Positions 1 to 64,000 of a stretch of 64,000 nucleotides of DNA are shown here, one piece after another. The DNA comes from Flavobacterium limi. GTDB lineage: Bacteria > Bacteroidota > Bacteroidia > Flavobacteriales > Flavobacteriaceae. The notes beneath the pieces are model-generated. The model did no database searches. It had not been told where the DNA came from and worked only from the letters and a program-made list of their open reading frames with translations. Position 1 is the first letter of the stretch; each line of letters opens with the position of its first letter. Location of the stretch: assembly GCF_010645075.1 (NCBI RefSeq), contig NZ_JAADZV010000001.1:806001-870000 (forward strand), read 5' to 3'. A program made the translations under genes and the position numbers.

Positions 1-211
1 GCGTTTCAGAGTTAAGAATCTCATGGAAATTTTCATTTGAAAGAATAAAAAAATCTTCTTCATGATTAATTGATAAATATTTATCAGAGATAAATTCAAC
101 ATCACTAATTAACCAGTTATATGATTTAATGTCAGCTAAAACTGGGTTTAATATTTCTTTTAAATTAGTGTGAAATTTTAGTCTTTCGCTATGTTGAATT
201 ATCCAGTTCAT
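1..211 (-). CDS. Partial protein of unknown function (C-terminus cut off by window edge)
   Basis: An open frame runs without a stop from an ATG at 211 on the minus strand to the window edge, giving about 70 residues that start MNWIIQHSERLKF and are rich in Asn, Ile, Glu and Phe. There is no signal peptide, membrane segment or motif I recognise. It lies 17 bases beyond the stop of the response-regulator gene on the same strand, so it could be the next gene of that transcript. The frame is supported only by its length, its amino-acid make-up and its position; the family is unknown. Confidence 0.55.
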   Translation of the reverse strand, partial: MNWIIQHSERLKFHTNLKEILNPVLADIKSYNWLISDVEFISDKYLSINHEEDFFILSNENFHEILNSET

Positions 212-228
212 TATCCTTTTTTTAAAAT

Positions 229-939
229 TTACTTAAAAAAACTATCCAATAAAATCTGATACTTTCTTCCGACAGGGATAATTTCATTGTTGCATAGTGT
301 CAGATTTTTAAAAGTAACAGAGGTAATTTTGCTCACATTTACAATGTAAGAACGATGTACCTGAAGGAAATCAGTGCAATCTATTTCTGCGGCTATGCTT
401 GCCAGAGATCCGTAAATAATCATTGGGAGGCTATGTCCGGAACTGTAAAGTTTCATATAGTTGCCCAGACTTTCGATGTAAATAATATCGCTCAAAAGAA
501 TATTGGTCATTTGGCCGTTTACACGATGAGAAAGTACTTTTCCGTTGGAGGTGTTTTCTTTCTTTATGTTGTTTCCTGAGAAATAAATTTTAGCCTTTTC
601 AATTGCTTTAGAGAATTTTTCGAAGGAAATAGGTTTCATCAGATAATCTATAGCATCATTTTGATACGCTGAAAGCGCAAAATCAGAATAAGCCGTGGTG
701 ACAATTGTAAGTGGGCGGTTGGGTTGCAATTCCATTAATTCTACACCCGAAATTACCGGCATATTAATATCAAGGAAAATAATATCGTATTTGTTTTCGT
801 TGAGCATTTTAAGAGCTTCCATTCCGCTAAAAGCGCTTCCGGAATGTTCCAGATCGTCAAATTTTGCAATATGCGAGGAGAGCGCCTTATGTGCAGGAGA
901 TTCATCGTCAATAATCAGACAACGGTAGGTAAATTCCAT
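229..939 (-). CDS. LytTR-family response regulator
   Basis: A 236-residue two-component response regulator. The N-terminal receiver domain (about 5-120) shows the acidic pair D11-D12, the phosphoacceptor D57 in the segment IIFLDINMP, a Thr in ITTAYS-like position and a Lys in YLMKPIS. The C-terminal part (about 135-236) is a LytTR DNA-binding domain, recognisable from IIYIESLGNYMKLY and FLQVHRSYIVN. The gene lies downstream of a LytS-type kinase whose 3' end overlaps its start by 25 bases, so the two are translationally coupled and form a cognate pair. The target genes are unknown; the flanking outer-membrane protein gene is a candidate by position only. Confidence 0.93.
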   Translation of the reverse strand: MEFTYRCLIIDDESPAHKALSSHIAKFDDLEHSGSAFSGMEALKMLNENKYDIIFLDINMPVISGVELMELQPNRPLTIVTTAYSDFALSAYQNDAIDYLMKPISFEKFSKAIEKAKIYFSGNNIKKENTSNGKVLSHRVNGQMTNILLSDIIYIESLGNYMKLYSSGHSLPMIIYGSLASIAAEIDCTDFLQVHRSYIVNVSKITSVTFKNLTLCNNEIIPVGRKYQILLDSFFK

Positions 940-1910
940 ATGCTTAATTTTACGATAAAGGTATCTTTTTCTTTTTTACAGCTTAAGACGTGTTTTAAGC
1001 CATAAACTTCTAATCGTCTTTTAAGGTTTTCGATTCCAATTCCCGTACCCGAAAGTCGTGAACCTGAAACGAGAAAATTGTTTTTTAGAGTAAAAGTCAA
1101 ATTTCGGCAATTTAATTTTAAATCCAGATGAATAAAAGGCTCCTGGGTTTCGGCAGAGAATTTAACAGCATTTTCTACTAAAGGCAAAAAGAACAATGGC
1201 GGAATCTCGGTCAGATTATAAACACCTTCAATGTTTTGAATGACACACAGTCTTTCGTTTCTAAAGGTATAATATTCAATATATTTTTTAACAAAGGCTA
1301 TTTCTTCTTCAATTAAAACATAATCTTTTTTGGTAGCTTCAATCTGATACCGAAGCATGTCAGAAAGATTCAGTATCCGGTCAGGAACTTTATCCGGTTC
1401 TGCTAATGCTTCCCCGTAAAGGTTATTCATAGCATTCAGTAAAAAATGTGGATTCAATTGCTGCTTCAAAAACAAAAGTTCAGACTTGAAATTCATTATA
1501 TCTTTATCTGTTTGTATAATTTTTTTGGTAATAAAAATATGTACAAAGTAAAAGAAAGTTCCATTTATAATGAGTGACAATATTTGCAGTGTCTTTAAAT
1601 TTCCTAATCCAACTTCGGGAAAAAACCAGGCCATACAATAGTAAAAACCAGTCCAGTAGACTACCATAAGTATAGAAAAAAGTTTAAATTTTTTACGGAA
1701 TAAAAAGGGTTTGATTATAAAAAGATTAAAACAGGTAACCCAAACGATAGTGGGGAAATAACCAACAGCAATTTTGCTGAGAATATAAGGCCAGTCATGT
1801 CCGTCCAGTTTTATTTCATCGTACACACAAGCCAGGATAATCAAATATACAAGCGTGTTTACGATAAGGTTGCGTAGAAAAAAGTTCTGGTAGATTTTTG
1901 CAATTGTCAT
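915..1910 (-). CDS. LytS-type sensor histidine kinase
   Basis: A membrane-bound sensor kinase of the LytS/YehU type. The first half carries about four hydrophobic segments. A His_kinase domain follows, with the phosphorylatable His in LKQQLNPHFLLNAMNNL, an N-box PLVENAVKFS and a G-box GTGIGIENLKRRL. It overlaps the response-regulator gene by 25 bases. The frame is open to an ATG at 1997 (360 residues). I prefer the ATG at 1910 (331 residues) because a perfect -7 box (TATTTTTG, 1916-1923) lies just upstream and inside the longer version, and because the first 29 residues look unlike a normal N-terminus. The start remains uncertain and the stimulus is unknown. Confidence 0.88.
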   Translation of the reverse strand: MTIAKIYQNFFLRNLIVNTLVYLIILACVYDEIKLDGHDWPYILSKIAVGYFPTIVWVTCFNLFIIKPFLFRKKFKLFSILMVVYWTGFYYCMAWFFPEVGLGNLKTLQILSLIINGTFFYFVHIFITKKIIQTDKDIMNFKSELLFLKQQLNPHFLLNAMNNLYGEALAEPDKVPDRILNLSDMLRYQIEATKKDYVLIEEEIAFVKKYIEYYTFRNERLCVIQNIEGVYNLTEIPPLFFLPLVENAVKFSAETQEPFIHLDLKLNCRNLTFTLKNNFLVSGSRLSGTGIGIENLKRRLEVYGLKHVLSCKKEKDTFIVKLSIWNLPTVV

Positions 1911-2081
1911 AGCGGCAAAAATAATATAATAGTATAGGTTATAGTTGTTAGTGAGAGATAAATTATACAAACGCCATTCGTATAAATCATACGCCACTGG
2001 TATAAAATTGTTATTATAATCAGAATCTCTAAATTATTTTTGAACAGGATATAATCATTATAAAAACAGTATTTCAAGTTT

Positions 2082-3062
2082 ATGAAATCAAAAATCATTT
2101 CGTTAATCGTTGTATTTACATCTTTACAAACCATAGCTCAGGAAAAAAAACCGGATATGAAAACATTTGGTAAAGCTATAATTGACAAATTTCCAGCTAC
2201 AAGAACTTTTGATATTCAATACGAGCAATTAGGACCTTCAGATTATGATTCTGAATTATTGGGAAATAAATTTGAAAGAGGCAGAATTGAAAATCATAAT
2301 CGGTTTAAAGCAGCTTTTAATTTGCCTTTTTATGCTTCAAAATCCAAACAGTTTGTTTTGACAACTTCACTGCGATACAAATATGAAAGTTATGATTTTG
2401 GAGAAATTTACAATTATAATACAAGTCAAATTTATTCTCGAGAAAATAAAAATACCCAATATTGGGCCGGAGCAGTAAGCGCAACCTATATGTCTTTTCT
2501 TTTTTACAAACCGGTTATTTATAATGCAACAGCAACTGTTGATGGGGACGAGAATGATTTCCAGCGTTTAAAAGGTTTTTTTTCGGTAGTTTTTGTGCTT
2601 AAAAAAAACTCTTCTACAACAATTACCGCAGGAGCTTTGGCATTATTGGATCCTTCATCAATAATTCCGGTTACACCACTTTTTTCACTGAATCATAAGT
2701 TTAAAAATTCAAAATGGGATATGGATTTTGTTCTGCCACAGCGAATTTTGTTTAGAAGAGAATTGCTCGAAAATGGAAGAATTTCTATGGGAACAGAATT
2801 AAATTCTGAAAATTTTTATCTCAATTTAAATACTGCCAATTTGAAAGACGTTTATGAACTTAATCAACTGGAATTAAAATCCGGAATTACATATGAATAT
2901 AGTTTTTCACGCAAAATAATTGCATTTGTAAAAGGCGGTGTTAATCATGTGCTGACCACCCGAATTACCGAAAAAGGTGAGCGAACCAATCGATATGTTT
3001 ATGATCAGAAAGAAGATACTCAGGGGTATTTTAGATTTGGAATTTCATACAATCTATTTTAA
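2082..3062 (+). CDS. Predicted outer-membrane beta-barrel protein (DUF6268-like)
   Basis: A 326-residue exported protein. The N-terminus is a signal peptide (Lys-start, hydrophobic core, cleavage after QTIAQ). The mature part has many alternating hydrophobic/polar strands, for example 'FVLTTSLRYKYESY', 'TTITAGALALLD' and 'GYFRFGISYNLF', and it ends in a terminal Phe typical of outer-membrane barrels. It resembles the DUF6268 group of Bacteroidota proteins, but that assignment is from memory of the pattern. It is transcribed divergently from the two-component system, with 171 bases to the preferred kinase start, so it is a plausible target of that regulator. The substrate or role is unknown. 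Confidence 0.7.
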   Translation: MKSKIISLIVVFTSLQTIAQEKKPDMKTFGKAIIDKFPATRTFDIQYEQLGPSDYDSELLGNKFERGRIENHNRFKAAFNLPFYASKSKQFVLTTSLRYKYESYDFGEIYNYNTSQIYSRENKNTQYWAGAVSATYMSFLFYKPVIYNATATVDGDENDFQRLKGFFSVVFVLKKNSSTTITAGALALLDPSSIIPVTPLFSLNHKFKNSKWDMDFVLPQRILFRRELLENGRISMGTELNSENFYLNLNTANLKDVYELNQLELKSGITYEYSFSRKIIAFVKGGVNHVLTTRITEKGERTNRYVYDQKEDTQGYFRFGISYNLF

Positions 3063-3077
3063 TTTAAATTAATAATT

Positions 3078-3290
3078 ATGGTAGTTGAAATTTTTAGGAC
3101 AAATGTTCAGGAAGAGGCAGATAAAAATCATATTATAAATGGTATTCAGACTCAATTTCCTGCTTATAAAATCAATTTTGATTTAGAAGACTGCGATAAA
3201 ATATTGAGGGTTGAAGGTGATGAACTGAAACCTGAAAATATTGTAGAATATGTTACTCATCTGGGATATGTTTGTGTTCCTTTAGAATAA
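3078..3290 (+). CDS. Small HMA-like fold protein without CxxC
   Basis: A 70-residue cytosolic protein starting 15 bases after the barrel-protein stop. The pattern (MVVEIFRTNV, a helix with DKNHIINGIQTQ, a strand YKINFDLED, a second helix ENIVEYVTHLGY) fits a beta-alpha-beta-beta-alpha ferredoxin-like fold such as small heavy-metal-associated domains. The metal-binding CxxC is absent; only two isolated Cys occur (in EDCDKIL and YVCVPLE). It may sit in one transcript with the gene before it and the sulfate-type transporter after it. Function not known. Confidence 0.6.
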   Translation: MVVEIFRTNVQEEADKNHIINGIQTQFPAYKINFDLEDCDKILRVEGDELKPENIVEYVTHLGYVCVPLE

Positions 3291-3404
3291 AATATGATAA
3301 GTTTTATTTTTTCATGTATAATGCTGTTCTTGGAGCAGTTATAAGTACTGAAGTTTCTTTTTTTGTAGAGAAAGGTTTTATTCATTTTATGCACATTATT
3401 TTTC

Positions 3405-3412
3405 TAAATTTG
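3405..3412 (+). promoter_or_regulatory. -7 promoter element (TAAATTTG) for the SulP gene
   Basis: TAAATTTG is an exact match to the Bacteroidota -7 consensus TAnnTTTG and ends 6 bases before the ATG at 3419. No TTG is found at the expected -33 distance. If it is used, the transcript would have almost no leader. Confidence 0.45.
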
Positions 3413-3418
3413 TACCTT

Positions 3419-4948
3419 ATGAAAAAAGCTTTCCAACTCTTCGATTTTTCTCAAAAGGTCAATTATAAAAATGAAATTTTAGCAGGTTTAACGGTAGCTA
3501 TGACAATGATTCCGGAATCGTTGTCGTTTGCAATTTTAGCCGGATTTCCACCTTTAGTCGGGTTGTATGCCGCTTTTATTGCTGGATTGGTTACGGCAAT
3601 ATTTGGAGGAAGATCAGGAATGATTTCCGGCGGGGCAGGAGCAACCGTGATTGTTTTAATAGCTTTGATGAAATCCCACGGAATAGAATATGTTTTTGCA
3701 GCCGTCGCGTTGGGCGGAGTTGTGCAAATCTGCATCGGACTTTTTAAACTCGGTAAATTTATCAGATTAGTTCCGCAGCCCGTTATGTTTGGCTTTGTAA
3801 ATGGTCTTGCAGTTGTGATTTTTATGTCGCAGTTAGAACAATTCAAAACAGTTGTAAACGGTCAGGTTTCATGGTTGCAGGGTACTCCGTTATATATTAT
3901 GTTAAGTTTGGTGGCTTTAACAATCAGCATTGTTTTGCTTTTTCCTAAAATTACAAAAGCTGTTCCGGCATCTTTGGTTGCCATTATGATTGTATTTGCT
4001 CTGGTAATTGTGTTTAATATCGAAACCAAAACGGTAGAAGATATAGCATCCGTTCAGGGCGGATTTCCTCCTTTTCACATTCCAAATATTCCCATTTCTT
4101 TTGAGACTCTAAAAGTGATATTTCCGTATTCCGTAATTGTGGCGGCAGTAGGCTTAACTGAAGGTTTGCTGACACTAAATTTGGTCGATGAAATTACCGG
4201 AACAAGAGGAAACAGCAATCGAGAATGTATTGCGCAGGGAAGTTCAAATATCTTAAACGGCTTTTTTTACGGAATGGGAGGGTGTCCGATGATTGCACAG
4301 ACTTTAGTAAATCTTGGCGCAGGTTCAAGAGCAAGACTTTCAGGAATTATTGGTGCTTTAACGATTTTAATAATCATACTTTTTGGTGCACCTGTAATCG
4401 GGAAATTGCCAATGGCAGCTCTGGTTGGGGTAATGATGATGGTTGCAATTACCACTTTTGAATGGGCGAGTTTCAAAATCATTAATAAAATGCCAAAACA
4501 CGATATTTTTGTTGGAATTTTAGTTGCCTTAATCACAATTGTACTGCATAATCTGGCTTTAGCGGTTTTAATTGGAGTAATTATCTCAGCTTTGGTTTTT
4601 GCCTGGGAAAGTGCTAAAAGAATCCGTGCAAGACATTTTATTGATGAAAACGGCATAAAACATTATCAGATTTATGGGCCTTTATTTTTTGGTTCTACAA
4701 CTGCTTTTATCGAAAAATTTGATATTCAAAACGATCCTAATCATATTATAATTGATTTTAAAGAAAGCCGTGTTTCTGACATGTCAGCAATTGAAGCTTT
4801 AAATAATCTGACCCAAAAATACAATCAATTAAATAAAGTAGTTGAATTAAAACATCTGAGTGAAGACTGCAGACAATTATTGAAAAACGCCGAGGCAGTT
4901 ATTAATGTAAATGTGATTGAAGATCCGACGTATAAAGTAGTTTCTTAA
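3419..4948 (+). CDS. SulP-family anion transporter with STAS domain
   Basis: A 509-residue inner-membrane transporter. It has 10 or more hydrophobic segments, including the SulP signature region near the N-terminus (AGLTVAMTMIPESLSFAILAG, then PPLVGLYAAF). The C-terminal cytosolic STAS domain (from about residue 420) contains HIIIDFKESRVSDMSAIEAL. Family members carry sulfate, bicarbonate or other anions by symport or exchange; the substrate cannot be read from sequence. The frame stays open upstream to 3272, but the added 49 residues overlap the previous gene and contain the -7 box, so the ATG at 3419 is preferred; the protein then begins with a typical cytosolic MKKAFQLFDF lead. Confidence 0.92.
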   Translation: MKKAFQLFDFSQKVNYKNEILAGLTVAMTMIPESLSFAILAGFPPLVGLYAAFIAGLVTAIFGGRSGMISGGAGATVIVLIALMKSHGIEYVFAAVALGGVVQICIGLFKLGKFIRLVPQPVMFGFVNGLAVVIFMSQLEQFKTVVNGQVSWLQGTPLYIMLSLVALTISIVLLFPKITKAVPASLVAIMIVFALVIVFNIETKTVEDIASVQGGFPPFHIPNIPISFETLKVIFPYSVIVAAVGLTEGLLTLNLVDEITGTRGNSNRECIAQGSSNILNGFFYGMGGCPMIAQTLVNLGAGSRARLSGIIGALTILIIILFGAPVIGKLPMAALVGVMMMVAITTFEWASFKIINKMPKHDIFVGILVALITIVLHNLALAVLIGVIISALVFAWESAKRIRARHFIDENGIKHYQIYGPLFFGSTTAFIEKFDIQNDPNHIIIDFKESRVSDMSAIEALNNLTQKYNQLNKVVELKHLSEDCRQLLKNAEAVINVNVIEDPTYKVVS

Positions 4949-4993
4949 TAATTATAAATTGTCAATTGATTTTCTAATTAGCACATTTTCAAA

Positions 4994-5027
4994 TTGTCTA
5001 ATTAATAATTTGATTTTTGTAACTTTA
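4994..5027 (+). promoter_or_regulatory. Putative -33/-7 promoter of the AraC-type gene
   Basis: TTG at 4994-4996 and TAACTTTA at 5020-5027 are separated by 23 bases. The -7 box differs from TAnnTTTG in the last base only. The ATG lies 4 bases downstream, implying a leaderless or nearly leaderless mRNA. Confidence 0.45.
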
Positions 5028-5031
5028 CTAA

Positions 5032-5940
5032 ATGAAACTCACAGAAACCTTAGAAGATTTTTATACCGTTAAAATAAAAGGAATGCCCGAAAACCTTAAA
5101 AAAGAAATCGGACATTTTAATGTATTTAAACTCGATGATTATGTTGGAACAACTTGTAATCCATTACCGTATACCAGAAAAGATTTCTTTAAGATAAGTT
5201 TGATTATTGGCAAAAATAAAGTCCACTATGCGGATAAAATTGTTGAGATAGAAGATCAGGCTTTATTTTTTGCAAATCCGCAAATCCCATATAGCTGGGA
5301 ACACTTAGACGAAAAGCAAACCGGGTTCTTCTGTATTTTTACAGATGCTTTTTTTAGTCAGTTTGGCAATTTAAAAGATTACCCTCTCTTTCAGCCGGGC
5401 GGAAATCCTGTTGTTCCGATTTCAGAAGAATTAGCGGAGTCCTTAAAAAATGTCTATTTAAGAATGTTTGACGAAATAAATTCAGATTATGCTTTTAAAT
5501 ATGATATACTCAGAAACCTTGTTTTCGAAATTATTCATCTTGCGCTGAAAACACAAACTGTAACTGCTTCATTATATAGTAAATCGAATGCTACAATCCG
5601 GATTTCTTCGTTGTTTTTAGAATTGTTAGAGCGACAGTTTCCTGTTGAATCCATATCTCAGCAAATTAATTTCAGATCTCCATCTGAATTTGCAAGTCAG
5701 TTAAATGTGCACGTGAACCATCTTAATAAAGCTTTGAAAGAAACCACCGGAAAAACCACTTCTCAAATTATTACTGAAAGAATTATTCAGGAAGCAATGA
5801 TTTTACTTAAGCAGACCAATTGGAATATTAACGAAATCGCCTGGTGTTTAGGTTTCGAAGAGTTGTCTCATTTTATCAATTTTTTTAAGAAAAACGTTCA
5901 GACTTCACCCAAAAATTATCGTATGGCTGAAATTGTTTGA
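5032..5940 (+). CDS. AraC-family transcriptional regulator
   Basis: A 302-residue regulator. The N-terminal half (about 20-160) resembles a cupin-like sensor domain (ILGKNKVHYADKIVEI-type strand, ALFFANPQIPYSWE). The C-terminal half (about 195-300) is a double helix-turn-helix AraC domain: FASQLNVHVNHLNKALKE is the first HTH and NINEIAWCLGFEELSHFINF leads into the typical FKKNVQTSPKNYR ending. The short-chain dehydrogenase gene follows 92 bases downstream on the same strand. Adjacent AraC/SDR pairs of this kind are common, so regulator and enzyme are probably linked; the effector is unknown. Confidence 0.92.
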   Translation: MKLTETLEDFYTVKIKGMPENLKKEIGHFNVFKLDDYVGTTCNPLPYTRKDFFKISLIIGKNKVHYADKIVEIEDQALFFANPQIPYSWEHLDEKQTGFFCIFTDAFFSQFGNLKDYPLFQPGGNPVVPISEELAESLKNVYLRMFDEINSDYAFKYDILRNLVFEIIHLALKTQTVTASLYSKSNATIRISSLFLELLERQFPVESISQQINFRSPSEFASQLNVHVNHLNKALKETTGKTTSQIITERIIQEAMILLKQTNWNINEIAWCLGFEELSHFINFFKKNVQTSPKNYRMAEIV

Positions 5941-5992
5941 TTTTTGTAACTTTTGGTTTGATTGAGTTAATATTTATGATGAACTTCGACCA

Positions 5993-6000
5993 TAACTTTG
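5993..6000 (+). promoter_or_regulatory. -7 promoter element (TAACTTTG) for the SDR gene
   Basis: An exact match to TAnnTTTG, 32 bases before the ATG at 6033. The nearest upstream TTG (5962-5964) is 28 bases away, longer than the usual 17-23 spacing, so the -33 part is weak. It suggests the dehydrogenase has its own promoter, separate from the AraC gene. Confidence 0.45.
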
Positions 6001-6032
6001 TCCTGTAATTAAAACGTAAAAAATTTAAAATC

Positions 6033-6872
6033 ATGGAAAATAACAAAGTATGGTTCATTACAGGAGCTTCAAAAGGAATTGGATTAGTTTTGGCAAAGAA
6101 ACTATTGGCTCAGGGTCAAAAAGTAGCTGCGACATCAAGAACAAAAGAAGCTTTGATTAAAGCAATTGGAGGTACTTCTCCTAATTTTCTTCCCTTAGAA
6201 ATGGATTTGACCAAAGAAAGTAGTGTAAAAAATGCAATTGAAACTACTGTTAATCAATTTAAGGCCATCGATGTTCTGGTAAATAACGCGGGTTACGGTT
6301 TATTAGGAGCATTGGAGGAATTGACAGATGAAGAATCAAGGAAAAATTATGAGGTAAACGTTTTTGGATTGTTGAATGTAATCAGAAATACGATGCCTTA
6401 CATGCGTGCTAACAAATCAGGGCATATTTTTAATATTTCTTCTGTTGGAGGTTATGTTGGGAATTTTCCCGGTTGGGGGATTTATTGTTCTACCAAATTT
6501 GCAGTTGCGGGCTTAACAGAATCTTTGTCGGCAGAAGTAAAAGAATTTGGGGTGAATGTAACCTTGGTTTACCCGGGATATTTTAGAACTGATTTCTTAA
6601 AAGACAGTTCTTTATTGCTGCCTGAAAATCCAATAGCAGAATATAAAGCTGTCAGAGAATCTGAAAGCGCTCATAAAGACAGTATTAATGAAAATCAGCC
6701 TGGAGATCCTGAAAAATTAGCTGACGCTTTGATTAAAGTTAGTCAGGATCAAAACCCACCGCTTCATTTATTCTTAGGAGAAGATGCTTTTAATATGGCG
6801 AACCAAAAAATAGCAAGTATTCAGGGAGAATTGGAAAAGTGGAAATCAGTTTCAGTTTCAACCGGGTTTTAA
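6033..6872 (+). CDS. Short-chain dehydrogenase/reductase (SDR)
   Basis: A 279-residue cytosolic NAD(P)-dependent oxidoreductase of the classical SDR family. The nucleotide-binding motif TGASKGIG is at 10-17, the NNAG motif at 84-87, the catalytic Ser in FNISSVGG (136/137), and the YxxxK pair is Y151 and K155 in YCSTK. The Arg in TSRTKEA near position 36 suggests NADP preference (inference). The length is normal for the group that acts on small carbonyl or alcohol substrates; the actual substrate is unknown. It follows an AraC-type regulator that may control it. A bidirectional terminator lies between it and the convergent groL gene. Confidence 0.93.
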   Translation: MENNKVWFITGASKGIGLVLAKKLLAQGQKVAATSRTKEALIKAIGGTSPNFLPLEMDLTKESSVKNAIETTVNQFKAIDVLVNNAGYGLLGALEELTDEESRKNYEVNVFGLLNVIRNTMPYMRANKSGHIFNISSVGGYVGNFPGWGIYCSTKFAVAGLTESLSAEVKEFGVNVTLVYPGYFRTDFLKDSSLLLPENPIAEYKAVRESESAHKDSINENQPGDPEKLADALIKVSQDQNPPLHLFLGEDAFNMANQKIASIQGELEKWKSVSVSTGF

Positions 6873-6929
6873 ATTGTCTAGGTTTTCTAATTAGTAAATT
6901 TTTAATCAATAAAGATAAAAGTTTAAAGT

Positions 6930-6964
6930 AAAACGCCACATAGAATTTCTATGTGGCGTTTTAA
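6930..6964. terminator. Bidirectional Rho-independent terminator between SDR gene and groL
   Basis: The near-perfect palindrome AAAACGCCACATAGAA / TTCTATGTGGCGTTTT has A-rich and T-rich flanks on both sides. It lies between two convergent genes and can stop transcription from either direction. Confidence 0.9.
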
Positions 6965-6984
6965 GTTGTAAGAAGTTGAGACGA

Positions 6985-8652
<1,668 letters not shown>

Positions 8653-8701
8653 TTACATTAGTCTTAATTCTTAATACTGAGAACTTAATACGTATTGTTT
8701 T

Positions 8702-8977
8702 TTAGATTATCGCTAAGATATCATCTTCACGCATGATCAAATAATCAGTTCCTTCCAGTTTTAATTCTGTTCCTGCATATTTACCATAAAGGACAGTATC
8801 ACCAACTTTAACGGTCATAGTGTGATCTTTAGATCCGTTTCCTACTGCCACTACGGTTCCTTTTTGTGGTTTTTCTTTGGCAGTGTCCGGAATAAAGATT
8901 CCTGATGCAGTTTTAGTTTCGGCTGCAACTGGCTCGATAAGTACGCGATCTGAAAGCGGTTTAATGTTTAAGGCCAT
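8702..8977 (-). CDS. groS: Co-chaperonin GroES (Hsp10)
   Basis: A 91-residue heptameric lid of the GroEL chamber. It begins [16 protein letters not shown], has the mobile-loop region around [12 protein letters not shown] (contacts GroEL) and the [13 protein letters not shown] and [13 protein letters not shown] segments at the C-terminus. Length is normal. It is the first gene of the groS-groL pair. A terminator for the upstream secG gene lies between secG and groS, so the pair must have its own promoter; I found no clean TAnnTTTG in the 93 bases before the start. Confidence 0.98.
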
Positions 8978-9060
8978 GATTTTATATTATTATAGTTATA
9001 CGTTTTTTAATGCTCTATTAACTTTCAGAAATTATGCCATGCTTATAAAACTGACATTTT

Positions 9061-9098
9061 TTCCTAAAAAAAATGCCAGCTTTGACAGGCTGGCATTT
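9061..9098 (-). terminator. Rho-independent terminator after secG
   Basis: A 10-bp perfect stem (AAATGCCAGC at 9071-9080 pairs with GCTGGCATTT at 9089-9098) with an 8-base loop. Read on the minus strand it is followed by a T run (complement of 9066-9073). It separates the secG transcript from groS-groL. Confidence 0.88.
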
Positions 9099-9118
9099 AT
9101 CTTTTTATTTCAAAATTA

Positions 9119-9460
9119 TTATTTAGCTGCAGGAGTAGCCGGAGCCGGAGTTCCCTGAACAGGAGCAGCTGGTGTTGTTGCTGCAGGTGCTTCAGTTTTT
9201 TCAATAATTTTAGAGTCGGTATCACTTAATGATCCTGTAAAGCTTAAACTTGAAAGCAAAATTAAAGCAATCAGAATAGTAGCTAACGTCCAGGTACTTT
9301 TGTCTAAAAAGTCTGTGGTTTTTTGTACTCCGCCTAACATTTGAGTTCCGCTGATAGTAGATGACAATCCTCCACCTTTAGGGTTCTGAACCATGATTAC
9401 TACGATCAATAGAAAACAAACTATTGTGATTAAAACTAAAAAAATTGAAAATGTGCTCAT
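9119..9460 (-). CDS. secG: Preprotein translocase subunit SecG
   Basis: A 113-residue inner-membrane subunit of the SecYEG translocon. It has two hydrophobic segments (about 3-24 and 58-78) separated by the conserved cytosolic loop MVQNPKGGGLSS, the hallmark of SecG, followed by TQMLGGVQKTTDFLDK. The C-terminal tail is Ala/Pro-rich (about 30 residues), as is usual in Bacteroidota. It starts only 4 bases after the stop of the TPR-protein gene and is last in that minus-strand run before a terminator. Confidence 0.95.
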   Translation of the reverse strand: MSTFSIFLVLITIVCFLLIVVIMVQNPKGGGLSSTISGTQMLGGVQKTTDFLDKSTWTLATILIALILLSSLSFTGSLSDTDSKIIEKTEAPAATTPAAPVQGTPAPATPAAK

Positions 9461-9464
9461 TGCC

Positions 9465-10859
9465 TTAATTATTGTTATTGTTATTTTGTTGTAAAATCTT
9501 TATGTCCGATATGCGGTCTGCAAAGAAAGTAATTTTTTCTGGATATTTCAAAATTAATATTTCATATGCTTGTATTGCTTTTGTATATTTTTTTTGTTCC
9601 AAATATACTCTGGCTAACGTCTCTGTCATTAGGTATGAATTATCTTCTTTGCTGGCGTCGGGTTGTACTGCAGGATTTATTGCTGTTTGTTTTATAGGAG
9701 AAATTTTGGGGTTTGTTTCGATGAATTTATCGATTATTTCTGCTTTTTTCTTTTTCTCTTCGTCAATCATATCATTTTCGACTATGTTTTCAACTTTTGT
9801 TTCTTTACTTACTGCTTTTGTCCGGTCAATTGGCTCAGGTTTTGCTAATTGCAGCCATTCCTGAAAAGAATGTTTCTCATTGAATGAAAAATCCAGTGGC
9901 TTTCCTATTTCCAGATTTTCTTCGGCAGTTTTTACTGTTTGTAGAACCTCAGTTTCTTTTCGTTCTTCAATTTCAGGCACTTCTTCAAAAACAACTGTTG
10001 CGGCTTCCTGTAATGAAGTATATATTGACTCTTCAATTGGTTCAACCCTTACCTCAGGAATTTTATTCTCTTCGGTTTTACCATCTTCTATTTCATCCTC
10101 TACAATTTCATCAAAAAAAGTTCTTGTTGGTTCTTTAATAGGTAATGGTTCAATGACAGGCGTTTCTTCAATAGTTGGACTTACTTTCTGAAAAGAATCT
10201 AATGTCGGTTGATTAGTAATGGAATCAATTGGATTATCTTCAATTTTTAGAGGTTCTTCAAAAGTAGTTTCTGTTACTTCTTTAAAAGAATTTAAAATGG
10301 ATTGCTCAGAAAGTGGCTCGATTGGTTTTTCTTCAGTTTCTGCAGGTTCTTCAAAAGTAACGTTTGTGACTTCTATAAACGAATCTAAAATAGATTGCTC
10401 AGAAACTGACTCAATTGGATTTTCTTCAATTTTTACAATTGCCTCAAAAGTAGTTGCATTTGTAGCTTCCTTAATCGAATCTAAGATAGACTTTTCGATA
10501 GGATCAACCCGAACTTCTGCCTGTTTTTTCTTTTCTTCTGCCAATACAATTTCGCTGTCAAGGACTGTTATGTTTAACAGGTCTCTAAGTTTGCGGTCAT
10601 AATATTCGCCCTGGATAGAAGTAAAAGTTTCAGAAGTAATAAAATCAAACAAAACCGAACGATCTGATGTGTGCGCAGCTGTAACTTTTAAAGCATAATT
10701 ATACTTAAAACTGTTTTGATTGTATAGCCCTTTTAATCGCAATGCACGTGCACTTTGAAAGTAAGGAAATTCGATCAAAACACTACCTAATGCTTCTGTC
10801 TGCTTTTCTGTAATAGCATCAGGTTTGTTAATTAGGTAAGTATAATTAGTTACGTTCAT
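9465..10859 (-). CDS. TPR-type protein with internal 32-residue repeats
   Basis: A 464-residue cytosolic protein. Residues 1-110 form a conserved head (MNVTNYTYLINKP, FPYFQSARALRLKGL). Residues about 118-300 are acidic low-complexity sequence with a repeated unit: SILDSIKEAT (124), SILDSFIEVT (156), SILNSFKEVT (188) and a degenerate TLDSFQKV (219), so the spacing is 32, 32 and about 30. The C-terminal part (about 405-456) has TPR helices (TETLARVYLEQKKYTKAIQA and ILKYPEK). The chain ends in a run of Asn. It sits between lptE and secG, 4 bases from secG. Proteins of this form are common in flavobacteria, but the role is unknown; a scaffold role is inference from the TPRs. Confidence 0.8.
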   Translation of the reverse strand: MNVTNYTYLINKPDAITEKQTEALGSVLIEFPYFQSARALRLKGLYNQNSFKYNYALKVTAAHTSDRSVLFDFITSETFTSIQGEYYDRKLRDLLNITVLDSEIVLAEEKKKQAEVRVDPIEKSILDSIKEATNATTFEAIVKIEENPIESVSEQSILDSFIEVTNVTFEEPAETEEKPIEPLSEQSILNSFKEVTETTFEEPLKIEDNPIDSITNQPTLDSFQKVSPTIEETPVIEPLPIKEPTRTFFDEIVEDEIEDGKTEENKIPEVRVEPIEESIYTSLQEAATVVFEEVPEIEERKETEVLQTVKTAEENLEIGKPLDFSFNEKHSFQEWLQLAKPEPIDRTKAVSKETKVENIVENDMIDEEKKKKAEIIDKFIETNPKISPIKQTAINPAVQPDASKEDNSYLMTETLARVYLEQKKYTKAIQAYEILILKYPEKITFFADRISDIKILQQNNNNNN

Positions 10860-10933
10860 TATTTATTATTTAATTATTTTTTTTATTATAATAGTTTTGT
10901 TTGGTCGATTGTCTTAACAATTGAGCCTAAAAA

Positions 10934-11452
10934 TTACCATTTTGCTAATGACTCATTAAAGATGTCTTGTGTGATTCTTTCAAAAATAGTTTTAAGAGCT
11001 TCATTTAAAACACTTCCAACAAGCTGGGATTGAGCTGGATAATCATGATAAAATTCGAATGTTTTTTCAAAATCGTCAGTTTCTTTCTTTTTATTTGAAA
11101 AACGAACATTTACACGAATTGTTAAACGATTTTGAGAAGCTGCTGCGTCACCATTTGTAGTTACAGCTGTTGCAGTCATTGGAGTAATTCGATAATCTAT
11201 AATTTCACCCTCATAAAGTAAATCGCCATTTGCAGTTACCAAATTTAAATTGGTTTGATTCATAATCAAATCCTGCAAAGTTAATGTAAACTCCCTGTCG
11301 ATTCCCGGCTCAATCAAATCAGCATTATTCTGAAAAAAGTTTACCTGAAATGTGTCGGCATCAATTGGAGTAGCTCCAGTAAAATTATAAATACCACATC
11401 CGCTGAAAGTTGTAGTTATTAACAGAATTAAAATGTACTTTAAGTTTTTCAT
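10934..11452 (-). CDS. lptE: LptE-family LPS-assembly lipoprotein
   Basis: A 172-residue lipoprotein. The signal peptide ends in the lipobox TTFSGC with Cys19 as the lipidated residue. It continues GIYNFTGATPID, the pattern typical of Bacteroidota LptE proteins, and has alternating strands in the mature part (RLTIRVNVRFSN). LptE plugs the LptD barrel at the outer membrane and helps insert lipopolysaccharide. Gene order (sigma-54 activator, lptE, TPR protein, secG) is one seen in other flavobacteria, to my knowledge. The assignment rests on lipobox, length and overall pattern rather than on a catalytic motif. Confidence 0.82.
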   Translation of the reverse strand: MKNLKYILILLITTTFSGCGIYNFTGATPIDADTFQVNFFQNNADLIEPGIDREFTLTLQDLIMNQTNLNLVTANGDLLYEGEIIDYRITPMTATAVTTNGDAAASQNRLTIRVNVRFSNKKKETDDFEKTFEFYHDYPAQSQLVGSVLNEALKTIFERITQDIFNESLAKW

Positions 11453-11488
11453 TTTTAAATTTAAAAATTGTCACAGGTATAATTTTGA

Positions 11489-11496
11489 CAAAGATA
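11489..11496 (-). promoter_or_regulatory. -7 promoter element (TATCTTTG) for lptE
   Basis: On the minus strand TATCTTTG matches TAnnTTTG exactly and lies 36 bases upstream of the lptE ATG, in the gap after the sigma-54 activator gene. A TTG at -33 is not evident, so confidence is moderate. Confidence 0.45.
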
Positions 11497-11524
11497 TTTA
11501 TTTTATGTCGTAAGTTTTTGTAAA

Positions 11525-12784
11525 CTATAAATCGAATTGTTTGATTTTTCGGTACAAAGTTCTTTCTGAAATGCCTAATTCATCAGCAGCAGCTTTACGT
11601 TTTCCTTTGTTTTTTTCTAATGATTTTTTGATCATTTCGATTTCTTTTTGTTCTAAACGTAAAATCTCCTCTTCTTCAATCGTTTCAGCATCCAGATAAT
11701 TATTGTCATCTTGTAGATGGTAATTATCTTCATGGGTTGTGGGTGTCATTACTGCAGTTCCTGGCTGTTCTTCAAAATCGATTTCGCTGTCATTTACTTG
11801 TGAACCGTATATTTTCTGAATTAAATTTGGATTAATGTCCTGCACTTTTGATGAACCATTTTTCATCAGTTCCAAAGTGAGTTTTTTCAAATCATTCAGG
11901 TCGCTTTTCATATCAAAAAGCACTTTATATAATATGTCTCTTTCGGTACTGAAATCACTTTCTTTTTTGCTGTCGCTGATTACAGAAGGCAGATTGCTTC
12001 CTTCGGCAGGCAAATACGATTGTAAAGTTGCTAATGAAATATCCCGGTTAGTCTCCAATACGGAAATTTGTTCTGCCACATTTCGTAATTGACGAATATT
12101 ACCGCTCCATCTGAATTTTTGTAAAAGCTGCACCGCATTATCATCCAGTTTCAATGGGGGCATTTTGTATTTATGCGCAAAATCAGCTACAAACTTCCGG
12201 AACAACAAATGAATGTCATCGTTTCTTTCACGTAAAGGCGGCAAAGTGATTTCGACTGTGCTTAAACGATAATACAAATCTTCACGGAATTTCCCTTTTT
12301 CAATTGCATTAAATAAATTGACATTCGTTGCAGCGACAATTCTCACATTGGTTTTCTGAACCTGTGAAGAACCTACTTTTATAAATTCTCCATTTTCAAG
12401 TACACGCAGCAAACGAACCTGTGTTGTTAAAGGTAATTCTCCAACTTCGTCCAGAAAAATAGTTCCTCCGTCAGCCACTTCAAAATAACCTTCACGTGTA
12501 TTTGTTGCGCCGGTAAAAGCTCCTTTTTCGTGTCCGAAAAGTTCACTATCAATTGTTCCTTCCGGAATCGCTCCACAGTTTACTGCAATATATTTTCCGT
12601 GCTTTCTGTGTGAAAGCGAATGTATAATCCTTGGAATATTTTCTTTACCAACACCACTTTCCCCGGTTACCATAACCGAAATATCAGTCGGAGCCACCTG
12701 AATTGACTTTTCTATCGCACGGTTTAATTTTGGGTCATTCCCAATAATTTCAAATCGTTGTTTTATTGCCTGAACTGATTCCAT
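11525..12784 (-). CDS. Sigma-54-dependent transcriptional activator
   Basis: A 419-residue bacterial enhancer-binding protein without a receiver domain. The AAA+ core (about 10-240) has Walker A GESGVGKE (41-48), the sigma-54-contacting GAFTGA (88-93), Walker B GTIFLDEVGEL (107-117) and an arginine-finger region around FREDLYYRLS. After a linker with predicted disorder, the C-terminus is a Fis-type helix-turn-helix (KRKAAADELGISERTLYRKI). It drives RNA polymerase with RpoN. The lack of a sensory domain means activity is set by abundance or a partner (inference). It is 141 bases downstream of miaB and 72 upstream of lptE. Confidence 0.95.
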   Translation of the reverse strand: MESVQAIKQRFEIIGNDPKLNRAIEKSIQVAPTDISVMVTGESGVGKENIPRIIHSLSHRKHGKYIAVNCGAIPEGTIDSELFGHEKGAFTGATNTREGYFEVADGGTIFLDEVGELPLTTQVRLLRVLENGEFIKVGSSQVQKTNVRIVAATNVNLFNAIEKGKFREDLYYRLSTVEITLPPLRERNDDIHLLFRKFVADFAHKYKMPPLKLDDNAVQLLQKFRWSGNIRQLRNVAEQISVLETNRDISLATLQSYLPAEGSNLPSVISDSKKESDFSTERDILYKVLFDMKSDLNDLKKLTLELMKNGSSKVQDINPNLIQKIYGSQVNDSEIDFEEQPGTAVMTPTTHEDNYHLQDDNNYLDAETIEEEEILRLEQKEIEMIKKSLEKNKGKRKAAADELGISERTLYRKIKQFDL

Positions 12785-12925
12785 TTGTATTTTGTTTCAA
12801 GTTGTTATTTGTTTAAGGTTTCAGGTCTGAACTTGAACTTTAAACTTATTGGCTTGTATTTTTTTGTTTCTGATTTGAAGTTACAGAAATAACCTGAAAC
12901 TTAAAACCTGAAGATTCAAACAATT

Positions 12926-14371
12926 TTAATTCATTTCACTCAACCCAACAGCTTCGCCTTTTAAGGTTCCGCTTGTACAGCTTGTAATTTTTACATTCAC
13001 AAAATCCCCAATTTTATAATTCTCTTTAGGGAAAACCACTGTAATACTCTGAGAATTTCTTCCGGAGAATTCTTCTTTTGATTTTTTAGAAACTTTCTCC
13101 ACTAAAACTTCAACGGTTTTGCTCACAAATTCCTCGCTTCTAAACCAGGCATGTTTTTGTTGTAAATCAACAATTTCCTGTAATCTTCGGGCTTTAGTTT
13201 CTTCTTCAACATCATCTTTCATTTTTCTTCCCGCCAGAGTTCCCGGGCGTTCAGAATACGAATACATATAACCGAAATTATATTTTACATATTCCATTAA
13301 ACTCATAGTATCCTGATGATCTTGTTCAGTTTCTGTTGGGAAGCCGGCAATCATATCCTGCGAAATCGAAGCATCCGGAACAATTGTTCTAATTTTATCA
13401 ATCAAAGTCATGTATTCTTCACGGGAATGCAAACGATTCATTTCTTTTAAAATTCTGTTGCTTCCGGACTGAACCGGTAAATGAATGTGTTTACAAATGT
13501 TTGGATATTTTGCCATAACATGCAAAATACTTTCATGCATATCCTGCGGATTAGAAGTGGAAAAACGAATGCGCATTTTTGGAAAACCAACCGCAACCAT
13601 TTCAAGCAATTGATCAAAATCGACAGCAGTTGCTTTCTGCATTTCAGAAGCATTTACGAAATCTTTTTTCAAACCTCCGCCGTACCACAGATAACTGTCT
13701 ACGTTTTGTCCAAGAAGTGTAATTTCTTTAAAACCTTTATTCCACAAATCCTGAATTTCAGCCATAATACTTTGCGGTTCACGGCTTCGCTCACGTCCGC
13801 GCGTAAACGGCACAACGCAAAATGTGCACATATTGTCACATCCTCGCGTAATCGAAACCAAAGCTGTGATTCCATTACTCATCAAACGAACTGGCGAAAT
13901 ATCTCCGTAGGTTTCTTCTTTTGATAAAATTACATTAATGGCGTCGCGGCCTTCTTCAACTTCCGCTAACAAATTCGGAAGATCTTTATAAGCATCCGGA
14001 CCAACGACAAGATCAACGATTTTTTCTTCTTCCAGAAACTGGCTTTTTAAACGTTCTGCCATACAGCCTAAAACGCCCACTTTCATTTTCGGGTTGGTAC
14101 GTTTCACGGCGTTGTATTTTTCAAGACGTTTACGTATGGTTTGCTCGGCTTTGTCACGAATTGAGCAGGTATTAACCAAAACCAAATCAGCTTCTTCTAA
14201 AACGGAAGTTGTGTTATATCCGCCATCAGACAAAATGGAAGCTACGACCTCGCTGTCCGAAAAATTCATCGCACAGCCGTAACTTTCTATAAATAGTTTT
14301 TTAGTATTCTCAGGTTTATTTTTCAAAACAAGACTTTCGCCCTGCTTGCTTTCTTCAATAATCTTTTCCAT
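12926..14371 (-). CDS. miaB: tRNA-2-methylthio-N6-dimethylallyladenosine synthase MiaB
   Basis: A 481-residue radical-SAM methylthiotransferase that modifies A37 of tRNAs reading UNN codons. The N-terminal domain carries the three Cys for the auxiliary iron-sulfur cluster: C33 (ESYGCAMN), C69 (NTCSIRDKAE) and C103 (GCMAERLK). The radical-SAM CxxxCxxC is C178, C182 and C185 (GCDNMCTFC). A TRAM domain closes the C-terminus (about 415-478). The length is normal for Bacteroidota MiaB, which carry an extra N-terminal tail. A well-formed -33/-7 promoter lies just upstream. Confidence 0.97.
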   Translation of the reverse strand: MEKIIEESKQGESLVLKNKPENTKKLFIESYGCAMNFSDSEVVASILSDGGYNTTSVLEEADLVLVNTCSIRDKAEQTIRKRLEKYNAVKRTNPKMKVGVLGCMAERLKSQFLEEEKIVDLVVGPDAYKDLPNLLAEVEEGRDAINVILSKEETYGDISPVRLMSNGITALVSITRGCDNMCTFCVVPFTRGRERSREPQSIMAEIQDLWNKGFKEITLLGQNVDSYLWYGGGLKKDFVNASEMQKATAVDFDQLLEMVAVGFPKMRIRFSTSNPQDMHESILHVMAKYPNICKHIHLPVQSGSNRILKEMNRLHSREEYMTLIDKIRTIVPDASISQDMIAGFPTETEQDHQDTMSLMEYVKYNFGYMYSYSERPGTLAGRKMKDDVEEETKARRLQEIVDLQQKHAWFRSEEFVSKTVEVLVEKVSKKSKEEFSGRNSQSITVVFPKENYKIGDFVNVKITSCTSGTLKGEAVGLSEMN

Positions 14372-14388
14372 TATAAAAATTCAAAGTG

Positions 14389-14420
14389 CAAAGATAGCGC
14401 AAATATCATGAATATGACAA
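14389..14420 (-). promoter_or_regulatory. -33/-7 promoter of miaB
   Basis: On the minus strand TTG (complement of 14418-14420) and TATCTTTG (complement of 14389-14396) are 21 bases apart, both perfect matches to the Bacteroidota consensus. The ATG at 14371 lies 17 bases beyond the -7 box. Confidence 0.75.
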
Positions 14421-14516
14421 GATGTCAGATAAAGAATTAACAATGTTTTCAGAATCGTTTGGTAACATTTTTTTGCAAATACATTTTACATTTTACAAAT
14501 TGTATTTTACTTATTA

Positions 14517-14660
14517 GGGAGCTATTCCGGCTCTCCGTTTCAAGTCCTCATTAAAAAAGCAAAGTTTCTAATGTTTAAAAAGAGCTCCGCTGGTCGCTTT
14601 TTTAAAACAGGAAACTTTTGCTTTTTTAACTCCTGGCTTTTCACTTCAATCCGGACTAGG
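14517..14660. repeat. Structured intergenic repeat, copy 1
   Basis: About 144 bases with a sequence relative at 41812-42002. Conserved flanks are GGGAGCTATTCCGGCT, TCCGTTTCAAGTCCTCA and, at the end, GGCTTTTCACTTCAA and GACTAGG. Between them lies a long two-part hairpin: outer stem 14553-14568 with 14611-14627, inner stem 14573-14582 with 14597-14608. In the second copy the arms differ in sequence but still pair. It fills most of the 474-base miaB/topA divergent gap and contains no ORF. It could be a structured RNA or a small mobile repeat. Confidence 0.75.
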
Positions 14661-14799
14661 AACTTTAGTGTTATAAAGAACATTTCGTGGCTATGAACCT
14701 TTAAAAATTATACCTATATATATAATTAATCTGTTTACAGATAAATCTTCAATTTTTAGAATCATAATCCCAAAATACTTCAAAAATGAATTATCAGGG

Positions 14800-14828
14800 T
14801 TGATATTTAAAAAAAACTTCTACTTTTG
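14800..14828 (+). promoter_or_regulatory. -33/-7 promoter of topA
   Basis: TTG at 14800-14802 and TACTTTTG at 14821-14828 with an 18-base spacer, both perfect consensus matches. The topA ATG begins 17 bases after the -7 box. Confidence 0.78.
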
Positions 14829-14845
14829 TTGCAGAAAAATAGACT

Positions 14846-17362
14846 ATGGCAAAGAATTTAGTAATAGTGGAGTCACCTGCAAAGGCGAAAACAATCGAGA
14901 AATTTCTCGGGAACGATTTTCAGGTGGAGTCAAGTTATGGACACATAGCCGACTTACCTTCCAAGGAAATAGGAGTAGATGTAGAAAATGGGTTTAAACC
15001 TAAATACGAAGTTTCTTCTGATAAAAAAGCCTTGGTTAGCAAGCTTAAAACACTATCTAAAAATGCCGAAACGGTTTGGTTAGCGAGCGATGAGGACCGC
15101 GAGGGGGAGGCTATTTCATGGCACTTGGCGGAAGAATTAAAACTGGATACCAAAAAAACCAAAAGAATCGTTTTTCACGAGATTACCAAAAGCGCGATTC
15201 TTAAAGCAATAGATAATCCAAGAGAAATTGATTATAATTTAGTAAATGCACAACAGGCACGTCGTGTTCTGGATCGTTTAGTGGGTTATGAATTATCTCC
15301 GGTTCTATGGAGAAAAATTAAAGGAGGGCTTTCTGCCGGACGTGTCCAATCTGTTTCTGTTCGTTTAATTGTAGAAAGAGAACGCGAAATCCAAACCTTT
15401 AATGCAGTTGCAACTTATTCTGTTGTTGCAGAATTCGTAAATGAAGCAGGAAAAGCTTTTAAAGCAAAACTGCCAAAAAATTTCAACACTAAAAAAGAAG
15501 CCGAAGATTTTTTAAATCAAAATATCGGTTCTATATATAAGGTAGCAGATTTAGAAACTAAGCCTACCAAAAAATCACCGACAGCACCATTTACAACTTC
15601 TACGCTTCAGCAGGAAGCAGCAAGAAAATTGTATTTGCCGGTTGGTATCACCATGCAGCTGGCACAGCGTTTATACGAAGCGGGACTTATTACTTATATG
15701 AGAACGGACTCGGTAAATCTTTCAAAAGAAGCAATGGATGCTGCTGAAGCTGAAATCATAAAGTCTTATGGAAAAGAATTCTCTAAACCGAGAATTTTTG
15801 CCAATAAAAATAAAGGTGCTCAGGAAGCACACGAAGCTATTCGCCCTACTGATATGTCTCGTCATTCAGTAAATATTGATCGTGATCAGGCTCGTTTATA
15901 TGATTTGATCTGGAAAAGAACTTTAGCTTCGCAAATGAGTGATGCACAGCTTGAAAGAACAAATGTGAAAATAGAGGCCGATAATCATAGTGAAATCTTT
16001 ACAGCTTCAGGAGAAGTATTGCTTTTTGAAGGTTTCTTGAAGGTTTATTTAGAAGGTCACGATGACGATGAAGAAGAACAGGAAGGAATGTTACCTGCAT
16101 TAAAAGTAAATGAAAAGTTAGCTAATAATTACATCACGGCAACTGAAAGATATTCAAGACCGCCAGCAAGGTATACAGAAGCTTCTTTGGTGAAAAAATT
16201 AGAAGAATTAGGAATCGGACGTCCGTCTACGTATGCACCGACTATTTCTACTATCATCAATAGAAATTATGTAGAAAAAGGAACTCTTGAAGGGCAAGAA
16301 CGTAACTATACACAACTTACTTTGCAAAATAGCAAAGTTGGAGAAAAATTGCTAAAAGAAAACACAGGTTCAGATAAAGGGAAACTAGTTCCAACAGATA
16401 TAGGGACCATTGTTACCGATTTCTTAGTGAAAAATTTCGGAAATATTCTGGACTATAATTTCACTGCAAAAGTAGAGCAGGATTTTGATGAAATTGCTGA
16501 AGGAAATATTGATTGGGCAACCATGATGCAGGAATTCTATGATAAGTTTCATCCAAATGTTAAAGATGTTGAGGCAAATGCAGAAAGAGAAAGCGGTGAA
16601 AGAATTCTTGGAAAAGATGCAGATGGAAGGCAAGTGTCTGTTCGTTTAGGGAAGTTTGGTCCTATGGCTCAAATAGGAGAAGCTGACGATGAAGATAAAA
16701 AATTTGCCAGTTTAATGGCAGATCAAAATATAGGGAATATTACTTTAGAAGATGCTTTGAATCTTTTCTTACTTCCTAAAAACTTAGGAGAATATAAAGG
16801 AGAAGAAGTTGAAGTGAGTAATGGACGTTACGGGCCTTATGTACGTCATGGAAGTGTTTTTATTTCTCTTCCAAGAGGAGAAGATCCACTTGCGGTTACA
16901 AAAGAAAGGGCTCAGGAGCTAATTGATGAAAAAGCTCTTGCTGATGCGCCAATTGCAGTTTACAAAGGTGAAGCAGTTCAGAAAGGTGTAGGGCGCTTTG
17001 GTCCGTTTATAAAATGGAATGGTCTTTTTGTGAATGTCAGTAAAAAATACAATTTTGATAATTTATCTCAGGCTGACGTTGAAGAGCTGATAGAAGATAA
17101 ATTACAAAAAAACATTGATAAGGTTCTTCATAATTGGGAAGAAGAAGGAATTGTTGTTGAAAAAGCAAGATGGGGACGCTCAGTAATTTTAAAAGGTAAA
17201 ATCAAAATTGAATTGAGTAAAGATGTTGATGCGACAAAATTGACGTTGGCTCAGGTTCAGGAAATGATCGCGGCTAAAACGCCTGCAAAGAAAACACCTG
17301 TAAAAAAAGCAACAACCGCAAAAAAAGCACCAGCAAAAAAAACAGCTGCTAAAAAGAAATAA
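14846..17362 (+). CDS. topA: DNA topoisomerase I (type IA)
   Basis: An 838-residue enzyme that relaxes negative supercoils by single-strand passage. The N-terminal TOPRIM domain begins MAKNLVIVESPAKAKTIEKF and has the metal-binding SDEDREGEAISWH (81-93). The catalytic Tyr is Y284 in LITYMRTDSVNLS. In place of Cys4 zinc fingers the C-terminal third has repeated TopA C-terminal motifs (GRYGPYVRHG, GRFGPFIKW, ARWGRSVILKG). The chain ends in a Lys/Ala-rich tail (AKKTPAKK repeats), as is usual in Bacteroidota. The next gene starts 3 bases after the stop. Confidence 0.98.
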   Translation: MAKNLVIVESPAKAKTIEKFLGNDFQVESSYGHIADLPSKEIGVDVENGFKPKYEVSSDKKALVSKLKTLSKNAETVWLASDEDREGEAISWHLAEELKLDTKKTKRIVFHEITKSAILKAIDNPREIDYNLVNAQQARRVLDRLVGYELSPVLWRKIKGGLSAGRVQSVSVRLIVEREREIQTFNAVATYSVVAEFVNEAGKAFKAKLPKNFNTKKEAEDFLNQNIGSIYKVADLETKPTKKSPTAPFTTSTLQQEAARKLYLPVGITMQLAQRLYEAGLITYMRTDSVNLSKEAMDAAEAEIIKSYGKEFSKPRIFANKNKGAQEAHEAIRPTDMSRHSVNIDRDQARLYDLIWKRTLASQMSDAQLERTNVKIEADNHSEIFTASGEVLLFEGFLKVYLEGHDDDEEEQEGMLPALKVNEKLANNYITATERYSRPPARYTEASLVKKLEELGIGRPSTYAPTISTIINRNYVEKGTLEGQERNYTQLTLQNSKVGEKLLKENTGSDKGKLVPTDIGTIVTDFLVKNFGNILDYNFTAKVEQDFDEIAEGNIDWATMMQEFYDKFHPNVKDVEANAERESGERILGKDADGRQVSVRLGKFGPMAQIGEADDEDKKFASLMADQNIGNITLEDALNLFLLPKNLGEYKGEEVEVSNGRYGPYVRHGSVFISLPRGEDPLAVTKERAQELIDEKALADAPIAVYKGEAVQKGVGRFGPFIKWNGLFVNVSKKYNFDNLSQADVEELIEDKLQKNIDKVLHNWEEEGIVVEKARWGRSVILKGKIKIELSKDVDATKLTLAQVQEMIAAKTPAKKTPVKKATTAKKAPAKKTAAKKK

Positions 17363-17365
17363 AAA

Positions 17366-18517
17366 ATGGAATTTGATTTTCTGGAACCGGTTAACGAAGG
17401 AATTTTAAAATTTATTAGTTCGTTATCTTCTCAAGAATTAGGTGGTAAAATTGTTTTGCACACTCAGGATCAATTTCCTGATTTAAGTAAAATTAATATT
17501 GCCATTGTTGGAGTATTGGAAGACCGCAGAAATATTGATATTGTTAATGAGGTTAACCTGACAGCTGTTCGTAAAAAACTTTACGGAATGTTTCCTGGTA
17601 ATTGGGATGCTTCGATTGCTGATTTAGGCGATATTTTAGCTGGTGATTCAGTAGAAGATACTTATTTTGCATTAAAAAAAGTAGCTTCGTTATTAATAAA
17701 AAATAAAGTGATTCCGATAGTTATAGGAGGTTCGCAGGATTTGACTTATGCTTTATATCGTAGTTATGATGACTTAGAGCAAATGGTCAATATGGTTTCT
17801 GTAGATAATAGATTTGATTTTGGCAAAGAAAATGAATTAGTTTCGTCTAATTCTTATTTGACAAAAATCATAATTGATGAGCCTAATAATCTTTTTAACT
17901 ATTGTAATATAGGTTATCAAACCTATTATAATTCTCAGGAAGAAATTGATTTGATTGAAAAGTTATTTTTTGATGCTTATCGATTAGGTGAAATTTCAAA
18001 CAATATAGCTTTGGCTGAACCTGTTTTTAGGGACGCTGATTTAGTTAGCATCGACTTAAATTCGGTAAAGTCATCAGATTCAGGAAATATGGTTTCTTTT
18101 GAACCGAATGGTTTTAACGGAAAAGAGATTTGTTCTTTGTCGCGCTATGCAGGTATTAGTGATAAAGTTTCATCTTTTGGAATTTTTAATCATAATAGTA
18201 CTTTACATGAATCGGCTATAATTGCTCAGATGATCTGGTATTTTGTTGAAGGCTATCATTATCGTTCTAAAGAGTATCCTTTTGGAAGCAGAACAAATTA
18301 TTTAAAATATATTGTTCCACTTGAAGAAGAGGAGTTGATTTTTTACAAAAGTGATAAAACAGATCGATGGTGGATTGAAATTCCTTTTTTGTCAAATGGA
18401 AACAATAAGTTGAAAAGAAATACGTTGTTACCTTGTTCCTATGATGAGTATTTATCTGCTTGTAATCAGGAATTGCCTGAAAGATGGTGGAAAGCACAAC
18501 GAAAAAACGCTTTGTAA
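17366..18517 (+). CDS. Arginase/formimidoylglutamase-fold protein with degenerate metal site
   Basis: A 383-residue protein of the ureohydrolase fold. The fold is shown by KNKVIPIVIGGSQDLTYAL (equivalent to the GGDHS region), MVSVDNRFDFG (equivalent to DAHxD) and DLVSIDLNSVKSSDSG (equivalent to SxDxDxxDP). In all three, ligands for the two Mn ions are changed: GGDHS is GGSQD, DAHLD is DNRFD, DxDxxDP is DLNSVKS. Arginase-type catalysis is therefore unlikely, and a binding or structural role is inferred. It starts 3 bases after topA and precedes the gldKLMN operon by 261 bases. Database names such as arginase should be treated with caution. Confidence 0.85.
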   Translation: MEFDFLEPVNEGILKFISSLSSQELGGKIVLHTQDQFPDLSKINIAIVGVLEDRRNIDIVNEVNLTAVRKKLYGMFPGNWDASIADLGDILAGDSVEDTYFALKKVASLLIKNKVIPIVIGGSQDLTYALYRSYDDLEQMVNMVSVDNRFDFGKENELVSSNSYLTKIIIDEPNNLFNYCNIGYQTYYNSQEEIDLIEKLFFDAYRLGEISNNIALAEPVFRDADLVSIDLNSVKSSDSGNMVSFEPNGFNGKEICSLSRYAGISDKVSSFGIFNHNSTLHESAIIAQMIWYFVEGYHYRSKEYPFGSRTNYLKYIVPLEEEELIFYKSDKTDRWWIEIPFLSNGNNKLKRNTLLPCSYDEYLSACNQELPERWWKAQRKNAL

Positions 18518-18532
18518 TTAATATATTTAGTT

Positions 18533-18570
18533 AAAAATCTTAATTTTTAATTTTATAAGGATTTTATTTT
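18533..18570 (+). terminator. Weak terminator after the topA/arginase-fold pair
   Basis: AAAAATCTTA (18533-18542) can pair with TAAGGATTTT (18556-18565) with one bulge, followed by more T. The stem is AT-rich and weak, but the location between two transcription units fits. Confidence 0.35.
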
Positions 18571-18712
18571 ATTTCAGATAGTACGAATAAAAGCATTAAT
18601 CATAAAATTTAGCATTTTAGGGTGATTATTTTTAACTCTTTCTTGATAAAATATTTTTTTTTTATTTTTTTTAACATTAATTTTGACCGCTGAAATAAAT
18701 ATAGATATTGTA

Positions 18713-18743
18713 TTGTTTTTTTAAAAAATAATAAATACGTTTA
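18713..18743 (+). promoter_or_regulatory. Putative promoter of the gldKLMN operon
   Basis: TTG at 18713-18715 and TACGTTTA at 18736-18743 with a 20-base spacer. The -7 box differs from TAnnTTTG only in its last base. It lies 35 bases before the gldK ATG. Confidence 0.5.
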
Positions 18744-18778
18744 CGACTTATAATAATGAATAGAAATCCCAAATTTAT

Positions 18779-20176
18779 ATGAAGAAGTTTATTGCATTTG
18801 CGACAATGTTAACACTAGTAATTAGCTGTGGTAAATCCGGTGATAAAGGCGAGTTAGTTGGTGTGCAAGGAGGAAAATGGCATCCTGAAAAGCCTTATGG
18901 AATGACTTTGATTCCAGGCGGATCTTTTATCATGGGTAAATCCGATGGTGATTTAGCCGCAGTAGAAGATGCTCCTACTAAAACTGTAACTGTTCGTTCT
19001 TTCTATATGGATGAAACAGAAATTACAAATTCTGAATATCGTCAGTTTGTAGAATGGGTAAAAGATTCTACAATGAGAGTTCGTTTAGCTATTTTGGCCG
19101 ATGAGACTGGTCAGAAATCAACGGGTGGGACTGGAAAAGGTAAAAATGCCGGTAGTATTGCTGATTATGCATTTAATGATTCAGAGCCTGAAAAAATGAC
19201 GGCTTATGATAAATATATGTATGATAATTACTATAGTGTAGGAACAAAAGATGATCCTTATGCTGGAAGAAAATTAAATAAAAAAGTTAAGTTAATAAAA
19301 GATACAAAAGCTTATCCAGATGAGTATTATACTGAAGTAATGGATTCTATGTATTTGCCAATTGAAGAATCATATAATGGTTTAAGAACAATTGATGTGA
19401 ATAAACTGAAATTTCGTTATTCATGGATGGATATTCAAGCTGCTGCTAAAGCCAAAGTTGGTAAAAGAAAAGATTTTGTAAAAACAGAAGAAGTGCCAAT
19501 TTATCCTGATACAGCTGTTTGGATTAAGGATTTTGCTTATTCATATAATGAACCTATGCATAATGATTATTTTTGGCATAAGGCATACGGAGATTATCCT
19601 GTAGTGGGAGTGACTTGGAAACAAGCAAAAGCTTTTTGCGCATGGAGAACTTTGAATAAAAACAGTTATATCAAATCAAAGAAAAAAGGACGTGACTTAG
19701 TTAATGCTTTCAGGCTGCCAACAGAAGCAGAATGGGAATATGCCGCAAGAGGAGGTCTGGAATCTGCAACTTATCCTTGGGGAGGTCCTTATACTAAGAG
19801 TGACAGAGGTTGTTTTATGGCTAATTTTAAGCCAAGCAGAGGAGATTATGCGGCAGATGAAGCTCTTTATACTGTTGAAGCGAAATCATATGAAATGAAT
19901 GGTTATGGTTTGTATAATATGGCAGGAAACGTTTCAGAGTGGACAGATTCTGCTTATAATCCAAATGCATACGAATATGTTTCTACCATGAATCCAAATG
20001 TGATTGATGGAAACAATCAAAGAAAAGTTGTTCGTGGAGGTTCTTGGAAAGATGTAGCATACTTTTTGCAAGTAGGAACACGTGACCATGAATATGCAGA
20101 TTCAGCAAGAAGTTACATAGGATTCAGAACCGTACAGGATTATATGGGAACTCAGGCAACCGGAAGTAAAAAGTAA
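18779..20176 (+). CDS. gldK: Gliding motility / T9SS lipoprotein GldK
   Basis: A 465-residue outer-membrane lipoprotein. The signal peptide ends in LTLVISC with Cys17 as the lipidated residue. The rest is an FGE-sulfatase (SUMF1) fold, with GMTLIPGGSFIMGKSDGD near the start, RLPTEAEWEYAARGG, MAGNVSEWTDSAYNPNA and VVRGGSWKD towards the end. With GldN, GldK forms the periplasmic ring attached to the outer membrane in the type IX secretion system. First gene of gldKLMN; the length equals that of the known flavobacterial proteins. Confidence 0.97.
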   Translation: MKKFIAFATMLTLVISCGKSGDKGELVGVQGGKWHPEKPYGMTLIPGGSFIMGKSDGDLAAVEDAPTKTVTVRSFYMDETEITNSEYRQFVEWVKDSTMRVRLAILADETGQKSTGGTGKGKNAGSIADYAFNDSEPEKMTAYDKYMYDNYYSVGTKDDPYAGRKLNKKVKLIKDTKAYPDEYYTEVMDSMYLPIEESYNGLRTIDVNKLKFRYSWMDIQAAAKAKVGKRKDFVKTEEVPIYPDTAVWIKDFAYSYNEPMHNDYFWHKAYGDYPVVGVTWKQAKAFCAWRTLNKNSYIKSKKKGRDLVNAFRLPTEAEWEYAARGGLESATYPWGGPYTKSDRGCFMANFKPSRGDYAADEALYTVEAKSYEMNGYGLYNMAGNVSEWTDSAYNPNAYEYVSTMNPNVIDGNNQRKVVRGGSWKDVAYFLQVGTRDHEYADSARSYIGFRTVQDYMGTQATGSKK

Positions 20177-20235
20177 ATTAAATTCAATTATAACACCAAA
20201 TCTATTTCAATTAAAACCTAAAAAAGAGTATTATT

Positions 20236-20883
20236 ATGGCATTATTAAGTAAAAAAGCAATGAATTTCGCTTATGGTATGGGAGCGGCAGTAGTAATTAT
20301 TGGAGCATTATTCAAAATTACTCACTTTGAGATTGGACCTTTAACTGGTACACTGATGCTTTCAATCGGATTAGTTACTGAAGCGTTAATTTTTGCATTA
20401 TCAGCTTTCGAACCTGTAGAAGATGAATTAGACTGGACACTTGTGTATCCTGAATTAGCAAATGGACAGCCAAAAAAGAAAGCAGATAAAGTTGAAACTC
20501 CAACTGATGCTCAGGGATTGTTGTCTCAAAAATTAGATGCAATGCTTAAGGAAGCTAAAATTGACGGTGAATTAATGTCAAGCTTAGGAAACAGTATTAA
20601 AAACTTTGAAGGAGCTGCAAAAGCAATTTCTCCAACTGTGGATTCTATTGCAGGACAAAAGAAATATGCTGAAGAATTGTCTATGGCTGCTGCACAAATG
20701 GAATCATTAAATAGCTTATATAAAGTACAATTAGAAAGTGCTTCAAGAAACGCACAGGCTAACAGTGAAATCGCTGAGAATGCATCTAAATTAAAAGAGC
20801 AAATGCAATCTATGACTGCTAATATTGCTTCTTTAAACAATGTGTATGGTGGTATGCTTTCTGCAATGAGTAACAAAGGATAA
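20236..20883 (+). CDS. gldL: Gliding motility / T9SS motor protein GldL
   Basis: A 215-residue inner-membrane protein. Two transmembrane helices (about 10-31 and 36-58) are followed by a long cytosolic domain with heptad-like helices. The membrane residues linked to proton flow in GldLM motors are present: Y13, K27, H30, E49 (in GLVTEALIF) and E59 (in SAFEPVEDELDW); their role is known from published Flavobacterium johnsoniae work, recalled here. GldL and GldM form the motor that converts proton-motive force into secretion and gliding. It is 59 bases after gldK and 50 before gldM. Confidence 0.97.
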   Translation: MALLSKKAMNFAYGMGAAVVIIGALFKITHFEIGPLTGTLMLSIGLVTEALIFALSAFEPVEDELDWTLVYPELANGQPKKKADKVETPTDAQGLLSQKLDAMLKEAKIDGELMSSLGNSIKNFEGAAKAISPTVDSIAGQKKYAEELSMAAAQMESLNSLYKVQLESASRNAQANSEIAENASKLKEQMQSMTANIASLNNVYGGMLSAMSNKG

Positions 20884-20933
20884 TTAGTTTTTAACTATAT
20901 ATTAAATTATTAATAAGAACTAATTAGAAAAAA

Positions 20934-22472
20934 ATGGCAGGAGGAAAATTAACCCCTAGACAGAAGATGATTAACCTGATGTACCTGGTTTTCATCGCAA
21001 TGTTGGCAATGAACATGTCCAAAGAAGTTTTATCTGCTTTTGGATTAATGAATGAAAAATTTGAAAGCGCAAATACATCTTCAGAGCAGTCAAATGCTGG
21101 ATTGTTAAGTGCTTTAGATCAAAAAGCTGCAGAAGCTAAAGGAGAATTTGCTGCTGCTGCGGTTACTGCTCATAAAGTTGAAGCGGCTTCAAAGGAATTT
21201 TATGCATACATCGGTAGTTTAAAAGGTGATGTTTTAAAAGGCTTTGAAACAGATAAAGAAACAGGGAAATTGCCGTATGAGGCAATGGACAAAGGTGACA
21301 ATATCGATAATTGGTTTACAGGAGAAGGATATACTGCAAAAGGAAATGAAATAATTTCTAAAATTGAAAAGTATAAAGCTGATATGAAAGCCGCATTGGC
21401 AGATAAAAAATATGCTGCTATTGTTGCAGAAATTGAAAAGAAATTTGATGTTTCTGATGTTGCTAATAAAGAAGGTTTGAAAGATAAATATTTATCTTAC
21501 CACTTTAAGGGCTTTCCTGCAGTAGCTTCATTGGCTAAGCTTTCAGCTTGGCAAAATGATGTTCAGAAAGCAGAAACTGATGTTTATAACTATGCTTTAG
21601 GAAAAGCTGCTGTTGCCACAGCTTCTTATAGTAATTATCAGGCAATTGTTGTTTTGGATAAAAACGCTTATTTCCAAGGTGAAAAAGTAACTGGTAAAGT
21701 AGTTTTAGGTCGTTATGACGAAAATACTAAGCCAACTTCATTCCAAGGTCCTGGGCAAATTGTAAACGGACAAGCTGTTATCTCATTAACTGCTGGTGGT
21801 GTTGGAGAACAAGATATTAATGGTCAATTTACATTCTTAGAGGATGGAAAAAATATTCCACTTAAATTTTCTGGGAAGTATGTTGTAGTCCCAAGACCAA
21901 ACTCTGCTACAATCTCTGCAGATAAGATGAATGTAGTTTACAGAGGTGTTGTTAACCCAATTTCAGTTTCATTTGCTGGGGTTGATGCTAATAAAATTGT
22001 AGCAAGCGCACCTGGATTAAATTCTGCTGGTAAACCAGGTAAATATAACATGAGTCCAGGTTCTGGTACAGAAACTACTATTTCTGTTACAGGTACTTTG
22101 CCAAATGGAGATAAAGTTACAGATAAGAAGACATTCAGAATTAAAGGTATTCCTGGTCCAACAGGTACAATTAGAGGTGAGATGGGAGTTGTTAAAGGGC
22201 CTAAATCAAACTTAGAAATTGCTACAATTGGAGCTAAATTACTTGATTTCGATTTTGAAGTTGGTTTAGATGTTGTTGGATTTAATTTAAAAATTGCAGG
22301 ACAGCCTACAGTTGTTGTAAATGGTAACAGATTAAATGCACAATGTAAATCAGTACTTTCTAAGGCAGGTAGAGGAGATCAGGTTACTATTTCTGAAATT
22401 AAAACAAAACTTGTTGGAGCTGGAAGTTATTTATTGCCAAGAACTGCTCCGGTAATTTACGAAATACAATAA
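20934..22472 (+). CDS. gldM: Gliding motility / T9SS motor protein GldM
   Basis: A 512-residue protein with one N-terminal transmembrane helix (about 13-35, LTPRQKMINLMYLVFIAMLA) and a large periplasmic part. The periplasmic part starts helical (about 40-220) and continues as beta-rich domains (NAYFQGEKVTGKVVLGRYD and further strands). It ends PRTAPVIYEIQ. GldM spans the periplasm and links the GldL ring to the GldK/GldN ring at the outer membrane. The length and the MNMSKEVLSAFGLMNEKF segment match known flavobacterial GldM. Confidence 0.97.
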   Translation: MAGGKLTPRQKMINLMYLVFIAMLAMNMSKEVLSAFGLMNEKFESANTSSEQSNAGLLSALDQKAAEAKGEFAAAAVTAHKVEAASKEFYAYIGSLKGDVLKGFETDKETGKLPYEAMDKGDNIDNWFTGEGYTAKGNEIISKIEKYKADMKAALADKKYAAIVAEIEKKFDVSDVANKEGLKDKYLSYHFKGFPAVASLAKLSAWQNDVQKAETDVYNYALGKAAVATASYSNYQAIVVLDKNAYFQGEKVTGKVVLGRYDENTKPTSFQGPGQIVNGQAVISLTAGGVGEQDINGQFTFLEDGKNIPLKFSGKYVVVPRPNSATISADKMNVVYRGVVNPISVSFAGVDANKIVASAPGLNSAGKPGKYNMSPGSGTETTISVTGTLPNGDKVTDKKTFRIKGIPGPTGTIRGEMGVVKGPKSNLEIATIGAKLLDFDFEVGLDVVGFNLKIAGQPTVVVNGNRLNAQCKSVLSKAGRGDQVTISEIKTKLVGAGSYLLPRTAPVIYEIQ

Positions 22473-22513
22473 TAAAGTAGGTAAAACTACGTTCAATATC
22501 TTATAATGATATC

Positions 22514-23506
22514 ATGATGAAAGTAAGAAATTTTTTAATAGCTGTTGTTTCTATCGCTGGAAGTTATACTTCTAATGCACAATCTAACTTGCTTAATGCG
22601 AAGACACCTGATCAGATAGGACTTAAAACTCCTGCGCAGCTTATCTCAGACAATGATAAGCCTTTGGCTTATGGCTATGTTGATGATAGAGATGTATTAA
22701 TGGGGAAAACTACTTGGGAAATTATTGATTTGAATGAAAAAATCAATTTCCCATTATATTTTCCTGTAGATACGGCTAATATTGGAGCTGACAGACGTTC
22801 TCTTTATGACGTTTTGACGAAAGCTATGAAAAACGGCAAGATAACGGAAGTTTATGCTGATAGTTATTTTAATACAAAAAAATCTTTGAAAGACATCGAA
22901 GGATCATTGTCGCGTATTGATACAACCGATGCTGGTAGAGAACTGATTAACCAATATCCTGATGATTACAAATCTCGTATTGTTAAGAAAAAGGTAGTTA
23001 CTGGTACTGGTAAAAAGAAAGTAGTTACTTATGTTGATGAAGTGGTTGGTCCTACGAGAACAGTTCCTTCAGAATATATTTTGAAACAAGATCTTACAGC
23101 AGCTGATGTTTCTCAGTATAAAATAAAAGGTTATTGGTATTTTGATAAACGTCAAAGTGAACTGAAATATCGTTTACTTGGAATTTGTCCGGTAACTCCT
23201 GATGTTTATACTATGAACAGTGATGAAAAGGATTATATTGAATTATTTTGGATTTTCTATCCTAACTCAAGAACAGCATTGCATGAAGCAAAAGCTTTCA
23301 ACGACAGTAATTCAGCACTTCCAATTTCATTTGATCAAATCTTAAATTCAAGACGTTTTAATGCTGTAGTGTATAAAGAAGAGAATATGTACGGAGATCG
23401 TGAGATCAAAGAATATATGAAAGACAACGCACAAAACCAATTATTAGAATCTGAAAGAGTTAAAGAAAAGATTCGTAATTTTGAACAGGATATGTGGAAC
23501 TACTAA
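22514..23506 (+). CDS. gldN: Gliding motility / T9SS ring protein GldN
   Basis: A 330-residue exported protein. The signal peptide (MMKVRNFLIAVVSIAG to about SNAQ) leads into a mature domain with DVLMGKTTWEIIDLNEKIN, typical of GldN/PorN. It forms the ring with GldK in the periplasm under the outer membrane. Fourth and last gene of the operon: a strong terminator follows 21 bases after the stop, so a gldO paralogue (found next to gldN in F. johnsoniae) is absent here. Confidence 0.96.
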   Translation: MMKVRNFLIAVVSIAGSYTSNAQSNLLNAKTPDQIGLKTPAQLISDNDKPLAYGYVDDRDVLMGKTTWEIIDLNEKINFPLYFPVDTANIGADRRSLYDVLTKAMKNGKITEVYADSYFNTKKSLKDIEGSLSRIDTTDAGRELINQYPDDYKSRIVKKKVVTGTGKKKVVTYVDEVVGPTRTVPSEYILKQDLTAADVSQYKIKGYWYFDKRQSELKYRLLGICPVTPDVYTMNSDEKDYIELFWIFYPNSRTALHEAKAFNDSNSALPISFDQILNSRRFNAVVYKEENMYGDREIKEYMKDNAQNQLLESERVKEKIRNFEQDMWNY

Positions 23507-23527
23507 GTGTCAACATTATATTATAAG

Positions 23528-23563
23528 AAAAACTCTTGCTACCTTTGTAGCAAGAGTTTTTTA
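23528..23563 (+). terminator. Rho-independent terminator of gldKLMN
   Basis: A 15-bp perfect stem (AAAAACTCTTGCTAC at 23528-23542 with GTAGCAAGAGTTTTT at 23547-23561), a 4-base loop and a T run. It closes the gliding operon. Confidence 0.92.
23540..23547 (+). promoter_or_regulatory. -7 element (TACCTTTG) inside the terminator loop
   Basis: The loop and adjoining stem bases of the gldN terminator spell TACCTTTG, an exact TAnnTTTG match, 29 bases before the ATG at 23577. No TTG lies at -33. It may be the promoter of the next gene or coincidence. Confidence 0.3.
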
Positions 23564-23576
23564 TTTTATATCTCAT

Positions 23577-24656
23577 ATGTTAATGCTTGATTATTTAATT
23601 GTCGGATGTGGACTTGCCGGAATTTCTTTTGCTGAAGTTGCGCTTAAAAACAATAAAACCATTTTATTTATTGATGATAAATCACAAAATTCATCAAAGG
23701 TTGCCGGAGGCTTGTATAATCCTGTAATTTTGAAACGTTTTAGTGAAGTCTGGAATGCAAAAGAGCAATTGATTCTAATGAATGTGTTTTATGATCAGGT
23801 GGAAAATAAATTAAATGAGAAATTCAATTTTAAAATGCCTGTTTTAAGAAAGTTTTTTTCTATTGAAGAGCAGAATAACTGGTTTGCTGCTTCTGATAAA
23901 GTAAATTTAGCTCCTTTTTTATCTACAGATCTAATATTTAAAAAGTTTGCTGGTATTGATTCTCCCTATGATTATGGTGAAGTTTTGCACACAGGTTATG
24001 TTGATACGGCTTTGTTATTAGTCAAATATAAAGAATATCTGCATCAAAATAATTTGCTACGTGAAGAGTCTTTTGAGAACGATTGTATTAAGTTTTTAGA
24101 TTTTGGGATTCAATATAAAGATATTAAAGCCAGACACATCATTTTTGCGGAAGGCTTTGGATTACATAACAATCCTTTTTTTAATTATCTTCCTCTTGAT
24201 GGTACAAAAGGGGAGTTGTTTATAATTAGAGCACCAAATTTGAGTCTCGATGTAATCGTAAATACAAGTGTTTTTATTTTGCCATTAGGAGACAATTTGT
24301 TCAAAGTTGGAGCAACTTACAGCTGGCATGATAAAACTTCTGGGCCTACGGAGGAGGGGAAACAGGAACTTTTAGAGCGTATCAAAGAGATTATTACCTG
24401 TGATTTTGAAATCATAGAACATTTTGGAGGTGTACGTCCTACAGTTGCGGACAGAAGACCTCTCATTGGAACGCATGAGGTGCATAAATCTCTTCATATC
24501 CTTAATGGATTAGGAACAAGAGGAGTAATGCTCGGTCCTGCTCTTGCTCAAAACTTATTTAATCATATCGAAAATGGTCACCCAATCGATCGTGAAGCTG
24601 ATATTAAAAGATTCCATAAGAGATATTTAAAGTCTCTTATTTCTGGTCGGTCTTAG
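23577..24656 (+). CDS. FAD-dependent oxidoreductase (DAO family)
   Basis: A 359-residue flavoprotein of the D-amino-acid-oxidase (DAO) fold. The N-terminal Rossmann motif is VGCGLAGISFAEVAL, followed by an acidic residue at the end of strand two (ILFIDDK). C-terminal DAO features are VRPTVADRRPLIG and NGLGTRGVMLGPALAQNL. Members oxidise amines or amino acids, and the substrate here is unknown. The frame is open upstream into gldN (23481), but that extension runs through the gldN terminator, so I chose the ATG at 23577 (23583 also possible). Its 3' end overlaps the convergent DUF983 gene by 20 bases. Confidence 0.88.
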   Translation: MLMLDYLIVGCGLAGISFAEVALKNNKTILFIDDKSQNSSKVAGGLYNPVILKRFSEVWNAKEQLILMNVFYDQVENKLNEKFNFKMPVLRKFFSIEEQNNWFAASDKVNLAPFLSTDLIFKKFAGIDSPYDYGEVLHTGYVDTALLLVKYKEYLHQNNLLREESFENDCIKFLDFGIQYKDIKARHIIFAEGFGLHNNPFFNYLPLDGTKGELFIIRAPNLSLDVIVNTSVFILPLGDNLFKVGATYSWHDKTSGPTEEGKQELLERIKEIITCDFEIIEHFGGVRPTVADRRPLIGTHEVHKSLHILNGLGTRGVMLGPALAQNLFNHIENGHPIDREADIKRFHKRYLKSLISGRS

Positions 24657-25020
24657 GATTGTACGAAACGAACATATTAATATATAAATTTCTGGCGAGT
24701 CTTAAAACAAAAGGGAATAAAACAATTAAAGTTATAATAATCGCTAAAAAAGACTGCTCAATAGTTGTTTCGAAAAAAACAAATGAAACAATAAACGCTG
24801 CAATTCCAATACCTACATTTAATCCATAACTTACATACATTGCGCCGTAAAAAAAAGAGGGCTCCAGATGGTATTTTAGTCCGCAATGACTGCAATTTTC
24901 ATTCATTTTTAGAACTTTAGAAAGATGAAGTGGGTTTTTGTCTAGATACATACTTTCATTTTGACACCTTGGACAGCTTCCTGTTAAAATACTATTTATT
25001 TTGGATCCTTTTTTAATCAT
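24637..25020 (-). CDS. DUF983 family protein (zinc-ribbon membrane protein)
   Basis: A 127-residue protein with an N-terminal zinc ribbon (TGSCPRCQNESMY, then NCSHCGLKYHLEPS) and two transmembrane segments (about 45-65 and 72-92 of the mature frame) including FFYGAMYVSYGLNVGIG. This is the DUF983 pattern; the function of the family is unknown. The frame allows an ATG at 25050, but the ATG at 25020 (MIKKGSKINSILTG) gives the usual N-terminus. It is convergent with the FAD oxidoreductase and overlaps its 3' end by 20 bases, with no room for a separate terminator. Confidence 0.82.
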   Translation of the reverse strand: MIKKGSKINSILTGSCPRCQNESMYLDKNPLHLSKVLKMNENCSHCGLKYHLEPSFFYGAMYVSYGLNVGIGIAAFIVSFVFFETTIEQSFLAIIITLIVLFPFVLRLARNLYINMFVSYNPKTDQK

Positions 25021-25338
25021 TGTATGAACTTTATATTTTTTAAACTGCATATAATCATATGCTATTTATAATTGTGCGGTTATTAAAAATGATGGGATGT
25101 AAAGATAAGATATTGATTTAGTTTCTCAGACTATTTGTATTAACTCTTCAAAAATTGTTGTTTTTAATGTATTATTTTGTTAAAGACAGATTTTTTATAA
25201 TATACAAAAAGCTTTTTAAATTAGTAGGATATTTTTTTATTTTGTTGATAAATATTTAGCTTTTAACAGAGTCGCCGTTTTTAAATAATTTGCTTTTTCG
25301 TATCATTGTATAGTTTAAAAATCTAATTGGATATTGTA
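25021..25338. other. Intergenic region upstream of the Ter cluster
   Basis: 318 bases of AT-rich DNA between the DUF983 start and the first terD-type gene, transcribed divergently. The only signal I can point to is a possible promoter at 25290-25318. No ORF, hairpin or repeat stands out. Confidence 0.5.
25290..25318 (+). promoter_or_regulatory. Possible promoter of the Ter cluster
   Basis: TTG at 25290-25292 and TAGTTTAA at 25311-25318 with an 18-base spacer. The -7 box has TA and TT in the right places but differs from TAnnTTTG in the last two bases. It lies 20 bases before the first ATG. Confidence 0.35.
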
Positions 25339-25914
25339 ATGGCAATAAATTTACAAAAAGGTCAGAAAATTGATATTGGTTTATCGAAGATTACAGTTGG
25401 GTTAGGATGGGATCCAAATGAGGGTACCGGACATGAGTTTGATTTAGATGCTTCAGCAATCATGATAAATTCAAACAGAAAACTTTTAGGGGAAAATTAT
25501 TTTGTTTTCTATAATAACCTTTCTTCTCCTGATGGTGCATTAGAGCATACAGGGGATGATCCAACGGGAGGTAATAGTGACGGAGATGATGATGAAGCAA
25601 TAAAAGTAGATCTTAGTAAAATTGAAAATGCTGTAGAAGAAATTCTTTTTGTAGTTACAATTGAAGATTTTGAGAGGAGAAAACAAAACTTCGGACAAGT
25701 TAGAAATTCATATATAAGAATTGTCGATGATGCCAACGGTCAGGAAATTGCGAAATATGAATTAGATGAAGACTTTTCTATTGAAACCGGCGTAGAGTTT
25801 GGAAGGTTATATAAACGCAATGGTAATTGGAGATTTGAAGCATCTGGGATTGGTTACCGAGCAGATTTAGGTTTCTTTCTGGAAAAGTATTATTCTGGAG
25901 AAATAATTAAATAA
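25339..25914 (+). CDS. TerD-domain protein 1
   Basis: A 191-residue TerD-fold protein, a calcium-binding cytosolic domain linked to tellurite and other chemical stress. It starts MAINLQKGQKIDIGLSKI and has VGLGWDPNEG, FDLDASAIM, the acidic calcium-site region GDDPTGGNSDGDDDEA, and the C-terminal signature KQNFGQVRNSYIRIVDD, EDFSIETGVEFGRLYKRN. The frame opens at a TTG at 25327, but the ATG at 25339 aligns with its paralogues. It is the first gene of the 14-kb Ter block and is separated from the next gene by 166 bases, longer than any other gap in the block. Confidence 0.95.
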   Translation: MAINLQKGQKIDIGLSKITVGLGWDPNEGTGHEFDLDASAIMINSNRKLLGENYFVFYNNLSSPDGALEHTGDDPTGGNSDGDDDEAIKVDLSKIENAVEEILFVVTIEDFERRKQNFGQVRNSYIRIVDDANGQEIAKYELDEDFSIETGVEFGRLYKRNGNWRFEASGIGYRADLGFFLEKYYSGEIIK

Positions 25915-26080
25915 GATTAGCTTTAGAATAGTTTACTCATTTAACATATTCATAATTTTATTTATTTCCTGGGAAAAAACATAAAATTTAATATTGTTAA
26001 ACTGCTTTAGTGAATCATTTTTGAGTTTTCAGCTTGATTGATGTACTCTGAAATAATATTACCGACTAAAATAAATACTA

Positions 26081-26746
26081 TTGAAAATAAATTATGAAAA
26101 TTACAGCCATCTTTCTTTTGACCTGTGGCTTACATTAATAAAATCGAATCCTGAATTTAAACAAAAAAGAAATTTATTGTTTAGGGATTTTTTTGAAATT
26201 GATCAATCAATTGAAAAAGTAAATGAAGTTGTAAGGTATTATGACGTTCTGTGCAATAATATTAACGAAAACACAGGGTTAAATATAGAAACATACGAAA
26301 TATATTATTTAATTTTAGGAGCTTTAAATGTAGATCTTAGAAGATATGGAACAGATAAGCTATCTCAGTTTTACAATCATACTGAGGAATTGTTTTTAGA
26401 ATATAAACCAGTTTTAATTTTTACTGATATTCAAAAAATGTTTGATGATATTACTAATCAAGGTAAAACAATCAGCGTTTTAAGTAATACAGGTTTCATT
26501 AAAGGGTTTACATTACAAAAGCTATTAAAATATTACGGTTTGATTGATTATTTTAAGTTTCAGATTTACTCTGATGAAGTTGGATTTTCTAAACCAAATA
26601 CAGAGATTTATCAATTAGTATTTGATGAAATTAATAAATTTAAAAAAGTAGAGAAAAAAGATATTTTGCATATTGGCGATAATAGTATTGCCGATTACAA
26701 CGGAGCTTTGAAATTTGGTTTTAATGCTCATCTCTTAAAAATATAA
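26081..26746 (+). CDS. HAD-superfamily protein of the Ter cluster
   Basis: A 221-residue HAD-fold hydrolase. Motif I is SFDLWLTLI with nucleophile D14; the D+2 position is W16, so the usual acid/base Asp of HAD phosphatases is missing, as in dehalogenase-like members. Motif II is LSNTG (134-138), motif III K171 (SKPNTEIY) and motif IV GDNSIAD (199-205). The start is TTG at 26081: the in-frame codons upstream hit a stop, and a nearby ATG is in another frame. It ends 2 bases before the PRTase gene. HAD and PRTase proteins occur in published Ter operons, where a nucleotide-like metabolite has been proposed. Confidence 0.85.
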   Translation: MKINYENYSHLSFDLWLTLIKSNPEFKQKRNLLFRDFFEIDQSIEKVNEVVRYYDVLCNNINENTGLNIETYEIYYLILGALNVDLRRYGTDKLSQFYNHTEELFLEYKPVLIFTDIQKMFDDITNQGKTISVLSNTGFIKGFTLQKLLKYYGLIDYFKFQIYSDEVGFSKPNTEIYQLVFDEINKFKKVEKKDILHIGDNSIADYNGALKFGFNAHLLKI

Positions 26747-26748
26747 AA

Positions 26749-27555
26749 GTGAATAAAAGTTACAGTTTACATAAAATAACAGAAAAAGATAACTGCCCTT
26801 TTGAGGAACCAGAATATAGCAGGTTTAAATTTGGAGATAAATTCTACGCAGAAAAATTCGCGGAAGAGCTCTTTGACGGTTTTGTTAAGCAATTTAAAGA
26901 TATAATTTTATCTGAAAAAGAGATTGTAATCCTGCCGAGTCCTTACTTATCTATTCCAACAGCATCCAACTTTTTATGTTATTATTTTAAAAAAGAGCTT
27001 AACAGTTTCTTGTTTAAAAATGGTAAAAAAGCCTGTATTGAATCTAAAATTTACAGAAATCAGACCTATGTAACAGATTATGGAAATTTGGATTTTGAAC
27101 AGCGGGTTAAACTAATTTCGAATGACACCTATTATATAGACCGTAATTTTATCGAAGGTAAGCTTTGCATATTTGTGGATGATATTAAAATAACAGGGAG
27201 TCATGAACATACTGTAAATAAAATCCTGGATCAATATGATGTCAAAGGAGATTTTGTGTTCGTATATTTTGCAGAATTAGTAAACAAAGACATTCATCCG
27301 AAAATAGAAAATCACTATAATTATTTTGCTGTAAAAAATGTAGAAGATATCGTTTCTATAGTGAATAGCGAAGATTTTCAATACAATACACGAATCGTAA
27401 AATTTATTTTAAGCCTTGATGATAAACAATTTGCATTTTTGATATCTAATATTTCAAGAAAAAAAAGCAATGAACTATTTCATCTTGCAATAAGTAATAA
27501 TTACCATCAGATTTTAGAGTATAAAAAGAATATTAACGTAATAAAAATAGATTAG
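26749..27555 (+). CDS. Phosphoribosyltransferase-fold protein of the Ter cluster
   Basis: A 268-residue protein starting with GTG two bases after the HAD gene. The PRPP-binding motif is LCIFVDDIKITGSHEH, with V143-D144-D145 and T149-G150-S151, the recognisable 'VVDD..TTG' signature of type I PRTases. N-terminal strands (IVILPSPYLSIPTASNF) fit the core. Such PRTases are known partners of TerD and TelA genes. Whether it transfers a phosphoribosyl group or works in reverse is unknown. The tail (about 215-268) is charged and unassigned. Confidence 0.82.
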   Translation: MNKSYSLHKITEKDNCPFEEPEYSRFKFGDKFYAEKFAEELFDGFVKQFKDIILSEKEIVILPSPYLSIPTASNFLCYYFKKELNSFLFKNGKKACIESKIYRNQTYVTDYGNLDFEQRVKLISNDTYYIDRNFIEGKLCIFVDDIKITGSHEHTVNKILDQYDVKGDFVFVYFAELVNKDIHPKIENHYNYFAVKNVEDIVSIVNSEDFQYNTRIVKFILSLDDKQFAFLISNISRKKSNELFHLAISNNYHQILEYKKNINVIKID

Positions 27556-27558
27556 ACT

Positions 27559-28113
27559 ATGGCTATCAATTTGCAAAAAGGACAAAGAGAGAATATAAAT
27601 GCACCAAAATTTACTATTGGTTTAGGATGGGACACTAATAACAGCAGTACAGGTTCGGGTTTTGATCTTGATGCCTCTGTTTTTATTCTTGGAGATAACG
27701 GAAAAATTTTATCTGACTCTCATTTTGTTTTTTACAATAATCTAAAATCTCCGGATGAAGCTGTTATTCATACAGGAGATAACCTGACAGGTGATGGTGA
27801 CGGAGATGATGAGCAAGTAAAAATTGATCTGACCAAAATTAATCCTTCTGTAAAAGAAATTTGTATTGTGGTTACCATTCACGATGCTGTAAACAGAAAA
27901 CAAAATTTTGGGCAAGTTAGAAATTCATTCATCAGAATTGTAGACGACAGCAATAATACTGAAATGGTTAAATATGAATTAGAAGAAGATTTCTCCATAG
28001 AAACAGCGGTTGAATTTGGAAGGATTTACAATAAAGACGGTCAATGGAAATTTGAAGCAAAGGGTGTGGGTATGAAAGGCGGATTAGAAGATTACTTAAA
28101 TAAATATAACTAA
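27559..28113 (+). CDS. TerD-domain protein 2
   Basis: A 184-residue TerD-fold protein: MAINLQKGQRENINAPKF, TIGLGWDTNNSSTGSG, FDLDASVFILGD, the acidic calcium-site loop GDNLTGDGDGDDEQ, then FGQVRNSFIRIVDD and EDFSIETAVEFGRIY. It ends KGGLEDYLNKYN. It is clearly closest to TerD protein 4 (30831), sharing almost all signature blocks and the tail. It starts 3 bases after the PRTase stop and lies 3 bases before the next TerD gene. Role: probably a stress-responsive calcium-dependent protein at or near the membrane (family knowledge). Confidence 0.96.
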   Translation: MAINLQKGQRENINAPKFTIGLGWDTNNSSTGSGFDLDASVFILGDNGKILSDSHFVFYNNLKSPDEAVIHTGDNLTGDGDGDDEQVKIDLTKINPSVKEICIVVTIHDAVNRKQNFGQVRNSFIRIVDDSNNTEMVKYELEEDFSIETAVEFGRIYNKDGQWKFEAKGVGMKGGLEDYLNKYN

Positions 28114-28116
28114 GAT

Positions 28117-28725
28117 ATGGCAATTAATTTAGAAAAAGGACAACGTATAAATCTTGAAAAAAGTAACGGTACAAAATTACAAAATATTTGTGTTGGAGTA
28201 AACTGGGGAGCAATTGAAAAAAAGGGATTCTTTGGTACAAAAAAAGAAGCTGTAGATTTAGATGCGAGCTGTGCGGTTTATGATGATAAAAAAAATCACA
28301 TTGATTCAGTAAACTTTAGAAAATTAATTTCGAGTGATCGTGCTATTAAACATAGTGGAGATGATTTGACAGGAGATTTAAATGGAGATGACGGATTGGA
28401 TAATGAAGTTATCACTTTAGATTTTACTCAATTAACACCGGCAGCAAATCACGTTGCATTTTTTATAAACAGTTTCAGAGGCCAGGATTTTAAAGATATT
28501 CCATTTGCTTCTATTCGTATTTATGAAGGAACTCCAACAAGAGTGACTCAGGAATTTGCACGTTTTGATGTTGCAAATGATGCAACTTTCGCCGGAAACG
28601 TTTCTATGGTTTTAGGCGTTTTCTATAAGAGAAACGACGAATGGAAATTTAGTGCAGTGGGTGTACCAACAAATGATAAGAAACTTGAACAGACAATTGT
28701 AACAATTCAACAGAATCACTTATAG
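28117..28725 (+). CDS. TerD-domain protein 3 (TerX/TerF-like type)
   Basis: A 202-residue TerD-fold protein of a second subtype. It starts MAINLEKGQRINLEKSNG and has CVGVNWGAIEKKGFFGTKK, VDLDASCAVYDDKK, the acidic loop GDDLTGDLNGDDGLDNE, and a C-terminal half with IPFASIRIYEGTPTRVTQEFA. The calcium-site acids are retained. It pairs with TerD protein 2 (3-base gap) and its counterpart after duplication is TerD protein 5 at 31403. TelA follows 2 bases after the stop. Confidence 0.94.
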   Translation: MAINLEKGQRINLEKSNGTKLQNICVGVNWGAIEKKGFFGTKKEAVDLDASCAVYDDKKNHIDSVNFRKLISSDRAIKHSGDDLTGDLNGDDGLDNEVITLDFTQLTPAANHVAFFINSFRGQDFKDIPFASIRIYEGTPTRVTQEFARFDVANDATFAGNVSMVLGVFYKRNDEWKFSAVGVPTNDKKLEQTIVTIQQNHL

Positions 28726-28727
28726 TC

Positions 28728-29816
28728 ATGTCAGAAAATCAATTAGTTACTCAGGAGAATTCTGCTTTAATTGATAAAGACGGAAATGTAAATTTAGCTT
28801 CGATTACTGAAGCTGATGTAAATAATTACAAATCTATTTCTAGTCAGTTAAACGAGAATGACGCCAATTCAATTCTGAATTATGGTGCCGAAATTCAAAA
28901 CTCTATTGCGAAACAGAGTGATACTTTCTTAACAAATGTTAGAACTTATAATTCGGGAGAGGTAGGAACTTTGATTAACGACCTGCTTACTGAATTGAAT
29001 TATGTAGATGTTGATCAGTTAGATCAAGGTCCGTTTAAAAGATTCATTTCTAAAATTCCATTACTCAATAAGTTAATTGTCGATGTAAAAAAATTATTCC
29101 AGGAATATGATCGAATTACTGTAAATATTGAAAAAATCAGTAATAAGGTTAAAGCAGGAATGATTAATTCTGTCAAAGATAACAGTGCCCTTCAGACCAT
29201 GTTTGACGGTAATGTGAATCTGATTAAGGAAATGGAAAAGCATATCATAGCAGGACAGATTCGTTTTAAGGAATTAAATGAAGAACTTGCCGTAATGGAA
29301 GGAAACAGTGCTCAGTATCAGGATTACCAGATTTCTGATAAGAGAACTTTCATTAACAGGCTGGACAAGCGCCTGGCTGATATGAAGATTGTTCGTTTTA
29401 TAATGTTGCAGTCACTTGCGCAGATTAGAGTAGTGCAAAATAATAATACTTCTATCGCGGAGAAAGCACAGTCCATTTTGACTACTACAATGCCGGTATG
29501 GAAAAACCAGCTTACCCTAGCCGTAGCATTACAAAGACAAAAACAGAATATTGAAGTTCAGCGTAGAGTTTCTGAAACAACTAATACGATTTTGCAGAAA
29601 AATGCAGAAATGCTAAAACAAAATAGTATTGAAGTTGCCAGAGAAAACGAAAACACTATTGTTTCTCTGGAAACGCTAAAAATGACAACCAAATCATTAA
29701 TAGATACTTTGACAGAAGTAAAACAAATTCACGATCAGGGTACAGAAACAAGAAGACAGCTGGACGCAGGTTTACAAAGTCTGGAACAGGAATTAAAAAA
29801 AGGCGTTGTAAGCTAG
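28728..29816 (+). CDS. telA: TelA-family toxic anion resistance protein
   Basis: A 362-residue, almost entirely helical protein: long amphipathic helices with the conserved family segment LGxF-like 'RFISKIPLLNKL', 'ERQIRFKELNEELAVMEGN'-type and WKNQLTLAVALQRQKQN, then QRRVSETTNTILQKNAEMLKQNS. This is the TelA (toxic anion resistance) family, found with TerD in Ter operons. TelA has no assigned enzymatic role. It begins 2 bases after the TerD protein 3 stop and is followed by a gene of unknown function. Confidence 0.93.
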   Translation: MSENQLVTQENSALIDKDGNVNLASITEADVNNYKSISSQLNENDANSILNYGAEIQNSIAKQSDTFLTNVRTYNSGEVGTLINDLLTELNYVDVDQLDQGPFKRFISKIPLLNKLIVDVKKLFQEYDRITVNIEKISNKVKAGMINSVKDNSALQTMFDGNVNLIKEMEKHIIAGQIRFKELNEELAVMEGNSAQYQDYQISDKRTFINRLDKRLADMKIVRFIMLQSLAQIRVVQNNNTSIAEKAQSILTTTMPVWKNQLTLAVALQRQKQNIEVQRRVSETTNTILQKNAEMLKQNSIEVARENENTIVSLETLKMTTKSLIDTLTEVKQIHDQGTETRRQLDAGLQSLEQELKKGVVS

Positions 29817-29852
29817 AAAATTTACAGAAATTGAATATTGGAAATTAGATAA

Positions 29853-30821
29853 ATGCAGGAGGAAGAAGAAGAAAGGTATCTTCAAATAATAAAAGACAGT
29901 AACAGAAAACTTGTGGTTTTAGAATTGTTATCCAATTTCTTTAACCACAAGGATCTGGTCGGCATTCTGGTAAGGACAAAAATCATTCATACTCTTTTTG
30001 AAAAGAACCGGATATTAGATATTAATAAATTAGAGCTCTTTCATATTCAGTTTACAAGCAGTCTCATTGATTTGTTTCAAAAAATTAAAAAATCAAAAGA
30101 ACAGCAATATGTTTTAATCAGTGATGAAATATATATTAATGAAGATATTTTATCAAAATTAAAACTGGAAATAGGAGAGAGTAAGTTTGCTAAACAAATG
30201 CAGCTTCACGCTCAAAATATGTCCAGAAAGATAGAAGAACTCTATCAGTTATTTGTTTCTGAAAAAGATGTTTTTTTTAATTGGAATGATTTAATGACTT
30301 TTTCTCAAAGTGTTCAGGCAGAATATTACAGGGAAATAACAATTGACCAGTACGAAAGGCTTTCACAGTTAAATAAAAGTGTATATGAAAATCCACATGC
30401 TAAATTTGAAAAAAAACTTTTAGGTCGTCTTAACATTTTAAAGTTTAAAATTAAGTTTTCCTGCGGACTGGTTTGTAATAATGAAATAATTGAAGTTTAT
30501 GAGTTTAGGGATTCTAACGATAAATTTGTTTTTGTAGCGAATGAGAAATCATTTTATTTTTTGAACGAAGAAGATGTAAAAGATATTGATATTTCAAAAA
30601 ACGGATCTGCAAAAGAAGAAATTATAAGAGGTTTGAAAAATAAAAATGCAGAATTGAAAAGAGAACTTAGTGTCTTAAAAACAACGTTGCCGGAAAACGT
30701 TTTGGAAGTATTAAGGGAATATCATGAAAAAATTTCATCGGTAGATTTTCTGGAAGAATTACAAAATGTTGATGAACAAACCAATATTTTAAAAACAATG
30801 TTGAATATAAATATTAATTAA
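29853..30821 (+). CDS. Unknown helical/coiled-coil protein in the Ter cluster
   Basis: A 322-residue protein I do not recognise. It starts with an acidic head (MQEEEEERYLQIIKDSNR), continues with long predicted helices (KKSKEQQYVLISDEI and FAKQMQLHAQNMSRKIEELYQLF), has a short beta-rich region around 200-245 (LVCNNEIIEVYEFRDSND, FVFVANEKSFYFL) and ends in a coiled-coil tail (EEIIRGLKNKNAELKRELSVL). No signal peptide or membrane helix. It is placed between TelA and TerD protein 4 on the same strand, 36 bases after TelA and 9 before TerD. Its position suggests a component of the Ter system; that is inference. Confidence 0.8.
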   Translation: MQEEEEERYLQIIKDSNRKLVVLELLSNFFNHKDLVGILVRTKIIHTLFEKNRILDINKLELFHIQFTSSLIDLFQKIKKSKEQQYVLISDEIYINEDILSKLKLEIGESKFAKQMQLHAQNMSRKIEELYQLFVSEKDVFFNWNDLMTFSQSVQAEYYREITIDQYERLSQLNKSVYENPHAKFEKKLLGRLNILKFKIKFSCGLVCNNEIIEVYEFRDSNDKFVFVANEKSFYFLNEEDVKDIDISKNGSAKEEIIRGLKNKNAELKRELSVLKTTLPENVLEVLREYHEKISSVDFLEELQNVDEQTNILKTMLNININ

Positions 30822-30830
30822 AAATATAAA

Positions 30831-31382
30831 ATGGCAATTAACTTAGAAAAAGGACAAAGACAGAGTATAGATGCACCAAAATTTACTGTAGGTCTTGGAT
30901 GGGATAGTAATTCAAGCAACACAGGATCAAGTTTTGATGTAGATGCTTCGGTATTTTTAGTTGGTGCAAACGGAAAAATTCCGAATGATAACCATTTTGT
31001 TTATTACAATAATTTAAAATCACCTGATGGGGCAGTAGTTCATGCAGGAGATAATTTAACCGGTGATGGTGATGGTGATGATGAAAAAATCCAGATTGAT
31101 CTATCGGTAATCTCTCCGGATGTTCACGAAATTTCTTTCGTAGTAACTATTCACCAGGCAGATACCAAAAGACAGAACTTTGGACAAATCAGAAATTCAT
31201 TCATCAGAATTCTGGATCAGACAAATACTGAATTGGTTAAGTATGAGTTGGATGAGGATTTTTCTATTGAAACTGCAGTAGAATTTGGAAGAATCTATAA
31301 AAGAAACAACGAGTGGAAATTTGAAGCAGTTGGTATAGGAATGAAAGGTGGCTTACAAGATTATTTGAATAAATATAACTAA
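30831..31382 (+). CDS. TerD-domain protein 4
   Basis: A 183-residue TerD-fold protein: MAINLEKGQRQSIDAPKF, TVGLGWDSNSSNTGSS, FDVDASVFLVG, the acidic loop GDNLTGDGDGDDEK, FGQIRNSFIRILDQ, EDFSIETAVEFGRIYKRN and the tail KGGLQDYLNKYN. It is the duplicate of TerD protein 2, with most of the signature blocks identical. It lies 20 bases before TerD protein 5, repeating the order seen at 27559-28725. Confidence 0.96.
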   Translation: MAINLEKGQRQSIDAPKFTVGLGWDSNSSNTGSSFDVDASVFLVGANGKIPNDNHFVYYNNLKSPDGAVVHAGDNLTGDGDGDDEKIQIDLSVISPDVHEISFVVTIHQADTKRQNFGQIRNSFIRILDQTNTELVKYELDEDFSIETAVEFGRIYKRNNEWKFEAVGIGMKGGLQDYLNKYN

Positions 31383-31402
31383 TTTAAAACCAATTAAAAA
31401 GT

Positions 31403-32062
31403 ATGGCAATTAACTTAACCAAAGGACAAAAAATTGATTTGCGAAAATCAAGCGGTGAAACATTAACCAATTTTTGCGTCGGTGTAAACTGGGGTGCAAT
31501 TGAAACAAAAGGATTTTTAGGATTATCAAAAAATGTAACAGAAGTAGACTTAGATTTAAGCTGTGTACTTATTGATGACCAAAACAAACTTTGTGATCAT
31601 TTATATTCTCCATTGTACAGAGTCGAGGTATTACAGCAGTTTGGTTTACCAAAAGGTAAATTAGTAAGTGTTGACGGAGCTCTAAAACACACTGGCGATG
31701 ATCTTGCCGGAGATACAGGCGGTGATGACGGTTTGGATAATGAAATTATTACCGTGGACCTTTCTAAAGTTGATGCCAAAGTTAATCAGATATTTTTCTT
31801 TTTAAATAATGCAGGAAAAGAAGATTTCTCTCAGATTCCATATGCAAAAATCAGAATGTATGAGGGTACACCAACGAGAGTAGCTTCAGAATTTGCATCT
31901 TATAATGTTTCTGCTGAAGCTCAATATGTGAACAAACGCTCTATCATTATGGGGAAATTATACAAGCGTAATGGTGAATGGAAGTTCAGTGCCATTGGTG
32001 ACCCTACAGATGATACCTTTCTAGGTCAGACTATTCATAAAATCGTTCAGTCTTACCTGTAA
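31403..32062 (+). CDS. TerD-domain protein 5 (TerX/TerF-like type)
   Basis: A 219-residue TerD-fold protein: MAINLTKGQKIDLRKSSG, CVGVNWGAIETKGFLG, VDLDLSCVLIDDQN, the acidic loop GDDLAGDTGGDDGLDNE, and IPYAKIRMYEGTPTRVASEFA at the C-terminal half. It has a small insert relative to TerD protein 3 around residues 70-85 (SPLYRVEVLQQFGLPKGK). It is the duplicate of TerD protein 3. Its stop (TAA) overlaps the next start by one base (TAATG), which shows translational coupling. Confidence 0.94.
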   Translation: MAINLTKGQKIDLRKSSGETLTNFCVGVNWGAIETKGFLGLSKNVTEVDLDLSCVLIDDQNKLCDHLYSPLYRVEVLQQFGLPKGKLVSVDGALKHTGDDLAGDTGGDDGLDNEIITVDLSKVDAKVNQIFFFLNNAGKEDFSQIPYAKIRMYEGTPTRVASEFASYNVSAEAQYVNKRSIIMGKLYKRNGEWKFSAIGDPTDDTFLGQTIHKIVQSYL

Positions 32063-32475
32063 TGCAGATCAAAAATATAGAAGGACTAAGCGTTTCGCAG
32101 ATTCGGGACATGGTTCAGCAAGGAGGTAAGTTTGTTGTATTTCCATACACAATATCATTTATATTAATGACTTTAAAAAGAAGTTCTGATATTTATTTCA
32201 TTAAGGCAGATGAAAATACTTTTAAGTATTCGTATGGTTTTGTTTTTCTAAACTTAATTGTTGGCTGGTGGGGATTCCCATGGGGGCCTATTTATACTAT
32301 AGGTTCTGCCTACCACCATATTGTAGGAGGTAAAGATCTCACTTTAGAGATTATGAGTCATTTAACCCAGCATGATCCGGAAGCTAATACCAGCTCTTAC
32401 AATATTAATGGTGTTGAAAGCTCAAACCAGGGTAGTGGAAATACCGAAACTCCAGTTTACAATATTCCTGTATAA
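32062..32475 (+). CDS. Small membrane protein coupled to TerD
   Basis: A 137-residue protein starting inside the stop of TerD protein 5. Residues about 22-100 show a recognisable family motif: GKFVVFPYTISFILMTLKRS, then FKYSYGFVFLNLIVGWWGFPWGPIYTI, with two hydrophobic segments separated by polar turns. Similar sequences are widespread in bacteria, to my knowledge, without an assigned role. The C-terminal 35 residues are Asn/Ser/Gly-rich and probably flexible. Coupling to terD and position before the vWA genes place it in the Ter system as a likely membrane-associated part. Confidence 0.75.
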   Translation: MQIKNIEGLSVSQIRDMVQQGGKFVVFPYTISFILMTLKRSSDIYFIKADENTFKYSYGFVFLNLIVGWWGFPWGPIYTIGSAYHHIVGGKDLTLEIMSHLTQHDPEANTSSYNINGVESSNQGSGNTETPVYNIPV

Positions 32476-32486
32476 AAATAACAACC

Positions 32487-33125
32487 ATGAGAAGACTGCC
32501 TGTATACTTATTAATAGACACATCGGGTTCAATGACCGGAGAGCCAATTGAAGCTGTTAAAAATGGCGTTCAGATGATGATTAGTTCGTTAAGACAAAAT
32601 CCTCAGGCGATTGAAACTGCTTTTCTAAGTGTGATTACTTTCGATACTACAGCGCAGCAAATTATTCCGCTAACTGATTTGGCTTCTTTTCAAATGGTCG
32701 ATCTTAAAGCAACCGGTGTGACTTCGCTGGGAGAAGCATTAAGACTGACCGCTAATAAAATAACAACTGAAGTTGCGCAAACAACAACAGAGCAAAAAGG
32801 GGACTGGAAACCATTGGTATTTATAATGACTGACGGGATTCCAACAGACAATTGGGAAAGCGGATTGGAAGAATTTAAAAAAGCAAAAATTGCTTTTACA
32901 GTTGCCTGTGCTGCAGGTGGAGGAGCAGATGCTGCAATTTTGAAAAGAATCACAGAGAATGTAGTAAGTCTTGATACAGCTGATAGTGCGAGTATAGGAA
33001 AGTTTTTTCAGTGGGTTACCGCTTCGATTGGCGTAACTTCAACCAAAGTCGAAGATTCAGGAAAAGAATTTACAAATTTAAAAGAATTACCTCCGCCTCC
33101 GTCAGAATTAAACATCGTAGTTTAA
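32487..33125 (+). CDS. TerY-like vWA protein 1
   Basis: A 212-residue von Willebrand factor A domain of the TerY type. It starts MRRLPVYLLIDTSGSMTGEP, with the MIDAS residues D11, S13 and S15 in DTSGS, and a third MIDAS element DGIP in FIMTDGIPTDNW. KGDWKPLVFIMTDG is a block shared with the two other vWA proteins here. The C-terminus is ELPPPPSELNIVV. TerY proteins are cytosolic vWA partners of a PP2C phosphatase and a protein kinase (the TerY-P triad, family knowledge); both genes follow downstream. Confidence 0.93.
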   Translation: MRRLPVYLLIDTSGSMTGEPIEAVKNGVQMMISSLRQNPQAIETAFLSVITFDTTAQQIIPLTDLASFQMVDLKATGVTSLGEALRLTANKITTEVAQTTTEQKGDWKPLVFIMTDGIPTDNWESGLEEFKKAKIAFTVACAAGGGADAAILKRITENVVSLDTADSASIGKFFQWVTASIGVTSTKVEDSGKEFTNLKELPPPPSELNIVV

Positions 33126-33263
33126 ACTTGATAGGCGGAGTTTATAGTTTTTTGAGTATTGCATCTTTTAAAAGAAGTTATACCAAGTCAGCATGCCTTT
33201 TTATTTCTCAAACCGAAATAGAAAGTTAGTAATTTCATTGTTATACCATTTTTAAAAAGCAAT

Positions 33264-33899
33264 ATGAGAAGACTACCAGTATATTTTTTATTAGATACAT
33301 CAGGTTCTATGTACGGAGAACCCATTCAGGCTTTAAACAATGCTTTAAGCGGAATGATCAATACCTTACGATCAGATGCTCAGGCCTTGGATTCGCTTTG
33401 GATTAGTATCATAACGTACGATCGGGAAGTAAAAGAAATTGTCCCGTTAACGGAACTAGTTCATTTTCAATTACCTGAAATTACCTGTCCGCAAAGTGGT
33501 CCCACCAATACAGGAGCAGGTCTGGATTTTGTAATTCAAAAAGTAAATACAGAAGTTATAAAAGGTTCAGCCACTCAAAAAGGAGACTGGAAACCGTTAC
33601 TTTTTGTATTTACAGATGGGAAACCTTCAGATATTCAGCTTTACAGACAAAAAACTCAGGAGATTAAAAACCTAAGTTTTGGAGCTGTTGTAGGATGCGC
33701 AGCCGGACATATGGCAAACGATGAAATCTTAAAAGAACTGACAGACAATGTAGTTCATCTGGCTTCTGCCGATAGTTCAACATTGAAACAATTTTTTAAA
33801 TGGGTATCAGAAACCATCGAGCAAGGCAATAAAAGCCAGGGAACCGGAGAAAGTGTTACCTTACCGCCTCCGCCGAGTGAAATAACTGTAGTGATTTAG
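33264..33899 (+). CDS. TerY-like vWA protein 2
   Basis: A 211-residue paralogue of vWA protein 1: MRRLPVYFLLDTSGSMYGEP (MIDAS D11, S13, S15), KGDWKPLLFVFTDGKP, HMANDEILKELTDNVVHLAS and the tail LPPPPSEITVVI, the same as vWA protein 1 apart from conservative changes. It starts 138 bases after the previous stop; the region between holds no recognisable gene. The two probably arose by tandem duplication. Two adjacent homologous vWA proteins could form heteromers (inference). Confidence 0.93.
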   Translation: MRRLPVYFLLDTSGSMYGEPIQALNNALSGMINTLRSDAQALDSLWISIITYDREVKEIVPLTELVHFQLPEITCPQSGPTNTGAGLDFVIQKVNTEVIKGSATQKGDWKPLLFVFTDGKPSDIQLYRQKTQEIKNLSFGAVVGCAAGHMANDEILKELTDNVVHLASADSSTLKQFFKWVSETIEQGNKSQGTGESVTLPPPPSEITVVI

Positions 33900-33901
33900 T
33901 T

Positions 33902-34393
33902 ATGGACGTGCTTTCTTTTATATGTACAGTTTTGCCAATAATTATACATATATATTATAAAATAGAGCAATCATCAGTCGGTAAATCAGGTAAAACTTCT
34001 TATGTAGATTATAGTTACGTAGAAACTTATGTTTTCAGTGAAGAAGAAAAACTTGAGAATATGAATATTGATAGTTTGATTGTATGTTATAATTCAACTA
34101 CAAAAATTAATGATTATTCTCCAAAAAAAGTAGAACAAGCTTTTATTGGAAATACTAATTTAAGAGAAGTAATTGTGAAAGATATCATCGTTAGAAAGAA
34201 TTGCATTTATATAAAAGTTATGTATTCGATACCTTACACAGGTTCAAATAAATGTTACGGGAGTTCTTTTTCTATCAATTATATGAAACCCAATAATTGT
34301 GTTTCTATATACGGATCAGAAAAAATGAATCCTGAAGAAAGAAACACTTTTAAAAATATTTCAAATGAATTATTAGCTGCTCTTTCAAAATGA
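33902..34393 (+). CDS. Unknown protein between vWA genes
   Basis: A 163-residue protein that I do not recognise. It has one short N-terminal hydrophobic stretch (MDVLSFICTVLPIIIHIYY), so it is likely membrane-anchored or exported with the rest outside, and a mixed alpha/beta body (DSLIVCYNSTTKIND, VEQAFIGNTNLREVIVKDI, CIYIKVMYSIPYTG). It starts 2 bases after vWA protein 2 and overlaps the next start by 4 bases (ATGA). Role unknown. Confidence 0.65.
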   Translation: MDVLSFICTVLPIIIHIYYKIEQSSVGKSGKTSYVDYSYVETYVFSEEEKLENMNIDSLIVCYNSTTKINDYSPKKVEQAFIGNTNLREVIVKDIIVRKNCIYIKVMYSIPYTGSNKCYGSSFSINYMKPNNCVSIYGSEKMNPEERNTFKNISNELLAALSK

Positions 34394-34590
34394 TTTTCAT
34401 CAAAATCGCTATTGATGTCCTGATTATCGGCTTGTTTTTATATTCAAAAGTATTGCCCTGTAAAGACAAGTTAATTTCACAGAACAAAGCTATTTTTGAT
34501 TTTTTCAATACTGTTTTTTCGCCTATATTTAATTTTCCTGAAGCCAATGATAAAGCCTTTTTAAGGTTGGAGTCGGTTTGTCGGTTATGA
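34390..34590 (+). CDS. Small membrane protein, unknown
   Basis: A 66-residue protein coupled to the previous gene through an ATGA overlap. It has an N-terminal transmembrane helix (about 3-23, IFIKIAIDVLIIGLFLYSKV) and a second less hydrophobic stretch (FDFFNTVFSPIFNF). No motif identified. The overlap and the fitting spacing to vWA protein 3 (50 bases) support it as a real gene, but small size leaves room for doubt. Confidence 0.5.
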   Translation: MIFIKIAIDVLIIGLFLYSKVLPCKDKLISQNKAIFDFFNTVFSPIFNFPEANDKAFLRLESVCRL

Positions 34591-34640
34591 CGCAGATTGT
34601 TTCTTTTAGTTATTTTTAATATTACTAAATTTCTTTTAAA

Positions 34641-35693
34641 ATGAGAAGATTACCTATATATTTTCTAATTGATATTTCAGAGTCAATGGTCGGAGAGCCA
34701 ATTCAGCAGGTTGAAGAAGGTCTGTCCACCATTATTCAGGCATTAAAAACAGATCCGCATGCGCTGGAAACCGTTTTTGTTTCTATTATTGTATTTGCCG
34801 GACAGCCAAAAACACTGGTTCCACTGCAGGAAATAGTGAGTTTTTATCCACCTAAATTCCCAATTGGCAGCGGTACATCGCTTAGCAAAGGCTTAGGACA
34901 TTTAATGTATGAATTAAGAAGTAATATCGTTAAGACAACTTATGAAGTAAAAGGCGACTGGAAACCAATTGTTTTCTTGTTTACAGACGGGGTCCCTACT
35001 GATGACAGTCAGGCTGCTATTGCTGAATGGAAACAAAACTGGCAGCGAACAGCGAATTTAATTGCGATTTCTTTCGGAAGCGAAACAGATACAAAATTAT
35101 TAGGCGAGCTAACTGAAAATGTGCTTCATTTTAAAAATACAAATGCACAATCATACAAAGAGTTTTTTAAATGGGTAACCGATTCTATTAAAACCAGTAG
35201 CATTAGTGTCGAAAATAATTCTACCGGTTTTGAACTGGCTAAATTAGACGGAGAAACACTTTCTAAAATAGATCTAACCAAAGAAAATCCAAACAGACAG
35301 TATGTTGACGATAATTTTGTGGTTTTAAATGGAAAATGTCAAAATACAAAAAGACCTTATTTAATGAAATACCGCAAAACTATCGCGGAATCTATTTATG
35401 CGGGAATCGAATTATCTTCTAAAAATTATAAATTGGTCGGTGCTTATCAGGTTGATAACTCTTATTTTGAGTTAACTGATTCGGGTAATTTTAGCAACAA
35501 AGTAAATACAGATGAATTAATCGGAGGACCAACTTGTCCGTGTTGTGGTAATCAGATTGCATTTGCGGTTTGTATTTGCCAAAAGATACATTGTATTGGC
35601 GATGAAGAGGTAAGCACCTGCCCATGGTGTAACAATCAGGGAAGCTATGGTTGTGGTGAAGGCGGATTCGATGTAAACAGAACTCAGGGATAA
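34641..35693 (+). CDS. TerY-like vWA protein 3 with Cys-rich C-terminal zinc-ribbon region
   Basis: A 350-residue protein. The vWA domain (1-190) has MIDAS D11, S13 and S15 in DISESMVGEP, and TDGVPTDD at 115-122. The C-terminal region (about 225-350) has ten Cys at 233, 299, 301, 302, 311, 313, 318, 327, 330 and 338, with CPCCG, CICQKIHC and CPWC spacing that fits metal-binding ribbons. This is the TerY-C type of extended TerY. It starts at a point where the phosphatase and kinase follow at 16 and 2 bases, completing the vWA-PP2C-kinase triad. Confidence 0.93.
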   Translation: MRRLPIYFLIDISESMVGEPIQQVEEGLSTIIQALKTDPHALETVFVSIIVFAGQPKTLVPLQEIVSFYPPKFPIGSGTSLSKGLGHLMYELRSNIVKTTYEVKGDWKPIVFLFTDGVPTDDSQAAIAEWKQNWQRTANLIAISFGSETDTKLLGELTENVLHFKNTNAQSYKEFFKWVTDSIKTSSISVENNSTGFELAKLDGETLSKIDLTKENPNRQYVDDNFVVLNGKCQNTKRPYLMKYRKTIAESIYAGIELSSKNYKLVGAYQVDNSYFELTDSGNFSNKVNTDELIGGPTCPCCGNQIAFAVCICQKIHCIGDEEVSTCPWCNNQGSYGCGEGGFDVNRTQG

Positions 35694-35709
35694 CTCACTA
35701 TAAAAAGTA

Positions 35710-37119
35710 ATGGAAGAAACCAAAAGATATCTTCAGTCCTTTTTGTCCCAACATAAAATGGATATTTCTTCAGGTAAAACAGCTCTTTTTGACGAGTTTA
35801 TTGCAAATGAAGAGAATATCCTTGCAGTTAAAATAATTCAGGAAAACCAAAAAATAATCATGCAGAATTGGATTTTGAAAAACAGAATTGACGATGTTTT
35901 GACACAGACTGTAACTATTCCAAACGGTACTGTAAACAAAAAATATCAGGCGAAAATTGATTTTGATGTTTTAGGGTGGAATGATATTATTTATTTTGAG
36001 ATGAAAGGGCTTGAAAAGTCAGGACTTGAGTTTGATTTGGAGGATGAACTATTGTATGGCGTTCCTGAAATAAGCGGTGACCTGAAAATCAAAATTTTAT
36101 TTAGGATTGACGGCGAAGCAGAAGATTCTGTTTTGAATGAAAAAATAATAACACTAATTATTAATCCTGATCCGAAGTCATTGTGGAAAAATTTAGAAAG
36201 CAATAAAAATGATCCATTTTGGAAATCTGATGGCGCTGCAGTTTCAGATCAATTTTTAGACAGAAATATTGTAATTGCTTCCAAAAGAGGAAGAAGCCAT
36301 GCCAACACTGGTTCTTATAGGGAAGATGATTTTGCTTTTAAAAATTTTAGCGAAATTGGATGGAGCGTTATTGCAGTTTCAGATGGAGCGGGTTCTGCGA
36401 GCTTATCCAGAAAAGGTTCGGAATTGGCTTGTAATTCGGTTATTGATTATTTTGAACAAAATTTAAATACCTCCATTTTAAACGAATTTGATCAGGTTTT
36501 AGCTGAACATCATGCAAAAGCAACTGACGAAACATCCAAAAAAATAAGTCATTTTGTCTATGAGAATCTTTCAAAAGCGGCCTATTTTGCCCATCAGAAA
36601 ATTGAAGAAACTGCTTTGAAAAATGAATCCGATCTGAAAAATTTCCATGCAACCTTAATATTTGCCTTAATTAAAAAATATGATTTTGGCTATGCGGTTC
36701 TTACTTTCGGAGTTGGTGATTGTCCAATTGGTTTGCTGAATAAAGATCTGACAGAAATCAAACTGATGAATTGGCTTGACGTAGGTGATTTTGGAGGAGG
36801 AACACGTTTTATCACGATGCCGGAAATTTTCCAAAATGATAAATTCTCTTCAAGATTCGGTTTTAAACTTGTCGATGATTTTTCTTATTTGGTTTTAATG
36901 ACAGACGGAATTTACGATCCAAAATTTGTGGTGGAAGCAAGTCTGGAAAAAATTGAAAAGTGGAACGAATTTCTTCAGGATCTGCAAGGGAACAACGAGG
37001 ACGGAATTAAAGTTGAATTTGATAAAAATAATCCTGAAATTGCGCAGCAGCTTGCAGACTGGATGGATTTCTGGAGTCCCGGAAACCATGATGACAGAAC
37101 TCTTGCTATAATTTATTAG
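35710..37119 (+). CDS. PP2C-type Ser/Thr phosphatase (TerY-P triad)
   Basis: A 469-residue protein. The C-terminal two-thirds (about 188-469) is a PP2C phosphatase: SHANTGSYREDDFAF (ED for metal binding), SDGAGSASLS with D225, LVLMTDGIYD (T397-D399) and GNHDDRTLAIIY with D461 and D462. The N-terminal 150 residues include a segment like a He-PIG immunoglobulin-like domain (IPNGTVNKKYQAKID, then GLEFDLEDELLYGVPEISG). Such fusions are reported for Ter-associated phosphatases, to my recollection. The kinase starts 2 bases after the stop, so phosphatase and kinase are made together and probably act on one target. Confidence 0.92.
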   Translation: MEETKRYLQSFLSQHKMDISSGKTALFDEFIANEENILAVKIIQENQKIIMQNWILKNRIDDVLTQTVTIPNGTVNKKYQAKIDFDVLGWNDIIYFEMKGLEKSGLEFDLEDELLYGVPEISGDLKIKILFRIDGEAEDSVLNEKIITLIINPDPKSLWKNLESNKNDPFWKSDGAAVSDQFLDRNIVIASKRGRSHANTGSYREDDFAFKNFSEIGWSVIAVSDGAGSASLSRKGSELACNSVIDYFEQNLNTSILNEFDQVLAEHHAKATDETSKKISHFVYENLSKAAYFAHQKIEETALKNESDLKNFHATLIFALIKKYDFGYAVLTFGVGDCPIGLLNKDLTEIKLMNWLDVGDFGGGTRFITMPEIFQNDKFSSRFGFKLVDDFSYLVLMTDGIYDPKFVVEASLEKIEKWNEFLQDLQGNNEDGIKVEFDKNNPEIAQQLADWMDFWSPGNHDDRTLAIIY

Positions 37120-37121
37120 AC

Positions 37122-38633
37122 ATGAATACGATTACTGTAAAATCAATTAATGACTCTGCAAAAACCTATCAGTTTGTCGATAACGGTGAACCGATGCGTG
37201 GTGGTGTAAAGGATGTTTATTTTAGTCCTGATAAAAGATATGTAGTAGCTATTTTTAGGGAAAAATTAGATTTTAATCAAAAAGAGAGACTACAAAGGAT
37301 AACCAATAAGTATTTAGCTCAGATTCAAAACGGAGAAGCAGGCGATTATTATTTGAAAGAAGTGTACCGATGGCCTACGGATGTTATTGATTATAATGGA
37401 TTAACAGGAATTGTTGTTCCGATTTACGATGCTAAATTTTTCTTTAAAAAAGGATATGAAACGAGTGATTTAATTCAGGGGAAAGAAAAAAACGGAAAAT
37501 GGTTTGCAGGGTCTAAATTCAGAAATCCGGCATTTCCGCTTCGTGTTGCGAAATCAGAATTAGGGGATTGGCTAAGTTATTTTCAGGTTTGTGTTAACTT
37601 AACCCGCGGCGTAAAAAAAATGCATGCAATGGGATTGGCACATTCTGATTTGTCTTATAACAATGTTTTGATAGATCCGATTCAGAAGTCAGCTTGTATG
37701 ATCGATCTAGACGGATTGGTAGTTCCGGGATTATTTCCGGCAGAAGTTATCGGAACAGCAGAATTTATTGCGCCAGAAGTGCTTTCTACCAAGCATCTTG
37801 ATAAAGCCGATCCGAACCGAAAACTACCAAGCCGATTAACCGACTTACATGCGCTCCCGGTTTTAATTTATATGTTTTTGCTTCACCGTCATCCGCTAAA
37901 AGGCGGAAAAGTACACGATCTGGATACCGAAAAAGATGATTTGTTGTCGATGGGCGAAAAAGCAATGTTTATTGAGCATCCAACAGACCCTATGAACCGT
38001 CCAAAACTCAATCAGGTTTCTAAATGGGATTTGCCCTGGGCAGATATTGATAAACTGCCTTATACACTTACAGGGCCGTACTTGAAAACCTTATTTGATA
38101 AAGTTTTTATTGACGGACTACACAATCCGATGCAGCGTCCAAATGCAGAAGAATGGGAAATTGCTTTATTAAAAACAACCGATCTAATGCAGAAATGCCA
38201 CAACGTTTCCTGCGAGCAGAAATGGTATGTTTTTGACAATACAAACAGTCCAAAATGCCCGTTCTGTGGAACACCGCACAAAGGAACTCTTCCGGTTTTG
38301 GATTTGTATTATCAGTTTCAGGAAACAACATGGAAACCCGAAAATCACAGATTAATGGTTTATAACGATCAATATTTGTTTCAATGGCATGTTAATCGTA
38401 ATATTGCCAGAAATGAGAAATTAACCCAGCTTCAAAAAGTGCCTGTAGGTTATTTTACTTTTTTTAATGATAAGTGGGTGTTAGTCAATCAAAAACTGAC
38501 TTCACTGAAGGATTTAACCGAAGACAAGGAGATTCCAATAGGGACAATGGTGGAGCTTACTCACGGGAAAAAAATACTGCTTTCCAGTGAAGAGGGAGGA
38601 AGAGTGATAGTAGTAACGATGGCCAATACATAA
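37122..38633 (+). CDS. Divergent Ser/Thr protein kinase (TerY-P triad)
   Basis: A 503-residue kinase-fold protein. The catalytic loop is HSDLSYNN (174-181, equivalent to HRDLxxxN), the DFG equivalent is IDLDG (194-198), and an APE motif is present at 217-219 (IAPEV). The start of the N-lobe is GGVKDVYFSPDKRYVVAIFRE; the usual VAIK lysine appears as VAIF, so the catalytic Lys is absent or shifted. The C-terminal region has a zinc-ribbon with C359, C364, C379 and C382, followed by a beta-rich end. Published TerY-P triads combine a vWA, PP2C and kinase; activity needs testing. Confidence 0.9.
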   Translation: MNTITVKSINDSAKTYQFVDNGEPMRGGVKDVYFSPDKRYVVAIFREKLDFNQKERLQRITNKYLAQIQNGEAGDYYLKEVYRWPTDVIDYNGLTGIVVPIYDAKFFFKKGYETSDLIQGKEKNGKWFAGSKFRNPAFPLRVAKSELGDWLSYFQVCVNLTRGVKKMHAMGLAHSDLSYNNVLIDPIQKSACMIDLDGLVVPGLFPAEVIGTAEFIAPEVLSTKHLDKADPNRKLPSRLTDLHALPVLIYMFLLHRHPLKGGKVHDLDTEKDDLLSMGEKAMFIEHPTDPMNRPKLNQVSKWDLPWADIDKLPYTLTGPYLKTLFDKVFIDGLHNPMQRPNAEEWEIALLKTTDLMQKCHNVSCEQKWYVFDNTNSPKCPFCGTPHKGTLPVLDLYYQFQETTWKPENHRLMVYNDQYLFQWHVNRNIARNEKLTQLQKVPVGYFTFFNDKWVLVNQKLTSLKDLTEDKEIPIGTMVELTHGKKILLSSEEGGRVIVVTMANT

Positions 38634-38663
38634 TTTTAAAATTTAACTTAATTAATATTTCAA

Positions 38664-39662
38664 ATGAATCAACACCCCATTTTTTCGGAACATCCCGGTT
38701 TAGTTATCGTTTTTGCGGTTGCAGTACTTATTATGCTATTGCTGGATTTAGGAATTTTCAACAAAAAAAGTCACGTAGTAACCAATAAAGAAGCGATTAC
38801 CTGGTCATTGGTCTGGATAAGTTTAGCCATGATTTTCAGTGGTTTGGTATATCATTTTGCAGGTGCAGCAAAATTCTATGAATTTCAGTCGGCATACTGG
38901 ATTGAAAAAGCACTTTCTGTAGATAACCTGTTTGTTTTTATATTGGTTTTTAAATTTTTTGATGTACAAAACGAGAATAAACACAAAGTTTTATTCTGGG
39001 GGATTATCGGAGCATTGGTTTTACGTGCGATTTTCATATTCTCAGGGGCTTTCTTAATTGAGCTAACGTACTTAAACAAGCTTTTAGGCTTAGCAGGTAT
39101 AGAAGGGTTCAAATACGATATTAACTTAATCATGACTGCTTTTGGATTATTCCTTGTGTATGCAGGAATCAAATCCTGGTCTGCAGGCGATGATGATGAC
39201 GAAGAAGATTACAACAATACAAGAGGAGCGAAACTGATTAGAAAGTTTTTCAGCGTTTCTGATAAATATGATGGTGACAAATTCTTCACATACGAAAACG
39301 GAAAAAAATTAGCAACGCCGCTTTTAGTAGTAGTAGCAGTAATTGAATTTACAGATTTATTATTCGCAGTAGATTCTATTCCGGCAATTTTCGCTATTTC
39401 AAACGATCCGTTTATCCTTTATACATCTAATATTTTTGCAATTTTAGGATTAAGAGCTTTGTTCTTTTTATTGGATAACTTTATTCACTTATTTAGTAAA
39501 CTGCAATATGGACTGGCAATTATTCTTTCTTTCATTGGTATAAAAATGATTATTGCACCATTTTATCACATCGAATCCATTTATTCACTAATTGTTATTG
39601 GAGGTATTCTTGTAATATCGGTATTGTTATCCGTGCTGTTACCTGAATCAAAAGAAGAATAA
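38664..39662 (+). CDS. terC: TerC-family integral membrane protein
   Basis: A 332-residue inner-membrane protein with about seven to nine hydrophobic segments. Conserved acidic membrane motifs are WIEKALSVDNLFVFILV and VIEFTDLLFAVDSIPAIF, the TerC signature. Cytosolic loops carry acidic DDDDEED. TerC members are linked to metal export or metallation of exported enzymes (manganese in some lineages, family knowledge) and to tellurite resistance. It is the last gene in the Ter block, 30 bases after the kinase; a strong terminator follows. Confidence 0.95.
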   Translation: MNQHPIFSEHPGLVIVFAVAVLIMLLLDLGIFNKKSHVVTNKEAITWSLVWISLAMIFSGLVYHFAGAAKFYEFQSAYWIEKALSVDNLFVFILVFKFFDVQNENKHKVLFWGIIGALVLRAIFIFSGAFLIELTYLNKLLGLAGIEGFKYDINLIMTAFGLFLVYAGIKSWSAGDDDDEEDYNNTRGAKLIRKFFSVSDKYDGDKFFTYENGKKLATPLLVVVAVIEFTDLLFAVDSIPAIFAISNDPFILYTSNIFAILGLRALFFLLDNFIHLFSKLQYGLAIILSFIGIKMIIAPFYHIESIYSLIVIGGILVISVLLSVLLPESKEE

Positions 39663-39680
39663 TGAAATTTAGATAAATAG

Positions 39681-39720
39681 AAACGGATGGAAAACTGAAA
39701 TGATTTCCATCCGTTTTTTT
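39681..39720 (+). terminator. Rho-independent terminator of the Ter cluster
   Basis: AAACGGATGGAAA (39681-39693) pairs perfectly with TTTCCATCCGTTT (39704-39716), followed by T. It lies 19 bases after the terC stop and marks the end of the block. Confidence 0.93.
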
Positions 39721-39811
39721 ATGGTTAGAACTGAAGCTTTGTGATTTATAAGCTGAAAATGACAAGTTATTCGTTTTCAAAAGGACAGTCAAAACTTTCA
39801 ATTAATTGTCA

Positions 39812-39819
39812 TACTTTTG
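39812..39819 (+). promoter_or_regulatory. -7 element (TACTTTTG) upstream of the ABC-F gene
   Basis: An exact match to TAnnTTTG, 65 bases before the ATG at 39885. No TTG is at the expected -33 position. Confidence 0.4.
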
Positions 39820-39884
39820 CACTTTCAAAAAGTAAAGTAATAAGGTGCTTAAATCTTTATTGCTGATACTGATAGTCACAAATT

Positions 39885-41801
39885 ATGCTTAATATACACA
39901 ATCTTTCAGTTTCTTTTGGAGGAACTTATTTATTTGAAGAAGTTACTTTTCGTTTAGGTGCAGGAGACCGCGTAGGTCTTGTTGGTAAAAACGGAGCGGG
40001 TAAATCCACCATGTTAAAAATGCTTGCAGGAGATTTTAAACCTGATTCGGGAGTTATTTCGCAGGAGAAAGACATTCGAATGGGTTTTTTGCGCCAGGAT
40101 ATTGATTTTGAACAAGGAAGAACAGTTTTGGAGGAAGCTTATGAAGCTTTTACTGAAATTAAGGTGGTAGAAAAAAAACTGGAAGAAATCAATCATCAAT
40201 TGGTTACCAGAACCGATTATGAAAGTGAAGAATACAGCCAGATTATAGAAGATTTATCTGATTATACCCATCGTTTTGACCTTTTGGGAGGTTACAATTA
40301 TGTAGGGGATACAGAAAAAATTCTTTTAGGTCTTGGGTTCAAAAGAGAAGTTTTCAATAACCAGACCGAAACCTTTTCAGGGGGATGGAGAATGCGTATT
40401 GAGCTGGCTAAATTATTATTACAATCCAATGATGTTTTATTGCTGGATGAGCCAACCAACCACTTAGATATCGAAAGTATCATTTGGTTAGAAAATTTCC
40501 TTCGTAATTATCCGGGAGTTGTAGTAATCGTTTCGCACGATAAAATGTTTTTGGATAATGTGACAAATCGTACTATCGAAATTTCATTAGGAAAAGCATA
40601 CGATTTCAATAAGCCGTATTCGCAGTATTTAGAATTGCGTCACGAAATTCGCGAAAAGCAATTGGCAACTCAGAAAAATCAGCAGAAAAAAATTGAAGAA
40701 ACCGAAAAATTAATCGAGAAGTTCCGTGCCAAAGCTTCAAAAGCTTCCATGGCGCAGTCGTTGATTAAAAAACTGGATAAAGTAGAACGGATTGAAGTTG
40801 ATGAAGACGATAATTCGGTTATGAATATTTCTTTTCCCGTTTCAAAAGAACCAGGAAAAGTAGTTATAGAAGCCGAACATGTAACCAAAGCTTACGGAGA
40901 TAAAACGATTCTTAAAGATATTAGTTTGTTGGTTGAACGCGGAAGTAAAATTGCTTTTGTCGGCCAGAACGGACAAGGAAAATCGACTTTCATTAAAGCG
41001 CTTGTAAATGAGTTTGAGTACCAGGGAAATATCAAACTAGGACATAATGTACAATTAGGATATTTTGCTCAGAATCAAGCGGAATATTTAGACGGTGAAA
41101 TCACCTTACTGCAGACTATGGAAGATGCAGCAACCGATACTAACCGTATGAAAGTCCGCGATATGCTCGGTTCTTTCCTGTTTCGTGGAGATGATGTAGA
41201 GAAAAAAGTAAAGGTGCTTTCCGGAGGAGAGCGTAATCGTCTGGCGCTTTGTAAACTGCTTCTTCAGCCAATCAATGTATTGCTGATGGATGAGCCTACG
41301 AACCACTTAGATATCAAATCTAAGAATGTTTTAAAAGCCGCGTTACAAAAATTTGGAGGAACCCTTTTACTGGTTTCTCACGACAGGGATTTTCTTCAGG
41401 GAATGTCAAATATCGTTTACGAATTCAAAGATCAGAAAATCAAGGAATATTTAGGTGATATCAACTTTTTCTTAGAACAGCGTAATCTCGAAAACATGCG
41501 TGAAGTCGAGAAAAAAGATGTTGTAAAAGCAGCAGCTCCGGTAAAAGAAACCAACAAAGTTTCATACGAAGATCAGAAAAAAACAAAAACGCTTCAAAAC
41601 AGATTAAGCAAAATCGAAAGTCAGATTCAGCAATTAGAAAAAGACATTCAGCACGACGATAAAATGCTGGCTTCAAATTATGATAAACATATCGAAGACG
41701 CCTCATTTTTTACCGCATACAATAAAAAGAAAGCAGATTTAGATCAATTGCTTATGGATTGGGAAATCGTTCAGGAAGAGATTGATAATTTTAATGCTTA
41801 A
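39885..41801 (+). CDS. ABC-F family ATPase
   Basis: A 638-residue soluble protein with two ABC ATPase domains and no membrane segments. Domain 1 has Walker A VGKNGAGKST and signature FSGGWRMRIELAKLLL with LLLDEPTNHLDIES; domain 2 has VGQNGQGKST and LSGGERNRLALCKLLL with MDEPTNHLDIKS. The linker contains the charged helical 'KKIEETEKLIEKFRAKASKA' region, and the C-terminal end is a coiled coil. ABC-F proteins act on ribosomes (Uup, EttA or antibiotic-protection types); which type this is cannot be read from sequence. It sits downstream of the Ter terminator as a separate unit. Confidence 0.95.
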   Translation: MLNIHNLSVSFGGTYLFEEVTFRLGAGDRVGLVGKNGAGKSTMLKMLAGDFKPDSGVISQEKDIRMGFLRQDIDFEQGRTVLEEAYEAFTEIKVVEKKLEEINHQLVTRTDYESEEYSQIIEDLSDYTHRFDLLGGYNYVGDTEKILLGLGFKREVFNNQTETFSGGWRMRIELAKLLLQSNDVLLLDEPTNHLDIESIIWLENFLRNYPGVVVIVSHDKMFLDNVTNRTIEISLGKAYDFNKPYSQYLELRHEIREKQLATQKNQQKKIEETEKLIEKFRAKASKASMAQSLIKKLDKVERIEVDEDDNSVMNISFPVSKEPGKVVIEAEHVTKAYGDKTILKDISLLVERGSKIAFVGQNGQGKSTFIKALVNEFEYQGNIKLGHNVQLGYFAQNQAEYLDGEITLLQTMEDAATDTNRMKVRDMLGSFLFRGDDVEKKVKVLSGGERNRLALCKLLLQPINVLLMDEPTNHLDIKSKNVLKAALQKFGGTLLLVSHDRDFLQGMSNIVYEFKDQKIKEYLGDINFFLEQRNLENMREVEKKDVVKAAAPVKETNKVSYEDQKKTKTLQNRLSKIESQIQQLEKDIQHDDKMLASNYDKHIEDASFFTAYNKKKADLDQLLMDWEIVQEEIDNFNA

Positions 41802-41811
41802 AATATTTTTC

Positions 41812-42002
41812 GGGAGCTATTTCCAGCTTTCCGTTTCAAGTCCTCACAAAAGAGGCTGTATTTCTAATGTTGCAAAAAGAGCTTCTTCCAGTCGTTTTTT
41901 TTCAACAAGAAATACGGCCTTTTTGCTCCGGGCTTTTCACTTCAAATGAAATTCACTGAACTCCGAATAAAATAAAATTATAGTGAAGTAATCTGGGCTA
42001 GG
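41812..42002. repeat. Structured intergenic repeat, copy 2
   Basis: A relative of the element at 14517-14660, 10 bases after the ABC-F stop. Shared flanks are GGGAGCTATTTCCAGCT, TCCGTTTCAAGTCCTCA, then GGGCTTTTCACTTCAA and GGGCTAGG. Hairpin: outer stem 41847-41865 with 41908-41925, inner stem 41869-41879 with 41894-41906. The arms differ from copy 1 in sequence but pair in the same way. An extra 50-base insert near the 3' end holds a small hairpin (TTCACT 41952-41957 with AGTGAA 41982-41987). No ORF. Confidence 0.75.
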
Positions 42003-42074
42003 AGTTTCCGGTTTTTAAGTTTGATTGTTTCATATTTCAGGTCTCCAACTCATAACTTTTCAACCTAATATTCT

Positions 42075-43037
42075 TTATTTAATAATCTCAATAGATTTTG
42101 AATGCATAATCGCTTCACTGCTTTCTTTAAAGTAACAGGCAGAAACATCAAGCGATTCTAAATTCTTCATGATTTTTTTGACTTCCGATTTTTGACTTTT
42201 ACCGGTTTGTCTGATATAAACGGCAATTACCGTAACCGGAAATATTTTGCAGATTTGCTCATACAGAAACGGGTCATGTTGTGAATCATCTCCCAACAAT
42301 ACATATTTGAGATTCGGATAGAACTCCAATACATGTTTTATTTTGTCAAATTTATGATTGTGGTCACCACGTCCGCTCATGAAAAAATCGGTAATGCCTC
42401 TTTTAATATCCTTCAATAAAATGACGGCTCTGGGCAACTGATGTATTTTGGTAAATTTTACAATAAACCGGTATAAATTCCATTCGCTGCTTGAGATATA
42501 AAAAAAAGCATTCTGTTCGTCCTTATTATTTCTTCCAGCGGAACTTAAAGCCTGATAATGCGGAACAACATCTTTAAACACTTTTCGGTCATTTACATTT
42601 TTAAATAATAGAATATAAATTTTCCTAAAGATGTTTTTTGTATGCGAAATCAAAAAAGTATCATCGATATCAGATATGATTCCAAGGTTTCCATCATGAG
42701 GTCTTATAAAACTACCTTTGCAGGAAATCTTTTCTGATTTGTATTTAATGCTGACTTCATATTCCATCCATCCAAAATTAAATTCCTTTTCAAGCGGAAT
42801 ACAAAACTTGAAATAACCATCGTCTAAAGTTTTGGTATGGATTTCTTTTTCACCAAATTTCAGGTAAATATCAAAATTTTGAATCGTTTTTATCCTGAAC
42901 TGATTAATAATTGAGCGTGCATTTTTTAAGTTTTTCTTCTGAAAATCATACTTGTACGTTCTCTTAAAAACATGCCCCATTACAATTAATTCCTGTTCAT
43001 TGGCATAACCCCGATATAATTGTAAAATTGGTTTCAT
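42075..43037 (-). CDS. App1-like phosphatidate phosphatase (DUF2183)
   Basis: A 320-residue protein. The middle domain (about 115-280) has the DxDxT catalytic motif SDIDDTFLIS with D123, D125 and T127, then AFFYISSSEWNLYRFI and a later GDDSQHDPFLYEQI segment. This is the DUF2183 (App1, phosphatidate phosphatase) pattern, a HAD-type phosphatase that makes diacylglycerol from phosphatidate in yeast. Residues 1-110 look like a beta-rich domain. The stop lies near copy 2 of the intergenic repeat. It is divergent from a lipid kinase gene, with 62 bases between the starts. Confidence 0.82.
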   Translation of the reverse strand: MKPILQLYRGYANEQELIVMGHVFKRTYKYDFQKKNLKNARSIINQFRIKTIQNFDIYLKFGEKEIHTKTLDDGYFKFCIPLEKEFNFGWMEYEVSIKYKSEKISCKGSFIRPHDGNLGIISDIDDTFLISHTKNIFRKIYILLFKNVNDRKVFKDVVPHYQALSSAGRNNKDEQNAFFYISSSEWNLYRFIVKFTKIHQLPRAVILLKDIKRGITDFFMSGRGDHNHKFDKIKHVLEFYPNLKYVLLGDDSQHDPFLYEQICKIFPVTVIAVYIRQTGKSQKSEVKKIMKNLESLDVSACYFKESSEAIMHSKSIEIIK

Positions 43038-43099
43038 TAATTGCGTATATTTATGTAACTGTAATTTAATTATTTTAATTGGTTTTTAAATAGAAAATT

Positions 43100-43969
43100 T
43101 TGAAAAAGAATATCATATTCGTTGTAAACCCTATTTCAGGAGACCTTGATAAATCTGATTTGATCGAGGCGGTACAGGAGTTTGCGACTACAAATAATTT
43201 TGATTTAGAGGTATATGAAACTACCGGAAAAAATGATGCGAAAAAAATACAAGCCTTGTATGATCAGTACAATCCGGAACGAATTGTAGTAGCCGGAGGT
43301 GACGGAACTATTAAGATGGTAGCCGAAGCAATGGAAGAGCACGATGTTATTATTGGTATTTTGCCTGCCGGTTCTGCTAACGGACTTTCTGTTGATTTAA
43401 ACCTGCCATCAACAATTGAAGAGAACCTTAAAATTGCCTTTTTGAACCATTATATCGAAATGGATATGATTTGTATAAACGGTAAAAAAAGTATTCATTT
43501 AAGCGATTTAGGATTAAATGCTGACCTCGTTAAAAATTATGAAGAAAGCGATGTACGTGGTTTTTGGGGTTATGCTTTGCAGGCGTTTACGACCTTGACA
43601 GAGTCCAACGAACCATTTGTTGCGACTATTAAAGCAAATAAAAAAACAGTTGAACATACAGCAAGAATGATTGTTATTGCTAATTCTCAAAAGTATGGGA
43701 CAGGTGTAACCATCAATCCCAATGGAGCTATGAACGACGGTAAATTTGAATTGGTCATCCTGAAAAACCTTGATTTGTTCCTTATCGGAAAGATAATTAC
43801 CGGTAACATGCCGATCGATTCTGAGGATGTGGTTATTATCTCTACAGATCAGGCGACTATAGAAACGGATTATCCGGTGAGTTTTCAGATCGATGGTGAA
43901 TACTGTGGAGCGCAGAAGTCATTGGAAATCCATATTCTGTACAAACAAATGAAAATTGCTATTCCGTAA
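43100..43969 (+). CDS. Diacylglycerol kinase / YegS-like lipid kinase
   Basis: A 289-residue protein of the DAGK catalytic family. It starts with the NPISG motif (10-14) and has GGDGT (66-70, VVAGGDGTIKMVAEA), the PAGSANGLS segment (GSAN equivalent of GTGN) and a C-terminal DGEYCG region. Members phosphorylate diacylglycerol or related lipids. The start is TTG at 43100, just before the NPISG motif at the normal distance. The neighbour across the divergent gap is a predicted phosphatidate phosphatase, the reverse reaction. Confidence 0.92.
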   Translation: MKKNIIFVVNPISGDLDKSDLIEAVQEFATTNNFDLEVYETTGKNDAKKIQALYDQYNPERIVVAGGDGTIKMVAEAMEEHDVIIGILPAGSANGLSVDLNLPSTIEENLKIAFLNHYIEMDMICINGKKSIHLSDLGLNADLVKNYEESDVRGFWGYALQAFTTLTESNEPFVATIKANKKTVEHTARMIVIANSQKYGTGVTINPNGAMNDGKFELVILKNLDLFLIGKIITGNMPIDSEDVVIISTDQATIETDYPVSFQIDGEYCGAQKSLEIHILYKQMKIAIP

Positions 43970-43975
43970 AAGATA

Positions 43976-45121
43976 TTATTTAAAAGGATTTCGTTCCTGC
44001 CAATCTGTTTTTGGTTCCAGATAATTAAAAAATCGCGCAATATTGTGATTGATTAAAGCATTGCTATGCGTAATGAGTCCATACATTTTTATCGGTTTAG
44101 CACCTACTGAACTTTTAATTTCAAGAGCGGTTCTGGCAAAAACAATTTCCTTAAATCCTTTTTTGATGGAGTATGCAATCATGTCGTATAACATGTTAAG
44201 ATATAGCATTTTTTCACGCTGTATACTTTCGTCATAGCCTAAAAAATAAGTGTCCATTGTGTCACTATTTTTTATAAGGGTATTGAAACCGATTAACTTT
44301 TCGTCTAAAAAATAACCATAAAGGAGAAAGTCATCTTTCATGATTTCCTTAAAAAAGCTAAAATGATTTCTAGCGAGAAAAAAAGTATTGAAAGGAGCAT
44401 TTTTTGCCACATGAAAATAGAGGTCGTAAATAACATCTTCATATTTTCGAATGTCAGATAAGGACATTTTTTGTTTTACGATTCCTTCTGCTTTTTTTCT
44501 GGCACGTTTGTACTGGTCGCGGTATTTTTTGGATAAAGCATCAATATAATCCTGTTCTGATTTCCAGTTTTTATTGATTTCAAAAATCATATTGGGCTGG
44601 GTCGAAAACGTATAATTGTTTTTGAATTCTGCTTGTAAAGGCTCAACTTCTTTGGCAGTAAAATCTTTTATACTCGTGATATGTACTTTTTTTCCACTTG
44701 CTTTTAAATCCTTTTTAAGCTGACTAATCGCTTTATGAAGTGTTTTAATGGCTTTTGCTTGTTTTATGTTTTGAGCAAAAGCAAAAGCATTTTGCCCCGT
44801 GAGCATATTGTTGCCTACGAATAACACATGCGAAGCAAAATTTTTAAGGGCAAAATTGCGGACAGAAGTTTTCAAGCATTTATCGCGTTCTCCAAATGAT
44901 TCCAGTTTTTCTGCAAATAAAAATTGAGTCAGCGCAATCCCGATAAGTTTTTTTTCTTCAAAAAATCCGATGAAATGACAGGTCATATTTACCGGACAGG
45001 AATTTTCCAGTACTTTGAGATATTCCCGTGTCAAAAAAATGTTTTCTGAAGCCAGCGAGTTCCATTCTAAGGGCAGCAGGGACGTGTTTTTAAATATTTG
45101 GAAAGAATAGTTTGTATTCAA
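43976..45121 (-). CDS. GNAT/FemAB-like acyltransferase fold protein
   Basis: A 381-residue protein resembling the 'acetyltransferase 6' / BioF2-like branch of GNAT fold proteins. The C-terminal half has SKKYRDQYKRARKKAEG, LIGFNTLIKN, YFLGYDESIQREKMLYLNMLYDMIAYSI and FARTALEIKSSVGAKP, features of this group. The N-terminal half (about 15-130) also fits a GNAT-like part (EKKLIGIALTQFLF). FemAB-like proteins add amino acids or acyl groups to cell-wall or secreted molecules; the substrate here is unknown. The stop lies 6 bases past the convergent lipid kinase stop. Confidence 0.75.
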   Translation of the reverse strand: MNTNYSFQIFKNTSLLPLEWNSLASENIFLTREYLKVLENSCPVNMTCHFIGFFEEKKLIGIALTQFLFAEKLESFGERDKCLKTSVRNFALKNFASHVLFVGNNMLTGQNAFAFAQNIKQAKAIKTLHKAISQLKKDLKASGKKVHITSIKDFTAKEVEPLQAEFKNNYTFSTQPNMIFEINKNWKSEQDYIDALSKKYRDQYKRARKKAEGIVKQKMSLSDIRKYEDVIYDLYFHVAKNAPFNTFFLARNHFSFFKEIMKDDFLLYGYFLDEKLIGFNTLIKNSDTMDTYFLGYDESIQREKMLYLNMLYDMIAYSIKKGFKEIVFARTALEIKSSVGAKPIKMYGLITHSNALINHNIARFFNYLEPKTDWQERNPFK

Positions 45122-45140
45122 GAGTGTAAGCTAATTTCTT

Positions 45141-45169
45141 CAAAATTAGATAATATTTGCAATAACCAA
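45141..45169 (-). promoter_or_regulatory. -33/-7 promoter of the GNAT-like gene
   Basis: On the minus strand TTG (complement of 45167-45169) and TAATTTTG (complement of 45141-45148) are 18 bases apart, both perfect consensus matches. The ATG at 45121 is 19 bases beyond the -7 box. Confidence 0.7.
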
Positions 45170-45186
45170 TTTGCTTTAAGTTATTA

Positions 45187-45226
45187 TTAAGAAAAATCCG
45201 TTTGAGTTCAATTTTCAAACGGATTT
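45187..45226 (-). terminator. Terminator after the DUF1761 gene
   Basis: AAATCCGTTTGA (45194-45205) pairs perfectly with TCAAACGGATTT (45215-45226); read on the minus strand a T run follows the stem. It lies just past the DUF1761 stop and upstream of the GNAT-like promoter. Confidence 0.88.
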
Positions 45227-45241
45227 ATTTTTATGTTTTTA

Positions 45242-45730
45242 TTAGGCGTATGCGCAGACAATTCCACCTATAATAGTAAGTGTAAGCATCCAGTATCCCG
45301 CATGTACAAAGATGTATTTCCATGATTTTCTTTCGAATAAACCATTAATTCCAATAACTGGGAAAACAAAAAATAAACCGGCCATAAAGCCATGAAGCGC
45401 GCCATGTTTAAATGTTCTGTAGGCAGTTCCGTAATCCGCCATAAAAGCGTGAAATGAAGGTTTGGCACTTTCTATCATAGGTGGTCCTCCAATCATTCCC
45501 AATGCACCCGACTGGTGAATCGTGAATGACATTAGAGCCATAGAAATCATTACGGAAAAGATGTAAGTGAATCCAAATATTTTGAGCATATTGCCTTTTC
45601 TGAGATCTTCTTGTGTAAAATTATTTTCTCTCATCCAGATGGTTCCGAATACTTTTGGATTGTACCAGATAAAGCCGGTTACAAGTGTAACAACAGCAGC
45701 TGCCAGAAATGTAATAAAGTTAATTTCCAT
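45242..45730 (-). CDS. DUF1761 family membrane protein
   Basis: A 162-residue inner-membrane protein with about four hydrophobic helices. It begins MEINFITFLAAAVVTLVTGFIWYNPKVFGTIWM, the family's starting motif (a helix ending in WYNPKVFG), and ends in a helix YWMLTLTIIGGIVCAY. The family (DUF1761) has no assigned function. It has its own -7 element and terminator, so it forms a single-gene unit between the GNAT-like and LRR genes. Confidence 0.85.
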   Translation of the reverse strand: MEINFITFLAAAVVTLVTGFIWYNPKVFGTIWMRENNFTQEDLRKGNMLKIFGFTYIFSVMISMALMSFTIHQSGALGMIGGPPMIESAKPSFHAFMADYGTAYRTFKHGALHGFMAGLFFVFPVIGINGLFERKSWKYIFVHAGYWMLTLTIIGGIVCAYA

Positions 45731-45758
45731 AAAATAAGGTTTTTATAATTAGTTGCTC

Positions 45759-45766
45759 AAATTTAA
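45759..45766 (-). promoter_or_regulatory. -7 element (TAAATTTG) of the DUF1761 gene
   Basis: On the minus strand TAAATTTG is an exact TAnnTTTG match, 28 bases before the ATG at 45730. No TTG at -33. Confidence 0.4.
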
Positions 45767-45847
45767 TTAAAAATTCAGCGTAAAAGATATTTTTATTTGG
45801 ACTATGAAAACGAAGCTTTTTACTTATTAACACTTTATCGACATTAC

Positions 45848-45878
45848 TTGTACTGAAGTTTTAAATCACATAATTTTG
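45848..45878 (+). promoter_or_regulatory. -33/-7 promoter of the LRR gene
   Basis: TTG at 45848-45850 and TAATTTTG at 45871-45878 with a 20-base spacer, a textbook match. The final TTG overlaps a possible upstream start of the LRR gene, which argues for a start further downstream. Confidence 0.78.
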
Positions 45879-45902
45879 CAGCAAACATTGATGCCCCAAT
45901 CT

Positions 45903-46544
45903 ATGCGAAAATTGTACTTTTTGCTTTTACTTTTTGCTTTATCAAATTCAGTTTTTGCAGATACGGTTTCTGATAAGGAGAAAGATGCCCTGATTAAAAT
46001 ATATCAGGCAACAAATGGAAGGGATTGGAAAATAAAATGGGATTTAACATCCTCAGTTTCTACCTGGTTTGGTGTTGAAATCAATAATGGTCAGGTTGTC
46101 GGACTTAATTTGGCAGATAATAACTTAAAAGGGGAATTACCATCCGCTATTGGAGATTTACGGCACTTGCAAACTCTTGCACTTTTTAATAATGAAATAA
46201 AAGGAAATTTACCGGAGTCAGTATATGAAATTCCAAATTTGAAAATCCTGCTTTTGAATAATAATAAATTCTCAGGTAGTCTGAGTCATAAAATAGAGAA
46301 TTTCAATTCTTTAGTAAACCTCAGCTTATTTGATAATAATTTTGAAGGTGAAATTCCGAAAGAACTTCAAAACCTTCAAAATTTATCCGAAATGAATCTT
46401 TCGTATAATAAATTTAAAGGGTCAGTTTCAAAAAAGCTCACTTTGCTGGATGCTTTAAATATGACCATGCTGGATGAAAATGGAAATCCTTTTTTGCTGG
46501 ATGTAACTGAAGAAAAAGATATTACCAATATTACCGTTAATTAA
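45903..46544 (+). CDS. Exported leucine-rich-repeat protein
   Basis: A 213-residue exported protein. The signal peptide is MRKLYFLLLLFALSNSVFA. The mature part begins DTVSDKEKDALIKIYQATNGRDW, a typical lead before plant-type LRRs, and then shows about five LRR units of 24 residues (VVGLNLADNNLKGELPSAIG, LQTLALFNNEIKGNLPESVY, LKILLLNNNKFSGSLSHKIE, LVNLSLFDNNFEGEIPKELQ, LSEMNLSYNKFKGSVSKKL). The frame opens at 45876, but that TTG is part of the -7 box and cannot be transcribed from it; 45891 is an alternative ATG. It probably acts in protein binding at the cell surface or periplasm. Confidence 0.88.
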   Translation: MRKLYFLLLLFALSNSVFADTVSDKEKDALIKIYQATNGRDWKIKWDLTSSVSTWFGVEINNGQVVGLNLADNNLKGELPSAIGDLRHLQTLALFNNEIKGNLPESVYEIPNLKILLLNNNKFSGSLSHKIENFNSLVNLSLFDNNFEGEIPKELQNLQNLSEMNLSYNKFKGSVSKKLTLLDALNMTMLDENGNPFLLDVTEEKDITNITVN

Positions 46545-46604
46545 TCGTGCTTATGAATGAATTTTACTCGTGAAAAAAGTTGATTAATCTATTTAGTTAA
46601 TTGT

Positions 46605-46634
46605 GAAAAAACCGTAATTAATTGCGGTTTTTTT
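46605..46634 (+). terminator. Rho-independent terminator after the LRR gene
   Basis: AAAAAACCGTAATT pairs with AATTGCGGTTTTTT (one G-T pair) with essentially no extra loop, followed by T. It ends the LRR unit. Confidence 0.82.
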
Positions 46635-46762
46635 ATGCCAAAAAAAATATAATTTAATATTAGGTAATGTAGCTTTTTGCTTTTTTTTCATAACTTTAAA
46701 TATTCAATTAAAAAGCAATTTAAGCTAACTATAAAATAAATTCTAACCTTAATACTAAAATC

Positions 46763-47068
46763 ATGGTAATACATTATCAGGGAAAACAACACGGAAAAAG
46801 CACTAAATTCACTATCAGGATAATTGGTAATAACCTTTCAAAAAGCAGTTCCAACTATCAGATTGATTTATTGGTAGGAGATAATCAATTACCATTGTTT
46901 ACTTCTGAAATTCATCAGAGTTTGTCTAATTGCCTGAGAGAGATTTATTTGTTCAGAAAACACAATGGGATTACTTTTGAAGAATCGTCTGAAAAAATTG
47001 AAACATTATTGGTTCCTTACGATAAGGTTTTGTACGATTATAATAAGTTTGCTTTGTTTAGGGCTTAA
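46763..47068 (+). CDS. Small unknown protein
   Basis: A 101-residue cytosolic protein that I do not recognise. It is rich in beta-type sequence (KFTIRIIGNNLSKSS, YQIDLLVGDNQLPLF) followed by helical segments (IHQSLSNCLREIYLFRK and FEESSEKIETLL). Upstream there is a -7-like TAACTTTA (46691-46698), and downstream a terminator at 47092-47117, so it is a self-contained unit. No signal peptide. Confidence 0.65.
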   Translation: MVIHYQGKQHGKSTKFTIRIIGNNLSKSSSNYQIDLLVGDNQLPLFTSEIHQSLSNCLREIYLFRKHNGITFEESSEKIETLLVPYDKVLYDYNKFALFRA

Positions 47069-47091
47069 TCAATGGGGACACAATCAAAATT

Positions 47092-47117
47092 AAAGACTGC
47101 ATTTGCGGTCTTTTTTT
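47092..47117 (+). terminator. Rho-independent terminator after the small unknown gene
   Basis: AAAGACTGC (47092-47100) pairs with GCGGTCTTT (47105-47113, one G-T pair) and is followed by T. Loop of 4 bases. Confidence 0.85.
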
Positions 47118-47280
47118 GTTTTAGGGTAAGTCAGAAGGACTCATGAAGGTTTTACAAACAATTCTTCATAGAAATATCTAAAGTATTAGATTTTATTTTA
47201 CTAATTCCTATTGTTTGAATTCACAATGTCAGTGACTTGGAGGATTGATAATACAGTTAAGAGTAAAATTTAAATTTAAG

Positions 47281-47313
47281 AGGCTATTTCCAGGTAGGGA
47301 AATAGCCTTTTTT
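47281..47313 (+). terminator. Orphan Rho-independent terminator
   Basis: AGGCTATTTCC (47281-47291) pairs perfectly with GGAAATAGCCT (47298-47308), followed by T. No gene ends between the previous terminator (47117) and this one, so it may close a small RNA transcript from the 160-base gap between them. The gap (47118-47280) has no ORF of note. Confidence 0.8.
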
Positions 47314-47399
47314 CTTGTTTTATGTAAGCATTCAAAGAATAATAAACGGAAATGCTGAACACCGTTTTACAAAGTAGGCAGATTTAATTAAAATAAAAA

Positions 47400-48140
47400 A
47401 TGAACAATCAACTTAAAGCAGTAGCAATGTTGTACGCAGCAATGCTTTTTGTCTCTTGCAACAATGGAGCAAAAACAGAAAAATCTACTCCGGAACAAGA
47501 TTTAAAGCCTGTGGTTTCTCATGTAATGACTAAGGAAGAGCAGATAAGACTTACTCCTGACGGAATTTTACAGGAATTTGTAGAAGGAAATAAACGTTTT
47601 CAAAGCGGTACTACTACGGTTCGTGATCATAGTAAACAAGCCAGAAAATCGGCACCGGGTCAGTTTCCAAAAGCAGTTGTATTAAGTTGTGTCGATAGCC
47701 GAGTACCAGTCGAAGATGTCTTTGATCAGGGTTTGGGTGATATTTTTGTGGGACGAGTAGCAGGGAATTTTGTAAACGAAGATCTATTAGGAAGTTTGGA
47801 ATTTGCCTGCAAGGTATCGGGTGCAAAACTTATTTTAGTAATGGGACACCAGCATTGTGGAGCTATAAAAGGAGCAATTGATGATGTGAAACTTGGAAAT
47901 ATTACAGCTATGCTTTCAAAAATAAAACCTGCTGTACTGATGAGTCAGGATTTTAAAGGTAAGAAAACCTCTAAAAATGATGAATTTGTAAAATACGTTT
48001 CAGAAAACAACGTGACTTATACTATAGAGCAAATTCGTAAAAAGAGTCCTATTCTTAAAGAAATGGAAGATAAAGGAGAGATAAAAATCGTTGGTGTTTT
48101 TTATAATTTGACAGATGGGACTCTTGAGTTTTTAAAATAA
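47400..48140 (+). CDS. Beta-class carbonic anhydrase, predicted lipoprotein
   Basis: A 246-residue beta-carbonic anhydrase that interconverts carbon dioxide and bicarbonate. Zinc ligands are C97 (SCVDSRVP, with D99 and R101 as the catalytic dyad) and H150 and C153 (MGHQHCGAIKG). The N-terminus carries a lipobox, LFVSC with Cys20, after a hydrophobic stretch (AVAMLYAAMLFVSC). This implies a periplasmic membrane-anchored enzyme; most beta-carbonic anhydrases are cytosolic. Length is slightly longer than usual (about 220) because of the lipid-anchor lead. A convergent terminator follows. Confidence 0.93.
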   Translation: MNNQLKAVAMLYAAMLFVSCNNGAKTEKSTPEQDLKPVVSHVMTKEEQIRLTPDGILQEFVEGNKRFQSGTTTVRDHSKQARKSAPGQFPKAVVLSCVDSRVPVEDVFDQGLGDIFVGRVAGNFVNEDLLGSLEFACKVSGAKLILVMGHQHCGAIKGAIDDVKLGNITAMLSKIKPAVLMSQDFKGKKTSKNDEFVKYVSENNVTYTIEQIRKKSPILKEMEDKGEIKIVGVFYNLTDGTLEFLK

Positions 48141-48190
48141 TAACCTTTAGAATACTTCATGCCAGTTTCTGATTTAAGAAAAATAACTTT

Positions 48191-48231
48191 AAACAAATAA
48201 CTGAAAAATCTAACTTTTCAGTTGTTTGTTT
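48191..48231. terminator. Long hairpin after the carbonic anhydrase gene (convergent)
   Basis: AAACAAATAACTGAAAA (48191-48207) pairs with TTTTCAGTTGTTTGTTT (48215-48231), a 17-bp stem with a single G-T pair and a 7-base loop. It lies between two convergent genes. A shorter hairpin (48250-48266, TCTGAT with ATCAGA) followed by T lies 20 bases on. Confidence 0.7.
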
Positions 48232-48404
48232 ACCACAAAATTAATTTTTTCTGATTCTTTATCAGATTTTTCCTTTAGTGCTAAGACTAAAAATAAATCG
48301 TAGCGTTTGTAAAGCAGCTAACTAAAACAGGTCTTTGTTTTTAATTATATTCTTAAATCAGACAGCTTGGCAGTGTAGATTAAATCATTTTTATATAAAA
48401 TTCT

Positions 48405-49040
48405 TCAATTCAAAATCAAATCTATACTTTCAGATAATTGTTCAGATAATTGAACTTCGTTATTGTCTTTTAAGGTATAAGGTACGAGTCTTCCATTTTT
48501 AATAATTTCGTTTTTCGAATAAATCATATTAAAGTAGTTGCTCAGATTATTTGCATCTGTTGTCAGGATGATATTTTTTCTGTCTTTTGGAATATCTTCA
48601 TAATAATATCTTGATTTTTCTAAAGCAGGATATTTATCTAATAAAGAATCATTTATTGTAAAAGAGGAACCGCCTTTATATAAATCTTCTGAAAGTATCG
48701 CAGTAATTTGAATATTATGAATGGTTTGTTTTAAATCCTTGAATAAATCTTTCGTAGTCGAAAAATCAGATTGCAGAAGTTTATCTTTTTGAGATAATTG
48801 CCTAATTACAGAAAGCCTTACGTAATCACAATTTATTTCAGTCACTTTGAAAATAAAATATTTGTTTTCAAAGCTTTGACTGCCATTGTGGCCTCTTTGT
48901 TTGCTGAATATAAAACTTCCTAATTGTAATTTATGTTCTGGAGTATTCATTGCTTTTTTCCATGCATAAGGTTTATAGACCAATTGTTTAAAAGTGTAAA
49001 TAGCAATTATAATCAGACTTATAAAAAATATTCTTTTCAT
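48405..49040 (-). CDS. Unknown protein with N-terminal membrane anchor
   Basis: A 211-residue protein: N-terminal hydrophobic helix (MKRIFFISLIIIAIYTF) and the rest a mixed alpha/beta body (KYFIFKVTEINCDYVRLSVI, IQITAILSEDLYKG). I do not recognise a family. It lies 69 bases downstream of the second DUF3526 permease on the same strand, so it may be the last gene of that cluster. Function unknown. Confidence 0.65.
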   Translation of the reverse strand: MKRIFFISLIIIAIYTFKQLVYKPYAWKKAMNTPEHKLQLGSFIFSKQRGHNGSQSFENKYFIFKVTEINCDYVRLSVIRQLSQKDKLLQSDFSTTKDLFKDLKQTIHNIQITAILSEDLYKGGSSFTINDSLLDKYPALEKSRYYYEDIPKDRKNIILTTDANNLSNYFNMIYSKNEIIKNGRLVPYTLKDNNEVQLSEQLSESIDLILN

Positions 49041-49109
49041 TTTTTGTGATTTAAAGAGACTTTGAAAGTATGATTTGCTTTCAAAGTCACTCTAAATTAA
49101 CATTTATCC

Positions 49110-50462
49110 TTAAATTATCTGTTGATTTTTCCTGAAATTCATCCAGCCCAACCCAATAAAAATGATGTTGAAAATCACTAAAGGAAGCAAACTTTTTATC
49201 AGGTTTGTTTGAGACTTGTCTTCAAAAGTTTCAACCTCAAATTCAGACCAATTTTCTTTGGCTACAGGTGCATTATCAAAGATTTTAGGATAAAAATACA
49301 GCCTCATTTTTTCATGAAATGCTGTTGTTTTCTGCATAAATAAAAGCTGGTTTTCCAAATCTGATTTTGCAATTTCATTCAGTAGAATTTGGGTATGCAA
49401 AGTCGGAATAAATTGTGCGATTGACTGGCTCGTCTGATTGCGTTGTTTTAATTTAGTTTGTAATTCCAGAGACTGTTTTGCCGATTCGTCATCGCCCATT
49501 TGCTGCATCGCGTAATACCAAAGCCAGCTGAATTCTTCATCAGGTAAAACATAACTTTTGAACTGTGGATAATGACTGTAGAATTTATTCATTGTCGTTT
49601 TTTTATCCATATCCCATTTTTCGTGGTAGGCATTTCGTTGTTTCAGTGTTAGTTCTAATGCTTCAGGAACCGGATATTTGTTTACAATGTAAGTGTTAAT
49701 GGCCGCCGGAAGAATAATAATCAGAAACAGCCAGACCGTCAATAAGATTACAGCATTAAAATTTGAATCTTTTTGAAGCGAAACCATAAAAAAGCAAACA
49801 GTAAACCAAAAAAGAATGTACAAAATACTGATGATGTAAAAAGTGAGAAGTGAATTGTCAAATGGTATATTCAAAAGTATGACGGCAATAATGAGGATAA
49901 TTGTTACTAATGCAAGCAAGCTTAAAATCCGGATATAAAATAATTTGAGAATGTATAAAAAAGTATTGTCGCTTTGTGTGGCTACAATTTTCCAGGTTCC
50001 GGATTCTTTTTCTTCTGAAACAATATTATAGGTAAAAGCAATAATAAGAAGCGGAAAAAGATAAATAAGTACAAAACTAAAATCAAGATTTCCCAACAAA
50101 AGATTACTTGGATTATTGAGTTCCGAATCGTATTTCTGCCCTTCCAAACCTCTGATTGTAACACTCTGAATCGACGGATTGACATCCCGCTGCCCAATCG
50201 CCAGACTGTTGAGAGGAAATGTTTTGTTGACAAGTGAAAATTTTACATAATAAAGCAAAAGTCCCATTTCGTCTTTGTGAAAAGAAGCGTTTCTGGCAAT
50301 GTGTTCTTTTTGATAAACTGTCGCTTCGATAATGTTTTTATGCTGCTTTTGCTGGAATTGCTGTCCAATTAAAAGACTTATGAATCCGATAATCAGGAGA
50401 AACAATAATCCAACTTTTGTTCCCTTAGAGCGGATGAAATTTTTGAATACTAATGCTAACAT
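49110..50462 (-). CDS. ABC-2 type permease (DUF3526), second copy
   Basis: A 450-residue inner-membrane protein with about six transmembrane helices, one at the N-terminus (GLLFLLIIGFISLLIG), four in the middle (150-260) and one at the C-terminus, and a large periplasmic loop with LNNPSNLLLG. The segment VSEEKESGTWKIVATQ is the DUF3526/NosY-like permease signature. It lies 1 base after the other permease. With the ABC ATPase further upstream it makes an ABC-2 transporter. The substrate is not known; the neighbouring TonB receptor suggests metal or siderophore handling. Confidence 0.82.
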   Translation of the reverse strand: MLALVFKNFIRSKGTKVGLLFLLIIGFISLLIGQQFQQKQHKNIIEATVYQKEHIARNASFHKDEMGLLLYYVKFSLVNKTFPLNSLAIGQRDVNPSIQSVTIRGLEGQKYDSELNNPSNLLLGNLDFSFVLIYLFPLLIIAFTYNIVSEEKESGTWKIVATQSDNTFLYILKLFYIRILSLLALVTIILIIAVILLNIPFDNSLLTFYIISILYILFWFTVCFFMVSLQKDSNFNAVILLTVWLFLIIILPAAINTYIVNKYPVPEALELTLKQRNAYHEKWDMDKKTTMNKFYSHYPQFKSYVLPDEEFSWLWYYAMQQMGDDESAKQSLELQTKLKQRNQTSQSIAQFIPTLHTQILLNEIAKSDLENQLLFMQKTTAFHEKMRLYFYPKIFDNAPVAKENWSEFEVETFEDKSQTNLIKSLLPLVIFNIIFIGLGWMNFRKNQQII

Positions 50463-50463
50463 A

Positions 50464-51900
50464 TTAAATGGCTTTAAGTTTTTTGGATGCGAATCGGATT
50501 AAAATAAATAACAAAATGATCCAGAGAAAAAGTGAAATAACAGAGACCATTTCGTTTTTTAAAACGCTCAAAACTCCTTTTGGCTCATAATGAAATTCCT
50601 GCACTTCTGCCCAATGGTCTTTGTCGATTACAGCCGGTTTGTCTTTTTTGTTGCTGATGTATTTGATTTGTAACGCATTCATTTTTTGCGCCATATCATA
50701 GCGGTACGTTTCAGCTTGTTTCTGGAAATCGATGTACGAATCATAATCGGTATTTGACAACGCCATCGACAGGTTTTTCATCGCGATATACGGATTTAAA
50801 AGCGATACTGCTTTTGAAAAACTGTTTTGCTTTTCGTACACATGAAGCAGGCTTTCTAAATGTTTGTTGTAAATATTCGAACTGATTTTCTCACCTTCGG
50901 TCATAATAAAACCCGAATAATTAAAAGGGAGTTTCTGAACCGAATCGACTTTGTGAACCGCCAGTAAAGAATCCTTTATTGCCTTGTAATGCGGATCATT
51001 CGGATTGTGACTGTCGCCTTGTTTCAAAATATCTTTTTCGATATCGCTGTTGAACTGGATTTTCGAAGGTGCTTCGTAAATATAAGCGCCAATTGCCTGC
51101 GTTGTTCTCGGTAAAAGAATTGTGAAAACCAACCAAATCCCAATTAATGAAACCAACGCTTTTTTTGAAGTTTTGCAAGAAGCAGAAATCAAAACGGCAA
51201 TGGCGCAAAAAAACATTAGATATAGAAAATGAAACCCAATAAAAAAGATCATTTTGAGGGTTTCGTCAAGTGTAACGGCAAAGTTCTGAAGCAATAACAA
51301 GATGAAAACCAAAACAAGAACTACCGGAATAAACAGCATCATAACGACAGATGCAATTCCGAGTATTTTGCCTGATAAAAGCTGTTTCCAGCTGATTCCC
51401 TGACTCAAAAGCAGTTTTAGTGTCCCGTTTTCCCTTTCGGCTGCGACCGAATTAAATCCAAGGAAAAAAATCAATAACGGTAATAAAATCTGTAAAACCA
51501 TAGCGGTACTGATTTCTCCAAAACGGAGCATGCTGTTGGAGAATCCGGCTTCAGAAAAATTGGCTGTATTTTGTTTATGGGCTTCCAGGAAAATGGCATT
51601 CCCAAAAAACGGTTCCATTCCAAATTCAAAAACACTCAGAGAGGTACTTTTTCGAAAAGCAAAATTTCCATAATGCGCCATTCGGTGTGGATTCTTATCC
51701 GGATTATTCAGCCAGTCTTCGCGCGATTCATGCTGGTATTTTTCGCTGGCTTCATTTTGATTGGTATAGTTTTTCCAGCCTGATAAAACCGCGTAAATCA
51801 GTAAAATACCAATAAAAAAAGTAATTATAAATACAGCTCCGTTTTTAAAAGCTGAATTTTTTAAATGTTTTGCAATTAAAATTTCTACGTGTAAAGACAT
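50464..51900 (-). CDS. ABC-2 type permease (DUF3526), first copy
   Basis: A 478-residue inner-membrane protein with N- and C-terminal helices and a central cluster (about 145-270). AAERENGTLKLLLSQGISW is the family signature between helices, and a long periplasmic part carries MAHYGNFAFRKSTSLSVFEFG. It lies 6 bases after the TonB receptor stop and 1 base before the second permease. The pair probably forms a heterodimeric membrane domain with the ABC ATPase. Confidence 0.84.
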   Translation of the reverse strand: MSLHVEILIAKHLKNSAFKNGAVFIITFFIGILLIYAVLSGWKNYTNQNEASEKYQHESREDWLNNPDKNPHRMAHYGNFAFRKSTSLSVFEFGMEPFFGNAIFLEAHKQNTANFSEAGFSNSMLRFGEISTAMVLQILLPLLIFFLGFNSVAAERENGTLKLLLSQGISWKQLLSGKILGIASVVMMLFIPVVLVLVFILLLLQNFAVTLDETLKMIFFIGFHFLYLMFFCAIAVLISASCKTSKKALVSLIGIWLVFTILLPRTTQAIGAYIYEAPSKIQFNSDIEKDILKQGDSHNPNDPHYKAIKDSLLAVHKVDSVQKLPFNYSGFIMTEGEKISSNIYNKHLESLLHVYEKQNSFSKAVSLLNPYIAMKNLSMALSNTDYDSYIDFQKQAETYRYDMAQKMNALQIKYISNKKDKPAVIDKDHWAEVQEFHYEPKGVLSVLKNEMVSVISLFLWIILLFILIRFASKKLKAI

Positions 51901-51906
51901 GCTTCA

Positions 51907-54210
51907 TTAAAATTTATAAGTTACGGTAAGCGTCGCATTTCGTGGCGCACCGGGAAATAAACGAAGATAGTTTTGTGCTCCAAGCCAATACGTTCGATTA
52001 AAAACATTGCCGGCATTCAGGGCAATCTGCATATTACTTTTATTAGGTTTGTAATATAAAGCAGCATCAAAAATGGTAAAATCCGGAATTGTAAAATCTC
52101 TCGTAAACCACGGAATTTTGCTGCTTTGGTACTGTATTCCAAAACCAATCCCGAAATTATCCAGAGCAGAATCAGATCTGAAATTATAACGTGTCCATAA
52201 GTTAGCGCTGTTTTTTGGTGTATTTTGTTTTCTGGCACCAATCAAAGAAGCATCACGATCATTAGTAATTTCAGCATCAATATAACTGTAAGAAGCATTA
52301 ATTTGCCAGTCCGGAATAATGAAACCCGCCAGATCGCATTCAAAACCACGGCTTCTTTCTCCACCCCTTGTTACCAGTAAATCTGGGTTTACAGGATCAT
52401 TCGCATTCATCAGTATATTACGCTGGTTGATTTCGTAAACAGCAGCATTAAAACTCATTGAATTATTCAGGAAAGTAGCTTTGATTCCCACTTCTTTCAA
52501 ATTACTTTTCAGCGGATCAAACTGGCTTCCCGCCGGCAAACTTCCGGTTTGAGGCATTAAGCTTACCGTATTTGATTGTGGCTGATAGCCTTCAAGATAA
52601 GTGGTATACACGTTAATCGAATTGTTTACGGCATACGTTACCCCAACTCTTGGCAGCAAAGCCGATTTTTTTACGGTCAGTTCATTGTTGGTTTTATAAT
52701 TGGTAATGTCTTTAAACCATTCGTTTCTTAAGCCCAACAGAAAGGTAAATTTTGCCCACTGAATCTGATCCTGAATATAAATGGAATTCGTAGTGGTCAA
52801 TGCTGAGGGCAAAGCAGTTCTGACATTCAACGTATAATCTTCAGGACTTGTAACGGTATATTTTGGATTGTTCAAATTAAAATAAGTTACATTTGGCTTT
52901 GGCATAACAATTCCATCGATAGTAACTGTCTGATAATTTGAAGCATTTGCCGGTACAAAAGAACCTGCTACCGTTTCGTCATTTAGCAGATAACCTCTGG
53001 CGGCATTTTGTCCACCGCCTATGTTTTTGTTCCAGCTGCTTAAATCGTAACCGGTCAATAATTTATGGTTCAGTTTTCCGGTTTTTAAGTCGAAATTTAA
53101 GTAAGCACTTAAGTTATCAATGTCCCAATTTTGTTGGCGTTGTACAAACTGCATCATGGCCAGGCTTGTTACGGGCTGGTTGTTCATGTCAACAGCAAAG
53201 GCATTGGTTGTGCGGTGTTCCTGAAGATCTTCTGTCCAGGTTTGTTTCATGTACGAAGCATTGAAACTAATTTTAGAATTGAATTTATGTGCGAAATTCG
53301 TCATCAGAATCATTTCTTTCGACCTGAAAAAATCACCCGGAGCACCAAGATTCAGACTTATTGGGGTTTTATTCAAATCTGTCACTCCGGCAACGGCACC
53401 AAAAATGGGCTGTCCTCTGTCCAGAATTCCCTTCATGTCACTTAGGATCAATTCGGTATTGATAGCCGTTTTTTCATTCGGAATATAACTGAAGGATGGT
53501 GAAATCAGAAAGGATTTATTATTTACCAGATCACGAAACGATTTGGCTTCCTGATACGCACCGTTTACCCGATACAATAATGTTTTGGATTCGTTTACAG
53601 GTCCGGTAAAATCCAGAGTTCCGCGTAATGTACTGAAACTTCCAACACTCATGCCGACTTCTTTATGTTCTGTTGCCAAAGGTTTTTTTGTCACCATATT
53701 GATACTTCCGCCCGGATCTACAGAAGAGAATGTAGCGCTCGAAGGACCTTTTATAACTTCCACACGTTCAACATTAGTAGTAAGTGGCTGTAAAAAATAA
53801 TATTGGCGTGTCCGCATTCCGTTAATGATCTGGCCTTCCTCGTTCTGACTGATTCCGCGAATCGTATACTGATTGTAATAACTCGCCGGAATAACACCAC
53901 TGGTCATTTTTACCGCATCGGCTAGGTAAATAGCTGCTTTGTCTGCAATTAATTCTTTGGTTACAGTTGAAATAGATTGCGGAATATCCTTATTTAATGC
54001 TGCCGTTTTTGTCGCTGCAAAAGAATAGTCGCTGTAATATTTTTTTGTAGAACGACCAATGATTTCAACGGTTTGCAGTTCATTTCTCTTCGCTGTCATT
54101 TCTATTGAATCTTTAGCGATGCTGTCACTGACTTTTTCGTTTATGGTTTGGGATAGTACGGTTTGTATGCCTATTAGAAATAATACGGCACTTAAAAATA
54201 AATGTTTCAT
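51907..54210 (-). CDS. TonB-dependent siderophore-type receptor
   Basis: A 767-residue outer-membrane receptor. The signal peptide is MKHLFLSAVLFLIGIQTVLSQ. The plug domain (about 45-205) has the siderophore-receptor features KDIPQSISTVTKELI, VERVEVIKGPSSATFSS and DPGGSINMVTKKP, and the barrel ends LTVTYKF with terminal Phe. It imports iron-siderophore or a similar ligand using TonB energy. It is co-transcribed with an ABC ATPase 25 bases upstream and two permeases 6 bases downstream. Ligand unknown. Confidence 0.95.
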   Translation of the reverse strand: MKHLFLSAVLFLIGIQTVLSQTINEKVSDSIAKDSIEMTAKRNELQTVEIIGRSTKKYYSDYSFAATKTAALNKDIPQSISTVTKELIADKAAIYLADAVKMTSGVIPASYYNQYTIRGISQNEEGQIINGMRTRQYYFLQPLTTNVERVEVIKGPSSATFSSVDPGGSINMVTKKPLATEHKEVGMSVGSFSTLRGTLDFTGPVNESKTLLYRVNGAYQEAKSFRDLVNNKSFLISPSFSYIPNEKTAINTELILSDMKGILDRGQPIFGAVAGVTDLNKTPISLNLGAPGDFFRSKEMILMTNFAHKFNSKISFNASYMKQTWTEDLQEHRTTNAFAVDMNNQPVTSLAMMQFVQRQQNWDIDNLSAYLNFDLKTGKLNHKLLTGYDLSSWNKNIGGGQNAARGYLLNDETVAGSFVPANASNYQTVTIDGIVMPKPNVTYFNLNNPKYTVTSPEDYTLNVRTALPSALTTTNSIYIQDQIQWAKFTFLLGLRNEWFKDITNYKTNNELTVKKSALLPRVGVTYAVNNSINVYTTYLEGYQPQSNTVSLMPQTGSLPAGSQFDPLKSNLKEVGIKATFLNNSMSFNAAVYEINQRNILMNANDPVNPDLLVTRGGERSRGFECDLAGFIIPDWQINASYSYIDAEITNDRDASLIGARKQNTPKNSANLWTRYNFRSDSALDNFGIGFGIQYQSSKIPWFTRDFTIPDFTIFDAALYYKPNKSNMQIALNAGNVFNRTYWLGAQNYLRLFPGAPRNATLTVTYKF

Positions 54211-54235
54211 TTTTTAGATGGAAAATCTTTCCTTT

Positions 54236-54931
54236 TTAAACAGTTTGTAAGTACAAATCTTCAAGTTCGTTTGCGGATATTTTTTCGGCTTCTATAATCG
54301 TAACCAGATTTCCCTGTTTCATAATACCAATGTGTGTTGCGACTTCCCTTGCTCTGAAAATATCGTGTGTTGCCATTAAAATTGCAGTTCCGTCTGCTGA
54401 AAGTTCTTTTAAAATCTGCGAAAATTCATTGGAAGCTTTAGGATCAAGACCGCTTGTTGGCTCATCAAGTAAAAGCACTTTTGCTTTCTTGGCAATGGCA
54501 ATGGCAATCCCTACTTTTTGACGCATTCCTTTTGAATAACCTCCCAGATTTTGGTCGTGGGCCGTGATTTGTAAACCGGCTTTGGTTAAAAAATATGTCA
54601 GCTCTCCGATTGAGTATTTAAATCCGGCAAGGGAAGAAAAGAATTTCAGGTTTTCCAGCCCCGTAAGATTTGGGTATAGCATGACCGTTTCAGGAATGTA
54701 AGCCACATCTTTTTTGGTTTTATCAGCATCGGTAACAACCGAAACATTATTTATTTTAATCTCGCCTTGGGAAGGTTTTATAAATCCGAGAAACAGGTTT
54801 ATGGTAGTAGTTTTTCCGGCACCGTTTTGTCCTAAAAGGGCAAAAATTTCGCCTTTATTGATTGTTAAATTCAGAGCATTTAAAGCAATTTGGTCACCGT
54901 ATTTTTTAGTCAGGTTTACTGCTGTGAGCAT
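54236..54931 (-). CDS. ABC transporter ATP-binding protein
   Basis: A 231-residue ATPase. Walker A LLGQNGAGKTTT, Q-loop VAYIPETVML, signature GGYSKGMRQKVGIAIAIA (a variant of LSGGQ, as in NosF/BcrA type), Walker B VLLLDEPTSGLDP and a switch His in MATHD. The type pairs with ABC-2 permeases rather than importers. It opens the operon with the TonB receptor and two DUF3526 permeases, and its start is preceded by a 280-base region with a small hairpin. Confidence 0.95.
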   Translation of the reverse strand: MLTAVNLTKKYGDQIALNALNLTINKGEIFALLGQNGAGKTTTINLFLGFIKPSQGEIKINNVSVVTDADKTKKDVAYIPETVMLYPNLTGLENLKFFSSLAGFKYSIGELTYFLTKAGLQITAHDQNLGGYSKGMRQKVGIAIAIAKKAKVLLLDEPTSGLDPKASNEFSQILKELSADGTAILMATHDIFRAREVATHIGIMKQGNLVTIIEAEKISANELEDLYLQTV

Positions 54932-54982
54932 AATGTATGGATTTGGAAATTATTTGTTTTTAAAACATATATAGCTGTTTCC

Positions 54983-55003
54983 GGTTGTTATGATAGAACA
55001 ACC
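54983..55003. other. Small inverted repeat upstream of the ABC/TonB operon
   Basis: GGTTGTT (54983-54989) and AACAACC (54997-55003) form a 7-bp palindrome with a 7-base gap, 52 bases before the ABC ATPase start. It could be an operator or a leader hairpin. The rest of 54932-55211 holds no ORF or other signal I can support. Confidence 0.4.
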
Positions 55004-55211
55004 AGAACTACTTAATAAAATGTAAGGTGAAGAGTTTACTGAGAAAGCGATTTTATTTAAGCTTGAAAATAAAGAGATTAATCAAATTTGCTGATGAATT
55101 CTATTCGCCAAAATAGATTTCATCAGATCAATATCTGAAATAACAGACATTACCTTTTGTCAGAAACAAAAAGAATGATTTTCAAGATTTAAAAAATAAG
55201 AATCCGGTAAA

Positions 55212-55568
55212 CTAAAACAGAGCAGGAGGCGCTCTTAAAGCAAACAGGCTGCCTTTGAAAAATGTTGAAGTAACTTTATTGTAAAAGAAGAATACAGTTG
55301 AAGTTACAACGTTTGGTGTATGAAATGAAAAAGTATGAAACGAATTTGAAACGAAAGTGCTGAATGTAAAATGGCAGACAGGGCAATTAGTATCTACAGC
55401 ATGGCTATGCGTGATTTGTTTTTCGTTGGGAGAATATTTATGATCGCATTGTTTCTCGTGAATCTGTGTATAAATATGCTCATAAGAGTGAATGGTCTGA
55501 AAAAGCATTGCGAACAATACCGTTAAAGACATGAAAAGATTAATTATTAAAAATTTCTTTTTATTCAT
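55212..55568 (-). CDS. Small His/Cys-rich membrane-anchored protein
   Basis: A 118-residue protein from the ATG at 55568; the frame extends to a TTG at 55601, which would lie at the transcription start and is rejected. It has an N-terminal transmembrane segment (FLIINLFMSLTVLFAMLF) and a His/Cys-rich loop: HSYEHIYTQIHEKQCDHKY, THSHAVDTNCPVCHF. The C-terminus ends FALRAPPALF, a tail seen in Bacteroidota metal-linked small proteins. It probably binds a metal such as copper, zinc or iron (inference). It lies upstream of the ABC/TonB operon on the same strand. Confidence 0.72.
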   Translation of the reverse strand: MNKKKFLIINLFMSLTVLFAMLFQTIHSYEHIYTQIHEKQCDHKYSPNEKQITHSHAVDTNCPVCHFTFSTFVSNSFHTFSFHTPNVVTSTVFFFYNKVTSTFFKGSLFALRAPPALF

Positions 55569-55609
55569 TCTGGATTTGGAAATCTTCAGCAAATAATGCA
55601 ACTAGGTTG

Positions 55610-55643
55610 CAAAGATAGGTATCTTATTTTAAAACGGAAGCAA
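55610..55643 (-). promoter_or_regulatory. -33/-7 promoter of the His/Cys-rich gene
   Basis: On the minus strand TTG (complement of 55641-55643) and TATCTTTG (complement of 55610-55617) are 23 bases apart, both perfect consensus matches. It supports the ATG at 55568 as the start. Confidence 0.68.
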
Positions 55644-55706
55644 AATCATTTTTATCTTTTTTTAAAAGCTTAAGAGAAGTATTACTTAAACATGAAAACT
55701 GACATT

Positions 55707-56987
55707 TCATTTTTCAATAATCATTGTAATTCCCTGTCCGCCTGCCGCACAAATTGAAATAAAGCCTCTTCCGGATCCTTTTTCGTTTAATAATTTTGCC
55801 ATAACACCAATAATCCGGCCTCCGGTTGCTGCAAACGGATGTGCTGCCGCAAGACTGCTTCCTTTTACATTTAGTTTTTCACGGTCAATAGGTCCTAATG
55901 CTTTTTTCAAGCCTATTTTTTTGCTGAGTTCCGGGCTTTCCCAAATTTTCAGGGTGGCTAAAACCTGTGCTGCAAAAGCTTCGTGAATTTCATAATAGTC
56001 AAAATCCTGTAAAGTCAATCCGGATTTTTCGAGCATTCTGCTGGCTGCAAATAATGGAGCTAATAAAAGGTTTTGCTGGTTTTTTACGTATTCAATCGCA
56101 GCTACTTCGGCAAAAGTTATATAAGCTAAAATTGGAAGTCCGCGTTCTTTAGCCCATTCTTCGGTGGCTAAAAGAATACAGGAAGCGCCATCTGTAAGAG
56201 GAGTTGAGTTTCCAGCCGTTAAAGTTCCGTTTACTTTATCAAAGGCAGGATTTAATTTGGCTAATTTTTCAATAGTGCTGTCTTTCCTCAGGTTATTGTC
56301 TTTTTCGAGTCCGTTAAACGGAGTAATCATATCATCAAAAAAGCCTTCATCATAGGCTTTTGCCATATTCAAATGACTTTTAAGAGCCAGATTATCCTGA
56401 TCTTCCCGGGATATTTTATAATATTTTGCAGTTATTTCTGTATGTCCGCCCATCGAAAGTCCGGTTTGGGATTCTTCATTTCGGGGAACCAATGGAGCTA
56501 AATCTTTTGGTCGGAGTTTTAAAAATAATTTGATTTTTTCGCCTAATGATTTCGCTTTTCTGGCGTTCAGTAAAATTTTCCGTAGTTTTTCGCTCACGGC
56601 AATTGGCATATCACTAATAGAATCGACACCTCCGGCAATACCGGATTCAATTTGTCCCAAAGCAATTTTATTGGCAATATAAATGGCACTTTCAATTCCT
56701 GTGTCGCAGGCTTGCTGTAAATCGCAGGCGGGAGTAGCAGGATCGAGAGTTGTTTTCATGACACATTCCCTCATCAGATTGCTGTCATATGTATGTTTGA
56801 TAACTGCACCGCCAACTACTTCGCCTAATAGCTGCCCGCTTAAATTGTATTTATCAATAAGCCCGTTTAAGGCCGCGGTCATCATTTGCTGATTTCCAAC
56901 TTCGGCATAGGCTGTATTGGCTCTTGCAAACGGAATTCGGTTATAACCTACAATAGCTACTTTTCTAATGGTATTGGGAGTACTCAT
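55707..56987 (-). CDS. Thiolase (acetyl-CoA C-acyltransferase, FadI-like)
   Basis: A 426-residue thiolase. The nucleophilic Cys is C94 in DLQQACDTGIESA, the catalytic His is in YYEIHEAFAAQVLA, and the second Cys is in ISICAAGGQG. A degradative thiolase of fatty-acid beta-oxidation cleaves 3-ketoacyl-CoA; the sequence looks closest to FadI-type enzymes (inference). The frame extends to a TTG at 57020, but the ATG at 56987 gives the usual MSTPNTIRKVAIVGYNR start. No fadB/fadJ partner is seen in the window; the gene stands alone. Confidence 0.9.
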   Translation of the reverse strand: MSTPNTIRKVAIVGYNRIPFARANTAYAEVGNQQMMTAALNGLIDKYNLSGQLLGEVVGGAVIKHTYDSNLMRECVMKTTLDPATPACDLQQACDTGIESAIYIANKIALGQIESGIAGGVDSISDMPIAVSEKLRKILLNARKAKSLGEKIKLFLKLRPKDLAPLVPRNEESQTGLSMGGHTEITAKYYKISREDQDNLALKSHLNMAKAYDEGFFDDMITPFNGLEKDNNLRKDSTIEKLAKLNPAFDKVNGTLTAGNSTPLTDGASCILLATEEWAKERGLPILAYITFAEVAAIEYVKNQQNLLLAPLFAASRMLEKSGLTLQDFDYYEIHEAFAAQVLATLKIWESPELSKKIGLKKALGPIDREKLNVKGSSLAAAHPFAATGGRIIGVMAKLLNEKGSGRGFISICAAGGQGITMIIEK

Positions 56988-57122
56988 ATCTCGATTTTTA
57001 TGACAATTTAATATTTCCAAAGATTAAAGATAAGCAGGAATTTCTAAATTTTACCCGAAACCAGAAAAGGATTAAATTACTTTTTCAATAAAGGATAAGC
57101 TGAGAGGTGTAATTATTCAAAA

Positions 57123-57246
57123 CGTCAGTTCGAGTGTTTTTTGTGTAGAGAAACGGAACAAAAAATGTATCGAGAACCGTTTTTGATAATAATTTTTCTG
57201 TTCTCGATACAATCCCGATGAAAAATCAGGATTACTCGAACTGACG
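57123..57246. mobile_element. Palindromic MITE/REP-like element
   Basis: 13-bp perfect terminal inverted repeats CGTCAGTTCGAGT (57123-57135) and ACTCGAACTGACG (57234-57246) enclose a second nested palindrome, GTATCGAGAAC (57167-57177) and GTTCTCGATAC (57200-57210), plus a small hairpin around 57213-57232. No ORF. This layout is that of a non-autonomous palindromic repeat of the kind scattered in flavobacterial genomes, to my recollection. It lies between convergent-facing ends of the thiolase start and the sigma-factor stop. Confidence 0.72.
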
Positions 57247-57291
57247 AAAAATCATCATTAAAAACTAATTGTGTTAAAAGATATTCGATTT

Positions 57292-57894
57292 TTAGTTCAA
57301 CCGTAGTTTTTTCTTTTTTCCGAAAAGCAAAAGCAAAACTGTTTTAACCTTTTCTTCAAGTGATGAACGCAGAATTGAAAATGCCTTTGTAATCTGCGCT
57401 TCAACCGTTTTGATTGACACATCAAGATGTTCAGCAATTTCAATATTGGTTAAACCTTCCTTTTTACTCAAAATAAAAACTTCTTTGCATTTAGGAGGCA
57501 AACTTTCTATCTCTTTATTTACTACCTTTAATACACGCTGAAATGATTCGGAGTCATCTTCAAGAACAACTGAATTTAAAGCATCGTAATAAGTTTTTTC
57601 AAGAGAAAACAGCGATTGGTTTTTTCGGTATAAATCAATGAATTCATTATAAACCAATTTATAAAGAAAGCTTTTGATGGAATGGTCTGATTTTAATCGT
57701 ATGCGCTGTTCCCACACTTTTATAAATACATTTTGAACAATGTCTTCTGCGCTGTAAATGTTTTTTACCAGGCTGTTGGCGTAAACACAAAGTTTATGAT
57801 GATAGTTGTCAATTAGAAAAGTATAAGCCCTTTCGTCTCCGTTTCTCAGAGATTCAATTAGTATCTCGTTTTCGTTGTAATCATCAGTTTTCAT
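57292..57894 (-). CDS. ECF-type RNA polymerase sigma factor (FecI-like)
   Basis: A 200-residue sigma-70 family ECF factor. Region 2 has SAEDIVQNVFIKVWEQR and a Tyr/Asp-rich helix; region 4 has LPPKCKEVFILSKKEGLTNIEIAEHLDVSIKTVEAQITKAFSILR with its helix-turn-helix. The N-terminus is MKTDDYNENEILIESLRNGDERAY. It is transcribed divergently from a FecR anti-sigma gene and the SusC/SusD pair, the usual layout for cell-surface-signalled nutrient uptake in Bacteroidota. A perfect -7 box lies 5 bases before the ATG. Confidence 0.95.
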   Translation of the reverse strand: MKTDDYNENEILIESLRNGDERAYTFLIDNYHHKLCVYANSLVKNIYSAEDIVQNVFIKVWEQRIRLKSDHSIKSFLYKLVYNEFIDLYRKNQSLFSLEKTYYDALNSVVLEDDSESFQRVLKVVNKEIESLPPKCKEVFILSKKEGLTNIEIAEHLDVSIKTVEAQITKAFSILRSSLEEKVKTVLLLLFGKKKKLRLN

Positions 57895-57899
57895 AGTAA

Positions 57900-57907
57900 C
57901 AAATATA
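57900..57907 (-). promoter_or_regulatory. -7 element (TATATTTG) for the ECF sigma gene
   Basis: On the minus strand TATATTTG matches TAnnTTTG exactly, ending 5 bases before the ATG at 57894. No TTG at -33. If used, the mRNA would be leaderless or nearly so. Confidence 0.42.
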
Positions 57908-58057
57908 TAGATTTATAATTTTTCATGTTTACATTTTGAGGTGCATTTCGTAAAAAAGCCTCACTTTTTCTGTTTTCTATTTGAATTTTATTACAAATAG
58001 AAAAGTGATAAAACGCAAAGATAAAGCTTTTACTTCTTTAATTCTATCAAATTTATA

Positions 58058-58065
58058 TAGTTTTG
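58058..58065 (+). promoter_or_regulatory. -7 element (TAGTTTTG) upstream of fecR-like gene
   Basis: An exact TAnnTTTG match 109 bases before the FecR start at 58175. No TTG at -33. The rest of the 280-base divergent region (57895-58174) has no other clear signal. Confidence 0.35.
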
Positions 58066-58174
58066 TGAAGGAAAACACTTGTGAAAAATAAAAAAATCAC
58101 TAAAATCAAAAAAACTTTATCAAATTGTTAGGGTTTTGCTTTTTGGCTTCGTAATAATATTAAAAAAAGATGCA

Positions 58175-59326
58175 ATGACAGTAAAAAAGTCAGAACGATT
58201 AATGGTGAAATTTATCACCAATCAGGCCAGTCAGGATGAAATTGAAATGCTGACAGAATGGTTAAAGGATGAAGAAAACCAAATTGTGTTTAAGGATTTT
58301 GTAAAAACCAATTATGCAATTGATACGGCTATGAATAATTTTGATTCAACTGAAGTAAGAAAACAGCTGGCAGAAAGAATTCAGAAAGAAAATAGTGTTT
58401 TTTATAAGAGAAGATTTTCTTCTTATTATAAATATGCGGCGATTTTGATTATCGCTTTAGGCGGATTTTATTTTTATAAAAATTCGAATAACTCGACATC
58501 AAAACAAAATGTAGTTATTCCGAGGGAGGATGAAATTGTTTTACAGCTGGATAATAATTCGGAAGAAGAAATTGATACCGCTGATACCCGAAATCTGACT
58601 GATAAAGACGGAAACATCATTGGAAGACAGGAAAAAAACAGGCTGGTTTATAATAAAGCTTATGCTGATGGTAAATTGATTTACAATTCGATTAAGATTC
58701 CGTACGGTAAAAAATTTGAGATACAATTATCAGACGGAACCATTGTACATCTGAACGCCGGAACTTCATTGAAATATCCGGTTCAGTTTCTGAAAAATCA
58801 GGGAAGGCAGGTATTTTTAACGGGCGAAGCTTATTTTGAAGTTGCAAAAGATAAGTCACATCCGTTTACGGTAGATGCTCAGGAAGTCAGCGTTGAGGTA
58901 TTGGGAACCCGATTTAATGTAGATACGTATATGGATAATGCCAGTACCAATGTTGTATTAGTTGAGGGAAAAGTTTCGCTTTATAAAGGTCAGAAAACAA
59001 ATGAAAATCAGGTGTATTTAAAACCGGGTTCGAGGGGTTCAAATATAAAAGGACAGTCTGTAATTAGAATTGATGAGGTGAATACAGATTATTACACCGC
59101 CTGGGTAAAAGGAAGCTTAGTATTTAAAAATGATTCATTTGCTGATATTATCAAAAAACTCGAACGCAGATATAATGTGACTTTTATCAACAGAAATAAA
59201 GAGTTGGGGAGAGAAATTTTCAATGCGCGCTTTGATAATGAACCGATTGAAGTTGTTCTGAAATATTTCAGCGACAGTTATGCGATTGATTATACTATTG
59301 ACAGAGATAAGATCACTATTAAATAA
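58175..59326 (+). CDS. FecR-family anti-sigma factor
   Basis: A 383-residue membrane regulator. The cytosolic N-terminal part (1-85) starts MTVKKSERLMVKFI and binds the sigma factor, followed by one transmembrane helix (YYKYAAILIIALGGFYFYKN). The periplasmic part has the FecR domain: GKKFEIQLSDGTIVHLNAGTS, LKYPVQF, TGEAYFEVAKDKSHPFTV, VLGTRFNVDTY, VVLVEGKVSLY, and the C-terminal STN-contact domain (FADIIKKLERRYNVTFI). The frame opens at a TTG at 58136, but the ATG at 58175 gives the normal start. It receives the signal from the SusC-type receptor and controls the ECF sigma factor. Confidence 0.95.
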   Translation: MTVKKSERLMVKFITNQASQDEIEMLTEWLKDEENQIVFKDFVKTNYAIDTAMNNFDSTEVRKQLAERIQKENSVFYKRRFSSYYKYAAILIIALGGFYFYKNSNNSTSKQNVVIPREDEIVLQLDNNSEEEIDTADTRNLTDKDGNIIGRQEKNRLVYNKAYADGKLIYNSIKIPYGKKFEIQLSDGTIVHLNAGTSLKYPVQFLKNQGRQVFLTGEAYFEVAKDKSHPFTVDAQEVSVEVLGTRFNVDTYMDNASTNVVLVEGKVSLYKGQKTNENQVYLKPGSRGSNIKGQSVIRIDEVNTDYYTAWVKGSLVFKNDSFADIIKKLERRYNVTFINRNKELGREIFNARFDNEPIEVVLKYFSDSYAIDYTIDRDKITIK

Positions 59327-59552
59327 CAATTACAATATCAAAATTCAATATCAAAAAGCAATGGCAATGTCAAAAGTCAATGATAATAAAAATAACAATA
59401 AAAAATAGCAATAAACAATTTTCACGCCTATGTAACAAAAATCCAAACCGAAGGATTGTTATCTAAAAAAAACCGGAAAATGCGCCAACATTTCCCGGCA
59501 AATAAGATGCGATCAGTAATTAACCAATCACACTAAAAAACATTTTAAAAGT

Positions 59553-62500
59553 ATGAAAAAACTATTGAACAAAATCAGGTTTGACAAGCCTTTTTTGAAA
59601 TTCGATTTGAAGATGAAATTGACGACATTATTATTATTAACCACTTTATCTGTTATGCAGGCAGGTGTGACCTATTCTCAAAAGGCCAGACTTTCTTTCA
59701 GTGCCAACAACATGACAGTTGGAAAAGCAATTGAAAAGCTCGAATATACCAGTGATTACAGATTTGTATATAACGTAAGATCGGTAGATTTAGACCGCAA
59801 AATAGATGTTAATTTAACTAATGCTTCTATTGAAACGATACTGAATACCATTTTTAAGGATTCAGGAACCGATTTTAAAGTGAGCGGATCCCATATTGTT
59901 TTAACCCCTAAAAAAGCACCGGTTGAGAAACCTGCGCCGGTAAAAGAAGTGCAGGATTTCATAGTAAAAGGTAGAGTTACAGATGAAAAAGGAATGCCAT
60001 TAGTAGGTGCAGCAATTTCGGATAATGGTTCCGGAAGAGGTGTTCAGACTGATTTTAACGGTGACTATCAAATTATAACTGTGGGAAGCGAAACCACTTT
60101 GGCTTTTGCTTATTTAGGATACGTAAGACAGGAAATAAAAGTAGCAGGAAGAAGCGTTATCAATGTTGTACTGAAAGAAGATGTTCAGGAATTAGAAGGA
60201 GTGATTTTGACTACTGGATATCAGAATATTACGGCAGAAAAAGCAACAGGAGCTTATTCAAGTTTAAAAGCAAAGGATTTTCAGGAACAGCGTTTAAGCA
60301 GTTTAAACTCAATTTTAGAAGGTCGTATTGTAGGGTATCAGGATGGTAAAATTCGTGGAACTACTACTATGACAGGAACAACAACTCCGCTATATGTTAT
60401 TGATGGATTCCCGGTTGAGAATACAAAATTAACCCCGTTTTCTAATCTTGACGAAAATGTGCCCAACCTGAATTTAGAAGATATTGAAACCATTACTGTT
60501 TTAAAAGATGCAGCAGCTTCCTCGATTTACGGAGCACGTGCTGCCAATGGGGTGGTTGTAATTACCACTAAAAAAGCCAAAGCGGGAAAAACAAATATTT
60601 CGTTTTCAAGCAACCTAACAGTTACACCTTACAGAAACTACACAGGAAACCTTACTGATGCTGCCGATATTATTGGTTTAGAAAAAGGCTGGGCAGCAGG
60701 AAACCCTAATTTACAGGGCGCAAATGCAGGCACTTATGCAAAGTCATTATTAAGCAATGCTGTATTTACAAGTTTAGGAATGCAGACGATCTTAAACGGA
60801 TATGCCGGAAATATTTCGCAGACAGAAGCCAATAACCGCTTAAACTCTTTAGCAGGACAGGGTTATAAATATTTTGATGATATTGCCAGATATGCAAAGC
60901 GTGACCAATTTTTAATGCAGCACAACGTGAGCTTAGGTAAAGCTACTGAAAACAATACTTTTAATGCCTCTTTGACCTATAGAAACAATCAGCTTGAAGA
61001 TATTTATTCAGAAAATGAGTCAGTTGGTATTAACTTAAAAAATACAACCCAGATTAACAACTGGCTTTCTTTGGATTTAGGAACTTATATTAATTATGGT
61101 AAGGGAGATACGCAGAGTTATTTTGCTTCGAGTCCGGATTTCATTTCAGGACCCGGATTTAAATATATGCCATACAATCAATTGGTGAATAACGACGGGA
61201 CAAATTTTGTTTCTACAGCAGCATCCCGTTACAATGCTTTTACGCTTCAGTCTTTACAAAATTATGGTCTTTACAACATGGACATCACACCAATGGACGA
61301 GTTTGGAAGAAACCTGATTGAAAGCAAAAATTTCTTAAACAGAACGTTTGCTAAATTTAATGCAAAGATCAGCCGTGCATTTAATTACAACGTAATGTTC
61401 CAGTACGAATATGGTGCTGATCGTACAAGTCAGGTATTTGAAAAAGAATCCTACTATGTGAGAAGCAAAGTAAACGGTATGGTAACTGTTGTAAATAACA
61501 AACCGGTTTATAACCTGCCTTACGGAGACATTATAAAAGAAGCCAATCAGTATAATAACGCTTACAATTTCCGTCAACAGCTAAATTTCAATCAGACTTT
61601 TAATGAAAAACATGATGTATCTGCCATTGCAGGTATGGAAATTCGTCATACAAAACTAGAGTATACAGATAATACACGTTATGGTTACGACGACCAGACT
61701 TTAGGTTTTGCACCAGTTAATCAGGCTGACTTGCTTAAAGTATACGGAAGTGTGTTTGGCGGATCTATGACACAAAATGATTTTTCGTTAGAAAGAGAAT
61801 TGATCAACCGTTATGTGTCGGTATACGGAACAGGTGGTTATACTTATGACGGAAAGTATTCTGCAACAGGGAGTTTGCGTTGGGACCGTTCCAATCTTTG
61901 GGGAACCGACAGTAAATATCAGAACAAACCAACCTGGTCAACAGGTGTGGCATGGAATATTGATAAAGAATCATTTTTTAAAGTTTCGTGGGTAGATGCG
62001 CTTAAAGTTCGTGCTTCTTATGGTATCGGTGGAAATATTGCTAAAAATTCAGCACCATATTTAACGGCTTATTACAACTCTAATTCAAACGTTGGAGGAA
62101 ATCAGGGAAGCGTTAGTTCCAGACCAAATCCTGAATTATCCTGGGAAAAAACAACTACAACCAACATCGGATTAGATTTCGCATTATTCAAAAACCGATT
62201 AAGCGGTACAGTAGACTTTTACAACAAAAAAGGCGAAGATTTATTAGCGAGCAGTCAGGGAATTCCAACTGAGGGATGGGGATACTCTACTTATTATACC
62301 AATAATGGAGAAATGACCAACAAAGGGATCGAGGTTAGTTTAAGCGGAGCTATCGTAAAAACGCCTTCATTTTCATGGGATGCAACTGTTTTATATGCGT
62401 ATAACAAAAATAATGTGGATAATGTAGATGTAGAAGCTCCTGTATATTTCTTACAGTTAGATTATCCTCAGGCTTTCCCAAGGGTTGGAACCAGTTTTAA

Positions 62501-63140
62501 CTCTATTTATGGTTACAAATGGGCAGGCTTGAGCAATACAGGAGTACCTCAGGTATATGATGCTTCGGGAACTGCAGTGCAATATAACCCGGGTGAGATT
62601 GAGGCCATAAAAGACTTTGGTTCAACAGTTCCAACACACAGTGGATCTTTCCATACCTCTGCGAACTATAAAAACTTCTCACTTTCTGCACTTTTTATTT
62701 ATGAGTTAGGGCATAAAGTAAGAAATACATTCCTGCCAATGTTAACCAATAACTACAATGGTGCTGCGGGCGGATATGTAACAGACATTACAGTGGTGAA
62801 CAATAATATTGCTAACCGTTGGATGCAGCCAGGTGACGAGGCTTTTACAGATGTGCCAAGAGCTGTATATGAGTATGAAGCAGATTTCAATTCAGATTCC
62901 CGTACGATTTATTCGTATGCAGATATCAATATTCTGGATGCTTCAAATGTGAGATTAAGCAACATTTCATTGAGTTATCAATTGCCCAAAGATCTTATTC
63001 AGAGAGTGAAATTACAAAATGTACGTTTTAATCTGAATGCCGAAAATGTGTACACATGGGCCAAAAGCAGGGATGCTAAATACATGTTAGGTGGTTTTCA
63101 GTCTCCGAGTTTTGTCATGGGTGTAAATGTTAATTTCTAA
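59553..63140 (+). CDS. SusC/RagA-type TonB-dependent receptor with STN signalling domain
   Basis: A 1195-residue outer-membrane receptor. Signal peptide about 1-43. An STN domain follows (46-120: KARLSFSANNMTVGKAIEKL), which contacts FecR. A carboxypeptidase-D-like domain (136-215: IVKGRVTDEKGMPLVGAAIS) follows, then the plug (TVLKDAAASSIYGARAANGVVV) and the barrel, ending FVMGVNVNF. SusC proteins import large oligosaccharides or peptides with their SusD lid; the substrate is unknown. The presence of the STN domain ties it to the FecR/ECF pair upstream. The 226-base gap before it holds no gene. Confidence 0.96.
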   Translation: MKKLLNKIRFDKPFLKFDLKMKLTTLLLLTTLSVMQAGVTYSQKARLSFSANNMTVGKAIEKLEYTSDYRFVYNVRSVDLDRKIDVNLTNASIETILNTIFKDSGTDFKVSGSHIVLTPKKAPVEKPAPVKEVQDFIVKGRVTDEKGMPLVGAAISDNGSGRGVQTDFNGDYQIITVGSETTLAFAYLGYVRQEIKVAGRSVINVVLKEDVQELEGVILTTGYQNITAEKATGAYSSLKAKDFQEQRLSSLNSILEGRIVGYQDGKIRGTTTMTGTTTPLYVIDGFPVENTKLTPFSNLDENVPNLNLEDIETITVLKDAAASSIYGARAANGVVVITTKKAKAGKTNISFSSNLTVTPYRNYTGNLTDAADIIGLEKGWAAGNPNLQGANAGTYAKSLLSNAVFTSLGMQTILNGYAGNISQTEANNRLNSLAGQGYKYFDDIARYAKRDQFLMQHNVSLGKATENNTFNASLTYRNNQLEDIYSENESVGINLKNTTQINNWLSLDLGTYINYGKGDTQSYFASSPDFISGPGFKYMPYNQLVNNDGTNFVSTAASRYNAFTLQSLQNYGLYNMDITPMDEFGRNLIESKNFLNRTFAKFNAKISRAFNYNVMFQYEYGADRTSQVFEKESYYVRSKVNGMVTVVNNKPVYNLPYGDIIKEANQYNNAYNFRQQLNFNQTFNEKHDVSAIAGMEIRHTKLEYTDNTRYGYDDQTLGFAPVNQADLLKVYGSVFGGSMTQNDFSLERELINRYVSVYGTGGYTYDGKYSATGSLRWDRSNLWGTDSKYQNKPTWSTGVAWNIDKESFFKVSWVDALKVRASYGIGGNIAKNSAPYLTAYYNSNSNVGGNQGSVSSRPNPELSWEKTTTTNIGLDFALFKNRLSGTVDFYNKKGEDLLASSQGIPTEGWGYSTYYTNNGEMTNKGIEVSLSGAIVKTPSFSWDATVLYAYNKNNVDNVDVEAPVYFLQLDYPQAFPRVGTSFNSIYGYKWAGLSNTGVPQVYDASGTAVQYNPGEIEAIKDFGSTVPTHSGSFHTSANYKNFSLSALFIYELGHKVRNTFLPMLTNNYNGAAGGYVTDITVVNNNIANRWMQPGDEAFTDVPRAVYEYEADFNSDSRTIYSYADINILDASNVRLSNISLSYQLPKDLIQRVKLQNVRFNLNAENVYTWAKSRDAKYMLGGFQSPSFVMGVNVNF

Positions 63141-63157
63141 TTTATAAAGACGGGAAG

Positions 63158-64000
63158 ATGAAAAATATATATAAAAAAATAGTGTGCTTGTTCGCTTTAG
63201 GATTGACTTTTGCGTCTTGCGAAAATTATTTGGACGATGCACCCAAAGGATCCAAAATACCTACAACATTAGCAGATTACGAAGCTTTTTTACGTGATGA
63301 ATATACCAATCACAGAGTAAACATTACTGGCGCTTCACAACTGTTAAATGACCAGTATGTAACACTGGCTACGTTATCAAGTGACCGACTAATCAATGCC
63401 AATTATATGTGGGATCAGAATGCCGACAGAATTGCTTTGAAAGTATCTGATGAAACGACTTATTATGCAGGTTATCAGGCAATTTCGACTTTTAATTTAA
63501 TTATCGAAAATGCATTAAACACAACAAATGCAACTGAAGCAGAAAAGAGAATTGTCTGGGCAGAAGCAAAAGTATTACGTGCCATGAATTACTTTAATCT
63601 GGTTAATTTTTATGCAGATACGTATGTTGCTTCTACGGCTACTACAAAATTATCTGTACCATTAATTACAAGTGCTAACATCAATGCACCAAGTAAACAG
63701 GTAACCATTCAGGAATTGTATGATTTTATTCTGAATGATGTTAAAGAAGCCCTGCCTTACCTTCCAAAAGTTTCCCAGACGGTTTTACATCCAAATCTGG
63801 GTACAGGTTATGCTTTTTATGCAAGGGTTTTTCTTCAGATGAACAATTATACAGAAGCTTTGAAATATGCAGATTTGGCACTGGCTGAAAACAATAAACT
63901 CTATGACTGGATTGCGTTTTATAATTCAAATAAAACCCTGATTGAAACTCCGGGTAATTACACCACATTTGTATCGCCAATGGGATATAATTACGTAGAG
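63158..64000 (+). CDS. SusD/RagB-family lipoprotein (partial, cut by window end)
   Basis: The frame is open from ATG 63158 to the window end, giving 281 residues. It starts with a signal peptide and lipobox: LGLTFASC with Cys21, then ENYLDDAPKGSKIPTTLADYE. Helical TPR-like SusD segments follow (EAEKRIVWAEAKVLRAMNYFNLVNFYADTY and VTIQELYDFILNDVKEALPYL). SusD proteins form the lid that delivers the ligand to SusC on the cell surface. It lies 17 bases after the SusC stop. The C-terminal part and any stop are outside the window. Confidence 0.93.
   Translation, partial: MKNIYKKIVCLFALGLTFASCENYLDDAPKGSKIPTTLADYEAFLRDEYTNHRVNITGASQLLNDQYVTLATLSSDRLINANYMWDQNADRIALKVSDETTYYAGYQAISTFNLIIENALNTTNATEAEKRIVWAEAKVLRAMNYFNLVNFYADTYVASTATTKLSVPLITSANINAPSKQVTIQELYDFILNDVKEALPYLPKVSQTVLHPNLGTGYAFYARVFLQMNNYTEALKYADLALAENNKLYDWIAFYNSNKTLIETPGNYTTFVSPMGYNYVE

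Follow-up and report, generated by a model that had tools for sequence, protein, structure and literature searches.

Since 2010 Rfam has listed Flavo-1 as an RNA without an assigned function. It was described as an RNA by Weinberg et al. in 2010 (family RF01705; PMC2864571), and a survey ranks it with the most abundant small RNAs of bacteria (PMC9029176). Transcriptomic data for Flavobacterium psychrophilum showed no preferred orientation of Flavo-1 matches relative to transcripts, sense or antisense, and many of the matches were untranscribed (PMC9723704). A long form of this element, for which no description was found in the literature, is present in two copies in the stretch examined here (the window), which covers 64,000 nucleotides (G000:C11:806001–870000) of a 5.4 Mb Flavobacterium genome.

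Copy 1 is a palindromic element of 144 bases (14517–14660) inside the gap between the divergent genes miaB (12926–14371, minus strand) and topA (14846–17362, plus strand), which is where the initial annotation had placed it. Copy 2 (41812–42002) lies in the gap between two convergent genes and shares 78 % identity with copy 1 by BLAST. The two had been described as having common flanks and layout; they are indeed two copies of one element, but the supposed flanks are the element's own ends, and the sequence outside differs. The remark that the arms differ while pairing is kept was accurate, with AAAGTTTC/GAAACTTT and GTTT/AAAC in copy 1 corresponding to TGTATTTC/GAAATACG, which includes one T.G wobble, and GTTG/CAAC in copy 2. 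Copy 2 is the longer because it carries an extra module of 46 nt (41946–41991) just inside the outer stem, separating the part equivalent to copy 1 (41812–41945, minus strand) from the outer end TCTGGGCTAGG (41992–42002). The same module recurs in L006, in the topA gap of genome G010 (L133) and in F. hibisci (L160). In genomes G015 (C11:157144–157381) and G006, the gap orthologous to that of copy 2 holds a different palindromic repeat, AAAGTTCGCAAAGCTTT...AAAGCTTTGCGAACTTTGTG.

A scan of the window against Rfam at the curated thresholds reported no match. With permissive filters, copy 1 scored 36.8 bits against RF01705, where the gathering score is 42, on the minus strand at 14520–14661 (E 2.5e-6 for the stretch, 3.5e-4 for the window), and it aligned over the whole model, positions 1–76, with an accuracy of 0.99. 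It falls below the cut-off because it has a terminal hairpin of 89 nt where Rfam has 23. Copy 2 gave no hit even with the limit set at E<=1. The suspected link to Flavo-1 was therefore right in that the core is homologous, yet copy 1 is below the Rfam threshold and copy 2 goes unreported, so that by this threshold the long form fails strict membership of RF01705. About 100 ordinary Flavo-1 copies, mostly 76–80 nt long, are above the cut-off in this genome, and their two ends are visibly like those of the long copies. A covariance model built from long copies found 11 of these in the genome and also matched about 50 shorter elements over their full length, nearly all of which Rfam calls Flavo-1.

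The complete element in copy 1 is delimited by the R1 covariance model and the RF01705 alignment and reads on the minus strand, which is the Rfam/Flavo-1 strand. The Flavo-1 3′ half (14517–14549, minus strand) consists of the outer stem AGC(TATT)CCGGC, the internal loop GGA/GAA and the inner stem AAGTCCTC, as placed by the RF01705 alignment and consensus helices 1–4. The 5′ half, CCTAGTCCGGATTGAAGTGAAAAGCCAGGAG on the minus strand, occupies 14630–14660. Between the two halves stands the long hairpin that is missing from ordinary Flavo-1, with its left arm at 14551–14581 and its right arm at 14599–14629 (repeat search and alignment, helices 5–6) on either side of the conserved apical sequence GAGCTCCGCTGGTCGC (14582–14597), which is GAGCTTCCNNNGGTCGC in the family and corresponds to nearly invariant columns of alignment A1.

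The long form thus shares with RF01705 the core UAGCC.cGAUuGaAGcG... / ...GcGGAaAGCggGA, which aligns along its full length on the minus strand, as well as the internal loops and the dispersed intergenic distribution in Bacteroidetes. It differs in being 142–144 nt rather than a compact 76–80 nt or so, in having a hairpin of 89 nt with a conserved tip in place of the short one of 23 nt, and in its foot, which pairs UAGC with GCUA (or UGCC with GGCA) across a one-sided bulge, whereas the 5′ UAGCC and the 3′ GAaaaagu have no pairing partners in the RF01705 alignment. These comparisons show the element to be a long-hairpin variant of the Flavo-1 superfamily.

The predicted fold of copy 1 (−47.7 kcal/mol) was well below that of dinucleotide shuffles (−29; z −5.57), and copy 2 gave a z of −3.94. 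Covariation could not be demonstrated from these two copies alone, which are too few, and an alignment of 62 long copies was needed. This had 44 predicted pairs, 36 of which had changed on both sides. When a fixed structure was imposed on the same copies, 91.7 % of pair cells held standard pairs, compared with 74.3 % after shuffling and 41–56 % when the structure was slid, and both-sided changes were seen at 37 of 46 pairs, a number reached by none of 500 shuffles. There were 493 double-changed cells against 120 in the shuffled alignments, with all slid controls far lower, and the covariation score was 0.481 against 0.155; again 0/500 shuffles reached the observed values. The fixed structure includes one pair (columns 15 and 137) that never pairs and lowers the result slightly. 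Helices 1, 2 and 4 were 98–99 % paired, and the foot pairs AGC with GCU, or UGCC with GGCA in another subgroup, across the one-sided bulge. Sequence conservation extends to the tip GAGCTTCCNNNGGTCGC, which has A and T runs on either side, and to the purine-rich internal loops, and the mismatches that form the internal loops, the outer-stem bulge and the unpaired tip are kept in nearly all copies. Covariation shows that the Flavo-1 strand folds into an outer stem, interrupted by purine-rich internal loops, and beyond it a long hairpin that is rich in A/T and has an invariant tip.

The proposal of selection for structure made in the initial annotation is strongly supported by this covariation, which far exceeds chance, and further copies of the element were found outside the window. 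Within it, a covariance model search matched exactly copy 1 (138.3 bits, over model positions 1–145) and copy 2 (96.7 bits, at 41812–41955 on the minus strand); the training set of this model, R1, included copy 1 and not copy 2.

In the first set of long copies, those in co-directional gaps favoured one orientation by 23 to 9. Many copies in this set begin 0–20 nt past a stop codon, and some TAG stops overlap the first bases of the element. The same was seen among 60 newly fetched copies, a sample independent of the set that gave the hypothesis, where a stop codon lay <=20 nt from the AGC end in 21 copies and from the other end in two. The copies behind stop codons are spread over many unrelated genes. 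Like copy 1, 13 others among 53 long copies lie in divergent gaps. Short Flavo-1 copies lack the strong post-stop-codon bias of the long form and show no orientation bias (8 sense versus 8 antisense).

The miaB–topA gap was examined in congeneric genomes, and the element was present in 31 of 77, in the same orientation in all but one. Its distance to topA is often constant, at 184–187 bp in one group and 115–116 in another. On the topA tree, the pattern of presence needs 11 changes, compared with 22 when shuffled, and in the tree of the element 24 of 27 copies from this gap fall in one clade (support 96/86); they therefore most likely descend from one ancestral copy. Among 13 copies at the topA site, double-sided changes were found at 12 of 45 pairs, while only 15 of 585 cells were unpaired, and these copies show compensatory evolution in place. 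The adk site has the same pattern on a small scale. Settled copies are thus inherited for long periods with their fold maintained, as shown at topA–miaB.

There are also signs of movement, loss and exchange. When copy 1 was used as a BLAST query, related long copies turned up in 20 of 60 relatives, nearly all of them congeneric, and the covariance model of long copies extends the range of the long form to further families within the order. Flavo-1 copy number ranges from 0 to 79 among 15 Flavobacterium genomes (E<=1e-12); genome G002 is one that lacks Flavo-1. The topA clade takes in two copies from other places (L006 and L088), the first of them from genome G015, which has no copy in its topA gap, and three copies that do occupy the topA gap (L163/L167 and L212) belong to other clades. 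In F. hungaricum (L175, 2091–2248) the element has been inverted where it stands, and a hairpin, TCCCGAGGCTTCGGGA, takes the place of its tip CAACGG. G015 and G006 lack the element in their orthologous gaps. A clean empty site was sought in G015:C11 and G006:C14 for each of the 11 copies in 400 kb, but neither such a site nor a target duplication was recovered, as the intergenic DNA (about 83 % identity) has changed too far to be aligned. No matching copy was found in collections of plasmids and phages.

At one spot in the miaB–topA gap, one strand of the stem has been swapped for the palindrome TCCCGATAGCTATCGGGA in several species. The strand GAGGACTTG is replaced by the palindrome TCCCGATAGCTATCGGGATG in L167, L178, L185, L192, L198 and L199, with variants in L214 and L223, apparently several times independently. 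The exact palindrome TCCCGATAGCTATCGGGATG occurs once in the genome containing the window.

Taken together, we consider that the element is most likely a dispersed DNA repeat of the Flavo-1 class which folds in single-stranded form and is acted on by a putative protein, and give this reading a probability of roughly 55 %. The element would act as DNA. In a single-stranded form, either on the lagging strand or extruded, the folded strand would be recognised by a protein encoded by the host or by the element, and this protein could move or exchange copies. New copies would prefer sites immediately after stop codons and a single orientation; this position is observed, and targeting would account for it. 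Neighbouring genes probably tolerate the element, which at copy 1 lies outside both predicted transcripts. The variable copy number, presence or absence at orthologous gaps, clade members found off site and the inversion all point to a DNA repeat. Several things stand against it. The long, compensated retention at one site exceeds what a purely selfish insert needs, placement at 3′ ends also fits a role in mRNA, and no clean empty site, partner transposase or recombinase, or plasmid or phage copy was found.

The strongest competitor, though an unlikely one in our estimate, is a structured RNA that is transcribed by read-through or as the 3′ UTR of the preceding gene and whose fold serves as a protein-binding site, shields the 3′ end or has a regulatory role; the class of sRNA gene that Rfam gives Flavo-1 would then be right. 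Such an RNA would explain the strong covariation, the conserved loop sequences and the placement of long copies behind stop codons in one orientation. The wobbles lean the same way, as in a strand-neutral set of pairs the Flavo-1 strand had 50 G.U against 26 A.C, making it probably the folded one. However, the mRNA of the upstream gene carries the complement of the strand favoured by the wobbles and by the purine-rich loops, so a role in the 3′ UTR fits less well. Wobbles also make up only about 3 % of the pairs in the strand-neutral set, which in our judgement seems low for an RNA under selection.

Promoter signals were sought using only the housekeeping −7 box of Flavobacterium, TAnnTTTG. 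This was found at the two ends of the element in 4/53 and 5/53 copies, about the shuffled level (at most 5 against 2.8), whereas at the starts of open reading frames, used as a control, it was present in 49/231 against 8.6, an enrichment of nearly six-fold. Judged by this box, the element shows no sign of the upstream promoter of its own that is expected for a small RNA gene. In the window, the box of topA (14821–14828, plus strand) and that of miaB (14389–14396, minus strand) are each 25 nt before the ATG and sit between copy 1 and the gene, with both promoters directed away from the element. Copy 1 is therefore outside both predicted transcripts, and in divergent gaps generally the predicted transcripts leave the element out. 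Upstream of the miaB box, at 14408–14441, is a strongly conserved and partly palindromic motif, TGACAAGATGTCAG...GAATTAACA, kept in the same gap of nearly all species compared, which may be the site of a regulator.

The structured RNA implied by the initial annotation is thus not supported by the lines of evidence examined here. The lack of promoter enrichment, the small share of wobbles, the 8:8 orientation of short copies and the indifferent orientation and frequent lack of transcription of Flavo-1 in F. psychrophilum (PMC9723704) lead us to favour DNA over RNA.

We regard a terminator or insulator as distinctly improbable. In that case an A/T-rich palindrome would end transcription from one or both sides and be kept behind genes for that purpose, consistent with its placement just past stop codons, the A-tract and T-tract around the apical hairpin, and the position of copy 2 between convergent genes. 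Termination is not needed in the divergent gaps that hold copy 1 and 13 more of the 53 long copies, the structure as a whole is not followed by a U-run, and A–U pairs make up most of the apical stem; the divergent placement and weak stem make a T-run terminator a poor reading. Conservation also covers the outer Flavo-1 part and the internal loops, for which a terminator has no use. Similarly improbable is mutational upkeep of a neutral palindrome, whose arms would be matched by template-switch correction during replication to give compensatory changes without selection, since, while the almost purely Watson–Crick pairing and the recurrent swap of a strand for TCCCGATAGCTATCGGGA, resembling an event at the template level, would suit it, correction would erase the internal loops, outer-stem bulge and unpaired tip that persist in nearly all copies, and the loop bases are conserved in sequence too.

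Returning to the dispersed DNA repeat, the long form shows the Flavo-1 family to be wider than its Rfam model, with an additional outer stem and a hairpin whose tip is invariant, and its placement and descent speak for a DNA repeat rather than a small RNA. This is a genuine element that is strongly structured, dispersed and long-lived, and its features resemble those of a folded DNA repeat settling behind genes more than those of a dedicated small RNA. If it is a DNA repeat, many automatic 'sRNA' annotations in Bacteroidota would be wrong, and the miaB–topA and adk sites would be natural test loci.

Among known systems, REP sequences and their RAYT (TnpA-REP) partners are similar in comprising dispersed intergenic palindromes of high copy number with imperfect stems, and RAYT subclass 2.6 of Bacteroidetes has 'atypical secondary structures' (PMC6006769). 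The long element differs in being much longer, in that no GTAG-type foot was identified and in that the RAYT genes of the host lack Flavo-1 ends. The genome has three Y1_Tnp/RAYT genes; none has Flavo-1 ends beside it and two adjoin other palindromes, and RAYT was rejected as the partner on these grounds. No transposase or recombinase could be linked to the element. RAYT-type genes at L046 (1334–1376/1995–2037) and L047 (1214–1294/1941–1969) stand between palindromes of other families, and the sequences GCTAGCGCGAGCG...CGCTCGTG and CCTACAAGGTTTTGAAAACCTTGCAGG at these loci are probably the cognate REPs of those genes.

The attC sites of integrons are likewise imperfect palindromes with a strand bias and a fixed orientation behind stop codons. 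The element differs from them in having neither RYYYAAC/GTTRRRY ends nor an array and in following housekeeping genes such as adk, and this reading was rejected on the end motifs, the consensus ends of the long form being AGGAGCTA and GGGCTAGG. The genome's own attC-like repeats (G000:C27) are unrelated to it in sequence. They belong to an integron-like cassette array (C27:112275–119200; L268, about 6275–13200) with a tyrosine recombinase of 310 aa that matches the integron-integrase model TIGR02249 in two pieces, scoring 102.9 and 96.1 bits where the cut-off is 265. After the recombinase come short open reading frames, each with an imperfect palindrome of 125–165 bp and GCTAACA...GTTAGC-like ends. 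The same contig has repeats of about 150–240 bp at 88.7k, 94.6k and 112.0k, in which a Flavo-1-like core lies within the flanks GCCCGCATGAGGGATAGC...GCGGGGCATGCC, and one of these is just upstream of the tyrosine recombinase.

Bacterial MITEs resemble the element in being short, non-coding, present in high copy number and variable between relatives; the element differs in having no demonstrated pair of insertion-sequence terminal inverted repeats or target duplication. A more specific proposal, which we put forward only tentatively and consider doubtful at present, is that short and long Flavo-1 are the single-stranded DNA substrate of a putative Bacteroidota recombinase or transposase, with the long form inserted at stop codons in a fixed orientation. 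They would then be not RNA genes but a new class of structure-recognised mobile repeat, to be set beside REP/RAYT and attC/integron.

Follow-up and report, generated by a model that had tools for sequence, protein, structure and literature searches.

What Ter systems sense is a long-standing question. Here we describe a Ter block found within a 64,000-nucleotide stretch of Flavobacterium limi DNA (henceforth the window). Our preferred reading, to which we give a probability of about one half, is that the block represents a stress/conflict island of the Bacteroidota Ter type that comes or goes as a whole and in which one gene (U339) would encode an allele-exchanged, membrane-linked specificity subunit.

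The block comprises 18 reading frames, all on the + strand (25339–39662), in which Pfam profiles identified five TerD-domain proteins, a HAD-superfamily protein, PRTase_3, TelA, three vWA proteins, PP2C_2, a divergent Pkinase and TerC. The combination of TerD-domain proteins, TelA and TerC in one neighbourhood marks it as a Ter system, and the gene set and one-strand order given by the original prediction agree with both reading frames and profiles. The TerD-domain proteins are TerD1 (25339–25914; Pfam TerD 2.4e-68), TerD2 (27559–28113; 2e-72), TerD3 (30831–31382; 3.9e-72) and the divergent TerX1 (28117–28725; 1.8e-31) and TerX2 (31403–32062; 5.2e-31). TelA (28728–29816; PF05816, 5.4e-91) lies between TerX1 and TerD3, and the last gene encodes the membrane protein TerC (38664–39662; Pfam TerC 2.7e-48), whose block type is distinct from the TerC paralogue of relatives without the block (37–44% identical). 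We rejected TerD1, HAD and PRTase_3 as a fixed unit because TerD1 is separable, being absent from loci L019, L029, L034 and L035.

The block had been described as nearly gapless. Gaps of 2–3 bases and overlaps (TAATG at 32062, ATGA at 34390) are indeed present, but so are gaps of about 166 nt between TerD1 and HAD, 138 nt between vWA1 and vWA2 and 50 nt upstream of vWA3, and for this reason a single transcript of the whole block is plausible only. The strong terminator said to close it was recovered as an intrinsic terminator at about 39679–39722 (+ strand; stem AAACGGATGGAAA...TTTCCATCCGTTTTTTT; region fold −21.6 kcal/mol). A scan for Flavobacteria-type promoters returned a single match, which was discarded as it lies within a coding region, and no riboswitch reached gathering level near TerC or within the block.

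Comparison with relatives showed the block to be an accessory island within the genus Flavobacterium, probably acquired or lost whole. Specifically, the distance between the DUF983 and ABC-F genes is 14.8 kb in F. limi with the block and 53–440 bp (i.e., an empty site) in 10 genomes without PRTase_3; this site is also empty in F. salmonis (G384, L034), whose own block sits elsewhere. The gene order of the block was found again in more than 20 Flavobacterium loci. Insertion linked to a tRNA was rejected, the window carrying no tRNA gene. Nearby slots hold extra cargo in some loci (a macrodomain-like gene in L022, a membrane protein in L021). The block is a complete, movable unit of about 14 kb, mostly ordinary for its known kind.

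The HAD gene (26081–26746; Pfam Hydrolase 2.4e-11) directly adjoins that for PRTase_3 (26749–27555; PF15610, 5.9e-91), an arrangement that defines the reduced HAD-PRTase_3 Ter signal module. Alignment showed the PRPP motif of the phosphoribosyltransferase (loop VDDIKITGSHE) to be intact, while motif I of the HAD protein reads D-x-W-x-T, without the usual second Asp, a form shared by homologues from flavobacteria, plasmids and phages (the HAD-type DVWNTL also occurs in PDB 2om6). The original prediction saw no ATP-grasp or other biosynthetic partner, and this holds for the block and for the whole genome: we found no TIM-barrel C-C lyase (PF15617) in either, and the sole match to ATP-grasp (PF15632) was weak and fell in a frame of 957 aa, which we read as CarB and rejected as the missing partner. 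The full enterobacterial-type biosynthetic module (PF15632 plus PF15617) is therefore absent. HAD and PRTase_3 without ATP-grasp were also found on plasmids of Hymenobacter and Sinorhizobium and in phages of Rhizobium, Xanthomonas and E. coli, and such a pair has been described in a jumbo phage (PMC7824862). Because these pairs exist in phages and plasmids, the lack of ATP-grasp here amounts to a reduced form that is already known; what had been suggested to be an unusual flavobacterial version is not peculiar to flavobacteria in this respect, and it is as a Ter block with a phosphorylation triad that the suggestion stands.

That triad, predicted as vWA, phosphatase and kinase, consists of vWA3, a TerY protein with the TerY_C metal-binding domain (34641–35693; Pfam TerY_C 1.2e-48), a PP2C phosphatase (35710–37119; PP2C_2 1.2e-28) and a divergent Ser/Thr kinase (37122–38633; Pkinase 1.1e-8; HSDLSYNN, DLD) whose kinase domain is followed by zinc-ribbon cysteines (CxxxxC...CPFC, recognised by eye). 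Together in one operon, these constitute a TerY-P triad. The other vWA proteins, vWA1 (32487–33125; Pfam VWA 4.5e-14) and vWA2 (33264–33899; 5.4e-15), carry the DxSGS metal-binding motif. PADLOC gave no convincing match to a known anti-phage defence family (best, PD-T4-6 kinase at 4e-5).

Four genes (starting at 29853, 32062, 33902 and 34390) had been left unassigned, and their absence from related Ter blocks had been named as evidence against the proposal; all four recur there, the one at 34390 being a remnant rather than an intact gene in the window. U298 (29853–30821), modelled by AF2 as a helical/coiled-coil protein with a small beta domain (pLDDT 86), lies directly beside a Ter-type TelA in all 11 genomes that carry it among 346 Bacteroidota, each time with TelA as the gene immediately upstream. 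Just one further strong TelA was found (G500); it is 28% identical and adjoins a different membrane protein. With no Pfam family and no PDB fold match to its model, U298 represents a new family; by linkage it is the fixed partner gene of TelA. U320 (32062–32475) is kept in 17 of 34 loci, has no Pfam match and, from its hydrophobic sequence (motif GWWGxPWGPIYT), is predicted to be a conserved small membrane protein. U343 (34390–34590) is reduced to a 66-aa frame in the window, where a frameshift has left a remnant of the 83-aa, two-helix membrane protein that most relatives encode intact; in L032, U339 is kept and intact U343 is absent.

U339 itself (33902–34393) encodes a hydrophobic N-terminal helix followed by an alpha/beta domain and behaves as a polymorphic cassette gene. 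It falls into at least six allele types of about 40–50% identity, set by eye from the identity matrix once the divergence had been noticed, while the vWA genes on both sides are mostly over 90% identical. Its median pairwise identity is 45%, against 91–95% for TerD, TelA and vWA genes. Between the window and F. hydrophilum, DNA identity is about 90% along the operon, drops to 45–71% across U339 and returns to 91% after it, with a dS of 1.47 in U339 vs. 0.26–0.78 in neighbouring genes. Mapped on the flank tree, U339 type changes 8 times (shuffled mean 8.7; as low in 54 of 200 shuffles), so that alleles are distributed as if shuffled, and sister loci carry different types (window D and L002 A; L005 A and L004 B; L009 A and L006 with L033 B). 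AU tests gave p values of 1e-7 and 0.037, and the correlation of U339 distances with those of core genes was 0.21, compared with 0.46–0.80 for other block genes except the nearly invariant TerX2 (0.31). At the level of sequence, these comparisons show discrete allele types and their exchange between relatives.

These alleles are intact and under purifying selection: U339 is intact in 20 of the 20 relatives' loci that have it, and omega is 0.11 within type A. Given this value and the diverged silent sites, we rejected strong positive selection as the source of divergence. Across 300 genomes of the genus U339 was found at Ter loci only and never elsewhere; blocks of the Chryseobacterium type lack it, as do several Flavobacterium blocks in which the other genes are retained. 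By sequence, neither U298 nor U339 had a credible match in Pfam, NCBIfam, PHROGs, PADLOC or PDB. The U339 model has a pLDDT of 69 (about 80 within the domain) and no recognisable domain; its top fold matches were KA1 domains (4yom; E 8.6e-4, TM 0.36–0.51). Further small alpha/beta domains matched more weakly, an uncharacterised phage protein also gave one match (E 1.3e-4), and all were too weak to name a family.

Repeated allele swaps to very divergent versions are a pattern met mostly in genes for recognising enemies or kin. In the island as we picture it, PRTase_3 would, by its family, couple PRPP with a base-like substrate, yielding a product that the HAD protein would turn into a nucleotide-like signal. 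TerD-domain proteins may bind either metal or this signal and, with TelA, U298 and TerC, form an inner-membrane complex, of which the TelA–U298 linkage is the observed part; vWA3/TerY, PP2C and the kinase, assigned by family membership, would act as a phosphorylation switch. U339 (with U343 in most relatives) could then be a membrane-linked accessory subunit whose alleles pass between species by homologous recombination via the conserved vWA2 and vWA3, and it would decide specifically what the system senses or lets in; frequency-dependent selection, perhaps by phages or competitors, would maintain several types. Only tentatively do we extend this to U339 as a polymorphic recognition or allotype subunit, with Ter islands answering particular phages or competitors and not metals in general. 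Counting against a role in specificity are the dispensability of U339, the broken U343 of the window, the moderate model without a recognisable domain, and the clear metal phenotypes of TerC in other Ter systems (PMC12054061), which need no recognition subunit.

A possible, if doubtful, alternative is an ordinary metal/oxidant stress operon in which frequent recombination at a permissive, dispensable spot generates the diversity of U339 as a by-product, with no part in recognition. U339 and U343 are both lost in L003, L014 and L034, the cargo slots and the broken U343 fit such a spot, and metal phenotypes are known or predicted for TerC, TerD and TelA (PMC12054061); a neutral passenger, however, would be expected to decay or change identity, whereas the U339 family is kept intact, constrained and at one spot. 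We consider it improbable that U339 and U343 form a small toxin-immunity or addiction-like cassette, with alleles as immunity or effector types and not sensors. They are two short, overlapping, membrane-linked and allele-swapped genes, and U339 has, among many matches, weak fold similarity to RnlA domains; yet the window and L032 show that the pair is not obligate, and no toxin family matched in Pfam, NCBIfam or PADLOC. Least credible by far is a complete new nucleotide-synthesis pathway in which unassigned genes replace ATP-grasp and lyase: the genome-wide lack of both beside a conserved HAD and PRTase would suit it, but U298 and U320 appear structural or membrane-linked rather than enzymatic, and the neighbours of plasmid and phage HAD-PRTase_3 pairs, as annotated, give no hint of these genes.

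Beyond the original prediction, the analysis thus adds U339 allele exchange, the TelA–U298 linkage and the block as an island at a fixed site. Under the island reading, a gene kept intact yet swapped as discrete allele families points to a component under antagonistic selection; its place in a Ter block opens a direct allele-swap route to specificity, and the TelA–U298 linkage names a specific protein partner.

If U339 is a recognition subunit, its allele swaps across species would resemble those of restriction-specificity or immunity alleles in other bacteria. With the Ter systems of Anantharaman et al. (2012), as described in citing papers, the F. limi block shares the joint presence of TerD-domain proteins, TelA, TerC, HAD, PRTase and the TerY-P triad, but lacks the terZABCDEF order, ATP-grasp and TIM-barrel lyase, and adds U298, U320, U339 and U343. 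The reduced phage module (PMC7824862) likewise has adjoining HAD and PRTase_3, sometimes with TerC and TelA and without an annotated ATP-grasp nearby, while the phage stretches compared carry no annotation for the triad or for the F. limi unassigned genes. A Ter block on a Hymenobacter monticola plasmid (NZ_CP094537.1) shares three TerD, two vWA, PP2C, kinase, a TerC-like DUF475, HAD and PRTase_3, but its HAD-PRTase pair is divergent and by annotation it has no TelA, U298, U320 or U339. Finally, the TerY-P triad (PMC11090510) matches in its vWA with TerY_C, PP2C and zinc-ribbon kinase in equal order; that of F. limi lies not beside a restriction system but inside a TerD/TelA/TerC block with two more vWA genes.

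The Ter block lies where the original prediction placed it, at 25339-39662 of the window, and contains 18 reading frames on a single strand. Pfam matches bore out the gene identities proposed, namely five TerD-domain proteins, HAD, PRTase_3 (PF15610), TelA, three vWA proteins (with TerY_C on the third), PP2C, a divergent kinase and TerC; the third vWA protein, PP2C and the kinase make up the TerY-P triad. The anticipated strong terminator is also present, as a stem and T-run 3' of TerC (about 39679-39722). The description of the block as nearly gapless was correct as regards the gene overlaps at 32062 and 34390, but there are also three larger gaps of about 166, 138 and 50 nt. With these gaps, a single transcript for the whole block is likely rather than certain. 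Of the four frames originally called unassigned, those at 29853 (U298), 32062 (U320) and 33902 (U339) are genes, whereas the one at 34390 (U343) is not intact.

The block is an accessory island, acquired or lost whole, since the genes that border its usual site in carriers (DUF983 on one side and ABC-F on the other, with gldN nearby) adjoin in relatives without the block there. The spacing between the two is 14.8 kb in the window vs. 53 to about 440 bp at empty sites, which were found in 10 sampled relatives lacking PRTase_3 and in F. salmonis, where the block is located elsewhere in the genome. Neither an integrase nor a tRNA was seen at the block edges in the window. To the right of the block there is a putative ABC-F promoter (TTG...TACTTTTGCA, identified by eye; 39797-39826), which is found at some empty sites too. 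PRTase_3 was detected in 29 of 300 sampled Flavobacterium genomes, with no match outside the genus in a family sample of one genome per genus. The same gene set and order recurs, whole or in part, in 34 related loci, and Chryseobacterium, Empedobacter and Epilithonimonas carry shorter versions. One genome without PRTase_3 (G213, locus L102) has a block-type TerC (84%), which may be left over from a block that has since disappeared.

U339, borne out as a gene without a named family, differs markedly from its surroundings. Its median pairwise identity (21 sequences; one genome per species) was 45%, vs. 91-95% for the surrounding TerD, TelA and vWA genes, and the sequences form six or more types (A to F, assigned by eye from the identity matrix), mostly 40-50% identical to one another. 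Between the window and F. hydrophilum (L002), DNA identity was about 90% along the operon, 45-71% across U339 and then 91%, while dS was 1.47 for U339 vs. 0.26-0.78 for neighbouring genes.

We compared U339 with a flank tree built from five genes of the operon (TelA, the divergent TerD-domain protein TerX2, and all three vWA genes, vWA1 to vWA3). U339 type required 8 changes on this tree (mean of 8.7 for shuffled labels, as low in 54 of 200), and fully supported sister pairs differed in type. AU tests rejected the flank grouping of loci L006, L009 and L033 (p 1e-7) and, more weakly, that of the window with L002 (p 0.037). Correlation with core distances was 0.21 for U339 and 0.46-0.80 for other genes, except the nearly invariant TerX2 (0.31). 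In five pairs of unlike type, identity fell at the vWA2 stop codon and recovered in or just past U343; two same-type pairs had no such drop across U339. The copies in 20 of 20 relatives were intact, omega within type A was 0.11, and the family was confined to Ter loci (300 Flavobacterium genomes searched). We conclude that the pattern reflects neither decay nor simple fast evolution, and that old, maintained U339 alleles are exchanged by recombination via conserved flanks, a finding that goes beyond the original prediction. Separately, the U339-U343 segment of L006 and L033 is 94-100% identical per 50-nt bin (flanks mostly 88-98%), which hints at recent exchange.

The neighbouring slots vary as well. 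U320 encodes a conserved, hydrophobic 137-aa protein with a GWWGxPWGPIYT motif and is present in 17 of 34 loci. By alignment to relatives, the U343 frame is a remnant: most relatives encode a whole two-helix membrane protein of 83 aa here, whereas its frame is lost in the window and in L009. U320, vWA1, U339 and U343 are absent together from three loci (L003, L014 and L034), of which L014 retains a short stretch similar to the U343 end. In Flavobacterium xueshanense (L022:14611-15120) U339 is absent and a macrodomain-like gene (by eye) lies between U343 and vWA3. F. frigoris has a 200-aa membrane protein between vWA1 and vWA2 (L021:13702-14304), preceded by a 52-aa basic ORF that recurs in L022 and L024.

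Family-database searches returned no known family for U298, and its AlphaFold2 model (mainly helical with a small beta domain; pLDDT 86) had no fold match in the PDB. A profile search found U298 in 11 of 346 Bacteroidota genomes, in all 11 directly downstream of a Ter-type TelA, and because of this invariable position U298 appears to be a dedicated TelA partner in Bacteroidota. Outside these 11, a strong TelA was found in one genome only, G500. This TelA (L126) is 28% identical and forms a separate clade, and beside it lies a different membrane protein, a membrane/coiled-coil neighbour that is XpaC-like by eye.

These components suggest a scheme in which HAD and PRTase would produce a nucleotide-like signal, TerD, TelA, U298 and TerC would form a membrane complex, and the triad would act as a phosphorylation switch, a role proposed for TerY-P (PMC11090510). 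Most types of U339 have an N-terminal hydrophobic helix, and its alpha/beta domain bears a faint resemblance to KA1 domains; U339 may then be the membrane-linked subunit that gives the system its specificity, a tentative role to which we assign a probability of about 0.3. A simpler competing view is that of a metal-stress operon whose accessory slot is prone to recombination.

The Ter-system definition used here is that relayed in papers citing the founding Ter study (PMC7824862, PMC11090510, PMC12054061). The block was correctly predicted to lack an ATP-grasp partner: across the source genome, PF15632 gave only one weak match, to a frame of 957 aa that we take to be carbamoyl-phosphate synthase (CarB-like). 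The TIM-barrel lyase (PF15617) had no match in the source genome or in 27 block-carrying relatives. A real ATP-grasp match was obtained in one relative, G421, where it shares a contig with the PRTase_3 gene at a distance of about 239 kb. The HAD partner (26081-26746) carries D-x-W-x-T in motif I instead of the usual DxDxT, the second aspartate being missing, so that classical phosphatase chemistry cannot simply be assumed. This motif is common to aligned bacterial, plasmid and phage homologues and occurs in the solved HAD structure 2om6. The idea that HAD and PRTase without ATP-grasp are a flavobacterial oddity did not hold, as HAD adjoins PRTase_3 with no annotated ATP-grasp in one plasmid each from Sinorhizobium and Hymenobacter, the latter with a Ter block, and in phages of E. 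coli, Rhizobium and Xanthomonas. The E. coli phages have TerC and TelA nearby; in the Rhizobium and Xanthomonas phages, the stretches read show no annotated Ter genes. PRTase_3 relatives occur in 154 records of a phage collection, and the reduced HAD-PRTase form is already known from phages (PMC7824862).
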